A stretch of 64,000 nt of DNA from NCBI RefSeq assembly GCF_030758935.1, contig NZ_CP132333.1, forward strand, positions 3,410,992 to 3,474,991, written 5' to 3'. This DNA is from Geothrix sp. PMB-07 (GTDB lineage Bacteria > Acidobacteriota > Holophagae > Holophagales > Holophagaceae). Position 1 is the first letter of the stretch. Each line of letters opens with the position of its first letter. The position numbers and the translations under genes were made by a program. The notes under the pieces were generated by a model. It made no database searches. It was not told the DNA's origin and saw only the letters and a program-made list of their open reading frames with translations. Positions 1 through 64,000 of the stretch are shown here, piece after piece.

Positions 1-186
1 CCGGCCCCACTGCCTGGGCCCGTCCGGCGCCACATTCACCACGTCATAGAAGGCCTTCATGATGCCGTCCAGATCGACCACATCTTCGCGGAGAGGTGCT
101 TGAGTCGGCACGGGCACATGGGCCGGTCCGCGCAGGCAGGCGAGGTTCAGGAGGATGAAGCAGGCCGTACCCAGGCATCGAATCAT
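1..186 (-). CDS. Exported NTF2/SnoaL-like protein, partial (N-terminus only)
   Basis: The reverse complement from 186 is open for 62 codons and runs off the left edge of the window. It begins with a basic start, a hydrophobic stretch ending in ACLRG that looks like a signal or lipoprotein signal (Cys at residue 19), and then the segment DLDGIMKAFYDVVNVAPDG. That segment resembles the first helix of small exported NTF2-like proteins of unknown function; this family call is from memory and tentative. GAGG lies about seven bases before the ATG. It starts 38 bases after the stop of the lipoprotein gene 224-1990 and is co-directional, so the two probably share a transcript. Confidence 0.6.
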   Translation of the reverse strand, partial: MIRCLGTACFILLNLACLRGPAHVPVPTQAPLREDVVDLDGIMKAFYDVVNVAPDGPRQWGR

Positions 187-223
187 GGATTACCTCATTC
201 GCTGGTCGTGTTCATGGACTGGC

Positions 224-1990
224 TCAACGGGCGATGGCAAGACCTCCGCTCTTAAGGAAGGCCCCCGCATGGGTCTTCATGAAGGGCTGGCCATCGGTGT
301 AGGTGTCGTTCTGGTACATGGACTGGCCATCCGCCCCCGCGCCGAAGAGGAGGGCGATGACGCCCGCATCGGCGAACTTCCTGAGGTGGGCATCATCGCC
401 AGCGAAGAAATACTCGGGCCGGTTGTCCTTGTAGCCTTCCCGGTCTTTCCAGGTGTTCGGCACATTCAAATGGTTGCTGTTGCCCAGGGGAATCTGCCAG
501 AGCACCCAGCGTTTCTGCGCCTTGAGGTTCCACAGACGCAGCCACTCGGCGTAGCGGTTGAAGCTCTTGCTCGTGATGGGCGCGCTGTCGCTGGCATCCC
601 ACCAGCGATCTTCGCCAGCCGTGAGCCGGTAATAGTCCGAATCGCGATCCAGCGGGTCGCCCACCAGCACGTCGAAGGTCTGACCGGTGACGTTTGCAGC
701 CAGGCCCAGCTTCGACAGGAATGCATAGGCCTTGTCCACTTCGGGCTGGAGGGGCAGGGTCACACTGAAGTAGGAGATGTCCTGCAGAGTGGCCCAGGCG
801 GAAATGTGCATGCCCAGCACCACGTTGGTGGCGCCCACGGCCTTGCGCAGTTGCAAGAAGGCCAGGCCCCAACCGGCGGCGGTGTTGGGCAGGTCCTTCA
901 GTTCAGGCATGCCGGTGCTGGCGATGGCCGCGGGCGCATCCGGGTTGCCCCCGCTCTGGATCTCCATGTAGGCGTAGCCATCCCCCTCCATGAGCACCAG
1001 CACCGGTTTTCCGAACTCCTTGCAGCGCTGCATCAGCACTTTGAAATCGTCAAAATAGGAGGCCATGGTGGCGGCGTTCTGGGTCTTGCTGTAGAACTGC
1101 CCCTCGCCGCCGCCGGGCTCGTCGTTCATGCAGTAGTACTGCACCACGGGAATGGCGCCCATGGCATCGCACTCCTTCATGAAGTTCAAGCCCCACTGGC
1201 CTGAATTCGTGGGGTCATTATTCCAATTGTTCCGCCACCCCAGCGTGAAGTAGTGGTACCGCATGTCCCAGGGCACGCCGCTGGCCTTCATCCAGGTCTT
1301 GCCCGGGTCCTCCACCAGCCCCACGGAAAGGCGCGCAGGCAGCTGAGTGGGCACTGAACCCGCCGCAAGGCTCCCAGCCACGGCGGAATCACTGACCGTG
1401 ATGGTGGCGGTGGCGGATTTGGAGGTGTCGGCCACGCTGGTGGCCTTGAGGTGGTAAACGCCGTTGGTGGCGGGCGCCGTATAGAGACCAGAGGCATTCA
1501 CCGCGCCGCCGTTGGCCTCCTGAACCTGCCAGGTGACGGCGGTGGTGGTGGTGGTGCCTGTCACCACCGCCGTGAAAGCCTGGGTGCCGCTGGGCTTCAC
1601 CCGGGCGCTGGGAGGAGTGACGGATACCGTCACCCCAGGGGCACCCACCGTCACCGTGGCCGTGGCTGTGGTGCTGCCGCTTTCGTTGGTGGCCGTCAGG
1701 GTATAGAGCGTGGTGGCGGCTGGACTCACAGCCACGCTGCCCGAGGCGCCGCTGGTGGCCGGGGCGCCGTGGTCGATGCCCAGGCTGGTGGCGCCGGTGA
1801 CGTTCCAGGACAGGCTGCTGCTGGCCCCCGGGGCGATGGTGGCCGGACTGGCGATGAAGCTCGTGATCACCGGAACCGCTTTCGGTGGGGGCGGGCTTCC
1901 ACTTCCGGACGATTTCCCTCCCCCGCCGCAATGAAGAACAGCGAGCATTCCCCATAAACCCATGATGAGGTTTTGAATCAGGCGTTTCAT
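224..1990 (-). CDS. Lipoprotein with Ig-like N-domain and TIM-barrel glycoside-hydrolase-like C-domain
   Basis: This 588-residue protein starts at an ATG with GGAGG seven bases upstream. A signal peptide ends at Cys21, followed by a Gly/Ser/Pro linker, so it is probably a lipoprotein (His at -1 of the lipobox is unusual). Residues about 40-115 form an Ig-like domain ending in TLYTLTATNESGS, and about 118-200 a second beta-sandwich. Residues about 215-588 read like a (beta/alpha)8 hydrolase: aromatic-rich strands, PVVQYYCMND, PVLVLMEGDGYAYM, VLGMHISAW and WVLWQIPLGN. I cannot assign a glycoside hydrolase family. The acidic residues in YCMNDEP and MEGDG are candidate catalytic residues. A tandem motif shared with two other surface genes lies 64 bases upstream of its start. 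Confidence 0.7.
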   Translation of the reverse strand: MKRLIQNLIMGLWGMLAVLHCGGGGKSSGSGSPPPPKAVPVITSFIASPATIAPGASSSLSWNVTGATSLGIDHGAPATSGASGSVAVSPAATTLYTLTATNESGSTTATATVTVGAPGVTVSVTPPSARVKPSGTQAFTAVVTGTTTTTAVTWQVQEANGGAVNASGLYTAPATNGVYHLKATSVADTSKSATATITVSDSAVAGSLAAGSVPTQLPARLSVGLVEDPGKTWMKASGVPWDMRYHYFTLGWRNNWNNDPTNSGQWGLNFMKECDAMGAIPVVQYYCMNDEPGGGEGQFYSKTQNAATMASYFDDFKVLMQRCKEFGKPVLVLMEGDGYAYMEIQSGGNPDAPAAIASTGMPELKDLPNTAAGWGLAFLQLRKAVGATNVVLGMHISAWATLQDISYFSVTLPLQPEVDKAYAFLSKLGLAANVTGQTFDVLVGDPLDRDSDYYRLTAGEDRWWDASDSAPITSKSFNRYAEWLRLWNLKAQKRWVLWQIPLGNSNHLNVPNTWKDREGYKDNRPEYFFAGDDAHLRKFADAGVIALLFGAGADGQSMYQNDTYTDGQPFMKTHAGAFLKSGGLAIAR

Positions 1991-2053
1991 GGATCGTCCT
2001 CCGAAATCCTTCGGGATTCATTCTTGAGCATGCCCTTTCGATGCGTCTTCCCG

Positions 2054-2088
2054 CTGGTCCGCTCCATGGGAAATGCCAGTGGTCCACT
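2054..2088 (-). promoter_or_regulatory. Tandem ARYGGACCAG-type half-sites upstream of lipoprotein gene
   Basis: Read toward the lipoprotein gene, AGTGGACCAC (2088-2079) is followed 25 bp later by AGCGGACCAG (2063-2054). The spacer contains CATTT. The pair matches the arrangement found upstream of the S74-repeat gene and the Ig-like lipoprotein gene at 8690. The architecture, direct repeats with an AT-rich spacer, resembles operators described for MocR-type regulators. Assignment to the neighbouring regulator 4053-5510 is an inference. Confidence 0.5.
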
Positions 2089-3508
2089 ACTTTCTGGAAC
2101 CCGCCAGCACCTGTTCCAGTTGCCGCTTGAGGGCGGCCAATTCGGCCTGGGCGGCCTGGAGTTCCCGCTTCTGCTTCTGAAGCTCATTCAGCAGCATCGG
2201 TGCCAGCTCGTGGTAAACCACGGTCTCCACCTGGCCTTCCTTGTCCTTCACCACCAGCTCCGGCAGCACCTTCTCCACTTCTTCGGCGATGAGCCCGAAG
2301 TGCTCGCCGTCCTCCGGCTGGCTCTTGTAGCGGAAGGTCACGGGGCGCAGGTCAAACAAGCGGCTCGTCCGGTCGCCCATGTCGTTCACATCCTGCTTGA
2401 AGCGGATGGAGGAGGACACGGTGCCCAATTGCCCGTTGGCATCGATGACCACCGGGATGGCGGCGCCTCCCGTGGTGCGGCCCCGCACGCCCGCCAGGAA
2501 GGCGCGGGTCTGGGAACTCCCGATGCGGATGGTGTCGGCCTCTCCGCCCGCTCCCACGTTACCGATGGCGATGTTGTTGCTGCCGGTCAGATTGCGGCCT
2601 GCTTCGTAGCCCAAGGCGATGTTGTCGGAGGCCGTGACATTGGCTTCCAGCGCCCGCACGCCGAGGGCCACGTTGCGGCTGGCCGTCGTGCTGTTCCGCA
2701 GCGAGTAGTGCCCAACCACGGTGTTCTGGGAGCCCGTCGTGCTGACAGCGAGCCCATCGTTGCCCACGGCGATGTTTTCCGTGGCGTCGATGTTCTTAGC
2801 AAGGGCCCAGGTGCCGATGGCGATGTTGACGGATCCGGTGTTGTATTCCAGGGCGGATTTGCCGATGGCCGTGTTCCAATTCCCGGTTTGGTTGTTCCGG
2901 AGCGCATCCGCGCCCATGGCCGTGTTGAACCCGCCTGTGTTGTTGCTGATCAAGGCGTTGCTTCCCGTGGCTGCGTTGTAGCCGCCGGTTGTGTTGGAAG
3001 TCAGGGCATTGATTCCAATGGCAGTGTTGTACACCCCGGTGGCGTTGTGCATGAGCGCCGCCCCCCCGAGAGCGGTATTCCAGCTTCCCGTGGTGTTGTC
3101 ATTAAGCGACCCAGAACCAATCGCCGTATTGAAGTCGCCGGTCGTGTTGTTGAGCAAGGCATAGGTCCCCAGCGCGGAGTTGTGGCCCCCGGTGGTGTTC
3201 CAGTTGAGCGCATTGGTTCCCACCGCCGTGTTTTCATGCCCTAGGGTGTTGTGGTACAGCGCATTGGCGCCCAGCGCCGTATTTAGATTTCCACTGATGT
3301 TGCTGATGAGGGCATAAGTGCCCAAGGCATTGTTCTGGTTTCCTGTGGTGTTGTGTTGGAGTGCAGATACGCCCAGGGCGGTATTGGAGCCCCCTGTGGT
3401 GTTCGAGGCGAGCGCCTGAGTGCCCAAGGCCAGGTTGCTGCTCTGGGCCTGAGCGCCTGCAGCCAATGCCAGCGCGAGGGCGGTGGTGACAAACGCTTTC
3501 CGGTTCAT
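2087..3508 (-). CDS. Surface protein with 17-residue NTALG repeats and C-terminal S74 chaperone domain
   Basis: This is a 473-residue exported protein; AAGGAG sits eight bases before the ATG and the signal peptide ends near AGAQAQ. Residues about 28-300 are roughly sixteen tandem 17-residue repeats of the form NTALGxxALxxNTTGxx. They resemble the head repeats of trimeric autotransporters and predict a stacked beta-roll. Residues about 365-440 match the peptidase S74 intramolecular chaperone of tail-spike and tail-fibre proteins: SSIRFKQDVNDMG carries the Ser-Lys dyad region, followed by FGLIAEEVEKVLPEL. The C-terminus is a coiled coil (LQAAQAELAALKRQLEQ). In known proteins S74 trimerises a fibre and then cleaves itself off. 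No phage genes are nearby, so a bacterial surface fibre is more likely than a prophage remnant. Two tandem regulatory repeats lie upstream. Confidence 0.8.
   Translation of the reverse strand: MNRKAFVTTALALALAAGAQAQSSNLALGTQALASNTTGGSNTALGVSALQHNTTGNQNNALGTYALISNISGNLNTALGANALYHNTLGHENTAVGTNALNWNTTGGHNSALGTYALLNNTTGDFNTAIGSGSLNDNTTGSWNTALGGAALMHNATGVYNTAIGINALTSNTTGGYNAATGSNALISNNTGGFNTAMGADALRNNQTGNWNTAIGKSALEYNTGSVNIAIGTWALAKNIDATENIAVGNDGLAVSTTGSQNTVVGHYSLRNSTTASRNVALGVRALEANVTASDNIALGYEAGRNLTGSNNIAIGNVGAGGEADTIRIGSSQTRAFLAGVRGRTTGGAAIPVVIDANGQLGTVSSSIRFKQDVNDMGDRTSRLFDLRPVTFRYKSQPEDGEHFGLIAEEVEKVLPELVVKDKEGQVETVVYHELAPMLLNELQKQKRELQAAQAELAALKRQLEQVLAGSRK
2579..3427 (-). repeat. 51-bp tandem coding repeats (17-residue NTALG units)
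   Basis: About sixteen diverged 51-bp units inside the S74-domain gene encode 17-residue repeats with conserved Asn-Thr-Ala-x-Gly and Asn-Thr-Thr-Gly positions. The units are degenerate at DNA level but keep period and phase. Confidence 0.75.
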
Positions 3509-3746
3509 GGTGTCACTCCTTTTGGGGAAGGGCAGCTCGATGCATGCCCGGGGGCTGAAAGGGGTCTTGCCGCGCCAAGGGTGATTTCAACCAACGAGTC
3601 GAGCGTGACGCCTCCTCTTCCGGCACTTAGACCAAAGGGCCGAAGCACCGCAGGGGAACCAAAAGCAGGCATGATCGCCGTTGGATCAGACCGAGGAGGA
3701 GGGGGACCTCCCCAGGTCGATCATCTGGATCCGCCGGACGGAAACA

Positions 3747-3780
3747 ATGATCCACCCTCAAGAAATGAGGCTGGTCCACT
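3747..3780 (-). promoter_or_regulatory. Tandem half-sites, distal pair upstream of S74-repeat gene
   Basis: Read leftward, AGTGGACCAG (3780-3771) is followed 24 bp later by GGTGGATCAT (3756-3747), with a CATTT-containing 14-bp spacer. The second half is degenerate in the same way as the second half at 8584 (AGTGGATCTA). Confidence 0.45.
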
Positions 3781-3811
3781 CACGGCACCCTCGATTCACA
3801 AGGGAAATGCC

Positions 3812-3845
3812 CTGGTCCGCTTTATAAAAAAATCCCTGGTCCATT
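3812..3845 (-). promoter_or_regulatory. Tandem half-sites, proximal pair between S74-repeat gene and MocR-like gene
   Basis: Read leftward, AATGGACCAG (3845-3836) is followed 24 bp later by AGCGGACCAG (3821-3812). The 14-bp spacer GGATTTTTTTATAA is AT-rich and could contain a promoter element. The pair is 208 bp from the MocR-like start, so both autoregulation and control of the S74-repeat gene are possible. Confidence 0.5.
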
Positions 3846-4052
3846 CGGCCTCTGCCGGATTAACGTCATAGCAGAGTTCTTTTTCATTGGATCAAAGCCC
3901 CGCGGCTCCCAAATTCTTCCCATTCATGGGCGATCGGTTTGACTTCCCTACCGGCCGCTTCCGATGACCCCGCCCATGAATGGAAGGTTTGGCTTGACCC
4001 CCCAAATTCTCCCGCCCGCCTCGAGGGGCATCTTCCTTGCGGATCCGCACCG

Positions 4053-5510
4053 ATGAGAATCCCGGATCTACCCATCCACATCTCACACACCTCACCTCAG
4101 CCGCTGGTGATGCAGATCGTGGACGCACTGATCCTGGCCATGCGCAGCGGCCTCCTGCCTCCGGGCTCTCCCATCCCCGGCACACGTAAACTGGCGGATC
4201 AGCTGCAGGTGAGCCGGGGAACCGTGGTGGCGGCCTTTGAAGAGCTCCAGGCCAAGGGCTGGATCGACGCCAGCAGCGGCAGCGGCAGCCGGGTGTCCGA
4301 CCCCCTTCCCCGCCCGCTGAGCCTGCGGCCCGGGCAGACGCCACCGGTGCTCTCCCCCCAGGCCTTCGACCTGCCCACCCGTCCGGAGCTGGCCACGGAC
4401 CATACCAGTCGGCTCTTCAAATTGTCTTACGGCGTGACGGATGCGCGACTGATGTCTGCCGAGATCCTGGGCCGGGCCTACAGCCGCGCCATGCGGCGCC
4501 GGGCCAGCGATGTGCTGAATTTCGGCGATCCCCTCGGAGAGATGGATCTGCGGCAGGAGCTGGTGAACTACCTGCGGGAGCGGCGCGCCATCCAGACCGA
4601 TGAGATGGGCATCCTGGTGACCCGCGGCTCGCATCAGGCCCTCCGGTTGATCGCCCTGGGCCTCCTGAAGGCCGGTGACCGTGTGGCGGTGGAGAACCCC
4701 GGCAACCCCTCGGCCCGGGATGCCTTCCTGCAGCAGCAGACCCAGCTGGTTCCCATTCCGGTGGACGATCAAGGGCTGGATGTGGAAGCCCTGGAACGGG
4801 CCCTGGCCGAGGGCCCCATCCGTCTCCTCTACCTGACACCGCGGTTCCAGGTGCCCACCACCGTCACCCAGAGCGCACCCCGGCGCCAGCGTCTGTTGGA
4901 ACTGGCCAAGCACCACCGCTTCGGCATCGTGGAGGACGATCCCGAAGCCGATTACACCCTCGAAGGCCCCACCGAGGCTCCACTGGCAGCCTTCGGCACC
5001 TCCGGTTCGGTGCTGTACCTCTTCTCCTTCTCCCGCCTCCTGGCCCCTGGCCTCCGCCTGGGGCTCATCGCGGGCCCCAAGGATGCCATCGCGCGTCTCG
5101 CCAAGGCCCGCCTCCACACCGACACCCTGGGGGACATGGCCCTGGAACGGGCCTTCGCCTCCATGCTGCAGGAGGGCGAGATCCGCCGCCACGTCCACCG
5201 GGTGCAGCGCATCTACCGGGAACGCCGGGACCACCTGGTCTACCGGCTCAAGGATCTCTTCGAGGGCGACTTCACCTTCACCCTTCCCCCGGGGGGACTC
5301 TCCCTCTGGATCCGCACCCGGCCCGACCTGGACCTGGAGTCCTGGCAGAGGGGCTGCATGGACCGCGGGGTTCAGTTCCAGCTGGGTCAGTCCTATTTTA
5401 TCAACCACACGCCGGTTCCAGGTTTTCCATTCGCCTTCGGCTCTTTCGAACCCGAAGAAATGGATCAGATTTTGCTGAGAATGCATCACGCGCTGACCCA
5501 ACACCGCTGA
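4053..5510 (+). CDS. MocR-family GntR/aminotransferase-like regulator with altered PLP site
   Basis: This 485-residue protein has a GntR winged helix (residues about 8-80: PLVMQIVDAL, then PGTRKLADQLQVSRGTVV) joined by a linker to a fold-type-I aminotransferase-like domain (about 125-480). MocR regulators normally bind PLP through a Lys in a TFSK motif. Here the equivalent is SFSRLLAPG with Arg328 (CGC at 5034-5036). The usual TPSHQ is TPRFQ, and the EDDYD region reads EDDPEADY, so the cofactor pocket looks degenerate. It is therefore more likely a sensor of another ligand, or of protein contacts, than a PLP sensor. The ATG at 4053 fits the family N-terminus. A kinase gene follows after 10 bases, suggesting an operon. 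Confidence 0.85.
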   Translation: MRIPDLPIHISHTSPQPLVMQIVDALILAMRSGLLPPGSPIPGTRKLADQLQVSRGTVVAAFEELQAKGWIDASSGSGSRVSDPLPRPLSLRPGQTPPVLSPQAFDLPTRPELATDHTSRLFKLSYGVTDARLMSAEILGRAYSRAMRRRASDVLNFGDPLGEMDLRQELVNYLRERRAIQTDEMGILVTRGSHQALRLIALGLLKAGDRVAVENPGNPSARDAFLQQQTQLVPIPVDDQGLDVEALERALAEGPIRLLYLTPRFQVPTTVTQSAPRRQRLLELAKHHRFGIVEDDPEADYTLEGPTEAPLAAFGTSGSVLYLFSFSRLLAPGLRLGLIAGPKDAIARLAKARLHTDTLGDMALERAFASMLQEGEIRRHVHRVQRIYRERRDHLVYRLKDLFEGDFTFTLPPGGLSLWIRTRPDLDLESWQRGCMDRGVQFQLGQSYFINHTPVPGFPFAFGSFEPEEMDQILLRMHHALTQHR

Positions 5511-5520
5511 TGACGATTCC

Positions 5521-8500
5521 ATGAGTGATCTCGAAACCCGCATTCTCGACCTCGCCGTGCGGCGCGGCCTTCTCGATTCCGCCGACTTGGACGCCCTCAC
5601 CCTTGAGGAGGACACCCTCGGCTCCCAACAATGGGGGCCGCGCATCACGTCGCTCCTGCGCTCGGGCCGCCTCGATCAGCAGGGCCTCCAGGCCCTCATG
5701 GGCGATCTCTTCCATGGCTCCACCGAATCCCGTGCGCCCGAGGGATCCGACGACACCCTCATCCTGCCCCAGGGACTGACCTGGCAGGGCTATCAGGATC
5801 TCCAGCTCATCGGCGTCGGCGGCCAGGCCCTCATCTACAAGGCCAGGGACATGCAGCTGGATCGCTGGGTGGCCCTGAAGTTTCCCATCCACGACCGGCC
5901 CCAGCGGGTGGCCCACATGCTGCGCGAGGCCCGAGCCCAGGCTCAGCTGGATCATCCCAATGTCCTGAAAGTGCTGGAAGTGGGCGAGCATCAGGGCAAG
6001 CCCTTCATCGCCATGCACTATGTCGAGGGCGGCAACCTCGCAGAGAACTACGTCCGCTTCTCCATTGAAACCCGTGTGCGCCTGATGAAGGCCGTTGCCG
6101 AAGGCCTTCAGGAGGCCCACAGCCATGGCCTGCTGCACCTGGACCTCAAGCCCGGCAACATCCTGGTCGACACGACGCACCCTGAGGAGCCCTGGCCCTA
6201 CTTGACGGATTTCGGCCTGGTGCGGCTGGAGGATTACGGGGGCCGGGTGCTGGCCGAACGCCTGCCAGCTTTCGGGACGGCCCCCTTCTCCAGTCCTGAG
6301 CAGATGGCGCGAGACTTGGCCCACCTGGATCGCCGGAGCGACATCTATTCCCTGGGGGCCACCCTGTATTCCGTGCTCTCGGGGCACACGCCCTTCGATT
6401 CAAGGGATCCCCTGGACATCCTCGGGATGGATCCCGTGCCCTTGCGGGCCCGGGATCCCATGCTTCCCAAGGATCTGGAGGCCATCGTCGCCAAATGCCT
6501 GCGGTCCGCCCCGGAGGAACGGTACGGCACCGCCAAAGCCGTGGCCGATGACCTGCAGCGCTTCCTGGATGGTGTCCCCGTGCATGCCCGTCGGCCCTCC
6601 CCCGCCTACCGCCTGGCCAAGTGGGTGCGGCGGAACCGCAGCCTTGCGGCAATGACGGTCATCGCCATCCTCTTGTTCACCGGATTCGGCACCTGGGCCA
6701 TCCTGGCCGCGCGGCGGCAGGCACTCCAGGTGCGGCTGGCCAACAAGTACGGGCGGGATGTCCAGAGCATGGAGCAGCTCCTCCGGCTGGCCCACCTGTC
6801 CCGCAAGCACAACCGGCGTCCGGCCGTAACAAACGCCCGGGAGACCATGGCCGCCATCGAACAGGAAATGAAGGCCCTGGGACCTGGCGCCATGGGGCCT
6901 GGGTCCTACGCCCTGGGCATGGGCCACCTCGCCCTCAGCGACTGGGACGCGGCGCGGCGGCATCTGGAAACCGCCTGGCAGGCGGGCTTCCATTCTCCCG
7001 CCTGCGCTCAGGCCCGCGGTGAAGTACTGACCCATTTCTTCATGAAAGCCAATCCGCGGCTCAACCTCATCGCCGACCCGGCGCAGCGGGAAGTGGAGCG
7101 GAAGCGCCTCGAAAGCACCCTGCGCGAACCGGCCCTCGCCTGTTTCGAAATCGCCCGGGCAGCGGGCCTGGAAACGGCCTACCAGGAAGCCATGGAGGCC
7201 TACCTCGCCAGGGACATCGAGCGGGCACTGCGCTGCGCCCAGACCGCCTTCGAGCAGACCCGCTGGCGCTATGAAGCGCGCTTCCTGACCGCCGACCTGC
7301 TGATGGAACAGGCCATACCCCTTCGCGCTGCGGGCGACATCGCAGGCGCCCAGCGGAAATGCGACGAGTCGCTGAAGGTGCTGGAACCTGTGACCGATAT
7401 TGCTCCCAGCGATCCCGCCAGCTGGATCAAGATCGGCCTGCTCTACTTCAACATGGCCTTTGACCGGCGGCAGGAACCGCAATGGCTGGAGCGGGCCCTG
7501 GCCAGCTTCGCCACGGCAGTGGAAGTCGATCCCGGCTTCGGAGAGAGCTACGGCTACCTCTCCATGGCCCAGGGCGCGGCTGCGGATGCGGTGGAGGTGC
7601 AGGGCGGGGACCCCATGCCTCTGCTAAACCTTTGCGTGGCCAATGGCGAGATGAGCCAATCCCTCACGCCTCCGGGCCAGGTGAACACCCATCTGGGCGA
7701 AGCCTATGGCTGGCGCGCAGGCGCCCTTCTGAAACGCGGGCTGGATGCCATTCCCGACCTGGACCGAGCCATCGCGAACCTGCGCCAGGCCATCGACCTT
7801 GGAAACCACGAGCACGTCACCTATACCCTCCTGCTGACGGTCTCCAAATGGCGAGGCGAAGCGGCCTTCCAGGTTGGAGCGGACCCCGTCCCGTACCTTG
7901 AACAAGCCATCGGATGGGCCCGAAAAAACACCCAGTTCGATGCCTCCAACCTGCAACGGCAGAAGGTCTTCATGGAGCGGCGCCTCGACCTTCTGGACAT
8001 GCAGTTCCGCCTGAAACAGACGCCGAAAGCGGGTGTGATCGAGGCCCTGGTTCAGGAAGCTCAAGCGATCCTGGAACGCACGGCCAAGGAGAACCGCTTC
8101 AAAGCCGAACTCCGGGTGGTGCTCGGTCGCGCCCTGCGCCTCCGCGCCCGCGAAGCCTTCCATACCGGGAAGCCCTTTGAAGCTGATTTCGAACAGGCCC
8201 TCCAACTCACCCGGAAAGCCGTCGAGCAGGATCCCAAAGAACCCGCCTTCCAGGCCGAACTGGCCAAGGCCTGCCTGGAGGCCGGTGGCTGCCAGTTCCA
8301 ACTCAACCTGCCCTGCGATGCCATCCTTAAACGCGGCCTGGCAGAGGCCCGGAAATACCAGCGCATGGTACCCGGTCGGGCGGATGCCGCCGGGATGCCC
8401 TTGGTGGCCGAGTCCTTCTTGGCCCGGGCCCAGCGTCAGCCCCAGGATGTGGCCAGGTCTGAGGCCCGCTTGAAGCAACGCCTGGCTGAGCATCCCCGCG

Positions 8501-8544
8501 AGGCTGCTCCTCTCAAAGCCCTTCTCGCCCTCCAGGGAGACTGA
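5521..8544 (+). CDS. Transmembrane Ser/Thr protein kinase with C-terminal TPR region
   Basis: This 1007-residue Hanks-type kinase has an N-terminal helical region (1-85) and a kinase domain at about 91-355: loop GVGGQA (98-103), Lys120 in VALKFP, HLDLKPGN with Asp208 (HRD is HLD), and DFG at 230-232. One membrane helix follows at about 375-397. The remaining 600 residues are helical with TPR-like pairs (for example residues near AALASFATAVEVDPGFG), probably extracytoplasmic. The loss of Arg in HRD suggests activation that does not need activation-loop phosphorylation (family knowledge). It lies 10 bases after the MocR-like gene with no clear ribosome-binding site, so translational coupling is likely. 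Its target is unknown; the regulator next to it is the obvious candidate. Confidence 0.9.
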   Translation: MSDLETRILDLAVRRGLLDSADLDALTLEEDTLGSQQWGPRITSLLRSGRLDQQGLQALMGDLFHGSTESRAPEGSDDTLILPQGLTWQGYQDLQLIGVGGQALIYKARDMQLDRWVALKFPIHDRPQRVAHMLREARAQAQLDHPNVLKVLEVGEHQGKPFIAMHYVEGGNLAENYVRFSIETRVRLMKAVAEGLQEAHSHGLLHLDLKPGNILVDTTHPEEPWPYLTDFGLVRLEDYGGRVLAERLPAFGTAPFSSPEQMARDLAHLDRRSDIYSLGATLYSVLSGHTPFDSRDPLDILGMDPVPLRARDPMLPKDLEAIVAKCLRSAPEERYGTAKAVADDLQRFLDGVPVHARRPSPAYRLAKWVRRNRSLAAMTVIAILLFTGFGTWAILAARRQALQVRLANKYGRDVQSMEQLLRLAHLSRKHNRRPAVTNARETMAAIEQEMKALGPGAMGPGSYALGMGHLALSDWDAARRHLETAWQAGFHSPACAQARGEVLTHFFMKANPRLNLIADPAQREVERKRLESTLREPALACFEIARAAGLETAYQEAMEAYLARDIERALRCAQTAFEQTRWRYEARFLTADLLMEQAIPLRAAGDIAGAQRKCDESLKVLEPVTDIAPSDPASWIKIGLLYFNMAFDRRQEPQWLERALASFATAVEVDPGFGESYGYLSMAQGAAADAVEVQGGDPMPLLNLCVANGEMSQSLTPPGQVNTHLGEAYGWRAGALLKRGLDAIPDLDRAIANLRQAIDLGNHEHVTYTLLLTVSKWRGEAAFQVGADPVPYLEQAIGWARKNTQFDASNLQRQKVFMERRLDLLDMQFRLKQTPKAGVIEALVQEAQAILERTAKENRFKAELRVVLGRALRLRAREAFHTGKPFEADFEQALQLTRKAVEQDPKEPAFQAELAKACLEAGGCQFQLNLPCDAILKRGLAEARKYQRMVPGRADAAGMPLVAESFLARAQRQPQDVARSEARLKQRLAEHPREAAPLKALLALQGD

Positions 8545-8559
8545 GCCGGGTGTCCCCGA

Positions 8560-8593
8560 AGTGGACCAGCGGTTTTTCTCAATAGTGGATCTA
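8560..8593 (+). promoter_or_regulatory. Tandem ARYGGACCAG-type half-sites upstream of Ig-like lipoprotein gene
   Basis: AGTGGACCAG (8560-8569) is followed 24 bp later by AGTGGATCTA (8584-8593), with the T-rich spacer CGGTTTTTCTCAAT. Orientation relative to the downstream gene and spacing are the same as at the pairs upstream of the two leftward surface genes. It begins 16 bases after the kinase stop. Confidence 0.5.
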
Positions 8594-8689
8594 GGCCGGG
8601 AGTCCCTCCTGCGGAATGCTGGTTCAGCCGGGTGATGCCCGGCCTATGAAGCGATTTCACCCCCCACCGCTTCACCACAGGAGGTTGCC

Positions 8690-11074
8690 TTGTTCTTGCA
8701 CCTGACCCCAAGGTCGGGCCGCATGCGTATGCTTCGGCAGGCGTTCGGCCCCGTGTCCCTGGCCATGGCCTTCGCCCTGGCTTTCACCGCCTGCGGCGGC
8801 GGCGGAGGTTCCTCCTCGGGAACCCCCGTTTCCTCAGCACTCGCCATCGGCACCCAACCCGCCAATGCCACCGCCGCAGTGGGCGCCACGGCCACGTTCA
8901 ACGTGGTGGCCTCCGGTGGAGCCGCACCCTACACCTACCAGTGGAGCAAGACCCCCAAGGGTGGCACCGCCGCCGCCATCCCCGGCGCCACCTCGGCCGC
9001 GTACACCACGCCCGCTCTCGTGGCCGGTGATGATGGCGCCACCTTCACGGTGACCGTCAAGGATGCCGCCAACGCCAGTGTCACCAGCAATGCCGCCACG
9101 TTGACGATCGGCACCGTTCCCGGCGCCCTGGCGGTCACCCTGGCCGATCAGAGCGTGGCCTCCGGCACCCCCGCCACCTTCACCCCCACGGTGACCGGCG
9201 GCAAGTCCCCCTTCACCTACGCCTGGAAGAAGGCTGGCGCCACCATCACCGGCGCCACCGGCGCCACCTACACCACCCCCGCCACGAGCAGCGCCGATGA
9301 CGGCGTGCAGTACTTCGTGAGCGTGACGGATTCCGCCACCCCCGCCGCCACGGCCACCGCCTCGGCCATCCTGCATGTGACCAATCCGCCCCTGACCACC
9401 CTGTTCGACACCAAGCTCAGCGCGGTTCCCGCGGTGACCTTCCTGCTCAAGAAGTCCGATGGCACTGCCCTCGGATCCAGTGTCAAAGTGGATCAGCGGA
9501 TCACGGTCCCTGGCGGGTACACCGTCGCCAGCACGGACTCAGTGGCCGATGGCGCCACGGGCCACTTCCGCGCCCGCACCTACCCCATCCGTCTGGTGGG
9601 CGATACGAGCAAGAACGTGGGCGACCACCTGGAAAGCCTCACCGTGAGCCAGGATGCCACCCTCACCTACCAGGCCTCCAGGCAGAACTGGACCGTCGTG
9701 CTCAACGGATACGCCTCCTCGCCAGTATCCCCCGCTTCCTTCACGCCCCTTACCAGCTACGCCGTGGACATCTACCAGTGCGACAGCCAGGGCGTGGTCG
9801 CCTGGGGCCCCACTCAAACCGGCTTTGAAGATCCCCGCGTCCTGACCGTAACCGGCACGGTCGCTGCCAACGCCAACACCGTCACCTTCAACACCGAGCT
9901 GTTCAAGGGCACCTACCGGGCCGTCTTCATTCCCAAGGCCGGTTCCGATTTCGCCGCGGGCGTTCCCCTCTACCTTTCCGATGTCATCACCGTGGCCGGT
10001 GGCGGCGTCACCAACGAGAACCAGAGCCTGACCCTGCCGGGCCCCAGTGATGCGAAGCGCTTCACCCTCAAGCTCAGTCCCAAGACCGGAGCACCGGCCT
10101 TCGCCGCCAATGATTTCTCCGTGGAATTGCGAGACAAGACCTCCCTGCTGCGGGTCGCCTACGGGAAGATCAAGGCCGACGGCACCGTCTCCTTCCCCAC
10201 CAACCTGACCGATGTCATCGCTGCCGTCACCGACCTCCGCGCGGGACCGGCTCAGAACAAGGTCGTGGCGGTTAAAACCTTCACCGGCCTCACCACGAGC
10301 ACCCCCACCGCCACCCTCACCCAGTACAACGTGAAGGGCAGCGTAACGGCTCCAGTGCCCATTCCTGCCACGGCCAAGGTGACTGTGGGCCTCAAATCAG
10401 GCCTCACCGGCGCCAATTGGGACCGCGATCTGGGCTCCCTCGTCTTCCCCGTCACTCTCGCCACACCCTCATTCGACCTGAACCTCTTTGAGGGCGATTG
10501 GGCTGTCAGCGCCGATGCCGCCAGCATCCCCCAATGCCCAGATGGCCCCACGGTCGCCTTCACCCTGACCGCCGACAAGGCCGATGCCAACGTGGCCATT
10601 CCGACCGGCGGCATCATCACCGGCACCCTGCAGACCAAATCCAACATCACCCTGCCAAACATCCAGATCGACTTGGTTGACCCCAACACCGCCCGGGTTG
10701 TGAAGTCCACCACCAGCGGGGTCGGCGGCAAATACATCTTCTACGTGCCCTATGGCACCACCTACAACTTGGTAGTGGACTCCGACGCCTATGTGACCAC
10801 TGGCTTCACCGCCTCCGCCAGCAGTCCGACCGTGACTCGGGACCTGGTGCAGTATCCGGTCAACGGCCGCATCACTGATGGCTCCGTGGGCATTCCCGCC
10901 CGCGCCTACGCCGGTGCTGCCAACAATCCCATCACTGCCGCCGCCGACGGCACCTTCACCCTGAAGCTGTTTGAGGGCCAGAACTACGTCTGGATCAATC
11001 CCCCCGCAGGCCCGAGCAACCTGGGCCCGGCCGTTTTCACCAATGTCGTGGTCAACAGCACCACCGCACCGTAA
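8690..11074 (+). CDS. Ig-like domain lipoprotein of unknown function
   Basis: The frame is 794 codons from a TTG at 8690 that has AGGAGG five bases upstream. An ATG at 8723 is the alternative but lacks a ribosome-binding site. A signal peptide ends in FTAC (Cys35 from TTG), followed by a Gly/Ser run, so it is a lipoprotein. Two Ig-like repeats follow at about 45-135 and 138-225 (APYTYQWSK, SPFTYAWKK). The middle has no recognised domain. Residues about 665-730 look like a carboxypeptidase-regulatory beta-sandwich (GGIITGTLQTK through TTYNLVVDSDAYVT). No catalytic motif is visible. It probably acts as a surface-binding or structural protein. The tandem motif upstream links it to the MocR-like regulator's putative regulon. 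Confidence 0.8.
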   Translation: MFLHLTPRSGRMRMLRQAFGPVSLAMAFALAFTACGGGGGSSSGTPVSSALAIGTQPANATAAVGATATFNVVASGGAAPYTYQWSKTPKGGTAAAIPGATSAAYTTPALVAGDDGATFTVTVKDAANASVTSNAATLTIGTVPGALAVTLADQSVASGTPATFTPTVTGGKSPFTYAWKKAGATITGATGATYTTPATSSADDGVQYFVSVTDSATPAATATASAILHVTNPPLTTLFDTKLSAVPAVTFLLKKSDGTALGSSVKVDQRITVPGGYTVASTDSVADGATGHFRARTYPIRLVGDTSKNVGDHLESLTVSQDATLTYQASRQNWTVVLNGYASSPVSPASFTPLTSYAVDIYQCDSQGVVAWGPTQTGFEDPRVLTVTGTVAANANTVTFNTELFKGTYRAVFIPKAGSDFAAGVPLYLSDVITVAGGGVTNENQSLTLPGPSDAKRFTLKLSPKTGAPAFAANDFSVELRDKTSLLRVAYGKIKADGTVSFPTNLTDVIAAVTDLRAGPAQNKVVAVKTFTGLTTSTPTATLTQYNVKGSVTAPVPIPATAKVTVGLKSGLTGANWDRDLGSLVFPVTLATPSFDLNLFEGDWAVSADAASIPQCPDGPTVAFTLTADKADANVAIPTGGIITGTLQTKSNITLPNIQIDLVDPNTARVVKSTTSGVGGKYIFYVPYGTTYNLVVDSDAYVTTGFTASASSPTVTRDLVQYPVNGRITDGSVGIPARAYAGAANNPITAAADGTFTLKLFEGQNYVWINPPAGPSNLGPAVFTNVVVNSTTAP

Positions 11075-11100
11075 CCCCCGGGGGCAACCCCACGCGAGCG

Positions 11101-11124
11101 AATGCCCGGCCTCGGCCGGGCATT
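11101..11124 (+). terminator. Hairpin terminator after Ig-like lipoprotein gene
   Basis: A perfect 10-bp stem AATGCCCGGC / GCCGGGCATT with a CTCG loop starts 26 bases after the stop and is followed by TTGTCGTT. It also sits 23 bases beyond the leftward gene 11147-11812 and may serve both. Confidence 0.7.
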
Positions 11125-11146
11125 TGTCGTTCCAGACGCGCCTGCC

Positions 11147-11812
11147 TCAGGGCTTTGAAGTTGCATGGGGAGGAAGTCGTGGGGCCACGGACAGCCTGGA
11201 TGGGCCGGGACCCGCCGCATGCGTTCCGGGGCTGGCGACGCGCATCCATCCCCATGCGAGGGCCCCGCCCAGCAGCACCCAGCCCACGGGCGAGCGCGCG
11301 GCGATGCGCACATCGGCCCAGGAGGGAAGCGCCGCGAAGAGCAGGTTCGCGGCGAGAAAAACAAACCCAAGCTCGGCCCACCCAAAGACGGGTTGGCTGC
11401 GCAGTCGCCAGAGCAGCAACAGGGCGGCAAGGGGCACCAGCAGCAACGGCGCCATGCCGACGAAGAAGGCGTTGTACCAACGCAGGTTCCTCAGGGCCAC
11501 GGAACCCAGCACGAATCCATGGCCTTCCCGTCGAGGCAACACCGTGAAGCGCGCCGGATCACCATTGAGCAGCTTGCCCACCAGCCAATGGCAGGCCTCA
11601 TGGCAGAGGGTGCCCGGCAGGGCCAGCAGGGCGCATAGCCAGAAGGAACGCCGCGCCCGGTTCAGCAGCCAGAGCATGATGGCCATGGCCAAGGGGTACA
11701 GCAGAGGCAGGGTTGCGCGACCCGCTCCCCACCGCCAGATCTGTGACACCGCCGCTCCGTGCATGGGGTCATTGGAGCATCCCGCGGATCCCGGATCCAC
11801 TCCGGCCGCCAT
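11147..11812 (-). CDS. Integral membrane HExxH protein (M50-like)
   Basis: This 221-residue protein has about five hydrophobic segments. The second begins LPGTLCHEACHWLVGKLL, so an HEACH (HExxH) motif lies at the cytoplasmic end of or inside a membrane helix, as in site-2-type (M50) zinc proteases. A second metal-ligand motif such as NPDG/LDG is not evident; YNAFFVGMAPLLLVP occupies that region and resembles the conserved helix near the active site in some M50-related families. It is therefore either a divergent intramembrane protease or an inactive relative. Start choice is uncertain: neither ATG at 11812 nor at 11764 has a clear ribosome-binding site. It is convergent with the lipoprotein gene. 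Confidence 0.65.
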   Translation of the reverse strand: MAAGVDPGSAGCSNDPMHGAAVSQIWRWGAGRATLPLLYPLAMAIMLWLLNRARRSFWLCALLALPGTLCHEACHWLVGKLLNGDPARFTVLPRREGHGFVLGSVALRNLRWYNAFFVGMAPLLLVPLAALLLLWRLRSQPVFGWAELGFVFLAANLLFAALPSWADVRIAARSPVGWVLLGGALAWGWMRVASPGTHAAGPGPSRLSVAPRLPPHATSKP

Positions 11813-12002
11813 GTTGATCGAGAGTCGATGGGCATAAGGGTGGCTTCTGGCCTGAGAGCCCTTTGGGAAGACGCAGGTCGACCTTCCAGGGACCTAGCGG
11901 GGATTTGATCTGTCTCGATACCTCGCCCGGGATGCGACTATCGTGGAAACCACCCCAGCCTTTTCCGACGGGCCCAGCCCGTTTCTTTCTCAGGAGCCAT
12001 GC

Positions 12003-13364
12003 ATGCGCCTCAGGTCCTTGACCCCCTTCCTGGTGGGAGCCGCCCTCGTGGCTGGCCCTGATCCATCGGCCAAACGCCCGGTGTGGCGGGTGCCCGTGGA
12101 GGTGAAAACCCTCGCCAACGGCCTGACCGTGGTGGTTTCCGAGGACCACGCCATGCCCACGGTGGGGGTGAGCATGGTCTACCGCGTGGGCATGCGGCTG
12201 GAACCCAAGGGCCGCACAGGCTTCGCGCACCTCTTTGAGCACATGATGTTCGAGGGCACCCCCGTGGCGAAGAAGGGCGTGTTCGACCGCGTCATCCAGG
12301 GCGGTGGCGGCCTGAACAACGGCTCCACCCGCTATGACTTCACGAACTACATCGAGTCGGCGCCCGCTTCGGCCCTGGAGCCCATTCTTTGGCTGGAAGC
12401 CGACCGGCTCAAGGCCCTGGATTTTTCCCCCCAGAACCTCAAGAACCAGCAGGAAGTGGTGAAGGAGGAGATCCGCGTCAACGTGAAGAACCAGCCCTAC
12501 GGCTCGTTCTGGCTGGACCTTCCCGCCGCGGCCTACGCGAAATGGGAAAACAACCACGACGGTTACGGGTCCTTCGAGGATCTGGACCGCGCCGACCTGA
12601 AGGACGTGCAAACCTTCCACAGCACCTACTACACCCCCAGCAATGCCGTGCTCGGCATCGCCGGAGACGTGAAGGCGGCGGAGGTCTTCGCGCTCGTTGA
12701 AAAACACTTCGGCCACATTCCCAGCGGGCCCAAACCCGCCCTGCCCGATCTCAAGGAGCCCCTGAACACCCAGGAAGTGCGTCTGGTGAAGACGGACCCC
12801 CTGGCCCGGGTGCCCGCCATCGTGATGGGCTGGAAGATGCCTGAGCGCGGCAGCAAGGATCATGCGGCCGCCGCCGTGCTGTCCGAGCTGCTGGTGGGCG
12901 GCGAAGCCTCCCGCGTCTACCTCGGGCTGGTGAAGGGCAAGGAGCTGCTGCTGAACGCCAGCGGCGGCCTCAACTCCGCCCTGGGCGGCCCCTGGGATTT
13001 CGACGGCCAGACCCTGTTCAGCCTCTTCGCCCTCTACAAGCCCAATGCGGACGCCGACAAGATCCTCGCTGCGGTGGACGAGATTATCGCCTCGGTCGGC
13101 AAACAGGGTGTCTCCGCCGCCGAGTTGGAGCGTACCAAAACCAAGATGCTGTCCGACTACTACTCCGAGGTGGAAATCCCCCTGTCGCGTGCGGATGTCC
13201 TCGCGAAGATGCAGGCCCTCTGGGGCAGCGCAGCCCAGATCAATGAGATCCCCAAGCTCATCGAAGGTGTGACGGCCGAAGACCTCAAACGCGTGGCCGC
13301 CACCTACCTGACCCGGCCCAACCGCACCGTCATCGACTACCACACCGCCCCGGCGAAGAACTGA
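12003..13364 (+). CDS. M16 family zinc metallopeptidase, catalytic subunit
   Basis: This 453-residue protein starts at ATG 12003 with AGGAG seven bases upstream and carries a signal peptide. The pitrilysin zinc motif HLFEH is at residues 76-80, preceded by GFA, and the third ligand Glu lies in EVVKEEIRVN (about 155). The C-terminal M16 half includes PAIVMGWKMPERG and VSAAELERTKTKML. It is one half-length unit of the type that pairs with a second M16 polypeptide. The partner gene follows 10 bases downstream. Likely role: periplasmic degradation of peptides. Confidence 0.93.
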   Translation: MRLRSLTPFLVGAALVAGPDPSAKRPVWRVPVEVKTLANGLTVVVSEDHAMPTVGVSMVYRVGMRLEPKGRTGFAHLFEHMMFEGTPVAKKGVFDRVIQGGGGLNNGSTRYDFTNYIESAPASALEPILWLEADRLKALDFSPQNLKNQQEVVKEEIRVNVKNQPYGSFWLDLPAAAYAKWENNHDGYGSFEDLDRADLKDVQTFHSTYYTPSNAVLGIAGDVKAAEVFALVEKHFGHIPSGPKPALPDLKEPLNTQEVRLVKTDPLARVPAIVMGWKMPERGSKDHAAAAVLSELLVGGEASRVYLGLVKGKELLLNASGGLNSALGGPWDFDGQTLFSLFALYKPNADADKILAAVDEIIASVGKQGVSAAELERTKTKMLSDYYSEVEIPLSRADVLAKMQALWGSAAQINEIPKLIEGVTAEDLKRVAATYLTRPNRTVIDYHTAPAKN

Positions 13365-13374
13365 GGAGATGGAC

Positions 13375-14790
13375 ATGAAGCTCACCCGCCACGCCCTGGT
13401 TCTGATGCTCGCCTCCTGCGGGCTCGGCCTCTTCGCCGGCCACGAGGAAGCGCCCCTGCCCAAGGACCTGCCGCCCTACGGCGCCGAACGCCCGATCCCG
13501 CCCCTGGCCATCACGCAGCGCACCCTGCCCAATGGGCTCACGGTCTGGCTCCTGAACCGCCCGGGTTTCCCCAAGGTCGCCGCCACCCTCGCCGTGCGCG
13601 GCGGCAACGCCCATGATGCCCCCACAGCCCAGGGCCTGAGCGGCCTCATGGCGGGCCTGCTGACGGAGGGCACCGCCCGGCGCAGCTCCAAACAGATCGC
13701 CGAGGAACTCCAAACCATCGGCGGCGACCTGGGCGGGTACGCGGGCCCCGACGCCGTCTTCATCCAAGCTTCGAGCCTGAGCCACGGGCTGCCCACCCTG
13801 CTTGATCTCCTGGCGGACGTGGCCCGGCACCCCGCCTTCCCCGCCAACGAGGTGGAGCTCGCCAAGGCGAACACCCTGCAGGGCCTGCAGGCCCAGGAAG
13901 CCAGCCCCGCCTTCAAGGCCGGCAAGGCCTTCAACGCGGCCATCTTCGGCGACCATCCCTATGCCTTCTTCTCCGTCAGCCCCGAGGTGCTGAAGGCCGC
14001 CACGCCCGAAACCCTGCGCGCCCTCCACCAGGGCCGGTTCCAGCCCAGCCAGGCCGCGCTCGTCATCAGCGGCGACCTGCAGGTGGACAGCACCCTCAAG
14101 CTGATCACCGCCGCCTTCGGCGACTGGAAGGATGCCGGGGCCGCACTCAAGCCCCTGCCCCAGGCACCCGCCACTTCAGCCCACCAATTCCAGCTGCTGC
14201 CCCGGCCCGGTTCGGTGCAGTCCACCCTGCGCGTGGGGCGCCCCGCCGTGCCGGTCACCCACCCGGACTACATCCCGCTGCAGCTGGCCAACGTGATCCT
14301 GGGCGGTTCCTTCGACAGCCGCATCACCAAGAACATCCGAGAGGACAAGGGCTACACCTACTCGCCCGGCGCCCGCGCCGCAGGCATGCAGGCGGGCGGA
14401 AGCTACACCGTGCGCGCCGATGTGCGCACCGAGGTGACCGCGGCCAGCCTGATGGAGATCTTCTACGAGATGGACCGCATGGGCACCACCACCGTCGGGG
14501 AAGATGAGCTGCTGCGCGCCAAGCGCTACATGGGCGGCACCACCCTCTTCCAGAACCAGATGCTCCGGGCCCTCACGGGCACCCTGGCCCTCTACTGGGT
14601 GAACGGCCAGAAACCCGAAGCCCTCTCCGAGTTCATCCCCAAGGTGAACGCGGTCTCCGCGGCGGAAGTGCGCCGCATCGGCCGCGCCTACTTCGCCTCC
14701 AAGGACCAGTCCGTGGTGGTGGTGGGGGATGAGGCGAAGGCCAAGGCTGAGCTCGAACACTTCGGCCCGGTACAAATCCTGAAGAACTGA
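13375..14790 (+). CDS. M16 family peptidase-like protein, non-catalytic partner
   Basis: This 471-residue exported protein has an M16 fold (LPNGLTVWLLNRPGFPKV, ISGDLQVDSTLKLITAAFGDW, NVILGGSFDSRI, LREDKGYTYSPGA-like segment). The zinc-binding region reads GLSGLMAGLLTEGT, so neither His nor Glu of HxxEH is kept and it should not bind zinc. Paired M16 units with one active and one inactive subunit are well known (mitochondrial processing peptidase type). The first in-frame ATG at 13369 touches the GAGGAG ribosome-binding site, so the second ATG at 13375, six bases away, is the likely start. It forms an operon with the catalytic unit. Confidence 0.9.
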   Translation: MKLTRHALVLMLASCGLGLFAGHEEAPLPKDLPPYGAERPIPPLAITQRTLPNGLTVWLLNRPGFPKVAATLAVRGGNAHDAPTAQGLSGLMAGLLTEGTARRSSKQIAEELQTIGGDLGGYAGPDAVFIQASSLSHGLPTLLDLLADVARHPAFPANEVELAKANTLQGLQAQEASPAFKAGKAFNAAIFGDHPYAFFSVSPEVLKAATPETLRALHQGRFQPSQAALVISGDLQVDSTLKLITAAFGDWKDAGAALKPLPQAPATSAHQFQLLPRPGSVQSTLRVGRPAVPVTHPDYIPLQLANVILGGSFDSRITKNIREDKGYTYSPGARAAGMQAGGSYTVRADVRTEVTAASLMEIFYEMDRMGTTTVGEDELLRAKRYMGGTTLFQNQMLRALTGTLALYWVNGQKPEALSEFIPKVNAVSAAEVRRIGRAYFASKDQSVVVVGDEAKAKAELEHFGPVQILKN

Positions 14791-14809
14791 GCCGCCATTC
14801 ACTTGCCTA

Positions 14810-14835
14810 AAGGGGCCGCCCGTGGGCGGCCCCTT
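14810..14835. terminator. Bidirectional hairpin terminator
   Basis: An 11-bp stem AAGGGGCCGCC / GGCGGCCCCTT with a CGTG loop lies between two convergent genes, the M16 operon and the serine hydrolase. A-runs and T-runs flank both sides. Confidence 0.75.
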
Positions 14836-14847
14836 TCATGTTCAACC

Positions 14848-16635
14848 CTACTTGCGGGTGAGCAGGCTTTCCCCGCTGGGGTCGATCTGTTTGAGGGAGG
14901 TCACCTGGCCGTTCACCAGCACGAACTCAAAGATGAGATCAGAAAATTCAGGACTGCGGAATTTCAGACCGCGGTAGGGCAGGAGCTTCGTCTGAGGCTG
15001 CCCTGGGGCGACGATCGCCAAGCCGGCCCCCTCTTTGAATTGAACCTGCACCTTGTAGCCCGTGGCGGTCTCGTAAGTACCCACCAGCTTTCCGGCCATG
15101 GCCGGATCCAGGGCCGGGGCCCGGCGCACAAAGGTGGCTTCGGATTCATCCAGGCTCATGACAGCCCTGTCCACGTCGCCCTGGGGGCTGGTCTGGAAAT
15201 TCACGGACCACTTGCCGTCTTCCTCGTCATCGGCCGTGTCGAACCGATCGTAATGGAAGTGGCTCAGCGCGAATTTCATCTTGTGGAAGTCGAACTGCAA
15301 CTGGTCGCCCACCTTGCCGATGGTGAGAATCCCGTAGGCGGGATGCTCGAATTCACCGGTGAAATCATCCAATGGGTGGGAGGGATGGGTACCCTTCACC
15401 TGATCCGCGCCGGCCTTGGCACGGGAAGCGGTGCCCTCCTTCTTGCCCTTGAGACGGATGTCCAGCATGCGGGCCGGCCAGGGCGTTTGATCGAGGCCCA
15501 GCAAGAATTCGTACACGTTGTAGGAGATCGGGTTGTAGAGCATCGCATCGTGGTTGCCGAGCACGAACACGATGACGCCCAGCTTCTCCTTGGGCATGAA
15601 GGACACCTGGGAATGGAAGCCTGGCAGATCGCCCCCATGGAAGGTCAGCAGGTGGCCACAGTAGGTGGCCATCTCCCGCGCCATGCCATAGGCGGGATTC
15701 AGCACTTCCCACCAGCCGCGGGATTCGGGATTGGGATTGCTGAGGCCGATGGCGGGCTCCAGGGTCGCCTTCAGCACCGCCGATGGCAGCACCTGCTGGC
15801 CCTTGTACTTTCCGTCATTCATGAGCGCCGCCAGCCAGTGCGACATGTCCTCCAGGCTGGAGATGATGGCACCGCAGGGCGCCATGCCGGCCGTATCCTC
15901 GTAGTAGGGCGCCTGGTACAGCTCGAAGCTGTCGCGCTTCTCTGTGAAGCCCACGCCGAAATCGGGCTGCTTCACCATGTCCGCCACGCTGTAGAGGCTC
16001 TGGTTCATCTCCAGCGGCTGGAAGATGCGCTGGCGGACGAACTCCTCCCAGGTCTTGCCCGACTTGAGCTCGATGACCTGCCCCACCGCCGCGTACATCA
16101 TGTTGTTGTAGAGGAAGAGCTGGCGCATGGGCTCCTTGGGTTCCATGTACTGGAGCTTCTGGAACAGCAATGCGCGGGAATCTGGAGACTTGTACCAGAT
16201 CGTGTCGTGGCGGGTGATGCCCGTGCGGTGGGCCAGCATGTCGCGCAGGGTCACCCGCGCGTTGAGGTTCTCGTCGTAGAAGCGGATGGACGGCACCGAT
16301 TCCTTGATGGGCTGGTCCCAGCTGAGCTTGCCCTCCTCCACCAGCATGCCCGCCGACACCGCCGTGAACAGTTTGGAGTTCGACGCGATCTGGAAGAGGG
16401 TCTTCGAGGTGAAGGGCAGCTTCTTGCCGTAGTCCCGGTAGCCATAGCCCTTGGCGAAGACCAGCTGATCGCCCGACACCACGGCGATGCCGATGCCCGG
16501 GCTGTTGAAATCCTTCATGACCTTGGCCATGTAGGCATCCAGCGGTTTCAGCCGCGCAGCCACTTCGGGCGCGGACGTTTGGGCCATGGCCACGGCAGCC
16601 ACGGCAGAGAGAAAGAGGCGGGGAAGCCACCGCAT
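14848..16635 (-). CDS. Exported serine hydrolase (beta-lactamase/S12 family)
   Basis: This 595-residue protein starts at ATG 16635 with AAGGAG eight bases upstream; the longer upstream frame lacks a site. A signal peptide (MRWLPRLFLSAVAAVAMAQ) leads into a class C beta-lactamase-like domain (about 25-390). The catalytic motif SxxK is SNSK in QIASNSKLFTAV, YxN is YNN in LFLYNNMMYAAVG, and the HxG box is in LLTFHGGDLPG. The C-terminal 200 residues form a beta-rich domain (EHPAYGILTIGKVGDQLQF) often attached to such enzymes. The likely substrate is a D-amino-acid peptide or an ester; true beta-lactamase activity is not implied. Confidence 0.9.
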   Translation of the reverse strand: MRWLPRLFLSAVAAVAMAQTSAPEVAARLKPLDAYMAKVMKDFNSPGIGIAVVSGDQLVFAKGYGYRDYGKKLPFTSKTLFQIASNSKLFTAVSAGMLVEEGKLSWDQPIKESVPSIRFYDENLNARVTLRDMLAHRTGITRHDTIWYKSPDSRALLFQKLQYMEPKEPMRQLFLYNNMMYAAVGQVIELKSGKTWEEFVRQRIFQPLEMNQSLYSVADMVKQPDFGVGFTEKRDSFELYQAPYYEDTAGMAPCGAIISSLEDMSHWLAALMNDGKYKGQQVLPSAVLKATLEPAIGLSNPNPESRGWWEVLNPAYGMAREMATYCGHLLTFHGGDLPGFHSQVSFMPKEKLGVIVFVLGNHDAMLYNPISYNVYEFLLGLDQTPWPARMLDIRLKGKKEGTASRAKAGADQVKGTHPSHPLDDFTGEFEHPAYGILTIGKVGDQLQFDFHKMKFALSHFHYDRFDTADDEEDGKWSVNFQTSPQGDVDRAVMSLDESEATFVRRAPALDPAMAGKLVGTYETATGYKVQVQFKEGAGLAIVAPGQPQTKLLPYRGLKFRSPEFSDLIFEFVLVNGQVTSLKQIDPSGESLLTRK

Positions 16636-16823
16636 GGGCACACTCCTTTTTGGGATCGACCTCCACACGGTCACAGGTCCCTCTCCATAGGGGAAGCAAA
16701 TACCGCGAGGTGGCCTCTTCCACCCAATCACACCAAAGCCTCCACGCCACCTTCATGGACCGGGTGGCTCAGCGGTGGACTTCCGTCGGTGATAGATGGA
16801 CTGAAAGCGCCGGCCCCCTGATG
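16636..16823. other. 188-bp intergenic region upstream of serine hydrolase gene
   Basis: The region contains the AAGGAG ribosome-binding site of the leftward hydrolase and several TGGAC(C/T) words (16756, 16776, 16797). Their 20-21 bp spacing does not fit the 24-bp motif of the surface-protein island. Nothing else is recognisable. Confidence 0.3.
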
Positions 16824-17354
16824 TCACATGGACTGAATCAGTGCAAAAAAGTTGCCCTGGGGGTCCTTGCATAGGATGTGCAGGCCAAAACCGGGGATGG
16901 CCTGTCTTTCCGTAACCAGCGCTCCCCCCTCCTGCAGCACTTTGGCACAGGTTTCATCCAGCGATTCAACTTGGATGGTGACAGAGACGCGGGGAGCGCC
17001 TGACTTCGATTGGACGATGCCCCCGGTGATTCCCTCTTTGGCGTTTCCCGCGGCCTTGATCTGCCAATACCGGACAGGATCCGGCAATTTCTGGATGGAC
17101 CACCCGAAGACCTGAGCATAGAACCTTCCGGCTTGTTCCGGATCCGGCACAGTGAACTCGAAATGGACCACATGAGGCAGAGAAGGGGAGGCGGGTTTCT
17201 GGGTCATGGGATAGGAGGCTCCTTCCTCGGGGACGACCCCTTTGCTGCCACGGGGAGGTTTGGAGGTGGCGTCGGGCCCGTTTTGGGCCTGGGATGGGCA
17301 AACAGGAAAAGCGACCAGGCCAAGCGCAAGTAGAATCGCGTGCATTCGTCTCAT
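16824..17354 (-). CDS. Exported VOC (glyoxalase-like) family protein
   Basis: This 176-residue protein has a signal peptide (HAILLALGLVAFPVCPSQAQ) and then a single VOC unit at about 58-175: HVVHFEFTVPDPEQAGRFYA, FGWSIQKLPDP, GGIVQSKSG and KDPQGNFFALIQ. The arrangement is typical of the small VOC proteins with a Lys-Asp-Pro-x-Gly-Asn-x-Phe ending. His/Glu metal ligands are only partly kept. Export is unusual, because most VOC proteins are cytoplasmic. Start 17354 is chosen because GGAG lies six bases upstream and the signal peptide begins there. The substrate is unknown. Confidence 0.85.
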   Translation of the reverse strand: MRRMHAILLALGLVAFPVCPSQAQNGPDATSKPPRGSKGVVPEEGASYPMTQKPASPSLPHVVHFEFTVPDPEQAGRFYAQVFGWSIQKLPDPVRYWQIKAAGNAKEGITGGIVQSKSGAPRVSVTIQVESLDETCAKVLQEGGALVTERQAIPGFGLHILCKDPQGNFFALIQSM

Positions 17355-17485
17355 GTCGGCTCCGGAAGATGCATCATAAAAGCGGCCCCGGCATTCTTGA
17401 GCCGTTCCGCCAAACCGATGCCCTTCATCGGCGATTGGTTGTCCTGTGGCGCTGATCCGCGCCAGGTGGACAGGCCCGCCGTCAA

Positions 17486-17511
17486 AAAGGGCCGCCCTAA
17501 GGCGGCCCTTT
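17486..17511 (-). terminator. Hairpin terminator of the M13 peptidase gene
   Basis: The stem AAAGGGCCGCC / GGCGGCCCTTT with loop CTAA begins 21 bases beyond the M13 gene stop. Read leftward it is followed by TTTTTGACGG, as expected for an intrinsic terminator. Confidence 0.75.
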
Positions 17512-17531
17512 CCCAATGAATCCGTGCAGGA

Positions 17532-19607
17532 TTACCAGACCTTGATGCGGTCTTCCGGCGCCAGATAGAGGCCCTGACCCGGCTTCACGCTGAAGGCCGG
17601 GTACCAGCCATCCAGGTTACGCACCACGTTGGGGCGGAGGTGGCCAGGGGTGTGCTCGTTGGTGACCAGCTGCTGGAGCAGGGACTCATCCCGGTACTTC
17701 TGGCGCCACACCTGGGCGAAGCCCAGGAAGAAGCGCTGGTCGCCTGTGAAGCCGCCCAGAACCTTGGCCGGCTTGCCCTGCAGCGACTTGTGGTAGGCAT
17801 CGTAGGCCACGTTGGCACCGGCCAAATCGGCCATGTTCTCGCCGAGGGTCAGCTCGCCGTTCACGTGGGTGCCCGGCAGCGGCTCATAGGCCGCGTACTG
17901 CTTGACCACCTTGTCCGTGAGGGCTGTGAAACGCTTCACATCTTCGGCGGTCCACCAGTCGGAGAGTTTGCCCTCCTTGTCGAACTTGCGGCCCTGATCG
18001 TCGAAGTGGTGGCTGATCTCATGGCCAATGACCACGCCGATGGCGCCGTAGTTCACTGCCGGATCAGCGTGCGCATCGAAGAAGGGCGGCTGCAGGATGG
18101 CCGCAGGGAACACGATCTCGTTCCAGAGCGGATTGGCATAGGCGTTCACCGTCATGGGCGTCATGCCCCATTCCGAGCGGTCGATGGGCTTGCCGATCTT
18201 GTCCAGCGACCGCTGGTACTCGAACGCGGCCGCACGCATGGCGTTACCCAGCGCATCACCGCGGCGGATCTCCAGCTTCGAGTAGTCCCGCCAGTGGCTG
18301 GGATAGCCGATCTTCGGCGTGAACTTGGCCAGCTTGGCGCGGGCTTCGATCTTGGTCTTGGGGTCCATCCAGGTCAGGTTGGACAGGCGCACATCCATGG
18401 CGGCAATGATGTTCTTCACGAGCAGATCCATCTGGCGCTTGGCTTCGGGCGGGAAATACTTCGCCACGTACAGCTTCCCTACCGCTTCGCCCAGGGCAGA
18501 GGTGGCAGCATCCACGCCGCGCTTCCAGCGCGGCTGGTTCTCGGGCTGGCCCGACAGAACCGTGCCGTAGAAGGCAAAGTTCTCATCCACGAAGGCCTTG
18601 GGCAGGCAGGTGGCCGCGCGGCTGAGGGTGTGGAAGCGGAGGTAGTCCTTCCAGGTATCGAGGGGCAGGCTGGTCAGCAGGGCGCCCGTACCCTTGATGG
18701 CGCTGGGATGGGAGATGATCAGTTCTTTCTGATCCTGAACCCCGGCGGCACTCAGTAGCGCCACCCAATCCACGCCCGGGAAGGCAGCGGCCAGATCCGC
18801 TGCCTTGTAGGGATTGTAGAGTTTCTCGATCTGACGCTCTTCCACCTTCGACCAGTGCACTTCCGCCAGTTTCGTCTCCAGCGCAAAGATGCCCTGGGCG
18901 CGGGCCTCAGGGTTGTCGATGCCCGCCAGTTTCAGCATGGCCGCGATGTGGGCCACGTACTTGCCGCGGATGTCGGCGAACTTCGGGTTCTTCGCATCCA
19001 GGTAGTAGTCGCGGTCAGGCAGACCAAGGCCACCCTGCCCCACGTAGACCGCGTAGACATCGGGGTTTTTCAAATCCTGCTCGGGCCCCACGCCCACGGG
19101 CGTGGACACGCCCAGGCGCGCCGCCATGCCAAAGGCCTTGGCCAGCTGGGTGGTGTTGCTGATGGAGGAAATGCCATCAAGATGGGGCCGAATAGGCGCC
19201 AAGCCCTTCGCTTCGATGGTGGCCTCGTCCAGGAAGCTGGCGTAGAAATCGCCCACCTTCTGGGCCTCGGAGCCGGGCTTTGCGCCCTTCTGCGCCGCAG
19301 CGGCCTCCACGATGACCCGGGTCCGGTCCTGGCTCAGATCGCGGAGCTTGGTAAACATGCCGTAATTGGAGCGGTCCGCCGGAATGACCAGGTTCTTCAG
19401 GTAGGTCCCGCTGGCGAACCGGCCGAAATCATCGCCGGGAGCGACCGTGCGATCCATGCCCGCCACATCGAAGCCGAAAGTGCCGTACTGGGGCTTGGCT
19501 GCTTTCGCCGCACTGGCGCCTGTCTTTGCAGCGCCCTGGGCGCTCAGGGGCGAGGCCAGAGCCAGCAACCCAAGGGCGGCTCCCGTCAAAAGGCTGGAGG
19601 TTTTCAT
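17532..19607 (-). CDS. M13 family (neprilysin/PepO-type) zinc endopeptidase
   Basis: This 691-residue exported protein has GGAG six bases before the ATG and a signal peptide ending near SPLSAQG. The Peptidase_M13_N region spans about 45-430. The catalytic part contains NAYANPLWNEIVFPAAILQPPFF, VIGHEISHHFDDQGR with HEISH at about 529-533, and GENMADLAG with the third zinc ligand Glu at about 591. The C-terminus ends in DRIKVW, the usual CxxW-like tail without Cys. Length and motif order match bacterial PepO-type oligopeptidases. It is likely to degrade peptides in the periplasm or outside the cell. Confidence 0.95.
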   Translation of the reverse strand: MKTSSLLTGAALGLLALASPLSAQGAAKTGASAAKAAKPQYGTFGFDVAGMDRTVAPGDDFGRFASGTYLKNLVIPADRSNYGMFTKLRDLSQDRTRVIVEAAAAQKGAKPGSEAQKVGDFYASFLDEATIEAKGLAPIRPHLDGISSISNTTQLAKAFGMAARLGVSTPVGVGPEQDLKNPDVYAVYVGQGGLGLPDRDYYLDAKNPKFADIRGKYVAHIAAMLKLAGIDNPEARAQGIFALETKLAEVHWSKVEERQIEKLYNPYKAADLAAAFPGVDWVALLSAAGVQDQKELIISHPSAIKGTGALLTSLPLDTWKDYLRFHTLSRAATCLPKAFVDENFAFYGTVLSGQPENQPRWKRGVDAATSALGEAVGKLYVAKYFPPEAKRQMDLLVKNIIAAMDVRLSNLTWMDPKTKIEARAKLAKFTPKIGYPSHWRDYSKLEIRRGDALGNAMRAAAFEYQRSLDKIGKPIDRSEWGMTPMTVNAYANPLWNEIVFPAAILQPPFFDAHADPAVNYGAIGVVIGHEISHHFDDQGRKFDKEGKLSDWWTAEDVKRFTALTDKVVKQYAAYEPLPGTHVNGELTLGENMADLAGANVAYDAYHKSLQGKPAKVLGGFTGDQRFFLGFAQVWRQKYRDESLLQQLVTNEHTPGHLRPNVVRNLDGWYPAFSVKPGQGLYLAPEDRIKVW

Positions 19608-19938
19608 GGTTTCTCCAAAAAGGTGAGACTACTCGCTTCTGAATAAACCCAGGCAATGGATTTGATCACAGTGCTGTCAGTTTTGCCCGCCCGCGATTCT
19701 GCTCCAAGCTCCTTGCGGTCGCCGGTAGCCCAAGCCGGCCACTCCTCCGGGTCGGCGGTGCGTGGAGGACAGGCAAAGATGCCATGCCCGGAGTGGGCCC
19801 ATTTTACGGCCCACGAAAATCACGTTCGAGATGGCGGATCCCTCGATCCTCTTTCATGGAAGGGTGATAAAATTCGGGGTGGATTTCAGTGGCTTTCCGT
19901 CGACCAAAACAGCCACTCCAACATGAGGAGCAACTCCC
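19608..19938. other. 331-bp divergent intergenic region
   Basis: The region lies between the leftward M13 gene and the rightward PIG-L gene. It has several short GC-rich inverted repeats, such as GCCGG(N9)CCGGC at 19721-19739 and GTGGGC(N10)GCCCAC near 19794-19815, and GATAAAAT near 19866 as a possible -10 box for the deacetylase gene. I compared it with c-di-GMP and cobalamin riboswitch layouts and found no match. No ORF here is convincing. Confidence 0.3.
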
Positions 19939-20805
19939 GTGGGTCAGCCTTATCGCTCTTATGTCAATGGCATTGCGCGCCTCATGGAAGAGGCCCGTAC
20001 GGCGCCCCTGGGAGACCTTCCTCCTGCTCCGGCGCCCGCCCTTCCGAGCGATGCGCCCCGGGTTCTCGTGTTCTCCCCGCATCCCGACGATGAATCCATC
20101 ATCGGTGCCCTGCCCTTGCGCCTGCGTCGAGAGCTCAAATACAACGTGCAGGTGGTGGCCGTCACCCAGGGCAGCCGCGCGGATCGCCAGAGCGCGCGCT
20201 TCAAGGAAATGACCGGCGCCTGCCAGTTCCTGAGCTGGGGTCTCATCCAGACCAGCCCTACCGGACTGCTGAACATCAACCCCAAGGGCCGCGAGGGCAA
20301 CCCCACCGAATGGGCCGCTGCCGTGAGCGTCATCGCCAAGATCATCTCCGAGCAGCGCCCCTCGATCATCTTCTTCCCCCACGATCAGGACTGGAACAGC
20401 ACGCACATCGGCACCCATCTCCTGGTGACCGATGCCCTCAAGACTTTCGGCCCCGACTACAAGTGCATGATCGTGGAAACCGAGTTCTGGCGCGCCATGA
20501 CCGCGCCCAATGTGATGGTGCAGTCCACCCCCGACGAGGTGGCCGATCTGGTGGCAGCCATTTCCTTCCACAAGGGGGAAGTCGCAAGGAACCCCTACCA
20601 CCTCACGTTGCCCGGCTGGATGTCCGACAATGTCCGCCGCGGCGGTGAGATTGTCGGTGGCCAGGGCGGCACCGCCCCCACCTTCCCCTACGCCACCCTC
20701 TACCGCATCCGCGACTGGGCCAATGGCGGGTTCGTGGATTCCGGCCGCACGGGCCAGATCATCACGACGGATGGGGATCTCGCGGGCACGTTCAAGGTTT
20801 CCTAG
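19939..20805 (+). CDS. PIG-L/LmbE family zinc deacetylase (probable GlcNAc deacetylase)
   Basis: This 288-residue cytoplasmic protein starts at GTG 19939 with GAGGAG eight bases upstream. The LmbE zinc site is present: SPHPDDE (His48, Asp50, Asp51) and FPHDQDWNSTHIGTH (His148, His156, His160). The family removes acetyl groups from GlcNAc-containing molecules (mycothiol and bacillithiol precursors, diacetylchitobiose in archaea). Here it converges on nagB, the last gene of an amino-sugar operon that lacks nagA. As I recall, some Bacteroidetes NagB proteins carry an LmbE domain as a C-terminal fusion, which supports a functional link. I infer that it deacetylates GlcNAc, a chitooligosaccharide or a phosphorylated form. 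Confidence 0.85.
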   Translation: MGQPYRSYVNGIARLMEEARTAPLGDLPPAPAPALPSDAPRVLVFSPHPDDESIIGALPLRLRRELKYNVQVVAVTQGSRADRQSARFKEMTGACQFLSWGLIQTSPTGLLNINPKGREGNPTEWAAAVSVIAKIISEQRPSIIFFPHDQDWNSTHIGTHLLVTDALKTFGPDYKCMIVETEFWRAMTAPNVMVQSTPDEVADLVAAISFHKGEVARNPYHLTLPGWMSDNVRRGGEIVGGQGGTAPTFPYATLYRIRDWANGGFVDSGRTGQIITTDGDLAGTFKVS

Positions 20806-20820
20806 CAGCAACTGATTTTC

Positions 20821-20856
20821 AAAGAGGCACCCATCCTTCTGAATGGGTGCCTCTTT
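20821..20856. terminator. Hairpin terminator between deacetylase and nagB
   Basis: A perfect 14-bp stem AAAGAGGCACCCAT / ATGGGTGCCTCTTT with an 8-base loop is followed by TTT. It lies 15 bases after the deacetylase stop and 49 bases beyond the nagB stop, so it may terminate both converging transcripts. Confidence 0.8.
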
Positions 20857-20905
20857 TTGTGAAACGGTGGTTCGACAAGTTTTGCCAGGCTGAGCGCCCG
20901 ATACC

Positions 20906-21703
20906 TCAGCGCAGGTACTGGAATTCCGCCCACTCCGGTTCGTTGGCGAAGACCCAGCGGTGATAGTCAATCTCCTTCAGCTCCGATGCGGCTTCCTCAT
21001 CGACGATCACCTGGCAGCGGGGATGCAGCTGCAGCGCGGTGGCCGTGACCATGGCGGTGATGGGACCTTCCACTGCCTTGGCCAGGATGGAGGCCTTGGA
21101 CTTGCCCGTCACCAGCATGAGGCAGCGGCGGGAATCCAGAATGGTGCCCACCCCCATGGTGATGGCGCGGCGGGGGACGTTGGCCGGATCGCCACCGAAC
21201 ATGGGAGCGTTCTGCTCCAGGGTGGCGGGCGTGAGCGCCTTCTCTCTCGTGCGGGAGCGCAGAGAAGAAGAGGGTTCATTGAAACCGATGTGCCCATCGC
21301 TGCCGATGCCCACCAGCTGCAGATCGATGCCGCCCGCCTGGGCAATGGCACCCTCGTAGCGAATGCACTCGGCGGCCAGGTCGGTGGCCATGCCATCCGG
21401 CAGGTGGGTGTTGGCCTTGGTGATGTTCACCTGGTTGAACAGCAGTTCGTTCATGTAGTGGCGGTACGAGCAGGGATGGTCGGCCGGAATGCCGATGTAT
21501 TCATCGAGGTTGAAGGTGGAGCACTGTGAGAAATCCAGCCCCGCCTGCCGGTGGAGATCCACCAGCAGGCTGTAGACCGGTTCCATGGTGCGGCCCGTGG
21601 CGAGCCCCAGTACCAGCTTGGGATGGGCTTTCATCTCCTTGGCGAAGATCTGTGCCACGAGATGGGCGGCCTTTTGCTGGGTGGGGAGAATGATGACTTC
21701 CAT
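20906..21703 (-). CDS. nagB: Glucosamine-6-phosphate deaminase
   Basis: This 265-residue protein has the length of E. coli NagB (266). It converts glucosamine-6-phosphate to fructose-6-phosphate and ammonia. Motifs: GLATGRTMEPVY phosphate loop, TFNLDEYIG (Asp67), VGIGSDGHIGFNEPSSS with Asp136, His138 and Glu143, corresponding to the catalytic Asp, His and Glu. It is the last gene of the seven-gene leftward operon, 39 bases after the sugar porter. Its presence shows that the operon delivers amino sugar to glycolysis. The partner deacetylase NagA is absent from the window. Confidence 0.97.
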   Translation of the reverse strand: MEVIILPTQQKAAHLVAQIFAKEMKAHPKLVLGLATGRTMEPVYSLLVDLHRQAGLDFSQCSTFNLDEYIGIPADHPCSYRHYMNELLFNQVNITKANTHLPDGMATDLAAECIRYEGAIAQAGGIDLQLVGIGSDGHIGFNEPSSSLRSRTREKALTPATLEQNAPMFGGDPANVPRRAITMGVGTILDSRRCLMLVTGKSKASILAKAVEGPITAMVTATALQLHPRCQVIVDEEAASELKEIDYHRWVFANEPEWAEFQYLR

Positions 21704-21742
21704 GAGGGTTCCTTAGGAGATGGATGCCAGGCAGGGCCGAGG

Positions 21743-23527
21743 CTACTTCTTGCCGACGAAATGGGCTTCGATTTCTTCCAGCGTCTTGCCCTTGGTTTCC
21801 GGCAGGAAGAAGAAAGCCGTGATGAAGTAGACGACTGTGCAGCCTGCGAACAGGAAGAACATGGTGCCGTAACCGTACTTGCCCACCGTGGGCAGGAACA
21901 CGGCGGCGATGGTGGTGGAGACCGCCTGGTTGATGAGCAGGGCCACACTCATGCCGTTGGATCGGATGCGGGTGGGCATGAGCTCCGAAAGCGCCAGCCA
22001 CACGCAGACGCCGGGGCCCATGGCGAAGAAGGCGATGAAGGCGAAGGTGCAGATGGCGATCACCCAGCCATTGGCGGCGCTGGGCACCGGCGTGATGAGG
22101 GCGGCCTCCACCTTGAGGGGCGCCGTCCGGGCCGCATCCGCATCTCCCGCCGGGTTCGTCAGCTTGGCGGCCAGGGCGCTCGCCTTGTCCTTGGGCACAC
22201 AGGAATCGCGGGTGATGGCGATCTCATTGAGCGTGTCCGTGGAGCGCACCACCTTGGTGGACGCGCGGAAATCGCCGTAGCTGTAGATCACGATCATGGT
22301 GGTGGGCGCACCCTGGATGGCTCGGCCCTTCTCGCCCGCGGTGGACAGCAGCTGGTCCGCGGCGGCGGGATCAAATTTCAGCTTTACGCTCTGCTCGGCA
22401 TCCACCCGGGACTGCACGGCGGCGGACACATCCACGCGGTGCTGCTCCGTGCGACGGAAGATGAAGCCCGTCACCAGGAGCGAGGCGATGATGCCGGCAC
22501 TGCCCACAGACAGCAGGAACTTGCGCCCCTTCTTATCCACGAGCGCGACGGCCACCATGGTCATCAGGAAGTTCACCAGGGTGAAGATCACGTAGCCGAG
22601 GTGCGCGGAGTTGTCGCCCAGACCAGCCTGGATGAGGATGGTGGCGTTGTAGCCGATGATCGAGTTCACGCCCGTGGCCTGATTGCAGGCCAGGATGACG
22701 CAGGCCAGCAGGAAGGGGATGACGTACTTTCGGCTGAGCAGGCTGTCCTTGACCTTCTCGCCCAGGGTCTTCTCGGGAGCCGCCTCGGCCATCTCCTTCA
22801 GCTCGAGTTCCGCTTCGGCCTCGGAGCGGGTCCTGAGCAGGGCGGCGCGGGCCTCATCGACCAGGCCCTTCTTGTAAAGCCAACGCGGACTCTCGCTCAC
22901 GAAGAAGGCGCCCACCACGAAGAGCAGCCCGGGCAGGATGCTCACCCAGAAGATGCTGCGCCAGGCGAAATCCTTGAAGGCAAAGAGGGCCCGGGCGTCG
23001 CCGGCCACGTCGAGGGCATGGACCTTGAAGCTGAAGCCGTAGGCGATGAGCGCGGCGGCGAAGATGCCCAGGGTCAGCAGCCACTGGAAGACGCCCGTGC
23101 CCTTCCCCCGGTTGGAGGCATCGAGGCTCTCCGCGAGATACAGAGGCACCGCCACCCCCACCAGGCCCGCGCTCACACCCTGCAGCAGACGGCCCAGCAC
23201 CAGCGGACCGAAGCCATGCGCCAGGGCGATCATGGGGATGCTGGCCACGAAGGTGATGCCACTGACGATCATCAGCTTCTTGCGGCCCATGAGATCCGCC
23301 AAAGCACCTGCAAAAAGCGTGGAGATGACGCTGCCCAGCAGCACCGCTGCCACGATGATGGAGAGCTGGTTGCTGGTGAGGCCGGAGGTGGCCTCCAGGT
23401 AGGGCAGCGCACCGGCGATGATGCCCACATCGATGCCGTAGAGGAGCCCCCCGAGGCCCGCGATGAAAAGCAGGTAACGGAGGTTCCGGAGCAGGGCCGG
23501 AGAGGTGTCAGGGGCGGATGGGGTCAT
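21743..23527 (-). CDS. Sugar porter (MFS) with large periplasmic insertion
   Basis: This 594-residue member of the sugar porter family is about 110 residues longer than usual. Twelve helices can be traced. Signatures: ADLMGRKK after TM2, SESPRWLYKKG after TM6, DKKGRKFL after TM8, and PETKGKTLEEIE after TM12. Residues about 358-486, between TM9 and TM10, form an extra soluble segment predicted to be periplasmic; it has one Cys and a regular alpha/beta-looking pattern (TTMIVIYSYGDFRAST). GAGGT lies seven bases before the ATG. It lies between the ROK kinase and nagB in the operon, so transport of GlcN, GlcNAc or glucose is likely. The role of the insertion is unknown. Confidence 0.9.
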   Translation of the reverse strand: MTPSAPDTSPALLRNLRYLLFIAGLGGLLYGIDVGIIAGALPYLEATSGLTSNQLSIIVAAVLLGSVISTLFAGALADLMGRKKLMIVSGITFVASIPMIALAHGFGPLVLGRLLQGVSAGLVGVAVPLYLAESLDASNRGKGTGVFQWLLTLGIFAAALIAYGFSFKVHALDVAGDARALFAFKDFAWRSIFWVSILPGLLFVVGAFFVSESPRWLYKKGLVDEARAALLRTRSEAEAELELKEMAEAAPEKTLGEKVKDSLLSRKYVIPFLLACVILACNQATGVNSIIGYNATILIQAGLGDNSAHLGYVIFTLVNFLMTMVAVALVDKKGRKFLLSVGSAGIIASLLVTGFIFRRTEQHRVDVSAAVQSRVDAEQSVKLKFDPAAADQLLSTAGEKGRAIQGAPTTMIVIYSYGDFRASTKVVRSTDTLNEIAITRDSCVPKDKASALAAKLTNPAGDADAARTAPLKVEAALITPVPSAANGWVIAICTFAFIAFFAMGPGVCVWLALSELMPTRIRSNGMSVALLINQAVSTTIAAVFLPTVGKYGYGTMFFLFAGCTVVYFITAFFFLPETKGKTLEEIEAHFVGKK

Positions 23528-23549
23528 GGGGTCACCTCGGTTGGACTAA

Positions 23550-24431
23550 TTATAATGATGCATCAATATTAACCCTGGCGGTGGCCAAGGCATCCAAACA
23601 TAGGGCGGCGGCGCCCAGAACAGCGATCTGAGGTTCCTCACTCACCTCGATGGCCAGGCGTTTCAGAGACTGTTGGAAGATGAACCCCTTGAGCTCCTCC
23701 AGCATGGCCTCCCGGTAGAAACCATAAGCCTTGGACACTGAGCCACCCAGGATGATGCGGTCGGGGTCGAAGGCGTAGAGGGCGAGGGCGATGACTTTGC
23801 CGAAATCCCGGCCAAAGGTTCGGAAGGCCTTCAAGGCTTCCTCATCGCCGCGCAGGGCGCAGGCGTGCAGATCGCCGCCATTCTTTCCGAACTCGCGCTG
23901 GAAGCGCTGCCCGCAGACGTAGTACTCGTAGGTATGGTCCCGAAAGGGGATGTTGCCGATTTCCCCGGCGCCGCAGTTGACGCCGGAATAGAGGCGGCCA
24001 TTGAGGATGAGCCCCGCTCCCAGGCCCGTGCCCACCACGAGGCCCAGCATGCCCTTGGCGCCGCGGCCCTTGCCGAAGTGGTACTCACCCAGGGCGAAGC
24101 AGTTCGCGTCATTGTTCACATGGACCGGCACCCGGAAATGATCCTCCAGAGCCCGTTTCAGATGAACTTCCTTCCAGGAGGCGATGTTCTCCACGTTATA
24201 GACGATGCCCTGTTCCACATCCACCACGCTGGGCACGCCAATGCCGATGCCCGAGGTGGCGGAGTTGAACACGGAGCTGATGGTGGCGATGAGATCATCC
24301 ACCACCACCTGCGCTTCGGCGCTGGCCGGGGTGCGACGGGAGGCCAGGTCCACGAGGTTCTGGTTCTCCACGCGGCCCGCCCGCATGTGAGTGCCGCCCA
24401 GATCCACGCCGATGAGGTTCTTCGTATCCAT
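23550..24431 (-). CDS. ROK family sugar kinase (probable amino-sugar or glucose kinase)
   Basis: This 293-residue protein has the actin-like ATPase signature GVDLGGTHMRAG at residues 8-19, NNDANCFALGEY with the catalytic Asp, VVGTGLGAGLILNG, and a C-terminal ILGGSVSKAYG nucleotide site. There is no N-terminal helix-turn-helix, so it is a kinase and not a repressor. The canonical ROK zinc motif CxCGxxGCxE is not kept; only YYVCGQRF remains, so the zinc site looks degenerate. It overlaps the TGAGGA site after the NagP-like gene (7-base gap). It probably produces the glucosamine-6-phosphate that NagB needs. Confidence 0.88.
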   Translation of the reverse strand: MDTKNLIGVDLGGTHMRAGRVENQNLVDLASRRTPASAEAQVVVDDLIATISSVFNSATSGIGIGVPSVVDVEQGIVYNVENIASWKEVHLKRALEDHFRVPVHVNNDANCFALGEYHFGKGRGAKGMLGLVVGTGLGAGLILNGRLYSGVNCGAGEIGNIPFRDHTYEYYVCGQRFQREFGKNGGDLHACALRGDEEALKAFRTFGRDFGKVIALALYAFDPDRIILGGSVSKAYGFYREAMLEELKGFIFQQSLKRLAIEVSEEPQIAVLGAAALCLDALATARVNIDASL

Positions 24432-24438
24432 GGTTTCC

Positions 24439-25704
24439 TCAGGCCTGCCCAGCCTGGGGCTCGCTCTTCCCCAGCGTGGCGTTCGAGATGATGGGATTGG
24501 CCCAGAAGCCGATCAGGAGCAGGTAGGCGAAGGTGCCAAGAACGGCCAGCAGCCCGTAGCGCAGCCCCATGGGACCGGCGTGATCCGCGATCACGCCCAC
24601 GAGGGGGGGCAGGATGGCACCGCCGAGGATGCCCGTGCAGAGGATGCCCGCGAAGGTGCCATGGTGCTTGTCCACCGAGTTGAGCGCCAGGGCGAACACC
24701 AGCGGCCAGCCCACGGAACACCAGAAGCCCATCATGGGCAGGGCTACCAGCGCCGTGGTGCGATTGCCGAAGAGCGCCGCCAGCAGGGTGAGGATGCCGC
24801 CCGCCATGAAGACCACCAGGATCTTCTTGGCATCGAAGAGTTTCAGCAACACTAGGCCCACGGCACAGCCCAGTGTCATGGCGCCCCAGAAGCCCGACAC
24901 CGCCACGCGATTGGCCAGATCCGGGTCCACCTGATGGCAGTTCATGAGGAAGGGCTTGATCTTCGTGGCGATGCCCTGTTCGGTGCCCACGTAGCAGACG
25001 ATGCCCACGAAATAGGCCCACACTGTCTTGCTTTTCAGAAGGTGCAGAATGGTGGAGAAAGAACCCACCTTTTCATCTTCGGCCAAGGCCACCTTCGGCA
25101 GGCGGACCAGGGCGATCACCACCAACATGGTGCCGAGGATCGCGGCGAACACCCAATAGAGGGCTACCCACGACATGTTCCCCGGCACCAACCTGGTCAG
25201 GGCACCGATGAGCCCCCCCTTCTTCCCCTCATGGATGCCACTGACCAGGTACACGTAAAGATGAGGGCTCACCGTCGAGCCCAGCGCAAAGATCATCTGG
25301 GACAGGTTGCCGAAGAAGGCGTAGTGTTCTTCTCCCCCGGAAACCCGCAGCAGCGGGTTGATGACCACCTGCAGCATGGCGAAGCCCACGCCGATGACAA
25401 ACAGCGCGGGAATGGCCACCGCAAAGGAGGGCCGGGCCGCAAAAGCCAGCGCGCCCGCCGCCGAAAAGGCGAAGGCCACCAGCAGCACGGCCTTGGCCGA
25501 AAACTTTTCGACGAGGATGCCCGCTGGAATGGACATCACGGCGTAGGCGATAAAGAGGGCCGAGGCCAGGTAGCCCACCTGGGCCTCCGTGAGCCGGAAG
25601 GAGGCCTGCACATCCGTGCCCATGGGATCGAGAATGTTCGTCACGAAGGAAATCACGACGAAGATCAGCATGATCAGGCCGACCTTGAAGAGGCTTCGGT
25701 GCAT
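24439..25704 (-). CDS. nagP: FucP/NagP-type MFS sugar permease
   Basis: This 421-residue membrane protein has about 12 helices. The segment FAMLQVVINPLLRVSGGEE followed by FFGNLSQMIFALGS is characteristic of the FHS family that includes FucP and NagP GlcNAc permeases. The start has GAGGAG six bases upstream, overlapping the stop of the GH2 gene region (10-base gap). NagP is the inner-membrane GlcNAc importer in chitin-using proteobacteria, and the neighbours here fit the same role; the specific substrate is inferred. Having two unrelated permeases in one operon suggests separate substrates, such as GlcNAc and GlcN. Confidence 0.82.
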   Translation of the reverse strand: MHRSLFKVGLIMLIFVVISFVTNILDPMGTDVQASFRLTEAQVGYLASALFIAYAVMSIPAGILVEKFSAKAVLLVAFAFSAAGALAFAARPSFAVAIPALFVIGVGFAMLQVVINPLLRVSGGEEHYAFFGNLSQMIFALGSTVSPHLYVYLVSGIHEGKKGGLIGALTRLVPGNMSWVALYWVFAAILGTMLVVIALVRLPKVALAEDEKVGSFSTILHLLKSKTVWAYFVGIVCYVGTEQGIATKIKPFLMNCHQVDPDLANRVAVSGFWGAMTLGCAVGLVLLKLFDAKKILVVFMAGGILTLLAALFGNRTTALVALPMMGFWCSVGWPLVFALALNSVDKHHGTFAGILCTGILGGAILPPLVGVIADHAGPMGLRYGLLAVLGTFAYLLLIGFWANPIISNATLGKSEPQAGQA

Positions 25705-25714
25705 GTCTGGCTCC

Positions 25715-28315
25715 TCAGTCCTGCGCGGGGATGTTCCAACCCGCGAGACGGACGCGCGGCGTCTGGCCCCTCAGGTCGGCGGGATCGAAGCGCACGCGCA
25801 CGGTCCTCGATTCATGGGGCGGGATGGACAGGTAGTTGTCATCCCAGAGCGCCGAACGGACCTCGCCCTTGCCAGGCCCCTGGACCAGGCCCAGCTCCAA
25901 GAAGAAGGCCAGGTGATCGCTGGCGTTGGTCAGCGTGATGGTGCCGATGCCTTTCTGGAATTGGGAGGCCACCTTCACCTGGGCCTGGGGCAGGGTGCTC
26001 AGGCCCTTGAAGTCGGCGAAGGCGGTGTTCGGCGTCATGAACCAGGTGGCGTGGGCATCGTCCAGGGTGTCCGGTGAGGTGGACAGCCAGTAGAAGTTGT
26101 CCGCCACGGGCGCGCCGTTCTCTGAAAGCTGCAGGTCAAGGAAGTAGAGAGGCGACCCTGCATCCACTGCCTTGAGGTCCAGCACCTGCGCCGAGGCCCC
26201 AGGTTCGCAGGCGACCGCTACCTCCTTCTCGAAGACCTTTGCCGAGGTGGCATTGAACATCCGCGCCTTCACCTTGAGGCCCGCGATGGGTGTGCGGGTG
26301 TCATTCACCACGTGCACCGTTTTCGCGGCGCGGTTGTAGACGACGTTGCGCGGCTGGCAGCCCTTGAGGGCACCGAAGTAGGCGCCGTTGGGCGTCAGGT
26401 AGTAGTCGTAGAGCTGCCAGTAGAGCTTGGGCCAGGAGGCGTTCAACATCCACTGCACCACGCCGGTGGCCTTGGGCTGGTTGACACCGAAGGCCTCGAA
26501 CATGGCGCGCATGCCTTCGTAGTTGGCGGCCTGGGCCTTGAAGGCGAATTCCTCCACCGAGGCGGCCTCGCCATAGCGGTGGCTGTAGGCGTTCAGATAG
26601 CGGTCCAGCGTGTTGAACTCGTGGCGCCCGCAGTGGAACTCCCAGGTCTTGTTCAGGGGCCACAGGTCCTTGGCCGGGATCATCTGCTTGAGTGAGGCGA
26701 GCGGCGGAATCTGCGGGCCTGGGCCCGTTTCGGTGTTGAAGCCATAGGCGCCACCGCGGGTGGTGTCCTCGAACCAGTAGTTGGGGGTCACGTAGTCGTA
26801 GGGCCCCAGCATCTTCACGCCGGTGGGTCCACTGAGGGCGCTGGTCCAGCTCTTGGTGGCGGCCAGGTAGGGCCGCGCCGGATCCAGTTCCTTCAGATCT
26901 GCGGCGTACTGTTTCTCGGCCTCGGGCCAGGGCAGTTTGTCACTGCCCAGCACCCACACCAGAATGCTGGGATGGTTGCGGAGCCAGCGCACCTGATCCC
27001 GCAGGTAGCTGGCGATGAGGCGGATTTCGTCAGGGGTTTTGGCAGCACCGAAGGTTTCGTCCTCCTGGGGTTTGCCCAGGTACTCGATCCACTCCCACTG
27101 GCAGCTCACGCCCACCATCACCAGCAGGCCCATGCGGTCCGCCAGGTTGTAGAGCTTCTGGCTGCTGCCCCAGAAGCCTTCGAGGCGCACCGTGTTGAGG
27201 TTCATGTGCTTGATGTGGCGGAACTGGGCTTCCAGGTTCTTCTCGTCTTCCCGCAGGAAGAGGTCGTCCACCCAACCACCGCCGCGGATGAGCACTTTGC
27301 GGCCATTGACGATGAAGCCCCGGTGGCCCTGCTCGTTCAGATAAGTGCCCACCTGGCGGATGCCGAAGCGTGTGCTGAAGGCGTCACTGCTGCTCTGGCT
27401 GGCCCCCTGCCCTGTCCGGACGGCGAGGTTCAACGTGTAGAGCTCGGGCTGCCCCAGGTTCACGGGCCACCACAAGCGCGGGTTCTGGATGCGAAGAACG
27501 GGCTGCGTTTCCGGCGAGAAGGTGAGGGCCTTCCTTTCCTTGGGCCCCAAGCTGTAGGACACCTTGAAATGGATGGCGCCGATGTCTCCAGTGATGTCGC
27601 CGGAAACCGTTCGGGCTTCATGGTTCACCAGGTCGGAGGTGATGGTGAGGCGGGATTCCTTCAGGGTGGCGAGATCCACCTCGCTGCGGACATAGACGTT
27701 CTCGAGAGAAACAGCGCCCGAGCGGCGGAGCTTCACCTCGCGGAAGAGGCCCATGTTGCGATCCTGGGGTTCAGGATTCCAATCCACGAAGCCCATGAAG
27801 AAATCGCCCTTCTCCGGCGGATGCACCTGGATGGCCAGAGCGTTCGCGCCTTCCTTGAGGTGGGCGGTGATGTCGAGATCAAAGGTGCGAAAGGTTCCGT
27901 AGACCGCATCCCTGCCCGCGATCTGCTGACCATTGAGCCAGACATCGGCGCGGTAGTTGACGCCATCCAGAAGCAGCCTCGTGTGCAACCGTTTCTGGGC
28001 CGCCGCCACCATGAACTCGGTGCGGTACCACCAAGCCTCCTGGAAAGGCAATGCAGAGATGGCCTCCAGGTTCTTCCCCATGTAGGGATCCCGGTACACG
28101 CCCGCATCCACCAGCGCACCCATGACCGTGGCGGGAACCCTGGCCTTGATCCAACCGGCGGGCTTGAAACCCGCGACGGAAAGCCCCGTGGCCGGGCCAG
28201 CCTTGGAGGCGGCCTGGATGGACCAACCTCCACTCAGCACCGACGTCCCGGTGTCAGGGACGCCGCCGAACAGCAGCGTCCCGAACAGCCACAGGGCCAA
28301 CCATCGCTTGAACAT
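25715..28315 (-). CDS. GH2 exo-beta-D-glucosaminidase (exochitosanase type)
   Basis: This 866-residue protein has a signal peptide (MFKRWLALWLFGTLLFGG). GH2 modules run in order: sugar-binding (about 25-200, with KARVPATVMGALVDAGVYRDP), beta-sandwich (about 205-320), TIM barrel (about 325-620), and C-terminal beta domains. The acid/base position reads LGSDKLP (Asp459) in place of the usual Asn-Glu, and the nucleophile is Glu529 in FNTETGPGP, 70 residues later. The Ser-Asp signature and the surrounding GPYDYVTPNYW and GVVQWMLNASW segments match characterised exo-beta-D-glucosaminidases such as Amycolatopsis CsxA. It should release GlcN from chitosan oligomers in the periplasm. A plain beta-mannosidase is the alternative but would normally keep Asn-Glu. 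Confidence 0.88.
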   Translation of the reverse strand: MFKRWLALWLFGTLLFGGVPDTGTSVLSGGWSIQAASKAGPATGLSVAGFKPAGWIKARVPATVMGALVDAGVYRDPYMGKNLEAISALPFQEAWWYRTEFMVAAAQKRLHTRLLLDGVNYRADVWLNGQQIAGRDAVYGTFRTFDLDITAHLKEGANALAIQVHPPEKGDFFMGFVDWNPEPQDRNMGLFREVKLRRSGAVSLENVYVRSEVDLATLKESRLTITSDLVNHEARTVSGDITGDIGAIHFKVSYSLGPKERKALTFSPETQPVLRIQNPRLWWPVNLGQPELYTLNLAVRTGQGASQSSSDAFSTRFGIRQVGTYLNEQGHRGFIVNGRKVLIRGGGWVDDLFLREDEKNLEAQFRHIKHMNLNTVRLEGFWGSSQKLYNLADRMGLLVMVGVSCQWEWIEYLGKPQEDETFGAAKTPDEIRLIASYLRDQVRWLRNHPSILVWVLGSDKLPWPEAEKQYAADLKELDPARPYLAATKSWTSALSGPTGVKMLGPYDYVTPNYWFEDTTRGGAYGFNTETGPGPQIPPLASLKQMIPAKDLWPLNKTWEFHCGRHEFNTLDRYLNAYSHRYGEAASVEEFAFKAQAANYEGMRAMFEAFGVNQPKATGVVQWMLNASWPKLYWQLYDYYLTPNGAYFGALKGCQPRNVVYNRAAKTVHVVNDTRTPIAGLKVKARMFNATSAKVFEKEVAVACEPGASAQVLDLKAVDAGSPLYFLDLQLSENGAPVADNFYWLSTSPDTLDDAHATWFMTPNTAFADFKGLSTLPQAQVKVASQFQKGIGTITLTNASDHLAFFLELGLVQGPGKGEVRSALWDDNYLSIPPHESRTVRVRFDPADLRGQTPRVRLAGWNIPAQD

Positions 28316-28351
28316 CCTGTCTCCTTGCTTTCGACAGCGTCAGATCTGCCT

Positions 28352-29767
28352 TCAGGCGAGGGCCGGAAGGCTGGCGGCGGCCACGGCCTGGCCCACGCGA
28401 CGGCTCTTTTCGTCGGGCAGGAAGATGGAGATGGCCTTGGCGACCTCCGGGAATTCCGCCGCCAGAATCTCCTTGGCCTTGGCGAGGATGATCTCGCCGC
28501 CCTCGCCGGAGGTGACGCGGCCCAGGATCATGGCGTGCTCCATGTCGTAGAACTCGGCATACCAGGGCAGCGTGTAGCCCAGGTAGGTGCCGATGGTCTC
28601 GAAGATGGCGCGGGCCGCGGAGTCACCCTTGGCCATGAGGGCCTGCACTTCCTTCAGGCGCTCGGGCAGGCCCATGTCCGCGGGGAAGCTGAGGCCCGCG
28701 GGGCCCGCCAGCTTGTCCACGGCCTGCTGGGAGAAGTAGGCGGCGCCCACGCCGGGGTTGCCGGACCAGTCGTCCGTGCCTGCGGTGGGATTGGCGTCCA
28801 CGGTGCTGAAGGCCAGCTCGTTCAGCCAGCCCGTGATCTTGCCGTTGCGATCGAGGAAGCCCACGGCCTCGCTCGATCCCAGCGCAATGCCCAGGATGCC
28901 GTTCTTCTCCAGCGAGAGGCCGCCGGCCAGGGCCGTGACATCGCCATCGTTGATGACTTCGAGGGGCACCTTCCACTCCTCGCGCAGCTTCAGGAAGATG
29001 GGGCTCACGTCCTGCAGGAAGCGCTCCTTGGGCACGGCGCGGAAGAGCGAGGCCACCATCACCTGGTTGTCCACCAGGATGCCCGCGGAGGAGCCACCGA
29101 TGGCGTCCAGGCGCGGCATGTGGGAGGCGGCGAGCTTGAAGCCGTCGTTGATGCACTTGTAGTGGTAGGCGGGGTCAGCTTCGGTCTTGGGCGTCCAGGG
29201 AATCTCGGTGCTGAAGACCACTTCGCCATCCACCACCGCGGCCACCTTGTAGTCGCTGGCGCCCAGATCGAAGCCGATGCGGCAGCCCTTCAGGTTGCCG
29301 CCCAGGGTCAGGGCTCCCTTCCCAGCAGGGGCGATGTCGGCGGGGTTCTTCACCACCACTTCAAAAGGGCGGTTGAAGGCCTGGCCCATGATCTCCCGCT
29401 CGAACTTCCACGGGCCGTCCACGCTGTACTCGGCCACGATGGCGTCGCAGAGCGCCTTGGGGCCGCCCACGGACACGCGCCAGCCACCACACACCCAGAG
29501 CAGGCCATTGACCATCCAGGACACGTAGCGAAGGTTGTCCACGTCCCGCCCAGCAGCCAAGGGGAAGACTTTCAATTCGAGCCGGGCCACGCTGCCCGAG
29601 TTCTGCTCAAGCCCCACCACCAGGGTTTCGTGGCTGCCGTGGGCGGCCAGGGCCTTGCGGTAGTTCTTCACACCCAGCGCCAGGGGCCGATAGTCGGGAT
29701 CCAGCGCCAGGGGCTTGGCCAGGGGCACATTGAAGAGACTGCTGGGGAAGGTTTCGTGGTGGAACAT
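28352..29767 (-). CDS. ROK/ASKHA-like protein with unusual N-terminal domain
   Basis: This 471-residue protein starts at ATG 29767 with TGAGG upstream, seven bases after the GH20 stop; upstream ATGs would overlap GH20. Residues about 1-165 are an unrecognised domain (LVVGLEQNSGSVARLELKVF, RYVSWMVNGLLWVCGG). Residues about 170-420 are an actin-like ATPase: CRIGFDLGASDYKVAAV, then VINDGDVTALAGG and ILGIALGSSEAVG. The usual DxGGT is DLGAS and the zinc motif is absent. It may be an unusual sugar kinase, or a sugar-sensing or mutarotating protein. Its conserved place inside the operon points to a role in amino-sugar catabolism. I would not name a substrate. Confidence 0.7.
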   Translation of the reverse strand: MFHHETFPSSLFNVPLAKPLALDPDYRPLALGVKNYRKALAAHGSHETLVVGLEQNSGSVARLELKVFPLAAGRDVDNLRYVSWMVNGLLWVCGGWRVSVGGPKALCDAIVAEYSVDGPWKFEREIMGQAFNRPFEVVVKNPADIAPAGKGALTLGGNLKGCRIGFDLGASDYKVAAVVDGEVVFSTEIPWTPKTEADPAYHYKCINDGFKLAASHMPRLDAIGGSSAGILVDNQVMVASLFRAVPKERFLQDVSPIFLKLREEWKVPLEVINDGDVTALAGGLSLEKNGILGIALGSSEAVGFLDRNGKITGWLNELAFSTVDANPTAGTDDWSGNPGVGAAYFSQQAVDKLAGPAGLSFPADMGLPERLKEVQALMAKGDSAARAIFETIGTYLGYTLPWYAEFYDMEHAMILGRVTSGEGGEIILAKAKEILAAEFPEVAKAISIFLPDEKSRRVGQAVAAASLPALA

Positions 29768-29774
29768 GGCTACC

Positions 29775-31553
29775 TCATTGGGCATGGAGGGTGGTGATGG
29801 GTCGGGCATGCAGGTCATAGCCCTTGGGACCGGATAGGGGACGGAAGGTCACATCCAGCGCCTCCAGGCGTCGGAGATCCTCCCGCAGGCGGGGCAGGAA
29901 CGCCTCCAGGCTGCGGCCTTCCCGAGGGGACCAGAGTACCTCCGCGAGCGCGGCCAGACGTGGCCAAAGCATGTATTCCACATGCCGCGGCGTGGGCTGG
30001 TACTCGGTCCAGATCTGGGCCTGGGCGCCAAGGATGTGGTGCCGGGCGGCCTCGTCGAGACCGGCGGGAACCGGTTCATAGGCGTAGACCTGCTCCAGGG
30101 TGAGCAACCCACCGATGGTGTAGGGCTCGGGCCCCTTGCTCTGGTAGTGGTCGAAGTAGGTCTGATCGATGGGGGTCGCCACCACGTCATGGCCTTCCCG
30201 CGCGGCCTTGGCCACCAGGTCGCCCCGGTTCCAGGCCATGATCGCCGCCTCCCGGTCGATGCCGCCTTCCATGATCTCGTCCCAGCCGATGATGGCCCGT
30301 CCCTTGGCGGCCAGATGCAGGACCACCTGCCGAATGAACCAGCTCTGGAGCTTGAGCAGGGCGGGATGGTCTGCAGCTTCGCCCTTTTCATTGCGGTAAC
30401 CCTGAAGGTCCTCCAGGGTGGCCTTGGCTTCCAGCAGCCCGAGGGCCTTCATCCGCGCCAGGGCCGCCTCGCTCTGAGCCCACTCACCCTTGGGGCATTC
30501 GTCCCCGCCAATATGGATGTAGTGGGAGGGGAACAGCGCCACCACCTCGTCCAACACATCCCTGAGAAAGGCCTGAGTCTTGTCGCTCACGTTGAAGGTG
30601 CTGGGAAACACGCCAAAGTTGCCAACCACCTCCACCTTCCGCTCGGGGAAGTTGCCCAGGTCGGGATAGGCCGCCACGGCGGCGCTGCTGTGGCCGGGCA
30701 TCTCGATCTCGGGAACGATGGTGATGAAGCGGTCCGCGGCGTACTGCACGATCTCGCGAACATCCTCCTGGGTATAGAACCCACCGTGCGGCACATTGTC
30801 GTAGGGGAGAATCACCTGGTGGTCGTCCCGGTTGGCGTAGGGGATTACGGTGGCCTTGCGCCAGGCACCGACCTCCGTCAGGCGGGGGTATTTCTTGATT
30901 TCGAGGCGCCAGCCCTGGTCGTCCGTCAGATGCCAGTGGAAGACATTGAGCTTATGCAGGGCCATCAGATCCAGGTGCTTTTTGATGAAGGCCTTGGGCA
31001 TGAAGTGGCGGGAGACATCCATATGGTTGCCGCGCCAGGCGAAACGGGGGCTGTCCTCAATGATCTGGGCTGGAACCTGCCAAGCCACCCCCGTCACCCG
31101 GGCTTCGCGGAACACCTGGGGCGGAAGCAACTGCCGAAAGGTCTGGAGACCATAGAAGAGACCTGCCGGTTTTGAGGCCTCGATCCGTACCCGCTCAGGC
31201 CTGACCTCCAGGCGGTAGCCTTCATCTCCCAGGGCAGACCGGGAGGGATCCAGCACCAGCGCGATGGTTCCCACGTCTTCTTTGGGCACCAGGGCCAGAT
31301 CCAACCCGGTGGCTGGATGAAGGTACTGCCGCAGTTGCTCGGCCAACCCCTTTGTCTGGTTTCCAGCGCAAATCCGGGTCTGGGCCCCCAGGTTGAAAGT
31401 GCCCGCCAAGGGGGTGCGAACCCGGGGTTTCGGAAGAATTTCCTGGGCTTCCAGGTTCGATGCGATCAAAAAAGCGGTTGGAACAATAAAAAATAAACCC
31501 TTTATTAACTTTTGCTTGAAAGCAATTAGCCAAAAGTTCCGGAAATTTTTCAT
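29775..31553 (-). CDS. GH20 beta-N-acetylhexosaminidase
   Basis: This 592-residue exported enzyme starts at ATG 31553; a GTG at 31583 is possible. A signal peptide follows an unusually AT-rich N-terminal coding stretch. The GH20b domain (about 45-165) precedes the GH20 barrel: FAWRGNHMDVSRHF, LNVFHWHLTDDQGWRLEIK, PEIEMPGHSSAAVAAYP, and the catalytic Asp-Glu pair at 351-352 in HIGGDECPKGEW. Barrel residues WDEIMEGG and AQIWTEY also match. It removes terminal GlcNAc from chitooligosaccharides by substrate-assisted catalysis. It is the first gene of the operon, divergent from the ROK repressor. Confidence 0.95.
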   Translation of the reverse strand: MKNFRNFWLIAFKQKLIKGLFFIVPTAFLIASNLEAQEILPKPRVRTPLAGTFNLGAQTRICAGNQTKGLAEQLRQYLHPATGLDLALVPKEDVGTIALVLDPSRSALGDEGYRLEVRPERVRIEASKPAGLFYGLQTFRQLLPPQVFREARVTGVAWQVPAQIIEDSPRFAWRGNHMDVSRHFMPKAFIKKHLDLMALHKLNVFHWHLTDDQGWRLEIKKYPRLTEVGAWRKATVIPYANRDDHQVILPYDNVPHGGFYTQEDVREIVQYAADRFITIVPEIEMPGHSSAAVAAYPDLGNFPERKVEVVGNFGVFPSTFNVSDKTQAFLRDVLDEVVALFPSHYIHIGGDECPKGEWAQSEAALARMKALGLLEAKATLEDLQGYRNEKGEAADHPALLKLQSWFIRQVVLHLAAKGRAIIGWDEIMEGGIDREAAIMAWNRGDLVAKAAREGHDVVATPIDQTYFDHYQSKGPEPYTIGGLLTLEQVYAYEPVPAGLDEAARHHILGAQAQIWTEYQPTPRHVEYMLWPRLAALAEVLWSPREGRSLEAFLPRLREDLRRLEALDVTFRPLSGPKGYDLHARPITTLHAQ

Positions 31554-31677
31554 CTTCCACCTTTTTTCTTTGACTTGCCTCACCCTGCCTATAAGATGGT
31601 TTTCACTTCAAAGTTACCCGATTAATAAGTTCAATGCACTAACAAAGCAGTGAAAAATCTTCGGCGCCCTGAGGCCC
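31554..31677. promoter_or_regulatory. AT-rich divergent promoter/operator region of the amino-sugar operon
   Basis: This 124-bp region separates the leftward operon from the rightward ROK repressor and is far richer in A+T than its surroundings. It contains TATAAG (31590-31595), TAATAA near 31624-31629, the small palindrome ACTTCAAAGT (31605-31614), and a distant inverted pair TTTTCACT (31600-31607) / AGTGAAAA (31649-31656). ROK repressors bind palindromic AT-rich operators, so these are candidate sites. The exact promoter hexamers are not clear. Confidence 0.5.
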
Positions 31678-31985
31678 ATGAAAAAAGCCACGCACCAAGC
31701 CACCAAGGAACACAACACGACCCTCGTGTTGAAGACCATCTACCACGACGATCAGATCAGCCGCGCCGACATCGCCCGCACCACCAGCCTCACCCGCACC
31801 ACCGTCTCCGAAATCGTCACCGAGCTGATCGGAACCGGCCTGGTCAAAGAGACCGGCATCGCCCCCTCCACCATCGGAAAACCCGCCATCTACGTCGATT
31901 TCGACGCTCACGCCCGCCAGCTCATCTGTGTCGATCTCAGCGGCGACGAGTTCCAAGGCGCCCTGGTCAATCTCAAGGGCGATGT
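31674..31985 (+). repeat. 312-bp exact direct repeat, copy A
   Basis: Read base by base, 31674-31985 is identical to 38858-39169. It covers the start codon and the whole DNA-binding domain of the ROK repressor. Identity begins only four bases before the ATG; the upstream regions are unrelated. Further exact blocks are 32199-32327 and 32719-32858. Confidence 0.9.
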
Positions 31986-32862
31986 GCTTCTCCGCCATGC
32001 CCTGCCCGTGGAGGGCCGCAAAGGCGAGGCCGCCTTGCAACTGGCCCACCGCCTGGTCGAAGGGCTGTGGGCCGAGGCAACGGTCCCCGTCCTCGGCATC
32101 GGCATCGGAACGCCCGGCCCTGTGGATACGGAAAAGGGCATCATCCGCCAGGCCGTGAACCTCGGCTGGACGAACCTGGATCTGCGCGAAAGCCTAGGCG
32201 GGCGCTACAACGTGCCCATCCACATCGCCAACGACAGCCACGTGGCTGCCCTGGCGGAATGCGCCTACGGCGGCCACGGGCGCACCCCCAGCCTGGTGCT
32301 CATCAAGGTGGGCGAGGGCATCGGCTCGGGCATCGTCCTGAACGGCAACCTCCACACCGGCGATGGCTTCAGTGCCGGTGAGGTGGGACATCTCTGCGTC
32401 GTGTGCGAGGGGCGCCCCTGCCGCTGCGGCAACCTCGGCTGCCTCGAAACCGTGGCCAGCACCCCTTCCGTGCTTCAGCTCCTCAAGGAGCAGGCCCAGC
32501 GCGACCCCGCTGCGCCCTTGGGCCGGGCCCAGGCCTCCCGGGGGCTTTCCCTCGACCTGCTTCGGGAGGGCTCCGACGGCGGTGATTCGCAGGCCCGTGG
32601 CCTGGTGCGCGACCTGGGCACCCACCTGGGTGTCGTGGCCGCCAGCCTCGCCGGCGTGCTCAACGTCCACAAGATCATCCTCTCCGGCATGCCCAGCCTC
32701 TTTGGCGAACCTCTGCTGGAGGCCATGCGCGCCGAAATCCGCGCCCGCATCCTCCCCGAACAGGCCATGGAGACCCAGGTCTGCTTCTCCTCCATCGGCT
32801 CCGACATCGTCATCCAGGGCGCCTGCGCCCTCGTTCTCCGCAAAGAACTCAACCTTCCATGA
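31678..32862 (+). CDS. ROK family transcriptional repressor, copy 1 (NagC/Mlc-like)
   Basis: This 394-residue protein has an N-terminal winged helix (about 12-70: RADIARTTSLTRTTVSEIV, ending in GRP-like IGKPAIY) and a ROK domain from about 78. The sugar-site motif GIGIGTPGPVDTEKG, HIANDSHVAAL with the conserved Asn-Asp, GEGIGSGIVLNG, HxxGE (SAGEVGH) and the zinc motif CRCGNLGCLE are all present. It diverges from the GH20 operon and lies just upstream of the outer-membrane protein/receptor genes, so it probably represses both until an amino sugar binds. A near-copy lies 7184 bp downstream, with three blocks of complete DNA identity. Confidence 0.93.
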   Translation: MKKATHQATKEHNTTLVLKTIYHDDQISRADIARTTSLTRTTVSEIVTELIGTGLVKETGIAPSTIGKPAIYVDFDAHARQLICVDLSGDEFQGALVNLKGDVLLRHALPVEGRKGEAALQLAHRLVEGLWAEATVPVLGIGIGTPGPVDTEKGIIRQAVNLGWTNLDLRESLGGRYNVPIHIANDSHVAALAECAYGGHGRTPSLVLIKVGEGIGSGIVLNGNLHTGDGFSAGEVGHLCVVCEGRPCRCGNLGCLETVASTPSVLQLLKEQAQRDPAAPLGRAQASRGLSLDLLREGSDGGDSQARGLVRDLGTHLGVVAASLAGVLNVHKIILSGMPSLFGEPLLEAMRAEIRARILPEQAMETQVCFSSIGSDIVIQGACALVLRKELNLP

Positions 32863-33106
32863 GCGTTTTCCCCCCCTCCCTTTCCGGAGGCCCAGCCTCC
32901 CCCCACAAAGGAGAAACCATGAAGCTAACCCCCGGTCCAGCGCCCTTGGGTCTGACCGCACGCGCTTTTCGCTGCACCCCGACGCAGGAGGGCCGCGCCC
33001 TCCCATGTCCCCCCCCTCGGAGCTCGAACCCCTAGGGTCCTGCCCGAACCGATCCATTTTTATCCTTTCCCTTTTGGGCCTAAGCGCCCGTCGCAAGGAG
33101 GAATTC
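32863..33106 (+). other. 244-bp leader region upstream of outer-membrane protein gene
   Basis: The region contains a C-rich stretch, a well-placed ribosome-binding site with a short ORF (32919-33035), and then an AT-richer segment (ATCCATTTTTATCC near 33051-33064) before the AAGGAGGAATTC site of the outer-membrane protein gene. No intrinsic terminator is evident after the repressor, so read-through from it is possible. Confidence 0.35.
32919..33035 (+). CDS. Possible 38-residue leader peptide ORF
   Basis: ATG 32919 has AAAGGAG six bases upstream, a better site than many genes here. The peptide begins MKLTPGPAPLGLTARAF and is Pro/Arg-rich, ending in NP before TAG. It sits between the repressor and the outer-membrane protein gene and has no counterpart next to repressor copy 2. 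It could be a leader peptide, a remnant of a lost gene, or chance. The composition is not that of a typical conserved protein. Confidence 0.3.
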   Translation: MKLTPGPAPLGLTARAFRCTPTQEGRALPCPPPRSSNP

Positions 33107-33820
33107 ATGAAGGCATTCGCTCATATGAGCCGATGGTTCCTGGTCCTGGGAGCCGCCAGCTCCGTAGGCCTGATGGCCCAGGCTCCGGACAACGGCATTT
33201 CCACCGCGTTCAAGCTCCGTGCCGGCTACCAGGTCGCCTCGGCCAAGGATGGCCTCGCCCAGCACCTGATGGGCTTCGGCCTTGAGGCCGGTTTCGGCCT
33301 CGGCTCTGGCCGCTTCACCACCGAACTGGGCTACATGATCAAGCCCGGCAACGAGTACCGGGTGGACCCCACCACCATTCCCCACGAGGCCGGCTTCACG
33401 CTGGATCCCTCCAATTCCGTGGAATCGCGCAAGAACAAGGTGGATGGCCTCACCCTGCGCCTGGGCTACGAAGGCGCCCTCGATGCCGACTGGAGCTGGC
33501 GCGCCGGCATCCAGCTGGGCGGCTCCAAGTTCACCCACCAGGTGATCGGACAGACCGGCTGGCTGGTGGGCACCACCAGCCAAGGCGCGGCCTATTACAC
33601 CGTGTCGGCCAAGAACGCCCTGGCCCCCAGCCCCTTCGCGGGCATGACCTACAACCTGAGCCCTTCGAGCGCGGTGGAATTCGGCGTGCTGCTGCAGTCC
33701 TTCACCGCCCTGGACTACCAGCATGTGGCCGGTTCCACCCCCGCCAACTCCAAGGACCAGATCGTGGAGCGCGGAAGGATGCTGCCCCACTTCGAAGCTG
33801 CCTACGTCTTCCGTTTCTAA
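33107..33820 (+). CDS. Outer-membrane beta-barrel protein
   Basis: This 237-residue protein starts at ATG 33107 with a perfect AAGGAGG site; a longer upstream frame is not used. The signal peptide ends near GLMAQAPD. Alternating hydrophobic strands (FGLEAGFGLGSGRFTTELGYMI, GLTLRLGYEGALDADWSWRAG) and the C-terminal AAYVFRF with terminal Phe are typical of small barrels assembled by BamA. It lies 24 bases before the TonB receptor gene, so it is probably co-expressed and involved in outer-membrane passage or binding of the same substrate. The exact function is unknown. Confidence 0.8.
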   Translation: MKAFAHMSRWFLVLGAASSVGLMAQAPDNGISTAFKLRAGYQVASAKDGLAQHLMGFGLEAGFGLGSGRFTTELGYMIKPGNEYRVDPTTIPHEAGFTLDPSNSVESRKNKVDGLTLRLGYEGALDADWSWRAGIQLGGSKFTHQVIGQTGWLVGTTSQGAAYYTVSAKNALAPSPFAGMTYNLSPSSAVEFGVLLQSFTALDYQHVAGSTPANSKDQIVERGRMLPHFEAAYVFRF

Positions 33821-33844
33821 CCAGGTCCTAGGAGCCCTTACATC

Positions 33845-36800
33845 ATGCGAAACTTGACCCGGTTTTCTTCCCTTGCCCTGAGCCTGGCGGTCGGCCCCGT
33901 GCTGCTGGCCCAGTCCTCCACGGGTTCCATCGTGGGCGTGGTCAAAGACCACGCCGGCGCACCCCTGGCCAACGCCAAGATCACCTTGGCCTCCCCCGCC
34001 CTCTTCGCCCCCCGCGTGGTCGTCACCGACGCCAAGGGCGAGTGGCGGGCCTTCCTGCTTCCCGCCGGCGTCTACCGCCTGACGGCCACCGCCGACGGGT
34101 ACGTCTCGTCCGGCGCCGATGATGTCCGCGTGGGCCTCGGCAGCGCCCTCCGCCAGGATCTCTCCCTGAAGAAGATCTCGGAAGCCAGCGCGGTCGTCGA
34201 AGTCGTCAGCTCCTCCGTGGGCGTCGACAAGAGCGACACCAAGACCTCCGTCAACTTCAATGCCGCGCAGCTGGAAGCCATCCCCACGGGCGCCGGCGGC
34301 GACCGCGCCTTCAAGGGCGCCCTCTCCCTCACCCCCGGTGTCGTCACCGAAACCCCCTCCGGCCGCGTCAGCATGCGCGGCAGCACGGTGCAGGGCGTCC
34401 AGTACCGCGTGAATGGCGCTGACGTGAAGAACGACTACAGCGGCGAAATGGGCGAGGACGGCAAAGAGCGCTGGGTGGTCGAAGACAACATCGAAGACAT
34501 CCAGGTGGTGCTCTCCCCCCTGCACGCCCGCTACGGCCGCAACATGGGCGGTCAGGTGAACGTGGTCACCAAGAGCGGCAGCAATGACTTCCGCGGATCT
34601 GTGCGCGCGACCTTCAGCCGTGATTCCTGGCGCGCCCTCGGCCCCAACGATGAAGCTGGCAACGCCGCCAACCGCGCCGATCATCTCAACACCGATTACC
34701 AGGTCACCCTGGGCGGCCCCATCATCAAGGACCGCCTCTGGTTCAGCCTGGCCACGATTCTCACGCCTTCCTCCTCGGTGCAGAACCAGTTCGGCTGGTT
34801 CGGCCCCGCCGGCTGGCAGCGCCCCACCTGGGCTCCCTTCGCCACGGGCAACGCGAACATCGACCACGTGACGGGCGCCTTCAACGGCGGGCACTTCACC
34901 GATCCCAACCCGGCGGTGGGCGCTGGCGTTCCCGCCGGCTACACCTACAACCGCGGCGATGGCAACACGCCCTTCAACCAGAACACCAAGAGCAGCTACC
35001 TGGAAGCCAAGCTCTCCGGCGCCATCAACCAGGATCACATCGTCGAATTCGCCTTCATGAACGCCAGCGAAGAGAAGACGAACACCGATGCCAATGACGA
35101 CGTGTGGCACACCACCCGTATCGCCGCTCTGGGCACCCTCAAGACCGACCGCTACAACTACGCCGTGAACTACCGCGGGTCCCTCAGCTCGACCCTGTAC
35201 CTCGAAGCGATGTACGCCACCAATGGCCGCAACGTGGACCGGCCCAAGGGCGACGAGAAGTACGGCGGCGGCCAGGAGGCCATCTACGCCTACGGCTCAG
35301 GCCACCAGGATGTGGTGAATGGCGGCCCCTACCCCAACTGGCGCCACGGCATGCCCTTCGGCGTGTGGAGCGGCCCCGGCACGGTGAAGAGTAAGTCCAC
35401 CACCTACAACGTGAACCTGAAGTGGCTGGCGGATGACCACCAGTTCGACTTCGGTCTGGATGGTTTCAAGAGCGACTACATGACCGACTCTTATCTGAAC
35501 CTCACCCAGATCGGAGCCAACAACCGCCAGTTCAACATCGGCGGCCAGTTCTCCAACGCCGCTGGCAACTTCCTCTTCCCGGTCATCAAGTTCACCGGGC
35601 TCGGCAACTTCCAGTCCAAGTGGGACGGCTACTTCCCCTGGGATGCGGGCCTCGCTCCCACCATGGTCCAGTACCTCGGGCCCAAGAACGCCCACGTCAT
35701 CAGCGACAACCAGAGTGTCTACGCCAATGACATGTGGACGCTGAACGCCCACTGGAACGTGATGCTGGGCCTCCGCTTCGACAGCCAGAAGCTGTCCGAC
35801 GCCACTGGCAAGGACCTGGCCAAGACCACGGACATCAGCCCCCGCCTGCAGGTGCGTTACGACATCCACGGCGACAGCCGCCAGCTCATCACCTTCACGG
35901 CCGCCCAGTACACCGGCGACTTCTCCCAGTCCTTCGCGTCGGCCTTCGCCGCCAACGCCCAGTCCAAGGCCGCCTACTACGGCATGACCCACACCAACGG
36001 CGGCACGGTGGCCCTCCCCACCCCCGGCGTGGCGGGCGATCCCGTGGCCGGCGTCGACATGTATGGCGTCCGCTTCGTGGATTACGCCACCCTGGTGGAC
36101 CCACGGAACTACAAGGCCATCTACAAGTTCGCCGACAACTCCACCCAGAACGTGCTGGACGGCAGCATCAAGCCGCCCGTCATCGACGAAGTGTCCCTGG
36201 GCTACAACCACGCCTTCACCGACGGCTCCAACGTTCGCTTCACCTACGTGCGGCGCGAATGGAAGCGCCAGTGGGCCATTTCCGAAGACTACGCCGTGGA
36301 TCAGCAGGTCCTCCTGACGGATCCCACCGGGTCCGGCCTGCCTCCCCTCTACGGTCAGGTTCGCCACTACTTCAACAGCGACGACCTGAAGCGCGAGTAC
36401 AACGCGCTGGAAACCGAGTTCAACGTCAAGACCAAGGGCATCTGGTCCTGGGGCGGCAGCTGGACCTACAGCCGCCTCACGGGCAACGATGAGGGTGGTG
36501 ATGACATCGCCTCCAAGTCGGCCCTGCGCGACAACACCCCCAGCCAGTATTTCCTGGACCGTCGCTGGCTCCTGGCCCACGGCGTGCCTGAGTCCTCCTT
36601 CGCCCCCTACGGCCGCCTCGGCAACGATGCCACTCACCGCATCCGCCTCTACACCACCGCCACCATTCCCTTCGGCAAGGGCGGAGAGATCAGCTTCTCC
36701 TGGATGGGCAGCGGCATCCTCGGCACCCCCTGGGGCGTGTCAAACCAGGTCTCCCTGGGCATGACCAACCTCGGCGCCGATTCCCACGGCGTGGCCTACA

Positions 36801-37114
36801 CCCAGGGCGATGGCCGCCAATACGCCAGCTACATGGGCGGACGTCGGCCCTTCGAGCAGAACGACATCTACCGCGTCGACTTCCGCATGGCCTTCAAGGT
36901 GCCACTCTCTCTCTGGCGCGTGAACCTTTTCGGCGATGTCATGGTCAACAACTTCTTCAACACCATCCGTCAGGGCCAGTACGTCCAGAACGTCAGTGGC
37001 AGCGCCGCTGGCATCGCGAGTGCCGGTGCGGACATGGGCAATCCCAACTGGACCGACAACCGCATGTGGACCCAGCCCCGCTCCGTCACCGCCAGCCTTG
37101 GCCTGCGTTTCTAA
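33845..37114 (+). CDS. TonB-dependent receptor with carboxypeptidase-regulatory N-domain (Oar-like)
   Basis: This 1089-residue outer-membrane protein has a signal peptide (to about residue 22) and a carboxypeptidase-regulatory-like beta-sandwich at about 25-115 (GSIVGVVKDHAGAPLANAKI). A plug domain follows at about 120-245 (ALSLTPGVVTETPSGRVSMRG, RYGRNMGGQVNVVTKSGSN). The remaining part is a large barrel ending in SVTASLGLRF with terminal Phe. Such Oar-like receptors are abundant in Acidobacteria. Its position between amino-sugar repressors suggests uptake of chitin- or chitosan-derived oligosaccharides; this is inferred from context. Confidence 0.92.
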   Translation: MRNLTRFSSLALSLAVGPVLLAQSSTGSIVGVVKDHAGAPLANAKITLASPALFAPRVVVTDAKGEWRAFLLPAGVYRLTATADGYVSSGADDVRVGLGSALRQDLSLKKISEASAVVEVVSSSVGVDKSDTKTSVNFNAAQLEAIPTGAGGDRAFKGALSLTPGVVTETPSGRVSMRGSTVQGVQYRVNGADVKNDYSGEMGEDGKERWVVEDNIEDIQVVLSPLHARYGRNMGGQVNVVTKSGSNDFRGSVRATFSRDSWRALGPNDEAGNAANRADHLNTDYQVTLGGPIIKDRLWFSLATILTPSSSVQNQFGWFGPAGWQRPTWAPFATGNANIDHVTGAFNGGHFTDPNPAVGAGVPAGYTYNRGDGNTPFNQNTKSSYLEAKLSGAINQDHIVEFAFMNASEEKTNTDANDDVWHTTRIAALGTLKTDRYNYAVNYRGSLSSTLYLEAMYATNGRNVDRPKGDEKYGGGQEAIYAYGSGHQDVVNGGPYPNWRHGMPFGVWSGPGTVKSKSTTYNVNLKWLADDHQFDFGLDGFKSDYMTDSYLNLTQIGANNRQFNIGGQFSNAAGNFLFPVIKFTGLGNFQSKWDGYFPWDAGLAPTMVQYLGPKNAHVISDNQSVYANDMWTLNAHWNVMLGLRFDSQKLSDATGKDLAKTTDISPRLQVRYDIHGDSRQLITFTAAQYTGDFSQSFASAFAANAQSKAAYYGMTHTNGGTVALPTPGVAGDPVAGVDMYGVRFVDYATLVDPRNYKAIYKFADNSTQNVLDGSIKPPVIDEVSLGYNHAFTDGSNVRFTYVRREWKRQWAISEDYAVDQQVLLTDPTGSGLPPLYGQVRHYFNSDDLKREYNALETEFNVKTKGIWSWGGSWTYSRLTGNDEGGDDIASKSALRDNTPSQYFLDRRWLLAHGVPESSFAPYGRLGNDATHRIRLYTTATIPFGKGGEISFSWMGSGILGTPWGVSNQVSLGMTNLGADSHGVAYTQGDGRQYASYMGGRRPFEQNDIYRVDFRMAFKVPLSLWRVNLFGDVMVNNFFNTIRQGQYVQNVSGSAAGIASAGADMGNPNWTDNRMWTQPRSVTASLGLRF

Positions 37115-37131
37115 GATCGAGAGGTTAACCC

Positions 37132-37683
37132 ATGAATCGACTGATCTCATCCACATTCCTGGCCCTGGCACTGCTCGCGGGGACCTCGGCCTTCGCGCAG
37201 GAACAGGGCGGCTCCGTTGGAGCGGCCTACCTGGGCGACTACCAGAACCAGACCTGGGGCCTGGGCCTCGATCTCGCCTACACGGGCAAGATGGATAGCG
37301 CCGACCTGCCCTACCGCGTCAGCCTGGGCTACCTGAAGTTCCTCGCCGACATCGACCCGGCCACCAAGTCCCGCCTGGCCGACATCCAGGTCGCTGGCGA
37401 CGTCTTCCTCACGAAGCCCAACAGCAAGCTGGGCGCCTTCGTGGGCCTCAGCGCCAACAACTGGACGGTGTCCTCGGATGCCTCCAATGCCGGCAGCAAG
37501 GGCGTCAAGCTGGGCTTCCGGGCCGGCGTGGAGTACAACTTCAGCCCCTCCGCCGCCGTCACCGCGATGTACCAGCTCACCGAGATGGGCACCGACGGCC
37601 AGTTCAAGAACAAGGAGGCCCTCACGGGCAGCCGTGGCATCAATCCCTCCTGGATCCAGGTGGGCGTCCGCTTCCACTTCTAG
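37132..37683 (+). CDS. Small outer-membrane beta-barrel protein
   Basis: This 183-residue protein has GAGAGG seven bases before the ATG and a signal peptide ending at FAQEQ. Amphipathic strands (SVGAAYLGDY, WGLGLDLAYTG, VKLGFRAGVEYNFS) lead to the C-terminus WIQVGVRFHF with terminal Phe, a barrel-assembly signature. It resembles eight-stranded OmpA/OmpW-like barrels by size. It follows the receptor gene by 17 bases and ends the operon, because a strong terminator lies just downstream. Confidence 0.8.
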   Translation: MNRLISSTFLALALLAGTSAFAQEQGGSVGAAYLGDYQNQTWGLGLDLAYTGKMDSADLPYRVSLGYLKFLADIDPATKSRLADIQVAGDVFLTKPNSKLGAFVGLSANNWTVSSDASNAGSKGVKLGFRAGVEYNFSPSAAVTAMYQLTEMGTDGQFKNKEALTGSRGINPSWIQVGVRFHF

Positions 37684-37699
37684 GAAGCCATGCATTGGA

Positions 37700-37728
37700 A
37701 AAGGGCCCGAGCCATCGGGCCCTTTTTT
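37700..37728 (+). terminator. Intrinsic terminator after outer-membrane protein operon
   Basis: An 11-bp stem AAAGGGCCCGA / TCGGGCCCTTT with a GCCA loop is followed by a run of T. It starts 17 bases after the stop. Confidence 0.9.
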
Positions 37729-37795
37729 TGTTCCCTGGAAGCCGCCAGGATGGTGGCTCTGGCTCGCGTCATTCCTCCCATGCGAAAGGGCCCCC

Positions 37796-38668
37796 ATGAA
37801 CGGCCACGACACCTCACTCATCCAGGGCCTCTGGCGCATCGGCGCGTGGGGCCTCAGTTCCACCGAGCTGGCCCGCCTGGTGGAGGGCTGCCTCGACCTG
37901 GGCATCGACACCTTCGATCTCGCCGACATCTACCATGGCTACCAGTGCGAGGCCCTGTTCGGCGAAGCGCTGAAGGCGGCCCCTTCCCTGAAAGCCCGCA
38001 TCCGGGTGATCTCCAAGTGCGGCATCGCCCTCGTCAAACCCGCGCGCCCACACCACCGCGTGCAGCACTACAACACCAGCCACGCCCACATCGTGGCTTC
38101 GGTGGAGCAGTCCCTGGCGGCCATGGGTCTTGAGCAGCTGGACCTGCTGCTCATCCATCGCCCAGACCCCCTGATGGATGCCGATGAGGTCGCCCGGGCC
38201 TTCGGTGACCTCCACCGTGCGGGCAAGGTGGCGGCCTTCGGCGTCTCCAATTTCCTGCCCCACCAGTTCGAACTGCTGCAAAGCCGCCTGGAGCAGCCCC
38301 TGGCCACCAATCAGGTGGAGGTATCCCTGCTGCGCACGGATTCGCTCTTCGACGGAACCCTCGACCAGGCCCAGCGGCTGCGCGTCCGGCCCCAGGCCTG
38401 GTCCCCCCTGGGGGGCGGACGGTTGAGCCGGGAACCTGTGGAAAGCGCCCTGGGCCAAGCCCTGGCTCAGGTGGGGCGCGAACTGGATGCCACCCCCGAA
38501 CAGCTGGCCCTCGCCTGGCTGCTGCACCATCCGGCAGGCATCCAGCCTGTGCTCGGTTCGGGAAAATTGGAGCGCATTCGCGTCATGGCCCGGGCCCGGG
38601 ATCTCAACCTGGATCGCCAGCAGTGGTTCCAGCTGCTGGAGGCGGCCCGGGGCTTTCCCGTGCCCTGA
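37796..38668 (+). CDS. Aldo/keto reductase
   Basis: This 290-residue NADPH-dependent oxidoreductase-like protein has the AKR barrel pattern GIDTFDLADIYHGYQCE (catalytic Asp and Tyr), VISKCGI (Lys), LLIHRPDP (His), VAAFGVSNF, and a C-terminal QPVLGSGKLERI cofactor loop. It resembles E. coli YdhF in layout. The start at 37796 is chosen for agreement with the family N-terminus (LIQGLWRIG); no strong ribosome-binding site is present. It lies between the terminator and repressor copy 2. A link to amino-sugar use is possible but not shown by the sequence. Confidence 0.9.
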   Translation: MNGHDTSLIQGLWRIGAWGLSSTELARLVEGCLDLGIDTFDLADIYHGYQCEALFGEALKAAPSLKARIRVISKCGIALVKPARPHHRVQHYNTSHAHIVASVEQSLAAMGLEQLDLLLIHRPDPLMDADEVARAFGDLHRAGKVAAFGVSNFLPHQFELLQSRLEQPLATNQVEVSLLRTDSLFDGTLDQAQRLRVRPQAWSPLGGGRLSREPVESALGQALAQVGRELDATPEQLALAWLLHHPAGIQPVLGSGKLERIRVMARARDLNLDRQQWFQLLEAARGFPVP

Positions 38669-38857
38669 ACCCGCTCGGCCTTCTGAACGATCTGGCAATC
38701 TGGCGCAGAGAATGGCCTGCGAGAAGGTTCTTCGCGAGGATTTGGGCTCGACGTGAAGACCGGCTCTTGCTCGACTGGAAGGGCCCGCTCTGGTTCGAGG
38801 GCCCTGCTGGCCTCTGCCTCGCCCCCCCTGCGAAGCCCCAGTGGCACGTTCCCGGAT

Positions 38858-39169
38858 GCCCATGAAAAAAGCCACGCACCAAGCCACCAAGGAACACAAC
38901 ACGACCCTCGTGTTGAAGACCATCTACCACGACGATCAGATCAGCCGCGCCGACATCGCCCGCACCACCAGCCTCACCCGCACCACCGTCTCCGAAATCG
39001 TCACCGAGCTGATCGGAACCGGCCTGGTCAAAGAGACCGGCATCGCCCCCTCCACCATCGGAAAACCCGCCATCTACGTCGATTTCGACGCTCACGCCCG
39101 CCAGCTCATCTGTGTCGATCTCAGCGGCGACGAGTTCCAAGGCGCCCTGGTCAATCTCAAGGGCGATGT
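38858..39169 (+). repeat. 312-bp exact direct repeat, copy B
   Basis: Identical to 31674-31985, in the same orientation, with 7184 bp between the copies. Shorter exact blocks at 39383-39511 and 39903-40042 repeat 32199-32327 and 32719-32858, while the sequence between the blocks has drifted. Confidence 0.9.
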
Positions 39170-40046
39170 CCTCCTGCGCCACGCCCTGCCCGTGGGCGAG
39201 CGCAAAGGCGAGGCCGCCTTGCAACTGGCCCATCGCCTCATCGAAGGGCTCTGGGCCCAAACCTCCGCACCCATCCTCGGCATCGGCATCGGCACCCCCG
39301 GTCCCGTGGACACGGAGAAGGGCATCATCCGCCAGGCCGTGAACCTGGGCTGGGCCAACCTGGATCTGCGCGAGAACCTCGCCGGGCGCTACAACGTGCC
39401 CATCCACATCGCCAACGACAGCCACGTGGCTGCCCTGGCGGAATGCGCCTACGGCGGCCACGGGCGCACCCCCAGCCTGGTGCTCATCAAGGTGGGCGAG
39501 GGCATCGGCTCAGGCATCGTCCTGAACGGCAATCTCCACACCGGCGATGGCTTCAGCGCCGGTGAGGTGGGGCACCTCTGCGTCGTTCGGGGGGGCGCCC
39601 CCTGCACCTGTGGGAACCTGGGCTGCCTGGAAACCGTGGCCAGCACCCCTTCCGTGCTGGCGTTCCTCCGCGAAACGGCCCTGCACACACCAGAGACGCC
39701 CCTGGGCCGGGCCCTGGCTTCCCGCGAGGCCACCCTCGACCTCCTGCGCGCATTCAATGACGGCGGCGATCCCCAGGCACGGGCCCTGGTGAGGAATCTG
39801 GGCGCCCATCTGGGCGTCGTGGCTGCAAGCCTCGCCGGGGTGCTCAACGTCCATAAAATCGTCCTCTCCGGCATGCCCAGCCTCTTTGGTGAACCCCTCC
39901 TTGAGGCCATGCGCGCCGAAATCCGCGCCCGCATCCTCCCCGAACAGGCCATGGAGACCCAGGTCTGCTTCTCCTCCATCGGCTCCGACATCGTCATCCA
40001 GGGCGCCTGCGCCCTCGTTCTCCGCAAAGAACTCAACCTTCCTTGA
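38862..40046 (+). CDS. ROK family transcriptional repressor, copy 2
   Basis: This 394-residue protein has the same length as copy 1 and an identical DNA-binding domain. The ROK region is also intact: GIGIGTPGPVDTEKG, HIANDSHVAAL, and zinc motif CTCGNLGCLE preceded by GGAP in place of EGRP. Differences concentrate in residues about 104-170 and 243-345, around the sugar domain. The two proteins should therefore bind the same operator but may respond to different sugars. No copied promoter region precedes it; homology begins four bases before the ATG. The stop is only nine bases from the convergent lipoprotein stop. Confidence 0.92.
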   Translation: MKKATHQATKEHNTTLVLKTIYHDDQISRADIARTTSLTRTTVSEIVTELIGTGLVKETGIAPSTIGKPAIYVDFDAHARQLICVDLSGDEFQGALVNLKGDVLLRHALPVGERKGEAALQLAHRLIEGLWAQTSAPILGIGIGTPGPVDTEKGIIRQAVNLGWANLDLRENLAGRYNVPIHIANDSHVAALAECAYGGHGRTPSLVLIKVGEGIGSGIVLNGNLHTGDGFSAGEVGHLCVVRGGAPCTCGNLGCLETVASTPSVLAFLRETALHTPETPLGRALASREATLDLLRAFNDGGDPQARALVRNLGAHLGVVAASLAGVLNVHKIVLSGMPSLFGEPLLEAMRAEIRARILPEQAMETQVCFSSIGSDIVIQGACALVLRKELNLP

Positions 40047-40055
40047 GGCGGCGCG

Positions 40056-41179
<1,124 letters not shown>

Positions 41180-41183
<4 letters not shown>

Positions 41184-41959
41184 GATGGCGACCTCCGTTC
41201 CATCCACAGTACCAGGTCGGACGCCATGGGACTCCAGGCCTCACCGGTCATGGAGCCGAAGGCCTCCCGCACCTGCAGCCCAGTGCCCTCGGCCAGCGCC
41301 TCCAGTTCGGCGCGGCGCCAACCGCGCAGATTCACCGTTTCGGCAGCGATCAATGCCAGGGGATCAGCCGTTCCGGGGCGGTAGCTCAGCCGCGCGGGGG
41401 TGAAGGTGATCCGTCCCTGGCCGTGGTGGGTCATGAGACGCAGGAAGACCGTGTCCTCCGCTTCGTGTGCGCCGGGGCGCAGCAGCACGGGGAACGTCCT
41501 TTCACCCCGATCGAGGATGCGGTCGTAGTTCAACAGCTGAAGCAGGAAAGGCGCACCGGGCAGCAGACAGCGGGCCAGCCCCGAGAAGAAGGCGCGGACT
41601 TCGGCCTCTTCGCAGAGGTGCGGCAGGGTGTTCCCCAGGCAGAGGGCGCCGCCTTGGCCAGGTTCCACCACACCCTCCAACTCCACGAGTCCCGCTTCGA
41701 CGTAGTGGCCCGCGGGATCGGCCTCCCGGGCCGCCTGCACCTGGCTGGCCGAGGCATCCACGCCGGTGACCTCGAAGCCCAGCGACTGCGGGAAGCGGCT
41801 GTGCTCGCCGCTGCCGCAGCCCAGGTCGAGGATGCGCTTCGAGGGCGCACTTCCCAGCACGCGCTGAAGCAGGGGCGCCTCGCGCTGCAGGCGCTCCGGC
41901 CAGGCGATGAGCCCCCGGTAGTCCAGCCGTCCATAGGAGTCGGAAGTTTCCTTGCCCAT
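41180..41959 (-). CDS. Class I SAM-dependent methyltransferase
   Basis: This 259-residue protein has SAM-binding motif I ILDLGCGSGEHSRFPQSLG, motif II VTGVDASASQV, and a motif near ALCLGNTLPHL. The remaining half, RITFTPARLSYRP then LRGWRRAELEALAEGTGL, fits small-molecule methyltransferases of the UbiE/YcgJ kind. The substrate is unknown. It is the first gene of a two-gene leftward operon with the beta-helix lipoprotein and diverges from the alpha/beta hydrolase, 53 bases away. Confidence 0.88.
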
Positions 41960-42012
41960 GGCCTGAGTCTACCCTTGGTGCTGCCGCCTGGCCCTTCCGG
42001 GAGCTCCCTCTG

Positions 42013-42819
42013 ATGCTCAGCCTGCCCGTCTTCCTTCTCCCGGCCCTGACGCTGCTTACCTTCGCGCAGCCCCCCGCCCGGCCCATCCAGCGGGAGTTGC
42101 TGCAGGTGCCTTCCCGGCAGGGGGTGTCTCAGCCCTGCCTGCTGATCTCCGAGGGCCCGACCCCCAAGGCGGTGGCGATCATGTTCCCCGGCGGCAGCGG
42201 CATCATCGGGTTGGGCCGGAAATCCCTGGAAGCGGTGTTCAAACCGGAGGGCAATTTCCTGATCCGCGCCGCGGACCGTTTCCTGAGCCCCGACTTGGCC
42301 GTCCTGCTCATGGACTGCCCTTCGGACCGGCCCACGGGCCTGGACGATGGTTTCCGGGCCAGCGAGGACCACGCAGCCGACGTGAGGGCCGTGGCGAACG
42401 TTTTGCGCACGCGCTTCCCCGGGGCGAAGCTCTACCTGGTGGGCACCAGCCGAGGCACGGTATCCGCGGCCTATGCAGCGGAACATCTGGGCGCAGCGGT
42501 GGATGGCCTGGTGCTCTCTTCCTCCGTATTTCTGGCCAACCAGCGCAACGTGGGCCTCAGCCTCTTCCATTTTGACCGGGTGAAGGTGCCGATGCTGTTC
42601 GTCCACCACGCCGAGGATGGCTGCCCGGTTTGCCCCTACTCCCAGGCCATGAAGCTCGCCGGGAAAACCGCTCTGATCACCGTTCGCGGAGGCGCGGAAC
42701 CGATCTCAGGCCCTTGCGACCCCCTCTCCCATCACGGCTATTTCGGGCGGGAAAGCCAAGTGGCCCAGGCCATTCGCGGATGGATCCTGGGCCAGCCTTA
42801 TGAACGGGAGATTCCCTGA
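42013..42819 (+). CDS. Exported alpha/beta hydrolase-fold protein
   Basis: This 268-residue protein has a hydrophobic signal (MLSLPVFLLPALTLLTFAQ). The fold features are AIMFPGGSG (oxyanion loop), the nucleophile elbow GTSRG in LYLVGTSRGTVSAAYA, a distal acid in VHHAEDGC, and SHHGYFG with the likely catalytic His. The length suits a compact hydrolase without a lid. Natural substrates cannot be inferred. It converges on the membrane protein gene, whose stop is only three bases away. Confidence 0.85.
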   Translation: MLSLPVFLLPALTLLTFAQPPARPIQRELLQVPSRQGVSQPCLLISEGPTPKAVAIMFPGGSGIIGLGRKSLEAVFKPEGNFLIRAADRFLSPDLAVLLMDCPSDRPTGLDDGFRASEDHAADVRAVANVLRTRFPGAKLYLVGTSRGTVSAAYAAEHLGAAVDGLVLSSSVFLANQRNVGLSLFHFDRVKVPMLFVHHAEDGCPVCPYSQAMKLAGKTALITVRGGAEPISGPCDPLSHHGYFGRESQVAQAIRGWILGQPYEREIP

Positions 42820-42822
42820 GAC

Positions 42823-43389
42823 CTAGCGCGGCCAGAGCCAGCCGAAGACGCCGCCGCTGAGCAGACCGTAGATCAGCGAATCGGCCAGATCCTTGATGGC
42901 GCTGCTCCAGGGCTTGCCCATCCAGATGGCCTGGGGGATGCTGCCGAACCCGTAGGCCAGGAACGAAGTGGTACCGACCACACGGAACACCTGGAGGTAG
43001 TGGGTGCCCGGGGACAGCGTGCGGCTGGCCAGGTAGGCGGCGGTGAAGGCCACCAGCACCGAAAAGACGAACCATTTGCCCAGGGCGGCGCCAACGGCTG
43101 GCGCGCCATTGGGGGCCACCACCACGAAGGCCACCGGGCCCTCCTCGTACTTCGCCCGCATCTCGGGCTTCTCCATATCCTTCATGTCGGCGCAGCGCGG
43201 CAGCACGTACTGGCCAGGGGCCGGACTGCCCTTGCGGATGGCGGCGCGGACTTCGTCCTCATTGGACAGGCCGTTGTAATCCGAGGCGTGCCATTTCACC
43301 ACCATGTGGATGAGGCTGCTGGCGGCGAAGACGCACACCGCCGAGAGGAGGATGGGAATCCAAAGATGCAGCAGGGAAACCTGGACCAT
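42823..43389 (-). CDS. Membrane protein of unknown function
   Basis: This 188-residue protein starts at ATG 43389 with AGGAG six bases upstream. An N-terminal membrane helix (LWIPILLSAVCVFAASSLIHMVV), a soluble segment of about 70 residues with charged stretch KDMEKPEMRAKYEEG, and two or three further helices (FVFSVLVAFTAAYLAS, SLIYGLLSGGVFGWLW) are visible. The fragment WHASDYNGLSNEDEV recalls small membrane proteins annotated as hypothetical in Acidobacteria and Proteobacteria. No functional motif is recognised. Confidence 0.75.
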   Translation of the reverse strand: MVQVSLLHLWIPILLSAVCVFAASSLIHMVVKWHASDYNGLSNEDEVRAAIRKGSPAPGQYVLPRCADMKDMEKPEMRAKYEEGPVAFVVVAPNGAPAVGAALGKWFVFSVLVAFTAAYLASRTLSPGTHYLQVFRVVGTTSFLAYGFGSIPQAIWMGKPWSSAIKDLADSLIYGLLSGGVFGWLWPR

Positions 43390-43458
43390 GACGACTCCTG
43401 GGTGTCGGGACATCCGTTGCGGGGGATGGTCGAAAGGTGCGCCTCCGCTGGCCCTGCG

Positions 43459-43992
43459 TCAAGAGGATTCCGCTGGCCTCCTCGGCTTTCGGGGACCCGG
43501 CGCGGAGTGCGCCCCCGTGGCCGCATCGACCGCGTCGATCCACCCGGCGGCAATCCCCGGAAAGGCATCCGCGTAGGGCACGTAGGGTTTGAGATCGAGC
43601 ACCGGCGTGCCATCCAGCAGATCCACGCCCCGCAACCGCAGGGTTCGACCCTCCACCGCCACCAGCTCTACGGCGGAAAGGCCGATGGCATTGGGCCGGT
43701 GGGGCGATCGGGTGGCGAGCACGCCCCGCTTGGCCTTCGGGCCCCGCGGCGGCTGCACCAGGGGCGCCCAGCCCTCGCTGAGGTGGAAGGCGAAGATGAG
43801 CCAGATGCGGGCGAAGCCCTCGAGATCACGCAGCACCGTTTCCGGCAGGGCGTCATCCAGTTCCAGGGTGGCCTCGGCCGGGCTGCCGGTCTCGGTGCCT
43901 TCCACCACCGTGGGCTGATGGGGGGCGTCGATGCGCCGCGCATAGGGGGTGCGGACAAAACCGATGGGGTGGTACGTGAAGAAGGCATCCAT
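43459..43992 (-). CDS. trmO: tRNA m6t6A37 methyltransferase TrmO (TsaA/YaeB family)
   Basis: This 177-residue protein matches the small TsaA-like barrel family: IGFVRTPYARRIDAPHQP at the N-terminus, FARIWLIFAFH, and the signature GVLATRSPHRPNAIGLSAVELV. VLDLKPYVPYADAF and GW follow. TrmO N6-methylates t6A37 in tRNA-Thr using SAM. E. coli TrmO is longer (about 235 residues) because of a C-terminal extension; this short form has only a Pro/Arg-rich tail. Confidence 0.92.
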   Translation of the reverse strand: MDAFFTYHPIGFVRTPYARRIDAPHQPTVVEGTETGSPAEATLELDDALPETVLRDLEGFARIWLIFAFHLSEGWAPLVQPPRGPKAKRGVLATRSPHRPNAIGLSAVELVAVEGRTLRLRGVDLLDGTPVLDLKPYVPYADAFPGIAAGWIDAVDAATGAHSAPGPRKPRRPAESS

Positions 43993-44034
43993 GGGTGAAG
44001 CGTAGCCGCCCAGATCGCTCTGAAGCCAGACCGC

Positions 44035-45456
44035 TCAGGAGGAGGTATGCCGCCCGGATGTGGCCAGCGCGCGTTTCAGGAAGGCCCGGCGTTCCCCGGG
44101 GTCTTCGATCTTCTCGGCCACCAGGAGGCGCAGTTCCTGCTCGTCCCGGGCCTGCCGGGCCGCCCGCCGGACCACCACCTGGGCCACCACGCCGATGTGG
44201 TGGGTCAGCAGGGTTTCCAGGCGCTCCAGCAGCATCCCATCGAAGGACACGGGGCCTGATTGACCACCGCCGGGCTGGCCAGATGGCGAGGACGGTGGCG
44301 AAGAGGGGGGTGTGGAAGGCGGCTGGGTGCTGCCCCGCACTTTCCGGAGGAAGCCAGATCGCTCCGTTTCGTCCTGGATCTCCGTGGCCACGGCCTCCAG
44401 CAGCGCATCGAAGGTGGTGTGCTTTTTGGTGGCCTTCTTCACCAGGAGCGAAGCAAGGGGGCCGATGTGCCGGGCCAGCTCGCTTTCGAGATCTCTCAGA
44501 TGCTCCGCGCTCACTGGCGTGGAGTCCGGATGGGGACTGGGGATGAAGGTGGGAATGTCCCGGCTGGTGACGGCCGATGTGGCAGAGGGCACAGGCTCCG
44601 ACAGCCCATCGAGACGGGCCATCAGCGCTCCGGCGGACTGGGGCCGCTGACGCTCGTCCATCATCAGCATCCAATCGATGAGGGCGAGGAATTCGGGCGA
44701 ATAGGCCGACCGGTCGCCCGCCTGAAGCGCAGGCACATGCGGATCATCGCGGACACGCGCAGTGGCATCGACCGGGCGCTTCCCCGTCAGCAACCAGTAC
44801 ATGACACCGCCCAGCGCATAGAGATCGGTCCAGGGCCCCTGCACGCTGGATTCGCTGTACTGCTCGATGGGCGCATACCCGAAGCTGAGAATGGCCGTGT
44901 GCCCCTTCCCACCCGCGGTGGAGCGCGCGGCGCCGAAATCCAGCAACACGGGGCTGTCGTCCTTCCGGAGGTAGATGTTGCAGGGCTTGATGTCGCGGTG
45001 CAGATAGCCGCCCCGGTGGATGGCATCCAACCCTTCGGCCAGGGCGCGGAGCAACTTCACCATCCCGGCCTGGGGCAAGGGGCGCCGCTGCAGCAGCCAA
45101 TCCGGAAGCGGCGCCCCGTCCACGAATTCCATCACCATGTAGGCAGTGGCATGGGCCTGGAAGTAGCGCATGACGCGGACGATGTGCGGATGGTGGAAGG
45201 CCGCCAGGGTGCGGGCCTCATCCAGGAAGCGGGCCAGCCCCCAGTCGAAGGTGGGCCTGTCTTCTTCCTTCATGGGATGCACGGCCAGCTCTGCATCCCG
45301 GTGGGCGATGCTGGAAGGCAGGTATTCCTTGATGGCCACCGGCAGGTGGAGGTTCAGATCGGTGGCGAGATACGTGAATCCGAAGCCCCCGACACCCAGC
45401 AGCTTGTCGAAGCGGTACTCGTGGAGGGTGTGCCCGGGAGGAAGGCTGGGAAGCAT
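44035..45456 (-). CDS. Ser/Thr protein kinase with duplicated C-terminal helical domain
   Basis: This 473-residue protein has a kinase domain at about 14-300: GVGGFG (21-26), Lys43 in VAIKEYLP, HRDIKPCN with Asp155, DFG at 173-175, and the activation segment with FGYAPIEQY. No membrane helix is evident. The C-terminal half carries two copies of a roughly 55-residue helical unit (about 330-385 and 415-470): L-x-x-LE-x-x-L-x-x-HIG, VKKA or VRRA, and a closing D-x-x-ERxxFL. They are separated by a Pro/Ser/Gly linker. The start 45456 lacks a strong ribosome-binding site. It diverges from a FecR/haem-HAMP gene pair, which may act with it. Confidence 0.9.
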   Translation of the reverse strand: MLPSLPPGHTLHEYRFDKLLGVGGFGFTYLATDLNLHLPVAIKEYLPSSIAHRDAELAVHPMKEEDRPTFDWGLARFLDEARTLAAFHHPHIVRVMRYFQAHATAYMVMEFVDGAPLPDWLLQRRPLPQAGMVKLLRALAEGLDAIHRGGYLHRDIKPCNIYLRKDDSPVLLDFGAARSTAGGKGHTAILSFGYAPIEQYSESSVQGPWTDLYALGGVMYWLLTGKRPVDATARVRDDPHVPALQAGDRSAYSPEFLALIDWMLMMDERQRPQSAGALMARLDGLSEPVPSATSAVTSRDIPTFIPSPHPDSTPVSAEHLRDLESELARHIGPLASLLVKKATKKHTTFDALLEAVATEIQDETERSGFLRKVRGSTQPPSTPPSSPPSSPSGQPGGGQSGPVSFDGMLLERLETLLTHHIGVVAQVVVRRAARQARDEQELRLLVAEKIEDPGERRAFLKRALATSGRHTSS

Positions 45457-45581
45457 GGACGGCCGGGCTCCTTTCGCTGGGCTTTGGTGACACCCGACTC
45501 TAGCAGAGGATGTCTCCGGCAACGGGTTCGCGGGTGCGGCAGACCCGCGCCGTGGATGGCCTTCAGGCGGGTTCGAGGGTA

Positions 45582-45599
45582 AGGTTGTAACGACAACCT
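45582..45599. promoter_or_regulatory. Perfect inverted repeat in the kinase/FecR divergent promoter
   Basis: AGGTTGT-AACG-ACAACCT is a perfect 7-bp palindrome with a 4-base centre, ending 19 bases before the FecR-like ATG. It is a candidate operator for either divergent transcript; the regulator is unknown. Confidence 0.35.
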
Positions 45600-45618
45600 C
45601 CCCCCGGTATCCGACCCC

Positions 45619-46395
45619 ATGCGCAGCTTGCTTCCCTTGACCGTCTTCGCGATCGGCCTCCTGGCTCTGCAGGCGCGCGCGGGCGAGCCCGCAGGGATCG
45701 CCACCATCGTGGATGGCAAGGCCTGGTTGGTACGAGGCGCAAACCTCCATCCTCTGAAAGAGGGCATGGCCCTGGCCGCTGCCGACATTCTGGAGACCGA
45801 AGCCCGCACCCATGTGCAGATCGAGTTCCCGGATGGCTCCGCCCTGGGGCTGGGACCCGCCACCTCCACCTATCTGTCGGCGCGCCCCCAAGGTGCCGGG
45901 AAACCCGGAGAGCTCCTGCTCCATTTGGGCTGGGTGAAAGTGTCCGGGCCCGCCAGTGCGGGCCTGCTCCGGGTGCTGAGCTCCTCTCTCTCCCTCCACC
46001 CAAAGAGCGGCGCCTTCGTGTTGCGGCGCGAGGATTCCGCCACAGAATGCTTCGTGGAAGCCGGAGAGCTGATTCCCTCCGCTGGGGGAAGATCAGGCCT
46101 TCGTTGGGAGCCGCGAAAGGCTGGCGAATTCGCGGAATTCAAGGCCGACCATACGCTGAACATTCTCAACCGGCCTACAGCGACCTTCCGGGCCGCGATT
46201 CCTCGGCCCTTTCTGGACACGCTGCCTTCGCGCTTCGGGAAATTCAGCGGCAAGAAGGTGGAGCCCGAAGGCGAGCGGCCCCTGAGTTCCGAAGAGGCTG
46301 ATCGCTGGGTCCGTGCCTTTCCAAGTGAGCGCGGCGCCCTGCTCCGCCGCTTTGCCAACCGTCTGAAAGATCGCGCCACCAAGGGAAGCTCATGA
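45619..46395 (+). CDS. Exported FecR-like domain protein
   Basis: This 258-residue protein has a signal peptide (to about residue 21). Residues about 25-150 follow the FecR pattern: GIATIVDGKAWLVRGANLHPL, ILETEARTHVQIEFPDGSALGLGPAT and LLHLGWVKVSGP. FecR domains of this periplasmic type occur in signalling and cell-envelope proteins. The rest is basic and helical. The stop overlaps the next start as ATGA, so the two proteins are coupled and probably work together. Confidence 0.82.
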   Translation: MRSLLPLTVFAIGLLALQARAGEPAGIATIVDGKAWLVRGANLHPLKEGMALAAADILETEARTHVQIEFPDGSALGLGPATSTYLSARPQGAGKPGELLLHLGWVKVSGPASAGLLRVLSSSLSLHPKSGAFVLRREDSATECFVEAGELIPSAGGRSGLRWEPRKAGEFAEFKADHTLNILNRPTATFRAAIPRPFLDTLPSRFGKFSGKKVEPEGERPLSSEEADRWVRAFPSERGALLRRFANRLKDRATKGSS

Positions 46396-47264
46396 AGCTC
46401 ATCGTCAAGTTCAACCTCATCTTCCTGGCGGTCTTCGTGCTCGGGTTCGCCGCGGCGGCCTACGCTTCGCGCGCCTTGTTGCAACGGAACGCCCAGGACG
46501 AGATCGTGCAGAATGCCCGCCTGATCATGGAGGCCTCACTGGCCTCGCGCGCCTACACCACCAATCAGGTGGCGCCGCTGCTGCAGACTCAGATGAAGTA
46601 CGAATTCCTGCCCCAATCGGTGCCGGCCTATGGCGCGGCAGAGCAGTTCAACGCCATGCGGGCGAAGTTCCCGGATTTCGCCTACAAGGAAGCCACCCTG
46701 AACCCCACCAACCTGCGGAATCGCGCCAACGACTGGGAAGCCGACCTGGTGAACCGCTTCCGCCAATACCCCGACCAGAGCGAGATCATCGGCGAACGCG
46801 ATACACCCACGGGCCGCTCCCTCTACCTGGCCCACCCCATTCAAATCAAGAGCGCCGCCTGCCTCGCCTGCCACAGCACCGTGGATGCCGCTCCCAAAAC
46901 GCTGCTGGAGAAATACGGAAGCGCCAACGGCTTCGGGTGGAAGCTCAACGAGATCATCGGCGCCCAGGTGGTGTCGGTGCCCACGGCCCTGCCTTTGAAG
47001 AAGGCCGACCAGGCCTTCCGCACCTTCATGCTGTCGCTGGGCGCCGTGTTTCTTCTCATCTTCACAGCCCTCAACCTGATGCTCTGGTACATGGTGGTCC
47101 GTCCCGTGACCCAGCTGGCCCTCATCGCCGAGGAGGTCAGCATGGGCAAGATGGATGACACCGAATTCCCGGCCTTCGGCAGCGACGAAATCGGGCGCCT
47201 GAGCCAGGCCTTCACCCGCATGAAGAAGAGCCTCACCCAGGCCATGAAGATGCTGGACGAATAA
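46392..47264 (+). CDS. Haem-binding DUF3365-type sensor with HAMP domain and no output domain
   Basis: This 290-residue protein has TM1 at about 7-27 and a periplasmic Tll0287/DUF3365-like domain (about 30-200). It carries one c-type haem motif CLACH (157-161) and the segment GRSLYLAHPIQI. TM2 lies at about 205-230, then a HAMP domain (about 228-285: VVRPVTQLALIAEEVSMGKMD through SRLSQAFTRMKKSL-like helix). The protein stops there, without kinase or cyclase. The signal therefore must pass to a separate partner; the divergent Ser/Thr kinase is a candidate. Haem could sense redox state or gas. Confidence 0.88.
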   Translation: MKLIVKFNLIFLAVFVLGFAAAAYASRALLQRNAQDEIVQNARLIMEASLASRAYTTNQVAPLLQTQMKYEFLPQSVPAYGAAEQFNAMRAKFPDFAYKEATLNPTNLRNRANDWEADLVNRFRQYPDQSEIIGERDTPTGRSLYLAHPIQIKSAACLACHSTVDAAPKTLLEKYGSANGFGWKLNEIIGAQVVSVPTALPLKKADQAFRTFMLSLGAVFLLIFTALNLMLWYMVVRPVTQLALIAEEVSMGKMDDTEFPAFGSDEIGRLSQAFTRMKKSLTQAMKMLDE

Positions 47265-47465
47265 TCGCCCCTAGTCGACTTCGGGGCGAGGGAGAAAAGC
47301 GATGCCCCTATCCGGTAAGTTATCGCTCCAGTCCCGCAATCTTAATGTTTTTTAACATCTGAAAGCGTTGACGGAAATGCGCGGATCGTGAAAAGTGGGT
47401 CTAGCCCCCCTTACACCTCAAGGCGTCGATGGCTCGGCAACCGAGCCCAACCAAAGGAGTTCGCC
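47265..47465 (+). promoter_or_regulatory. 201-bp upstream region of the S53 peptidase gene
   Basis: The region contains a GC hairpin TCGCCCC / GGGGCGA (47265-47289) without a T-run, a palindrome ATGTT-TTTT-AACAT at 47345-47358, a possible -35 TTGACG (47368-47373) with AAAAGT 17 bases later, and a stable hairpin GGCTCGG-CAA-CCGAGCC (about 47429-47445) just before the AAAGGAG site. The last hairpin may affect translation. No known riboswitch is recognised. Confidence 0.35.
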
Positions 47466-49319
47466 ATGCGTTCTCGTCACCCCCTGTTCGCAGCGGGCCT
47501 CACCCTTTCCCTGCTCGCCGCCGGGGGCCTGCCCCTTCTGGCCCAGGCCGCTCCAACCACCGCTGTGGCCGCGGAAGTGCCCCAGACCGTTTCCCTCATC
47601 TTCAAGCTGCGGAACACCCAGGATCTGGAACGCTTCATCGCCCGGAGCGTGGATCCCCACAGCTGGCGCTACCGCGAATTCCTGTCCACTCGCGAGTTCG
47701 CAGAGGCCTTCGGACCGCGGGATTGGGAACTGGGCACGGTGCTGCATTTCATGCGGAAGAACGGCATCACGGTCAACGAAGTCTATGACAGCCACATGGT
47801 CATCCGCGCCACGGGCACCACGTCGCAGTTCAACGCCCTGCTGAATACGGAGATCCGCTCCTACCGCGATGAGCGCGGCCACTGGTTCCAGGAGGCCTCC
47901 CGCAAGCCTTGCGTACCCAAGGAAATCAAAGACATCGTGCTCATGGTGACGGGCCTGAACACCGCCCCGGCTCTGGTTCCCCACTCCCGCCGCACCCCCC
48001 AGGTGGAAAACCCCTCTCTGGGCGAACCGGCACCAGACGTGATCCTGCCCAATGGGGCGGTCGCCACCGGCGTCCCCGGCAACTTCACCGTGGGCGATGC
48101 CGCCAACCTCTACAACATCAACCCGCTCTACAAGCGCAACATCACCGGCCGCGGCAAGACGCTGGGCATCGCCACCCTGGCGACCTTCGATCAGGCCGAT
48201 GCCTACGCCTACTGGAAGGCCGTGGGCCTAGACGTGGCCCAGGATCGCATCAAGGAGATCCCCGTGGATGGCGGCGCCGGCACCAAGGGCGCGGACGAAA
48301 CCACCCTGGACGTGGAACAGGCTGGCGGCATCGCCCCCAAGGCCAAGATCCTCGTCTATGAAGCGCCCAACACCGAATCCGGCTTCCTGGATCTCTTCTA
48401 CAAGGCCATCTCCGACAACAAGGTGGACACCCTCTCCTGCAGCTGGGGCACCGATGAGCTTTTCCTCGATGGCGACACCCTCACGGCCTATCAGCAGGTC
48501 TTCATGCAGGCCGCGGCCCAGGGCATTCCCGTCTTCGCCTCGTCGGGCGATTCCGGCGCCTTCGACATCAACCGCTCCCTGCAGACACCTGAATACTCGG
48601 CGCTGAATTCCGCGAACCATCCCGCGGCCGACCCCTACGTCACCGCCGCCGGCGGCACCACCCTGCCCTTCACGCTGAAGCTCCGCCACGGCAACATCGT
48701 CGTGCCGCAGGAACGGCCCTGGGGCTGGGACTACTTCAAGGATTACTACGTCACCTACTACGGTCAGTACACCTACGACCACTACCTCTTCCCTGTGGGC
48801 GGCGGCGGCGGCGTGAGCCTCAACTTCCCCGCCCCCTCCTGGCAGATGGGCGTCGCGGGACGCCGCACCAGCACCGCCGACTTCTCCACCCTGTATTTCT
48901 ACCCGAATTACACCCCGACCACCCCTGACACCAGCGGCGCCGAAGTACTGGTGGCCCTGCCCGCGGGCTACGTGGGCCGCAATGTGCCCGACGTGTCCCT
49001 GAACGCAGATCCCGAAACAGGCTACCTGACCTATTTCCAGGGCGCCTTCTCGGCGGGCGGCGGCGGCACCAGCTTCGTGGCCCCGCAGCTCAATGGCATC
49101 GCCGCCCTGCTCAGCCAGTCCGCGGGCGGCCGTCTGGGCTTCCTGAATCCGCAGCTCTACGCCATCTTCGCGAAGCGCGGCTACGGCCCCAAGAGCCCCT
49201 TCAATGCCATCACCACCGGCACCAACCTCTACTGGGAGGCCGGCCCGAACTACAATCCCGCCTCCGGCCTGGGCACCCTCGACGTGACCAAGCTGGAAAA
49301 GGAACTCTGCGGGCACTGA
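47466..49319 (+). CDS. S53 sedolisin/kumamolisin-type acid peptidase
   Basis: This 617-residue protein starts at ATG 47466 with AAAGGAG upstream and has a signal peptide. The pro-kumamolisin activation domain spans about 38-165 (YREFLSTREFAEAFGP, GTTSQFNALLNTEIRSY). The catalytic domain has Glu278 and Asp282 in DETTLDVEQAGG, an Asp region SGDSGAFD, and Ser536 in GGGTSFVAPQLNG. The C-terminal calcium-site-like NPASGLGTLDV is also present. S53 enzymes are secreted, self-activating and work at low pH. A terminator follows. Confidence 0.94.
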   Translation: MRSRHPLFAAGLTLSLLAAGGLPLLAQAAPTTAVAAEVPQTVSLIFKLRNTQDLERFIARSVDPHSWRYREFLSTREFAEAFGPRDWELGTVLHFMRKNGITVNEVYDSHMVIRATGTTSQFNALLNTEIRSYRDERGHWFQEASRKPCVPKEIKDIVLMVTGLNTAPALVPHSRRTPQVENPSLGEPAPDVILPNGAVATGVPGNFTVGDAANLYNINPLYKRNITGRGKTLGIATLATFDQADAYAYWKAVGLDVAQDRIKEIPVDGGAGTKGADETTLDVEQAGGIAPKAKILVYEAPNTESGFLDLFYKAISDNKVDTLSCSWGTDELFLDGDTLTAYQQVFMQAAAQGIPVFASSGDSGAFDINRSLQTPEYSALNSANHPAADPYVTAAGGTTLPFTLKLRHGNIVVPQERPWGWDYFKDYYVTYYGQYTYDHYLFPVGGGGGVSLNFPAPSWQMGVAGRRTSTADFSTLYFYPNYTPTTPDTSGAEVLVALPAGYVGRNVPDVSLNADPETGYLTYFQGAFSAGGGGTSFVAPQLNGIAALLSQSAGGRLGFLNPQLYAIFAKRGYGPKSPFNAITTGTNLYWEAGPNYNPASGLGTLDVTKLEKELCGH

Positions 49320-49341
49320 TCGCTCGGATCACCACAAGCGG

Positions 49342-49370
49342 AGGCCCTGGCTCAGCCAGGGCCTTTTTTT
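49342..49370 (+). terminator. Intrinsic terminator after S53 peptidase gene
   Basis: Stem AGGCCCTGG / CCAGGGCCT with loop CTCAG is followed by seven Ts, 22 bases after the stop. Confidence 0.9.
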
Positions 49371-49395
49371 GGCTGCCTGTTCATGACTCTGGAAT

Positions 49396-49416
49396 CGATT
49401 TGAATCCATCAAATCG
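49396..49416. promoter_or_regulatory. Inverted repeat upstream of second TonB receptor gene
   Basis: CGATTTGA-ATCCA-TCAAATCG is a perfect 8-bp inverted repeat 142 bases before the receptor start. It is AT-richer than its surroundings and could be an operator. It is not a Fur box by sequence. The remainder of the region 49371-49557 holds nothing else recognisable. Confidence 0.35.
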
Positions 49417-49557
49417 GGAAAGGCGTGTCTGGATTTGAGTTGGCGGAGCCTGGGACCGATAGGCTGCTCAGACACAGACGCATCACACAGATTCGACTCA
49501 AGGACCCGCGTGGCAGACATGCTCACGCGATAGGTGCATTCATTTCCAGGAGTCATC

Positions 49558-51513
49558 ATGAAACCTTCGCGGCTTTCCCTCCTTCTTGCCCTCGGGCTTC
49601 CCCTCGGCGCCCAATCCCCCACAGATCAGCAGAAGATCGATCAGGAGCTGCTGGATCTGCTCAATACCCCCGTCAGTGTCGCCTCGAAGAAGGCGGAATC
49701 TGTCGCCCAGGCCCCGGGCATCGTCACCGTCATCAGCCGTGCGGAGCTGGAGGGCTTTGCCGCCAAGAGCCTGGGTGAGGTCATGAGCCGGGTGGTGGGC
49801 ACGGCTTTCCTGTCACCCGACGTGTTCAGCAATCAGAGTGTGGTCGTGCGCGGCCAGGAGAATACCCCCTACAACAACCACATCCTGGTGCTGCTCAACG
49901 GACGGCCCCTGCGGGATCCCATTTCCGGCGGCCTGAACGGCGCCATCTGGAATGCCGTGCCCCTGGCGGCTTTGGATCACCTCGAGATCATCCGGGGCCC
50001 TGGCTCGGTGCTCTATGGTTCCTGCGCCTATTCGGCCGTGGTGAACCTCGTCACCCGCAACACCAAGGAAAGCGGGTTGGGCGGTTCCGTGACCCTGAGT
50101 GGCGGCGCCTATGGCGGCCTCGGGCAGCAGGATCATGTGACGTTCCGGGATGGCGGTTTCCAGGGCATGGTCTCCGCCAGCACCTACCGGGACAAGGGCC
50201 CTGAGTACGCCTTCACCGACTACGACGGCCACCACAACGAGCATCCCTTCGATCGCCGCACCACCGGCGTTCTCACCAACCTTTCCTACCAGGGCTTCAC
50301 CCTCAACGCCTACCAGGGCTCCTTTCAGACCTACGCCCTGAATGGCGGCTCCGAGGATTGGGATCCCGCCAACTACCAGCGGCAGGTCTTGTCCCAGATG
50401 GATCTGGGCTACTCCAAGGAGCTGAACAGCCTCGTCACCCTGGGTGCGAATGTCACCTACAACAAGATGAACTGGTCCACGGAGCCCGTGACCAATCCCG
50501 TGGAAACCAGCGCCAATGCGCTGTTGTACGAGGGCACCCTCCAGGTGCGGCCCTTCGAGGGGTTCAACATCGTGTTCGGTGCCGGCGGTGAGAAGGCCAG
50601 CTGGAATGGCACGGGCCTGCTGGTGCTGGGCGATCAGACCTCCAGCTTCCTCTACACCCAGCTGGACTACCGCATCAAAGCCGTGAAACTGATTGGCGGC
50701 GTGCAGTACAACAAGCTGGAGAACATCCATGGCAAAGCCTCGCCGCGCCTGGGCGTGGTGGTGGACTTCACGCCCGAGTTCGGCGGGAAGGCGCTCTACA
50801 GCACCGCCTTCCGCAAGGGCTACCCGCTGGAGACCGGCTTCAACCACCCGCTCTTCCGCGGCAACCTTGAGTTGAAGCCCGAACTCATCAGCACCACCGA
50901 AGTTCAGGTGTTCTACCAGGGCAAGACCGCGGGCCTCACCCTCACCTATTACTCCAGCAAGACGGACGACACCATCATCCGCAAGGTGCTGCCCTTTGCC
51001 ACGCCCCCGCCGGGGCTGCCGCCCATCTACCTCAAGTACTTCAACGGCGATTCATGGAAATACAGCGGCTTCGAGCTGGAAGGGAAACTGAGCCTCTCGC
51101 GGGGTTTCATGGTCACCGGCTCCGCCAGCTATCAGACCAACGAGAATCCCGCCGGTCTGAAGGACGCGGCGCTGCACCCCAACACCATGGTCAAGCTCGG
51201 CGCCATCTACCAGAGCGAGGATTGGAGTCTGGGCATTTTCGACAACTATTCCGGGGCTCCCAAACCCACCACGCTGGTGAATCCTGGCAGCCTCAACGTG
51301 AACCATGCCGCCGAGGCCTTCCAGTGGATCACCGCCCGGCTCAGCTGGACGCCCTGGACCATCGGAAAGAACGCCATCAAGTTGACCCTGGATGCCGACA
51401 ACCTGCTGGGTTCCGCCATCTACTACCCGGATTATCCGAACAAGACCGTGAACACGCTGATCCCGCTGTCCGCAGGACGCTCCTTCACCCTTGGCGCGGG
51501 CTTCACCTTCTGA
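49558..51513 (+). CDS. TonB-dependent outer-membrane receptor
   Basis: This 651-residue protein starts at ATG 49558 with AGGAG six bases upstream and has a signal peptide ending at LGAQS. A short region LLDLLNTPVSVASKKAESVAQ precedes the plug (about 45-165: APGIVTVISRAELEGFAAKSLGE-like start, VVRGQENTPYNNHILVLLNGRP, IIRGPGSVLYGSCAYSAVVNLVT). The barrel ends in SFTLGAGFTF with terminal Phe. The plug matches the FepA/BtuB/CirA class more than the Oar-like class. Its substrate cannot be inferred, because it is not in an operon with transport genes. Confidence 0.92.
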   Translation: MKPSRLSLLLALGLPLGAQSPTDQQKIDQELLDLLNTPVSVASKKAESVAQAPGIVTVISRAELEGFAAKSLGEVMSRVVGTAFLSPDVFSNQSVVVRGQENTPYNNHILVLLNGRPLRDPISGGLNGAIWNAVPLAALDHLEIIRGPGSVLYGSCAYSAVVNLVTRNTKESGLGGSVTLSGGAYGGLGQQDHVTFRDGGFQGMVSASTYRDKGPEYAFTDYDGHHNEHPFDRRTTGVLTNLSYQGFTLNAYQGSFQTYALNGGSEDWDPANYQRQVLSQMDLGYSKELNSLVTLGANVTYNKMNWSTEPVTNPVETSANALLYEGTLQVRPFEGFNIVFGAGGEKASWNGTGLLVLGDQTSSFLYTQLDYRIKAVKLIGGVQYNKLENIHGKASPRLGVVVDFTPEFGGKALYSTAFRKGYPLETGFNHPLFRGNLELKPELISTTEVQVFYQGKTAGLTLTYYSSKTDDTIIRKVLPFATPPPGLPPIYLKYFNGDSWKYSGFELEGKLSLSRGFMVTGSASYQTNENPAGLKDAALHPNTMVKLGAIYQSEDWSLGIFDNYSGAPKPTTLVNPGSLNVNHAAEAFQWITARLSWTPWTIGKNAIKLTLDADNLLGSAIYYPDYPNKTVNTLIPLSAGRSFTLGAGFTF

Positions 51514-51523
51514 GCCAATTCGC

Positions 51524-52732
51524 TCAAAGGAAACTCACCCGAACTTCCTTCAGATAGGTCTCCTGAAGCACCCTCTGAAGCCGCTGGAGCAAGTTGCGAC
51601 GGATGTCCAGCTCCAGCGGCAAGGTGGGATCCTGCATGGCCTCATTGATGCGGGTTCCCGCCAGAACGTGGATGACATCGCTGTCCACCAGGGCCTCCGC
51701 AAGGCGCGTGGCGGGGCTGGGCTGGAACCGCTCAGGAACTTCCTGTGCTTCCAGCAGGCGGATGACCGCGGCCAGGGTGAGGGCGCCTTCGGTCACCAGG
51801 TCGAAGCCCTGCATCTGCGATTCCGGTGGCAGGGTTCCCCCCAGTTGCCCCGGTCGGCTCAGCAAGGACAGCCCCAGCTCACGGCTGAGGATCCGGGCGG
51901 TGGTGCCCCCGCAAATGATCTTCCGGCCTTGGAAGGCACGGGCCCGCTGGGCCAACATCGCGTCCCTGGCGGTGTCCACCGGCGCCCCCGTGAGCACCAG
52001 CACCTCCCGGGGCACACGCAGGTAGATCACCCCGCAGGTGATGTCGTCCTTGGCCCTCTGACCATCCAGCGCCAGGGCTTTCACCACCACCTGCCGCGCC
52101 AGCTGCCGGGCGGAGAGCCCTGGACTGCCCTGGAGCAGCTCCTTCAGGTAGGCGGATAGGGCCTGCTGCCCCCAGCCCAGCCTCGAAGGCCCACTGCCCG
52201 AAATTCCCGCCCTGGCCTGGGTCACACCATCTGAGCAGATCACGATGCGGTCCCCCGGCTGGGCCGTGAAGCGTGCCTCGCGCAGGAGCGCCTCCCGCCC
52301 ATCCGCCGTGGGCAGCCGCCGCTCCTCCTTGGGCACGGCCACCACCTCTCCGCCCCGGATCAACAGGAAGGGTGGATTGTCGTACTCCACCACGCGGGTC
52401 TCCCCGCGTGCTTCCACATCCACGATGGTAAAGGTGGAATAGGCGATTTGGCGCTCGCTGCACACCGGCAGCGTTTCGAGGATGGTGGCCGCAGCACGGG
52501 TGATGTCGGCGTTCTCGGCGGCGTAGCGGGCGGCCATGGTGGCCGTGAGCTGGGCCAGCACCGAAGCCTTGATGCCACTGCCCAGACCATCGGCCAGCAC
52601 GGAGACCACCCGATCGCCTTCCTCCAGCTTCTGAGAAAGGAACACATCGCCGCAGGCGGCCTGGGAGGCCTTCCGCTCCTGGGCGTGGTCCACCTCGATG
52701 AAGCAGGAACGGCTAGTTCCCACGGCGGGCAT
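51524..52732 (-). CDS. SpoIIE/PP2C-type Ser/Thr phosphatase paired with hydrogenase-like sensor
   Basis: This 402-residue protein has a PP2C/SpoIIE domain at about 8-235 with metal-binding acids: CGDVFL (Asp29), VLADGLGSGIKAS (Asp48), VICSDGVTQA and KDDITCGVIYL. A C-terminal domain (about 240-400) has RKIICGGTTARILSRELG, found in phosphatases linked to [FeFe]-hydrogenase-like sensors. The start codon lies 20 bases inside the upstream sensor gene, so the genes are co-translated; GTG at 52723 is an alternative. It probably relays the sensor's H2 or redox signal by dephosphorylating a target. Confidence 0.88.
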   Translation of the reverse strand: MPAVGTSRSCFIEVDHAQERKASQAACGDVFLSQKLEEGDRVVSVLADGLGSGIKASVLAQLTATMAARYAAENADITRAAATILETLPVCSERQIAYSTFTIVDVEARGETRVVEYDNPPFLLIRGGEVVAVPKEERRLPTADGREALLREARFTAQPGDRIVICSDGVTQARAGISGSGPSRLGWGQQALSAYLKELLQGSPGLSARQLARQVVVKALALDGQRAKDDITCGVIYLRVPREVLVLTGAPVDTARDAMLAQRARAFQGRKIICGGTTARILSRELGLSLLSRPGQLGGTLPPESQMQGFDLVTEGALTLAAVIRLLEAQEVPERFQPSPATRLAEALVDSDVIHVLAGTRINEAMQDPTLPLELDIRRNLLQRLQRVLQETYLKEVRVSFL

Positions 52733-54497
52733 CCTCGGAGGACGCTGGTCCGCCCAGGGGGGAGGGTGTGTTTCGGAACGACGACGATAGCGATTCCAGC
52801 ATCATCTCCGTTTCCGCGGCGTTCTCGCCCAGCAGGAAGGCGATCTTCTGCACCGTGGCCACGTTCTTCCGGATGACCTCCTGAGCCTGCTGGAGCACCT
52901 GCTCCCGCTGCACGGCGGGCTCGGTGATGTCCTGCAGCACGCCACCCACCAGGCGCCCCGCCTCGATGGTGAACACCGTGAGGCGGAGAATGCGGTCGCC
53001 CACCTGCACCTCGCGCCGCAGGGCCGACACCTCCTTTTCGAGGCCCCGGGCGAAGAAGCCCTTGAGCTCCGGCGCCAGGCGGCCCAGGTCGGCACCGCCC
53101 AGGCCCGGCTTCACGTCAAAGACATCCGGCGTGTCGCCGCCCAGGGTTTCCGCAAATCGCCGGTTGCACTCGATGACGTGCAGGTTTTCGTCCACCAGCA
53201 CGACTCCCGCGGGCATGGAGCGGATCAATGTGTTGGCCTTGTTCATGGCGAGCTTGCGCATGTAGGACACGCACATGTTGGGCTCGGCCCGCTCCTCCAG
53301 CAGGGCCTCGGCCAGATTGCGGCAGGTGTCGTAGCCGCAGCCGCCGCAGTTGAGCTCATCCTCGGGCAGCGTCTTGCCTACCCGCCGCAGAGCGCCCTGG
53401 ATGCGCTCGGCATCGTAGGCCACGTGCACCACGGGATCGGCGGTGGCCTCGGCGCGAAGGTCCAGCTCCAGCGCTGGCACTGCTGTTGGCACTGATTCAC
53501 CAGTGCCCGCGGCATAGCCCATCACCTGCATCCACTTCAGGGCTGTGCCGCAGGTGCGCCGCACCTGCGGGCCATTGACGCAGCCCCCTTCGCAGGCCAG
53601 CAGTTCCAGGAAGAGCTTCTGATCCGGGATCTCCTTCAAACCCGCCAGGGCCCCCTGCAAGGAGTGGATGCCAGAGAAGGCCATGAAGGTGACGCCCTCG
53701 GGTCGGCCCCGCTGCGCGATGCTGCGGGTCATGCCACCATCGGCCGGATAGAGCGCCCCATCCCGGGCCAGCGTGGGTTGGAAGCGATCCAGCTCCGTGG
53801 GTTCACAGGCTGCGGGATCAACGCCTTCCTCCTCCAACCAGCGGTGCAGGTCGGCGAAGGTGAGGGCCAGGTTCAGCAGATCGGGTCGGCCGTCCGCCTC
53901 CAGCTTCTTGGCGATGCAGGGGCCCACGAACACGATGCCGATGTCCTCGCCGTACTCCTGGCGCAGCAGCTTGCAGTGCGCCAGCAGCGGTGAGAGCAGA
54001 GGCGTGAGCAGGGGCAGCTGCTCCACGTGGTAGCGGCGGATCAGCTCCACCACCGTGGGGCAGGCCGTGGACACATGGACGCCAGGTCCGCCCTTTTCCA
54101 GGGCCAAGGCGCAGGCCGAGGACACCGCCTGGGCGCCCAGGGCCGTTTCCGACACAGCCCAGAAACCAAGATTCCGGAGGGCATGGATGAGTTGGCGCGG
54201 TTCCAGGCCCGGGAACTCCGTCACGAAGGAGGGCGCCAGGCTCAGCACCACCCGCTCCTTGCGCCGCAGCAGGCGCCGGGCCAGCTCCAGATCATCGCGG
54301 ACTTTCTTGGCGCCCACAGGGCAGACATTCACGCAGGTGCCGCAGTACACGCACCGCTCCGCCATCACCGTGGCGCTGTCCTCCACCACCTTGATGGCCT
54401 TGACCGGGCAGGCCCGCACACACTTGTAGCAGTCCTGGCAGCGGGCCTTCTCGGTGTAGATGGGCGTGCGAAAGAGCGGAATCAGCGGATCGTCCAC
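52713..54497 (-). CDS. Sensory [FeFe]-hydrogenase-like protein with PAS domain
   Basis: This is a 594-residue protein from a GTG at 54497; the upstream frame to 54623 has no suitable start. Two [4Fe-4S] clusters lie at Cys20/23/26/30 and 49/52/55/59. The hydrogenase H-domain keeps all four H-cluster cysteines: STACP (Cys146), VGPCIAKK (Cys194) and ACEGGCVNG (Cys302, Cys306). A further Fe-S domain follows, CGGCGYDTC plus a distant Cys (384, 387, 392, 409). A PAS domain at about 420-530 (SMPAGVVLVDENLHVIECN) and a helical tail complete it. This order is that of group C putative sensory hydrogenases, not the catalytic enzymes. The overlapping phosphatase is its likely output. Confidence 0.93.
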   Translation of the reverse strand: MDDPLIPLFRTPIYTEKARCQDCYKCVRACPVKAIKVVEDSATVMAERCVYCGTCVNVCPVGAKKVRDDLELARRLLRRKERVVLSLAPSFVTEFPGLEPRQLIHALRNLGFWAVSETALGAQAVSSACALALEKGGPGVHVSTACPTVVELIRRYHVEQLPLLTPLLSPLLAHCKLLRQEYGEDIGIVFVGPCIAKKLEADGRPDLLNLALTFADLHRWLEEEGVDPAACEPTELDRFQPTLARDGALYPADGGMTRSIAQRGRPEGVTFMAFSGIHSLQGALAGLKEIPDQKLFLELLACEGGCVNGPQVRRTCGTALKWMQVMGYAAGTGESVPTAVPALELDLRAEATADPVVHVAYDAERIQGALRRVGKTLPEDELNCGGCGYDTCRNLAEALLEERAEPNMCVSYMRKLAMNKANTLIRSMPAGVVLVDENLHVIECNRRFAETLGGDTPDVFDVKPGLGGADLGRLAPELKGFFARGLEKEVSALRREVQVGDRILRLTVFTIEAGRLVGGVLQDITEPAVQREQVLQQAQEVIRKNVATVQKIAFLLGENAAETEMMLESLSSSFRNTPSPLGGPASSEDARRGN

Positions 54498-54860
54498 AAG
54501 GAACCCCAGGCCTACCGTACTGAGTTCCCGCCCCTCCCGACCATGATGGAAGTCACGAGTGGCGCGGAAATTTAAGGATCTCAGGGGAATTCGAGGGGAC
54601 GAGAAGCGGAACGCAGAAGACACAGAGCACAGCAGAGAACACAGAGGAGCAGCTTGACCGCACTCGGTTTAGAACCTCAGCCCCATCCACTGAGAAGGTG
54701 CCATCTCCCCGAACAGCATGCCCAGGCCGTTCTCTGCGTCCTCCAGAATCTCTGTGACCTCTGCGTTCCAGGTTTTTGAAACCCAGAACCCATTGGAGGA
54801 AGGGAAACGCCCGCAACCAAGCTGGGAGGTCAACGGGCAGGGAAAGCCTTACCATGCGGT
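54498..54860. other. 363-bp intergenic region with palindromic repeat
   Basis: The region lies between the leftward sensor gene and the rightward RsmH-like gene. Its main content is the inverted-repeat element at 54607-54769. No convincing ORF is present. The RsmH-like gene has only a weak ribosome-binding site. Confidence 0.5.
54607..54769. repeat. Palindromic intergenic repeat element 1 (ACACAGAG-type)
   Basis: The left arm 54607-54648 begins CGGAACGCAGAAGACACAGA and consists of short purine-rich units with the recurring words CACAGAG and CAGAGAACACAGAGG. The right arm 54730-54769 is its imperfect reverse complement (ends TCTGTGACCTCTGCGTTCC). About 80 bases separate the arms. A similar design, with different words, occurs at 56861-56979. 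Confidence 0.65.
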
Positions 54861-55895
54861 ATGAGCCAAGACGATCCCCCCCGCCAGCGCCGGGTCCGCT
54901 ACAAGGGCACGCACCCCCGCCGCTTCGAGGAGAAGTACAAGGAACTGGCCCCCACCCAGCATGCCGATGAGCTGGCAAAGGTCATGGCCCGAGGTCACAC
55001 GCCCGCAGGCACGCACCGCTCCATCTGCGTGGCCGAAATCCTGGAAGTGCTGAACCCGCAGCCCGGCGACGTGGCCCTGGATGCCACCCTGGGCTACGGT
55101 GGCCACACCCGCGAAATCCTGCCCCGCCTCCTGCCCGGCGGGCGCCTCTTCGGCGTGGATGTGGATCCGCTGGAGCTGCCCCGCACCGAGGCGCGCTTGC
55201 GCGATCTGGGCTACGGCGAGGACGTGTTCATCACCCGTCGCATGAATTTCGCCGGGCTGCCGCGCCTGCGGGCGGAATCCGGCGGCTTCGATCTGGTGCT
55301 GGCGGATCTGGGCGTCTCCTCCATGCAGATCGACAACCCCGCCCGGGGCTTCACCTGGAAAGCCAATGGCCCCCTGGATCTGCGCCTCAACCCCCAGCGC
55401 GGGAAATCCGCCGCCGACCTGCTGACGACACTGGACGAGGCCGCGCTGGCGGAGCTGCTGGTGGAGAACGCCGATGAACCTCACGCCGCGGCCATCGCCC
55501 GGTCCGTGCACGGCCAACCCATCCGCACGACGCGCGATCTTGCCGATCGCGTGAAGGCGGCGCTCCGCGTCGACGGCTGGGGGGACGATGACATCAAGCG
55601 ATCCCTGCAGCGCACCTTCCAGGCCCTGCGCATTGCCGTGAACGACGAGTTCACGGTGCTGGACCAGTTCCTGTCCCTCCTGCCTGGCTGCCTGAAACCC
55701 GGCGGCCGGGTGGCCATCCTCACTTTCCATTCCGGCGAAGATCGGCGCGTGAAGAAGGCCTTTCTCCAGGGCCTTCGAGATGGGATCTACGCAGACGCGG
55801 CGCCAGAGCCCATCCGCGCCTCGCCGGAAGAACGCCGCGCCAATCCCCGCTCCACCAGTGCCAAGCTGCGCTGGGCTAGGCTTCCCAAGGATTGA
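54861..55895 (+). CDS. rsmH: RsmH-family 16S rRNA (cytosine-N4)-methyltransferase, divergent paralogue type
   Basis: This 344-residue protein has MraW/RsmH signatures: HRSICVAEILEVLNPQPGD, DATLGYGGHTREIL (SAM motif I), ADLGVSSMQIDNPARGFTW, GPLDLRLN, TFQALRIAVNDEF, LKPGGRVAILTFHSGEDRRVKKAF, and a terminal NPRSTSAKLRWA. The N-terminal 55 residues (RYKGTHPRRFEEKYKEL) are extra relative to classical RsmH. It is not in a division-and-cell-wall cluster, where rsmH normally sits, so a second, canonical copy may exist elsewhere in the genome. The rRNA position it modifies should therefore not be assumed. Confidence 0.8.
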   Translation: MSQDDPPRQRRVRYKGTHPRRFEEKYKELAPTQHADELAKVMARGHTPAGTHRSICVAEILEVLNPQPGDVALDATLGYGGHTREILPRLLPGGRLFGVDVDPLELPRTEARLRDLGYGEDVFITRRMNFAGLPRLRAESGGFDLVLADLGVSSMQIDNPARGFTWKANGPLDLRLNPQRGKSAADLLTTLDEAALAELLVENADEPHAAAIARSVHGQPIRTTRDLADRVKAALRVDGWGDDDIKRSLQRTFQALRIAVNDEFTVLDQFLSLLPGCLKPGGRVAILTFHSGEDRRVKKAFLQGLRDGIYADAAPEPIRASPEERRANPRSTSAKLRWARLPKD

Positions 55896-55931
55896 AAGTC
55901 AGCCTCTGAAATCACGATAAAGTAATCAGAT

Positions 55932-56816
55932 ATGCCCACATCAGCCCCGTCCTCCCCGTTTCGTGCGGCCCTGCTCTGGCTGCTGGCCGCGCTGCTCATG
56001 GCCGCCACGGTCATCTACCAGCGGCGAACCGGGCCCACTCATCCCCTGCGGGGCACGGTGAGCATCCAGCAGAAAACCATCGCCTATCGCCTGATCCGCA
56101 GTGAGGAGACTGTGCGGGAGGCCCGCGTGGCCCTGCCCGATCCCGGCGTGCCCGGAACCCTGGTGTGGCGCCGCTTTCCCACCCAGGAACCCTGGACCCG
56201 ACAGTCCATGGTGCATGAAACCAAGGATGGCAAGGCGGAGCTGGCAGGCTACCTGCCGAAGCAACCCCCGGCGGGCAAGGTGGAATACGCGGTGGAACTG
56301 GGCGCATCCGGCTCAGCGCAGCGCATCCCCGCCGGCGATCCCATCGTGCTGCGCTACAAGGGGCCCGTGTCCACGGCGCTTCTCATATCGCATGTCTCCA
56401 TGATGTTCCTCGCGGTGTTCATCGGCCTGCGGGCGGGCCTCGGCGCCCTCTTCGGCACCACGGCGCCGCGTCGGCTCATGTGGATCACCCTGGGCTGTCT
56501 GACGCTGGGCGGTCTGATCCTGGGGCCCTTCGTGCAGAAGGCCACCTTCGGCGCCTACTGGACGGGCTTCCCCTGGGGCTACGACCTGACGGACAACAAG
56601 ACCCTGCTCATGTGGCTGGCCTGGGCGCTGGCCGCCCTCGTTGCGGGCCTGCGCCCCCAAGCCCGCGACGGCCGGGGCCGCCTCGCCGTGCTGGCCGCCA
56701 CCCTGGCCATGGCCGTGGTCTACCTCATCCCCCACAGCATGCGCGGCAGCCAGTTGGACTACAGCAAGGTGAAGGCCGGAACCAACGCCACCGACGCGGT
56801 CGTCACGGGACGCTGA
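55932..56816 (+). CDS. Membrane protein of unknown function
   Basis: This 294-residue protein has an N-terminal helix (LLWLLAALLMAATVIYQ), a periplasmic beta-rich domain of about 110 residues (GTVSIQQKTIAYRLIRSEE, VALPDPGVPGTLVWRRFP), and four C-terminal helices including a segment FGAYWTGFPWGYDLTDNKTLLMWLAW. The Trp/Gly/Tyr-rich segment recalls membrane proteins seen beside cytochrome or ABC systems, but I do not recognise the family. It starts 36 bases after the RsmH-like gene and may share its transcript. Confidence 0.7.
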   Translation: MPTSAPSSPFRAALLWLLAALLMAATVIYQRRTGPTHPLRGTVSIQQKTIAYRLIRSEETVREARVALPDPGVPGTLVWRRFPTQEPWTRQSMVHETKDGKAELAGYLPKQPPAGKVEYAVELGASGSAQRIPAGDPIVLRYKGPVSTALLISHVSMMFLAVFIGLRAGLGALFGTTAPRRLMWITLGCLTLGGLILGPFVQKATFGAYWTGFPWGYDLTDNKTLLMWLAWALAALVAGLRPQARDGRGRLAVLAATLAMAVVYLIPHSMRGSQLDYSKVKAGTNATDAVVTGR

Positions 56817-56860
56817 CCGAGGAAACAACTGAGCCCGCTCATACCAAATTGAGCTCAATC

Positions 56861-56979
56861 CAACTAGAAAAGGACTTCCACCACCAAGACACCAAGGCAC
56901 CAAGAACTGCATGAATTGAAGCTCTGGTTTTCTTGGTGTCTTGGCTCTTGGCGTCTTGGTGGTGGTCCTTATCTGTTGA
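56861..56979. repeat. Palindromic intergenic repeat element 2 (ACCAAGAC-type)
   Basis: The left arm (about 56861-56906) contains CCACCACCAAGACACCAAGG and the right arm (about 56928-56979) is its near reverse complement, with a loop of about 21 bases. The arms are made of repeated ACCAAG(A/G)C words. It fills most of the gap between the convergent membrane protein and B-repeat lipoprotein genes (56817-56992). Similar CACCAAGACACCAAG sequences are, from memory, scattered in genomes of several phyla. Confidence 0.75.
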
Positions 56980-56992
56980 ATTACAATCCGCA

Positions 56993-59900
56993 TCATGGGA
57001 AGTGCGCCGCCGCGTAGCCGATGTAGGCTCCAGCTGGACTCGCATAGTCCCAGATGTTGACCGTCTCGTCTGAACCGAAGCGGCTGCGCCAGGTGGCGGA
57101 ATCGATGAGCAGCAGCAGGCTGGGGGACGACGAGGCCCGCACATTCTGGTTGTAGGGATCGTCAGCGTGATCGAGGTAGAGATCCTCGCTGAGGAAGTGG
57201 ATGAGCTCGTGGCCGCAGATCCAGATGGGTTGGGTGGGAATGTTCAGCACCCGCAGGCTGGCGTTCAGGAAACCGGTGCTGCCGTGGCAGCCCTCGGTGT
57301 AGTGCTGGGTTCCCTGGGCCGGATAACGGGTGTCCACGGTGCCCAGGACGATCTGGGACACCGGCGAGTAGCCGCGGTACCGCCAGATGGCGAAGTCCGA
57401 TCCAAACGTGTCGGCACCGCCGTTCACGTGGTAGAGGTTCTGCCGCATGTAGTCGAGGAAGCCGCCGATGGTGGCCAGCCGAGAACCGCCGAGGATGCCC
57501 GTCTGCCTGAGCCAGGCGTAGGTCCAACGCGGATCGGCGAAGCCCGTGCGGGGCCGGTTGTTATTCCGCAGCGTGGGTTGGTTGGCGCCCGGGTAGGTTC
57601 CCAAGCCCACATTCCCATTGGGCAGCAGCCACCCCATGGTGGAGCTGTCGAGAAGCCAGCGCAGCCCATCGGTGTCGTAGTCCGTGAGGGACCAGGGCAG
57701 CTGATGGGAGGTCTCCAGCATCAGGGAGAAGGCCACATGGCTGGTGTAGAGCGTCCAGAAGTAGGCCGGGGTCACCTGCAGCATGGTCGAGTTTGAATCG
57801 ATGCCGACCTGTGCATAGACGTTGGTGGGCCGGTCTGTCAGCGCCAAATCGCCGGGCGCAGAACCCGCCACCATGGTCACAGGCGCGGCCCCGGCGTTGA
57901 ACCAGGCCACATGATCGAGGTAAGCCTGGTTCAGATCCGCCTGCTGGGAGCCGGACCAGGCGGGCCACGCCACCTTCTGCGCATCCCCCGGCGCGATGTA
58001 GTAGTTGAAGGGATCGCCGCTCTGGATCTGCCAGCGGACGGCAGCGGCAACCACAGGATGAGCCGCCAGCCAACCTCCGAGATCCTGGAAGGCGGACACC
58101 ACAGCGGCCGCGCTGGTGACGCTTCCGCCTGCGCCTCCAGTGACCACCACCGTGAACGCGGTGCCATCATCCATGGCCGCGAAGGCCGGTGCCGTGTAGG
58201 TGCTGTTCGTGGCGCCGCCAATGGGAACGCCGTTCCGGCACCACTGGTACGAGAGGCCGCCCGAGCCCGTGGCTGTCACGCTGAAGCTGGGGATGTCGCC
58301 CGGGGACAGGATGAGTCCGTGCGGCTGCGCTGTGATCACCGGCGGCTTCACCACCACCGCGAGGCTCGGGCTGGTGGCGCCCGTACCGCCGGCATTGGTG
58401 GCGCTGATGGTGTAGCTGGCCGCAGGACTGGCCACCGTGGGGGTTCCGGAGATCTGCCCGGTGCTGGGATCAAGGTTCAGCCCTGCCGGCAGCGCGGGGT
58501 TGACGCTCCAGGCGGAGGAGGGCCCGCCCGAATTGACGGGCACCAGCGGGGTGATGGCGACGTCTTTGAAGAAGGTGTAGCTCCCGCTGGCATAGGCGAT
58601 GTGCGGGGCGTTCTGGCTCACGGTCAGGCTGAAGCTGGGCGCGCTGGTGCCACCGGAATTGGTGGCCGTCACGGTGTAGGTGGCCGCTGCCGAAATGGCC
58701 GTGGGCGTGCCGCTGATCTGCCCCGTCACGGTGTTGAAACTGAGCCCTGCCGGCAGGGTGGGAAGGATGCTCCAAGCGGCCACCGGTCCCCCGCTGTTGA
58801 CCGGCGAGATGGTCACCGGCGTGCCCAGATCCAGCGCATAGGACGCGTTGGAATAGGTCACGGAGGGCGGGGTTTCCACCACACCGATGGTGAGGGTGAC
58901 CTGGGACATGCCGTAGGCGTTGGAGCCACGGATGACGTAGGTGTTGGTGCTCATGACTTCCGTGGGCGTGCCGGAAATGACTCCGGTCGCTGGATCCAGA
59001 CTCAAGCCAAGAGAGGGCAGCGCGGGAAGGGAGACGTAGGACGTGATGGGACCACCGCTGGCGGTGGGCACGTTCGGCGTAATGGGCACGTTGCGCAGAT
59101 AGGTGGCCGCCAAAGTCGGGTAGCTGAGGCCCACCGGCGGCCCCGAGGACACGGTGATCGAGGCGTAGGCGTGGGCGTTGTAGTCATTGCTGGCGGTGAG
59201 CCGATACGTGGTCGATCCCGTGGCTGGTACCACGTCCGCCGTGGTGGCCGTGGTCGCACCCACCACAGTGACGGGCCCCACGATGTTCTCCACCAGGTAG
59301 CTGGTGGCGCCGGTGGCGGACCAGGCTAGGTGCACCGTGCCTCCCGCCGCCACGGCCTGGGGCGCGGCCGTGAAGGATTGAATGGTCGGCGGCGGCACCA
59401 CGGTGACGGTGAAGGCGCGGGTGATGCTGCCCACGGCATTCGTGGCCGTCAGGGTGTAGGTGGTGGTCGCGGTGGGATAGGCGACGGCCATGCCGCTGGT
59501 GGCGGCAACGGCCCCCACGCCGTTGTCGATGCTGGCACTGGTGTAGAAATTCAGGCCGGTCCAATTCAGCACGGCGGCCTGCCCCTTGCCGATGGTGCTG
59601 GCGGTGGGATAGAAGCTCGCCACCGCGGGCAGGCGGCCGAAGGTGGCCGTGATGGCCATGTCCGAGGTGACCTGGGTGACCGTAAGCGGATTGGCGGTCG
59701 TGGCGCTGAAGCCGCCCGTGCCCGTCCAGCCCACCAGGGCGTAGCCCGCATTGGGATTCGCTGTCACGGCACTGCAGTCCCCCCCGGCCAGAACGCTTTG
59801 GCTCGTGGCCCCTGAGAGGGAACCGTTGGCCCCGGCACTGAACGTCACCGCATGCAGCGCACCGAAGGTCGCGGTAAGCGTGAGATCCGAAGTCACACCG

Positions 59901-61360
59901 GAGACCACCAGAGGATTGCTGGTGCTGGTGCTGAAACCAGCACCAGCCCAATTGACGAAGCCATTGCCAGGGCTGGGCACCGCCATCACTGCGCTGGTAG
60001 ACGCGCCGTAGGCCACAGTCTGCGTGGTGTTTCCCGACAGGCTTCCTCCGCTCCCAGCCTGGAAGTTCACCGTGAAGGTCTGAGGTGCGAAATTCGCCGT
60101 GAGCGTGAGGTTAGAGGTAACGCCGGGTATCACGAGCGGGTTCGCCGTACTGGCAGTGAAGCCCGGGCCCGTCCAGTTGAGAAAGGTGTAGCCCAGGGCG
60201 GGAACCGCCGTCACCGAGCTGGTGGAGGCGCCGTAGGCCAAGGTCTGCGTGGGGCTGCCCGTCAGGCTGCCGCCCGTTCCGGCGGCAAAGTTCAAAGTGA
60301 AAGTCTGTGGCGCAAAGTTCGCCGTGAGGGTGAGGTTGGACGTAACGCCGGAGATCACCAGCGGGTTCGCCGTGCTGGCAGTGAAGCCCGGGCCTGTCCA
60401 ATTGGTGAAGGTGTAGCCCAGGGCGGGCACCGCCGTCACCGAGCTGGTGGAGGCGCCGTAGGCCAAGGTCTGCGTGGGGCTGCCCGTCAGGCTGCCGCCC
60501 GTTCCGGCGGCAAAGTTCAAAATGAAAGTCTGTGGCGCGAAATTCGCCGTGAGGGTGAGGTTGGACGTGACGCCGGAAACCACCAGCGGGTTCGCCGTGC
60601 TGGCCGTGAAGCCCGGACCCGTCCAGTTGAGGAAGGTGTAGCCCGGGGCGGGCACCGCCGTCACCGAGCTGGTGGAGGCGCCGTAGGCCAAGGTCTGCGT
60701 GGGGCTGCCTGACAGGCTGCCGCCCGTTCCGGCGGCAAAGTTCAAAATGAAAGTCTGTGGCGCAAAGTTCGCCGTGAGGGTGAGGTTGGACGTGACGCCG
60801 GAGACCACCAGCGGGTTCGCCGTGCTGGCAGTGAAGCCCGTGCCCGTCCAGTTGGTGAAGGTGTAGCCCGGGGCGGGCACCGCCGTCACCGCACTGGTGG
60901 AGGCGCCGTAGGCCACGGTCTGCGTGGGGCTACCCGACAGGCTCCCTCCGCTCCCAGCCTGGAAGTTCACCGTCAAGGTCTGTGGCGCGAAATTCGCCGT
61001 GAGCGTGAGATTCGACGTGACGCCGGTAACCACCAGCGGGTTCGCCGTACTGGCAGTGAAGCCCGTGCCCGTCCAATTGGTGAAGCCATACCCCGCACTC
61101 GGCACCGCCGTGACCGCGCTGGTGGAGGCGCCGGAAACGGGGTTCTGCGTGGTGGCCCCCAGCAGCGAACCACCATCGCCCGCGAGAAAAGTCACCGCAT
61201 AGACTGTGGGCACCGGTGAGGTGGAACCACCGCTGGTGCTTCCACCGCCGCCTCCGCCGCCACAGGCGGTCCAGGTGAGGAGTGCCAGCAAGCAGAGCAG
61301 CCAGCGCAAACGGGTCCAGGCCCCGAGGGGCTCTGCTCCCGTCTGCACCGGCTTCATCAC
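56993..61360 (-). CDS. Giant B-repeat/Ig-like lipoprotein with C-terminal HELIH domain
   Basis: This 1455-residue protein has a signal peptide ending in WTAC (Cys33) and a Gly/Ser linker. Residues about 56-577 are seven tandem repeats of about 75 residues ending TSNLTLTANFAPQ, of the divergent InlB B-repeat type (YTFTNWTGPGF). Two Ig-like units follow (about 578-740), then three He_PIG-type putative Ig repeats with LPAGLSFNTVTGQISGTPT, and another Ig unit (about 1010-1095). The C-terminal 350 residues contain CGHELIHFLSEDLYLDH, with HELIH at 1384-1388, a gluzincin-like zinc motif. It looks like a long stalk presenting a possible metallopeptidase or adhesin at the surface. Confidence 0.88.
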   Translation of the reverse strand: MMKPVQTGAEPLGAWTRLRWLLCLLALLTWTACGGGGGGGSTSGGSTSPVPTVYAVTFLAGDGGSLLGATTQNPVSGASTSAVTAVPSAGYGFTNWTGTGFTASTANPLVVTGVTSNLTLTANFAPQTLTVNFQAGSGGSLSGSPTQTVAYGASTSAVTAVPAPGYTFTNWTGTGFTASTANPLVVSGVTSNLTLTANFAPQTFILNFAAGTGGSLSGSPTQTLAYGASTSSVTAVPAPGYTFLNWTGPGFTASTANPLVVSGVTSNLTLTANFAPQTFILNFAAGTGGSLTGSPTQTLAYGASTSSVTAVPALGYTFTNWTGPGFTASTANPLVISGVTSNLTLTANFAPQTFTLNFAAGTGGSLTGSPTQTLAYGASTSSVTAVPALGYTFLNWTGPGFTASTANPLVIPGVTSNLTLTANFAPQTFTVNFQAGSGGSLSGNTTQTVAYGASTSAVMAVPSPGNGFVNWAGAGFSTSTSNPLVVSGVTSDLTLTATFGALHAVTFSAGANGSLSGATSQSVLAGGDCSAVTANPNAGYALVGWTGTGGFSATTANPLTVTQVTSDMAITATFGRLPAVASFYPTASTIGKGQAAVLNWTGLNFYTSASIDNGVGAVAATSGMAVAYPTATTTYTLTATNAVGSITRAFTVTVVPPPTIQSFTAAPQAVAAGGTVHLAWSATGATSYLVENIVGPVTVVGATTATTADVVPATGSTTYRLTASNDYNAHAYASITVSSGPPVGLSYPTLAATYLRNVPITPNVPTASGGPITSYVSLPALPSLGLSLDPATGVISGTPTEVMSTNTYVIRGSNAYGMSQVTLTIGVVETPPSVTYSNASYALDLGTPVTISPVNSGGPVAAWSILPTLPAGLSFNTVTGQISGTPTAISAAATYTVTATNSGGTSAPSFSLTVSQNAPHIAYASGSYTFFKDVAITPLVPVNSGGPSSAWSVNPALPAGLNLDPSTGQISGTPTVASPAASYTISATNAGGTGATSPSLAVVVKPPVITAQPHGLILSPGDIPSFSVTATGSGGLSYQWCRNGVPIGGATNSTYTAPAFAAMDDGTAFTVVVTGGAGGSVTSAAAVVSAFQDLGGWLAAHPVVAAAVRWQIQSGDPFNYYIAPGDAQKVAWPAWSGSQQADLNQAYLDHVAWFNAGAAPVTMVAGSAPGDLALTDRPTNVYAQVGIDSNSTMLQVTPAYFWTLYTSHVAFSLMLETSHQLPWSLTDYDTDGLRWLLDSSTMGWLLPNGNVGLGTYPGANQPTLRNNNRPRTGFADPRWTYAWLRQTGILGGSRLATIGGFLDYMRQNLYHVNGGADTFGSDFAIWRYRGYSPVSQIVLGTVDTRYPAQGTQHYTEGCHGSTGFLNASLRVLNIPTQPIWICGHELIHFLSEDLYLDHADDPYNQNVRASSSPSLLLLIDSATWRSRFGSDETVNIWDYASPAGAYIGYAAAHFP
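59630..61195 (-). repeat. Seven 225-bp tandem coding repeats
   Basis: The repeats encode the 75-residue B-repeats of the giant lipoprotein. Units 3 to 5 (about 60070-60760) are nearly identical at DNA level, differing at only a few positions, whereas the first, sixth and seventh are diverged. This pattern suggests recent unit duplication or conversion in the middle of the array. Confidence 0.9.
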
Positions 61361-61486
61361 GCGAAGGCTCCTGCGGCCCTGAGGCCTTGAGTCTTCTTTT
61401 CGGTCAGGCGGAGCCCGCCCTGGATCGGTATGGACTGCCCATCACTCGGTCCCGGAACCTGTGCATTCGGGAACAGGAACGCGCCC

Positions 61487-63043
61487 CTAGCGGGGGTTCG
61501 GCACCGTGCCCGCCAGCCGCCCCAGTTCCAGGGCGAAGCGCACCTGCTGCATCAGGCCTTCCAGGTTCCACTCGGGGTGGTAGCGGTCCGTGGGCCGGTG
61601 GTAGTGGTTCAGGAAATCCGAGGCCTTGGCCTGGGCCGCAGCCTTGTCGCCCAGGTAGTCCCAGCCGCCATCCAGGGAGAAGCCTGGTGACAGCGCAGGC
61701 ACCCCGGCCTTGGCGAAGGGGAAGTGGTCCGAGCGGAAGCAAAGCCCCGCGGGATCGGCCTTGGCTGGCGTGATGACGAGGCCCGTGGCGGCGGCAGCCT
61801 GGGCGCAGAGGGCCCGCATGCGCGGCTCGCTGGAACCCAGCAGGCCGATGTCGCGGGTGGGCCCCACCACGTTGAGGCTCTCCAGGTTGATGTCCAGCAC
61901 CGTGCGCTCCAGGGGCCAGAGGGGCGCCGCCACGTAAGCCGAAGAACCGATGAGGCCCTGCTCTTCCGCGCAGGGGAAGAAGAACATCACGCTGCGTTCC
62001 AGTGGTTCATGGACCAGGGTCTGGGCCAGGGCCAGCACCGCAGCGCAGCCGGTGGCATTGTCCACAGCACCGGCATAGATGGCGCCATCGGCACCCTTGC
62101 CGAAGTGATCCCAGTGTGCCGAATAGATCACCACCTCTTTGCGAAGGTCTGGATGTTTGCCCGGTAGGAAACCAGCCACATTCCACTGTTCGAGGGAACG
62201 CACGGTGGAGCGGACCTGCCCTTTGGCCTGGATGGGCAACACCACGGGCTGGAAGGTCATCGCATCGGCCCCCTGCGCCAGGGCCTTGAAATCCTGGCCT
62301 CCGAGGGCAAAAAGCTTGATCGCGGTGGCCTCGGTGATCCAGCCCTGCACGGCTCCGGGCTGGCCTGAGCCTTCCCGCTGGAAGCGCTCCTGCGTCCAGC
62401 CATTGCGCACCACCGGCCAGCCATAACCGGCTGAGGCATCGGTGTGCACCAGCAGCGCCCCCGCCGCGCCTCGACGGCGGGCCTCCTCGAACTTGTAGGT
62501 CCACCTCCCGTAGAAGTTCTCGGGCTGGCAGCAGAGGGGCATGGGCGGGCCGCTGTGCCGATCCCCCACCAGCATCACCAGGATGCGGCCCTTCACATCC
62601 ACGCCCTTGTAGTCATCGCGACTGCCATCGGACGCTGCGATGCCATGGCCCACGAAGACGAGGGGCGCATCCACCGCCAGGGAGGTCTCCGCAGCGGCGG
62701 CGCCCAGAACCAACTCACTGCCCAGGGTCGGAGCCAAGGTTCCCTTGAGCCCCTCGAAGCGCAGACCGCTGCCTTCTTCCTGAAGGCGCATGCCGGAAAG
62801 TTTGACGGTCTGCCGATAGCTGGGCCCGTTGGCCGGGGCCAGGCCCAGCACCTGAAGTTGCGTTTCCAAGTAGCGGACTGCCAGTTCGCCACCCCGCTGG
62901 CCCGTGCCACGGCCTTCCAGCACATCGTCTGCCAGGAAGGCCAGATGGGCCCGCAGCGCCGATTCATCCACCTTGGGCCCTTGGGCCCACAGAGCCATGC
63001 CCATCAGGGCAGCACAGATAACAGGTCGCACGGCGGCCTCCAT
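61487..63043 (-). CDS. M28 family zinc aminopeptidase-like protein
   Basis: This 518-residue exported protein has a signal peptide ending near ALWAQGP. A PA-like inserted domain (about 130-260) interrupts the front of the peptidase. The M28 metal ligands are SAHWDHFG (His), AGAVDNATGCA (bridging Asp), PCAEEQGLIGS (Glu-Glu), the Asp in TVLDINLES, and YHRPTDRYHP near the C-terminus (His). It probably trims peptides in the periplasm. Start is uncertain: ATG 63043 has GAGAGG too close, and GTG 63052 has none. It follows tatC by 38 bases on the same strand. Confidence 0.93.
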   Translation of the reverse strand: MEAAVRPVICAALMGMALWAQGPKVDESALRAHLAFLADDVLEGRGTGQRGGELAVRYLETQLQVLGLAPANGPSYRQTVKLSGMRLQEEGSGLRFEGLKGTLAPTLGSELVLGAAAAETSLAVDAPLVFVGHGIAASDGSRDDYKGVDVKGRILVMLVGDRHSGPPMPLCCQPENFYGRWTYKFEEARRRGAAGALLVHTDASAGYGWPVVRNGWTQERFQREGSGQPGAVQGWITEATAIKLFALGGQDFKALAQGADAMTFQPVVLPIQAKGQVRSTVRSLEQWNVAGFLPGKHPDLRKEVVIYSAHWDHFGKGADGAIYAGAVDNATGCAAVLALAQTLVHEPLERSVMFFFPCAEEQGLIGSSAYVAAPLWPLERTVLDINLESLNVVGPTRDIGLLGSSEPRMRALCAQAAAATGLVITPAKADPAGLCFRSDHFPFAKAGVPALSPGFSLDGGWDYLGDKAAAQAKASDFLNHYHRPTDRYHPEWNLEGLMQQVRFALELGRLAGTVPNPR

Positions 63044-63081
63044 GCCTCTCACTATAGTTGGCCTGGTCGGCCATGAGGGGC

Positions 63082-63861
63082 TCAGCGCGGTTCAGCCAGC
63101 CAGGCCACGATGACGGAAATGAAGTAGAGGCCCAGCAGCACCACGCTGAAGAAGATGGTGGTCACCACCACGTCGCCCGGCGTGAAGAAGGCGCTGAAGA
63201 TGAGGATGGCCATGGTGGCGTGGCGCCAGTACTTCAGCATCAGCTTGGCGGTCACGATGCGGAAGCGCGCCAGGAAGAAGAACAGCACCGGCAGCTCGAA
63301 CATCACCCCGGTGATGAGGGTGGTGGAGATGAACAGATCGAGGTAGTCCGAGGCGTGCAGGTTGGCCCGCAGCCCCGCCGAGGCCGCCTCCTGGAAGAGG
63401 ATGTCGCCGAGGAACTTGAAGGCCTGCTTGTAGGCGAAGGCGGCACCCGCCAGGAAGCAGCCGGAGGTCACCACCACGAAGGGGATGACGAGGCGGCGCT
63501 CCTTGGGCATGAGGCCAGGCCGGATGAAGGCCCAGAGCTGATAGAAGAGGAAGGGCGCCGACAGGAAGCCCGCCGCCCAGAGGGACAGCCGCATCATGCT
63601 GAAGAAGGGCTCGGTGAGATCTGTGAAGGCGAAGGGATCGAGGGCAGCGACGGCCTTGCCCGTCTGGCGCGCCATGGCCTCCAGGAAGGGCTTCTGGGCC
63701 CAGGCCCAGAGTTTGAACCGGAAGGCGTAGGTAACCGTGAACACCACCGCCACGGCCAGCAGCGAGCGCACAATCCGCACCCGCAATTCCTGCAGGTGCT
63801 CCCAGAAGCTCATCTTGTCAGGCGGTGCTTCAGGCAGGGGCATGTTCAAGGTCACCGTCAT
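63082..63861 (-). CDS. tatC: Sec-independent (Tat) translocase subunit TatC
   Basis: This 259-residue membrane protein has six predicted helices. The signature MSFWEHLQELRVRIVRSLL at the N-terminus, ALDPFAFTDLTEPFF, the periplasmic-loop FLFYQLWAFIRPGLMPKERR and GVMFELPVLFFFLARF are typical of TatC, the receptor for twin-arginine signal peptides. It follows a tatA-like gene. A strong hairpin with a T-run ends two bases before the ATG at 63861 and no Shine-Dalgarno sequence is visible, so the start could instead be a downstream ATG (for example Met17). Confidence 0.96.
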   Translation of the reverse strand: MTVTLNMPLPEAPPDKMSFWEHLQELRVRIVRSLLAVAVVFTVTYAFRFKLWAWAQKPFLEAMARQTGKAVAALDPFAFTDLTEPFFSMMRLSLWAAGFLSAPFLFYQLWAFIRPGLMPKERRLVIPFVVVTSGCFLAGAAFAYKQAFKFLGDILFQEAASAGLRANLHASDYLDLFISTTLITGVMFELPVLFFFLARFRIVTAKLMLKYWRHATMAILIFSAFFTPGDVVVTTIFFSVVLLGLYFISVIVAWLAEPR

Positions 63862-63866
63862 GAAAA

Positions 63867-63889
63867 GCCCGGCCCCGATGGGGCCGGGC
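63867..63889 (-). terminator. Hairpin between tatA and tatC (terminator or attenuator)
   Basis: Stem GCCCGGCCCC / GGGGCCGGGC with a three-base loop; read leftward it is followed by TTTTC and then the tatC ATG. It has the form of an intrinsic terminator but sits inside an expected operon, so it may lower tatC expression relative to tatA. Confidence 0.65.
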
Positions 63890-63912
63890 GGGAGATACGG
63901 GCTGGTGGCGCC

Positions 63913-64000
63913 TCAGTCCTTCACGGGGTCCGTGAGTTCCTTGGCAGCCTTCTTGAATTCCTGGATGCCCTTCCCCAGGCCCTTGCCGAGTTCTGGCAGG
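63913..64000 (-). CDS. tatA: TatA/E family translocase protein, partial (C-terminus)
   Basis: The reverse complement from the right edge reads LPELGKGLGKGIQEFKKAAK, then ELTDPVKD and stop. This is the amphipathic helix (with the LPELG hinge) and short tail of TatA. The membrane helix lies outside the window. The tail is very short, ending eight residues after the helix. Confidence 0.88.
   Translation of the reverse strand, partial: LPELGKGLGKGIQEFKKAAKELTDPVKD

Follow-up and report, generated by a model that had tools for sequence, protein, structure and literature searches.

The window, a stretch of 64,000 nucleotides from Geothrix sp. PMB-07 (G000:C1:3410992-3474991), was taken from a one-contig genome of 4.24 Mb, and the sister genome G028 served for comparison. 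Three genes for predicted surface proteins surround a gene for a MocR-like regulator, which is followed directly by a Ser/Thr protein kinase gene (Table 1). The earlier note had described four pairs of direct half-sites at this locus, with spacings of 25, 24, 24 and 24 bp, each oriented toward a neighbouring surface-protein gene. All four pairs are present in the sequence within one base of the positions given, site A with 25 bp and sites B to D with 24 bp from start to start, and all four read toward the gene that had been named. The counterpart of site A in G028 has a spacing of 24 bp. The start codon of the 224-1990 lipoprotein gene lies 64 bp downstream of site A, and sites B and C are situated between the MocR gene and the S74 gene and are oriented away from the former. 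The second boxes of site C (GTGGATCA) and site D (GTGGATCT) are degenerate.

Table 1. Genes, paired sites and -10-like elements in the window, and selected sites elsewhere in G000 and G028 with their targets.
Feature	Position	Strand	Sequence or product	Remarks
CGGGG lipoprotein gene	224..1990	-	588 aa; lipobox by eye and by rule	downstream of site A
-10-like element, site A	2027..2032	-	CATGCT (imperfect)	offset +23 past box 2
Site A	2055..2088	-	AGTGGACCA ... AGCGGACCA	25 bp start to start
S74 gene	2087..3508	-	repetitive fibre-like protein; Peptidase_S74 (endosialidase chaperone) C-terminus; Sec-type N-terminus (by eye)	downstream of sites B and C
-10-like element, site C	3720..3725	-	GATGAT	offset +23
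Site C	3748..3780	-	AGTGGACCA ... GGTGGATCA	24 bp; closer of B and C to the S74 gene
Site B	3813..3845	-	AATGGACCA ... AGCGGACCA	24 bp; 65 bp upstream of site C
MocR-architecture regulator gene	4053..5510	+	485 aa; GntR wHTH and aminotransferase domain	Arg328 for the presumed Schiff-base Lys
Ser/Thr protein kinase gene	5521..8544	+	1007 aa	
Site D	8560..8592	+	AGTGGACCA ... TAGTGGATCT	24 bp
-10-like element, site D	8615..8620	+	AATGCT (imperfect)	offset +23
CGGGGG lipoprotein gene	8690..11074	+	Ig_3 match; SprB match just below cut-off	downstream of site D
Site	G000 3410500		GH18 protein	
Site	G028 C9 E		GH18 protein	
Site	G000 3872425		GH5 protein	
Site	G000 3406023		lipoprotein; GDSL match just below cut-off	
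Site	G000 1280670		DUF1800 protein	no obvious exported target
Site	G000 4162310		lanthipeptide-leader-like ORF (NF038153, 18.6 bits; below cut-off 22)	no obvious exported target
Site	G028 C18:142412		LanC-like and LanB-type genes	no obvious exported target
Sites	G000 2581557, 2043725, 2029733, 2032050			no obvious exported target
Site	G028 C27:5999			no obvious exported target
Sites	G028 C9 B, C9 C		S74 gene remnant	no obvious exported target

Chance had been thought unlikely to explain the pairs, and genome scans bear this out. The composite pattern RYGGACCANNNNNWTTYYNNNNRRGYGGAYYA, with up to three mismatches, was found 18 times in G000 and 11 times in G028, compared with one and two matches, respectively, of the reversed-pattern control. 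With up to two mismatches, 41 genomes of the genus yielded nine matches in G000, seven in G028 and seven in the other 39 together, against two control matches in all 41. The 25-bp form was found six times in G000, site A included, and three times in G028 (control 0). When the T-core was omitted, the pattern with up to two mismatches fell below the control (77 versus 112 in G000, 86 versus 110 in G028); its exact matches in G000, at least eight and without a control of their own, were all among the 18 sites. GGACCA-gap-GGACCA with a free gap also stayed below the control (10 versus 63), and the half-site RYGGACCAG with up to one mismatch was in mild excess in the window (120 versus a shuffle mean of 84.3). 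Because the looser patterns were not above control, whereas the composite was far above it, the signal sits in the whole composite motif; that half-site pairs alone say little is a real limit in the GC-rich genome G000. A search of viral contigs gave no match.

For further analysis, 28 sites were chosen by hand, 18 in G000 and 10 in G028. Left out as background, either for lying in coding frames or for having three mismatches without support, were G000 516156, 908512, 1038594, 2061196, 2866546 and 3566217 and G028 C26:188890, C7:155683, C11:40073 and C18:582412. Also left out were G028 C18:130103, which has one mismatch, although it resembles G000 2029733, other one-mismatch matches (G000 1992340, 2347161, 2596208 and several of G028) and a pair in G004. 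Four tabulated sites lie inside long open frames of the mechanical gene caller, the starts of which were taken as too far upstream. Seven G000/G028 counterpart pairs, judged by neighbouring genes, are among the 28 sites, which are thus not all independent. The earlier note had proposed a dedicated local regulon; a purely local one was rejected, as 14 of the 18 G000 sites lie outside the window, whereas a regulon-like element with oriented sites stood. Three of the outside sites are at most 8 kb from the window's left end, and seven of the 18 (3403006, 3406023, 3410500 and A to D) fall within about 17 kb around 4053-5510.

The G004 pair, two copies of AGTGGACCTG 23 bp apart, is flanked on one side by a Cys-lipoprotein gene and on the other by a different MocR-kinase pair. 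This type of pattern was not in excess (one exact match in 41 genomes versus 13 control matches at up to one mismatch), and the G004 pair therefore supports little. A weaker motif likeness was seen at L047:8923-8955, with a score of 22.9 (37.6 to 46.6 for the listed sites, at most 14.2 for the background elsewhere in the window); it is located just upstream of a 53% MocR paralogue and reads toward a divergent gene whose N-terminus is signal-like and whose GC3 is low.

The expectation that the sites precede genes for exported proteins held for 18 of the 28, which have a lipoprotein or Sec-type gene, and not for the other 10 (four in G028, six in G000), for which no obvious gene of this kind follows. 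A lipobox-containing ORF with an ATG start was found on the same strand within 480 bp downstream of 13 of the 28 sites, compared with 34 of 4000 places drawn at random from anywhere, not only upstream of genes; such targets had already been seen when the rule was written. Two lipoproteins that are readily recognized by eye, encoded downstream of G000 3406023 and G028 C4, escape this rule, and their sites belong to five further ones that by eye precede a lipoprotein gene or, in the case of window sites B and C and G028 C30, a Sec-type gene. Surface fibres and lipoproteins, the targets originally proposed, are indeed among them, but so are a lanthipeptide-leader-like ORF, LanB/LanC-like and DUF1800 genes, a His kinase gene and a response-regulator-like gene. 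Three leader-like matches were found in each genome: in G000, 4161977 lies about 250 bp and 2033380 about 1.3 kb past a site, and in G028 one (C9:49059) follows sites B/C. Members of the 224-1990-like lipoprotein family with a site in G000 are at 3412981, 3410434, 3405956, 761476 and 3872331 (N-terminal match), together with a remnant at 766004; the two weaker members at 2460616 and 2395490 have none. Sites 765894 and 3403006 of G000 are upstream of lipoprotein remnants that are short and appear broken. At L091:3451-3846 and L090:4785-5030, two short and seemingly disrupted lipoprotein N-termini still stand behind well-formed sites. Two sites, with spacings of 24 and 25 bp, are found at L096:3234-5584, close to a gene for a His kinase, to response-regulator-like genes and to a lanthipeptide-leader-like ORF.

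The description of 4053-5510 as a MocR-type regulator was borne out by its architecture, an N-terminal GntR wHTH (PF00392, 46.8 bits, cut-off 27) and a C-terminal fold-type-I aminotransferase domain (PF00155, 74 bits, cut-off 19.7), and by matches to the solved GabR and 7pq9 chains. The cofactor lysine usual in this family is replaced: in five of five printed alignments to solved aminotransferases, Arg328 aligns with a Lys, which we take to be the Schiff-base Lys. The gene also appears to share an operon with a Ser/Thr kinase gene. The equivalog cut-off of the PdxR NCBIfam was not reached (307.8 versus 320 bits). Judged by its sequence, the protein is probably a PLP-free MocR, and Arg328 together with the apparent kinase operon points to another likely mechanism. 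An Arg at the PLP-lysine position is shared by L046, L047 and L048 (subclade support 100/100). Among 44 aligned MocR proteins, 12, 4053-5510 included, lack the Lys and form one moderately supported cluster of 12 with long branches (94/92); lysine loss is common to relatives without a known link to the motif. Five MocR-like proteins have a Gln instead (FEQILAPG; L051 and L036-L039 from G028, G033, G013, G034 and G030), and no kinase motif was seen near them, L036 being near a contig end.

A close orthologue of 4053-5510 was found in two of 47 genomes of the genus, G000 itself and G028, and the other 39 scanned genomes had no match at E<=1e-115. In the search for MocR genes, the best match outside these two genomes was 43% identical, and at E<=1e-40 five other MocR genes were detected in G000 and eight in G028, each of them a potential binder. 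Across the 41 genomes, the motif was in excess only in G000 and G028, which both have the close orthologue. These two are close relatives, so that this co-occurrence is in effect one event.

It is fairly probable, in our judgement, that the pairs are operators of one regulon, that the MocR-like protein 4053-5510 or a close paralogue binds them as a dimer, and that they activate genes for exported proteins. The half-sites contacted by the dimer would read approximately ARTGGACCA and RRGYGGAYCW, in direct orientation and at a distance of 24-25 bp. Once bound, the protein would substitute for the -35 contact as an activator, and it would switch on exported lipoproteins, polysaccharide-degrading enzymes, the fibre-like protein and lanthipeptide-type genes, the signal arriving via the kinase rather than via PLP. 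Linkage, the single co-occurrence event and the likeness of the half-sites to published MocR sites suggest 4053-5510 as the best candidate binder. The cis-element oriented toward surface-protein genes most likely marks a regulon with the neighbouring MocR protein as the best candidate regulator; the element is real, genome-wide and regulon-like, and it is probably MocR-operated.

The same operators might instead be bound by another MocR paralogue or by a regulator encoded elsewhere, and the closeness to 4053-5510 would then reflect hitch-hiking. The spread of the sites over the genome, the presence of six MocR genes in G000 at E<=1e-40, 4053-5510 included, and the location of some sites before a His kinase gene and, by eye, a response-regulator-like gene are in line with this explanation. 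We regard it as rather unlikely, as it is opposed by the clustering of seven of the 18 G000 sites around the regulator gene, by the lack of a motif excess in the 39 genomes that have no match at E<=1e-115, and by the 43% identity of the best match outside G000 and G028.

The promoter geometry bears on a further alternative. An AAnGAT -10-like element was recognized past box 2 at +22/23, where xxxGAT is present in 14 of the 28 sites; non-overlapping offset pairs gave 0-4 of 28, and the overlapping pairs 4 and 10. In a consensus-free test with 13 G000 sites, the best block was AATGAT at +23, and 26 of 3000 shuffles were as good. Of eight sites added after the element had been noticed, one being the counterpart of another, five carry xxxGAT. 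The exact GAT ending is absent in 14 of the 28 sites, including site B in either genome and site C in G028. Site B has no -10-like element of its own and may be an auxiliary site or may serve the divergent MocR gene. No shared -35 was evident at the tabulated sites, and with the -10-like element at a fixed distance this places the centre of box 1 at about -62 and that of box 2 at about -38 relative to the predicted start. From this geometry, we infer an activator sitting on the -35 region, with box 2 at about -38. The GGA-rich boxes and the fixed -10-like element would also suit direct promoter recognition by an alternative (ECF-like) sigma factor, but the 21-22 bp that separate box 2 from the -10-like element exceed what a -35/-10 pair allows, and the equally conserved box 1 would not be needed by a sigma factor, making this quite improbable.

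Five regions with a site in both G000 and G028 were aligned, and 100 of 109 box positions (19/19, 33/36, 16/18, 15/18 and 17/18 by region) were identical, compared with 484 of 914 positions elsewhere (72/126, 128/277, 49/92, 169/307 and 66/112). For site D, all 19 box positions are identical in G028. The regions were chosen for a motif match in both genomes, and part of this difference is therefore built in, whereas the low identity outside the boxes is not. After sites B/C of G028, all that is left of the S74 gene is a 3' remnant (by eye), and these sites lack the -10-like element. The stretches at about 10740-10850 and at 11060-11218 of L046 (G028) cover this remnant and a lanthipeptide-leader-like ORF downstream of the kept sites.

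That the sites are functionless, arisen by chance or copied along with duplicated lipoprotein genes, is very unlikely: several targets do belong to one lipoprotein N-terminal family and two sites precede remnants, but unrelated genes are also preceded by sites, the boxes were kept and their surroundings were not, and the -10 distance is fixed across unrelated targets. Scattered ends of mobile elements are no more credible, even though IS21-like elements carry multiple terminal repeats and their multi-copy direct repeats are of similar letter make-up, because the sites keep their orientation toward genes with little conservation outside the boxes, and because a search for IstB gave a single partial IstB_IS21 match per genome (positions 95-195 of 238; its 40 bits exceed the cut-off, and the open frames measure 489-491 aa), which in G000 lies at 4236359, away from all listed sites and not flanked by these repeats.

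Direct repeats and a TGG/TGT core are usual in the operators of MocR factors, and the repeat distance generally corresponds to one or several helix turns. The system proposed here resembles the MocR/GabR subfamily (GabR, PdxR, TauR, EnuR) in its GntR wHTH plus aminotransferase-type domain and in the tandem direct repeats with a TGG core, which here are predicted operators only. It differs in the replacement of the PLP Schiff-base Lys by Arg328, in mostly exported-protein targets instead of PLP/amine metabolism, in the kinase gene of the apparent operon, and in a distance of 24-25 bp, which with 10.5 bp to the turn amounts to about 2.3-2.4 turns and not a whole number. TauR has been described as an activator whose binding sites are CTGGACYTAA direct repeats (PMC5320631), and half-sites GTCCACT/ACTGGAC are predicted for the MocR-type YczR (PMC4944035, section 3.3); both have TGGAC in common with the boxes described here, and the YczR half-sites have the same AGTGGAC core. 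The YczR-YczE group likewise links a MocR protein to membrane protein genes, but YczE is an integral membrane protein, the repeats are mixed inverted and direct with 12-bp spacing, and the sections covered mention no kinase (PMC4944035).

The kinase gene begins 10 bp past the MocR stop codon, so that both probably form one operon. The encoded protein matches PF00069 (123 bits, cut-off 31.7), and its motifs are those of a presumably active Ser/Thr kinase. PknB-like signalling proteins are similar in the VALK, HxDxKPxN and DFG motifs, which begin at residues 117, 206 and 230, in a TM-like hydrophobic stretch (one, about residues 374-398, Kyte-Doolittle scan) and in a long C-terminal region. Differences are an NCBIfam PknB_PASTA match far below cut-off (200.9 versus 450), HLD in place of the usual HRD, and the pairing with a MocR gene; TPR_11 and Sel1 matches were both under cut-off. 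A kinase motif neighbours the MocR gene at 18 of the 44 loci of the genus that were examined. Flanks at many of these loci extend for just 1500 bases, and of the loci without the motif at least two lie at contig ends. In G000, G028 and G004, 10 of 20 MocR genes adjoin a Pkinase match (2/6, 4/9 and 4/5), while with 26, 26 and 23 Pkinase matches, respectively, the estimated chance adjacency is about 1% (about 3,600 genes). Since the arrangements vary (downstream, divergent, convergent, upstream), a functional link is favoured. Within one clade of 13, the adjacency looks like plain inheritance, and another clade of 14 rows (L018 to L057) has no kinase motif. In the open-licence literature, a scope outside which most subscription papers fall, no paper combining MocR, serine threonine kinase and phosphorylation was found, and in a wider search the pairing appeared in no title or opening abstract among the matches listed.

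We tentatively suggest, as a possibility short of an even chance, a family of PLP-less MocR activators that are switched by a neighbouring membrane Ser/Thr kinase in a two-component-like manner and drive a secretome made up of lipoproteins, lanthipeptides and enzymes that degrade glycans. What is novel in this reading, and as yet unproven, is that a kinase would control a PLP-free MocR protein. If true, the results would provide a testable promoter code and a target list for the secreted proteins of an understudied genus of Acidobacteriota. They would also mean that an enzyme-derived regulator can lose its cofactor lysine and yet keep its regulatory role, possibly with a kinase providing a new input.
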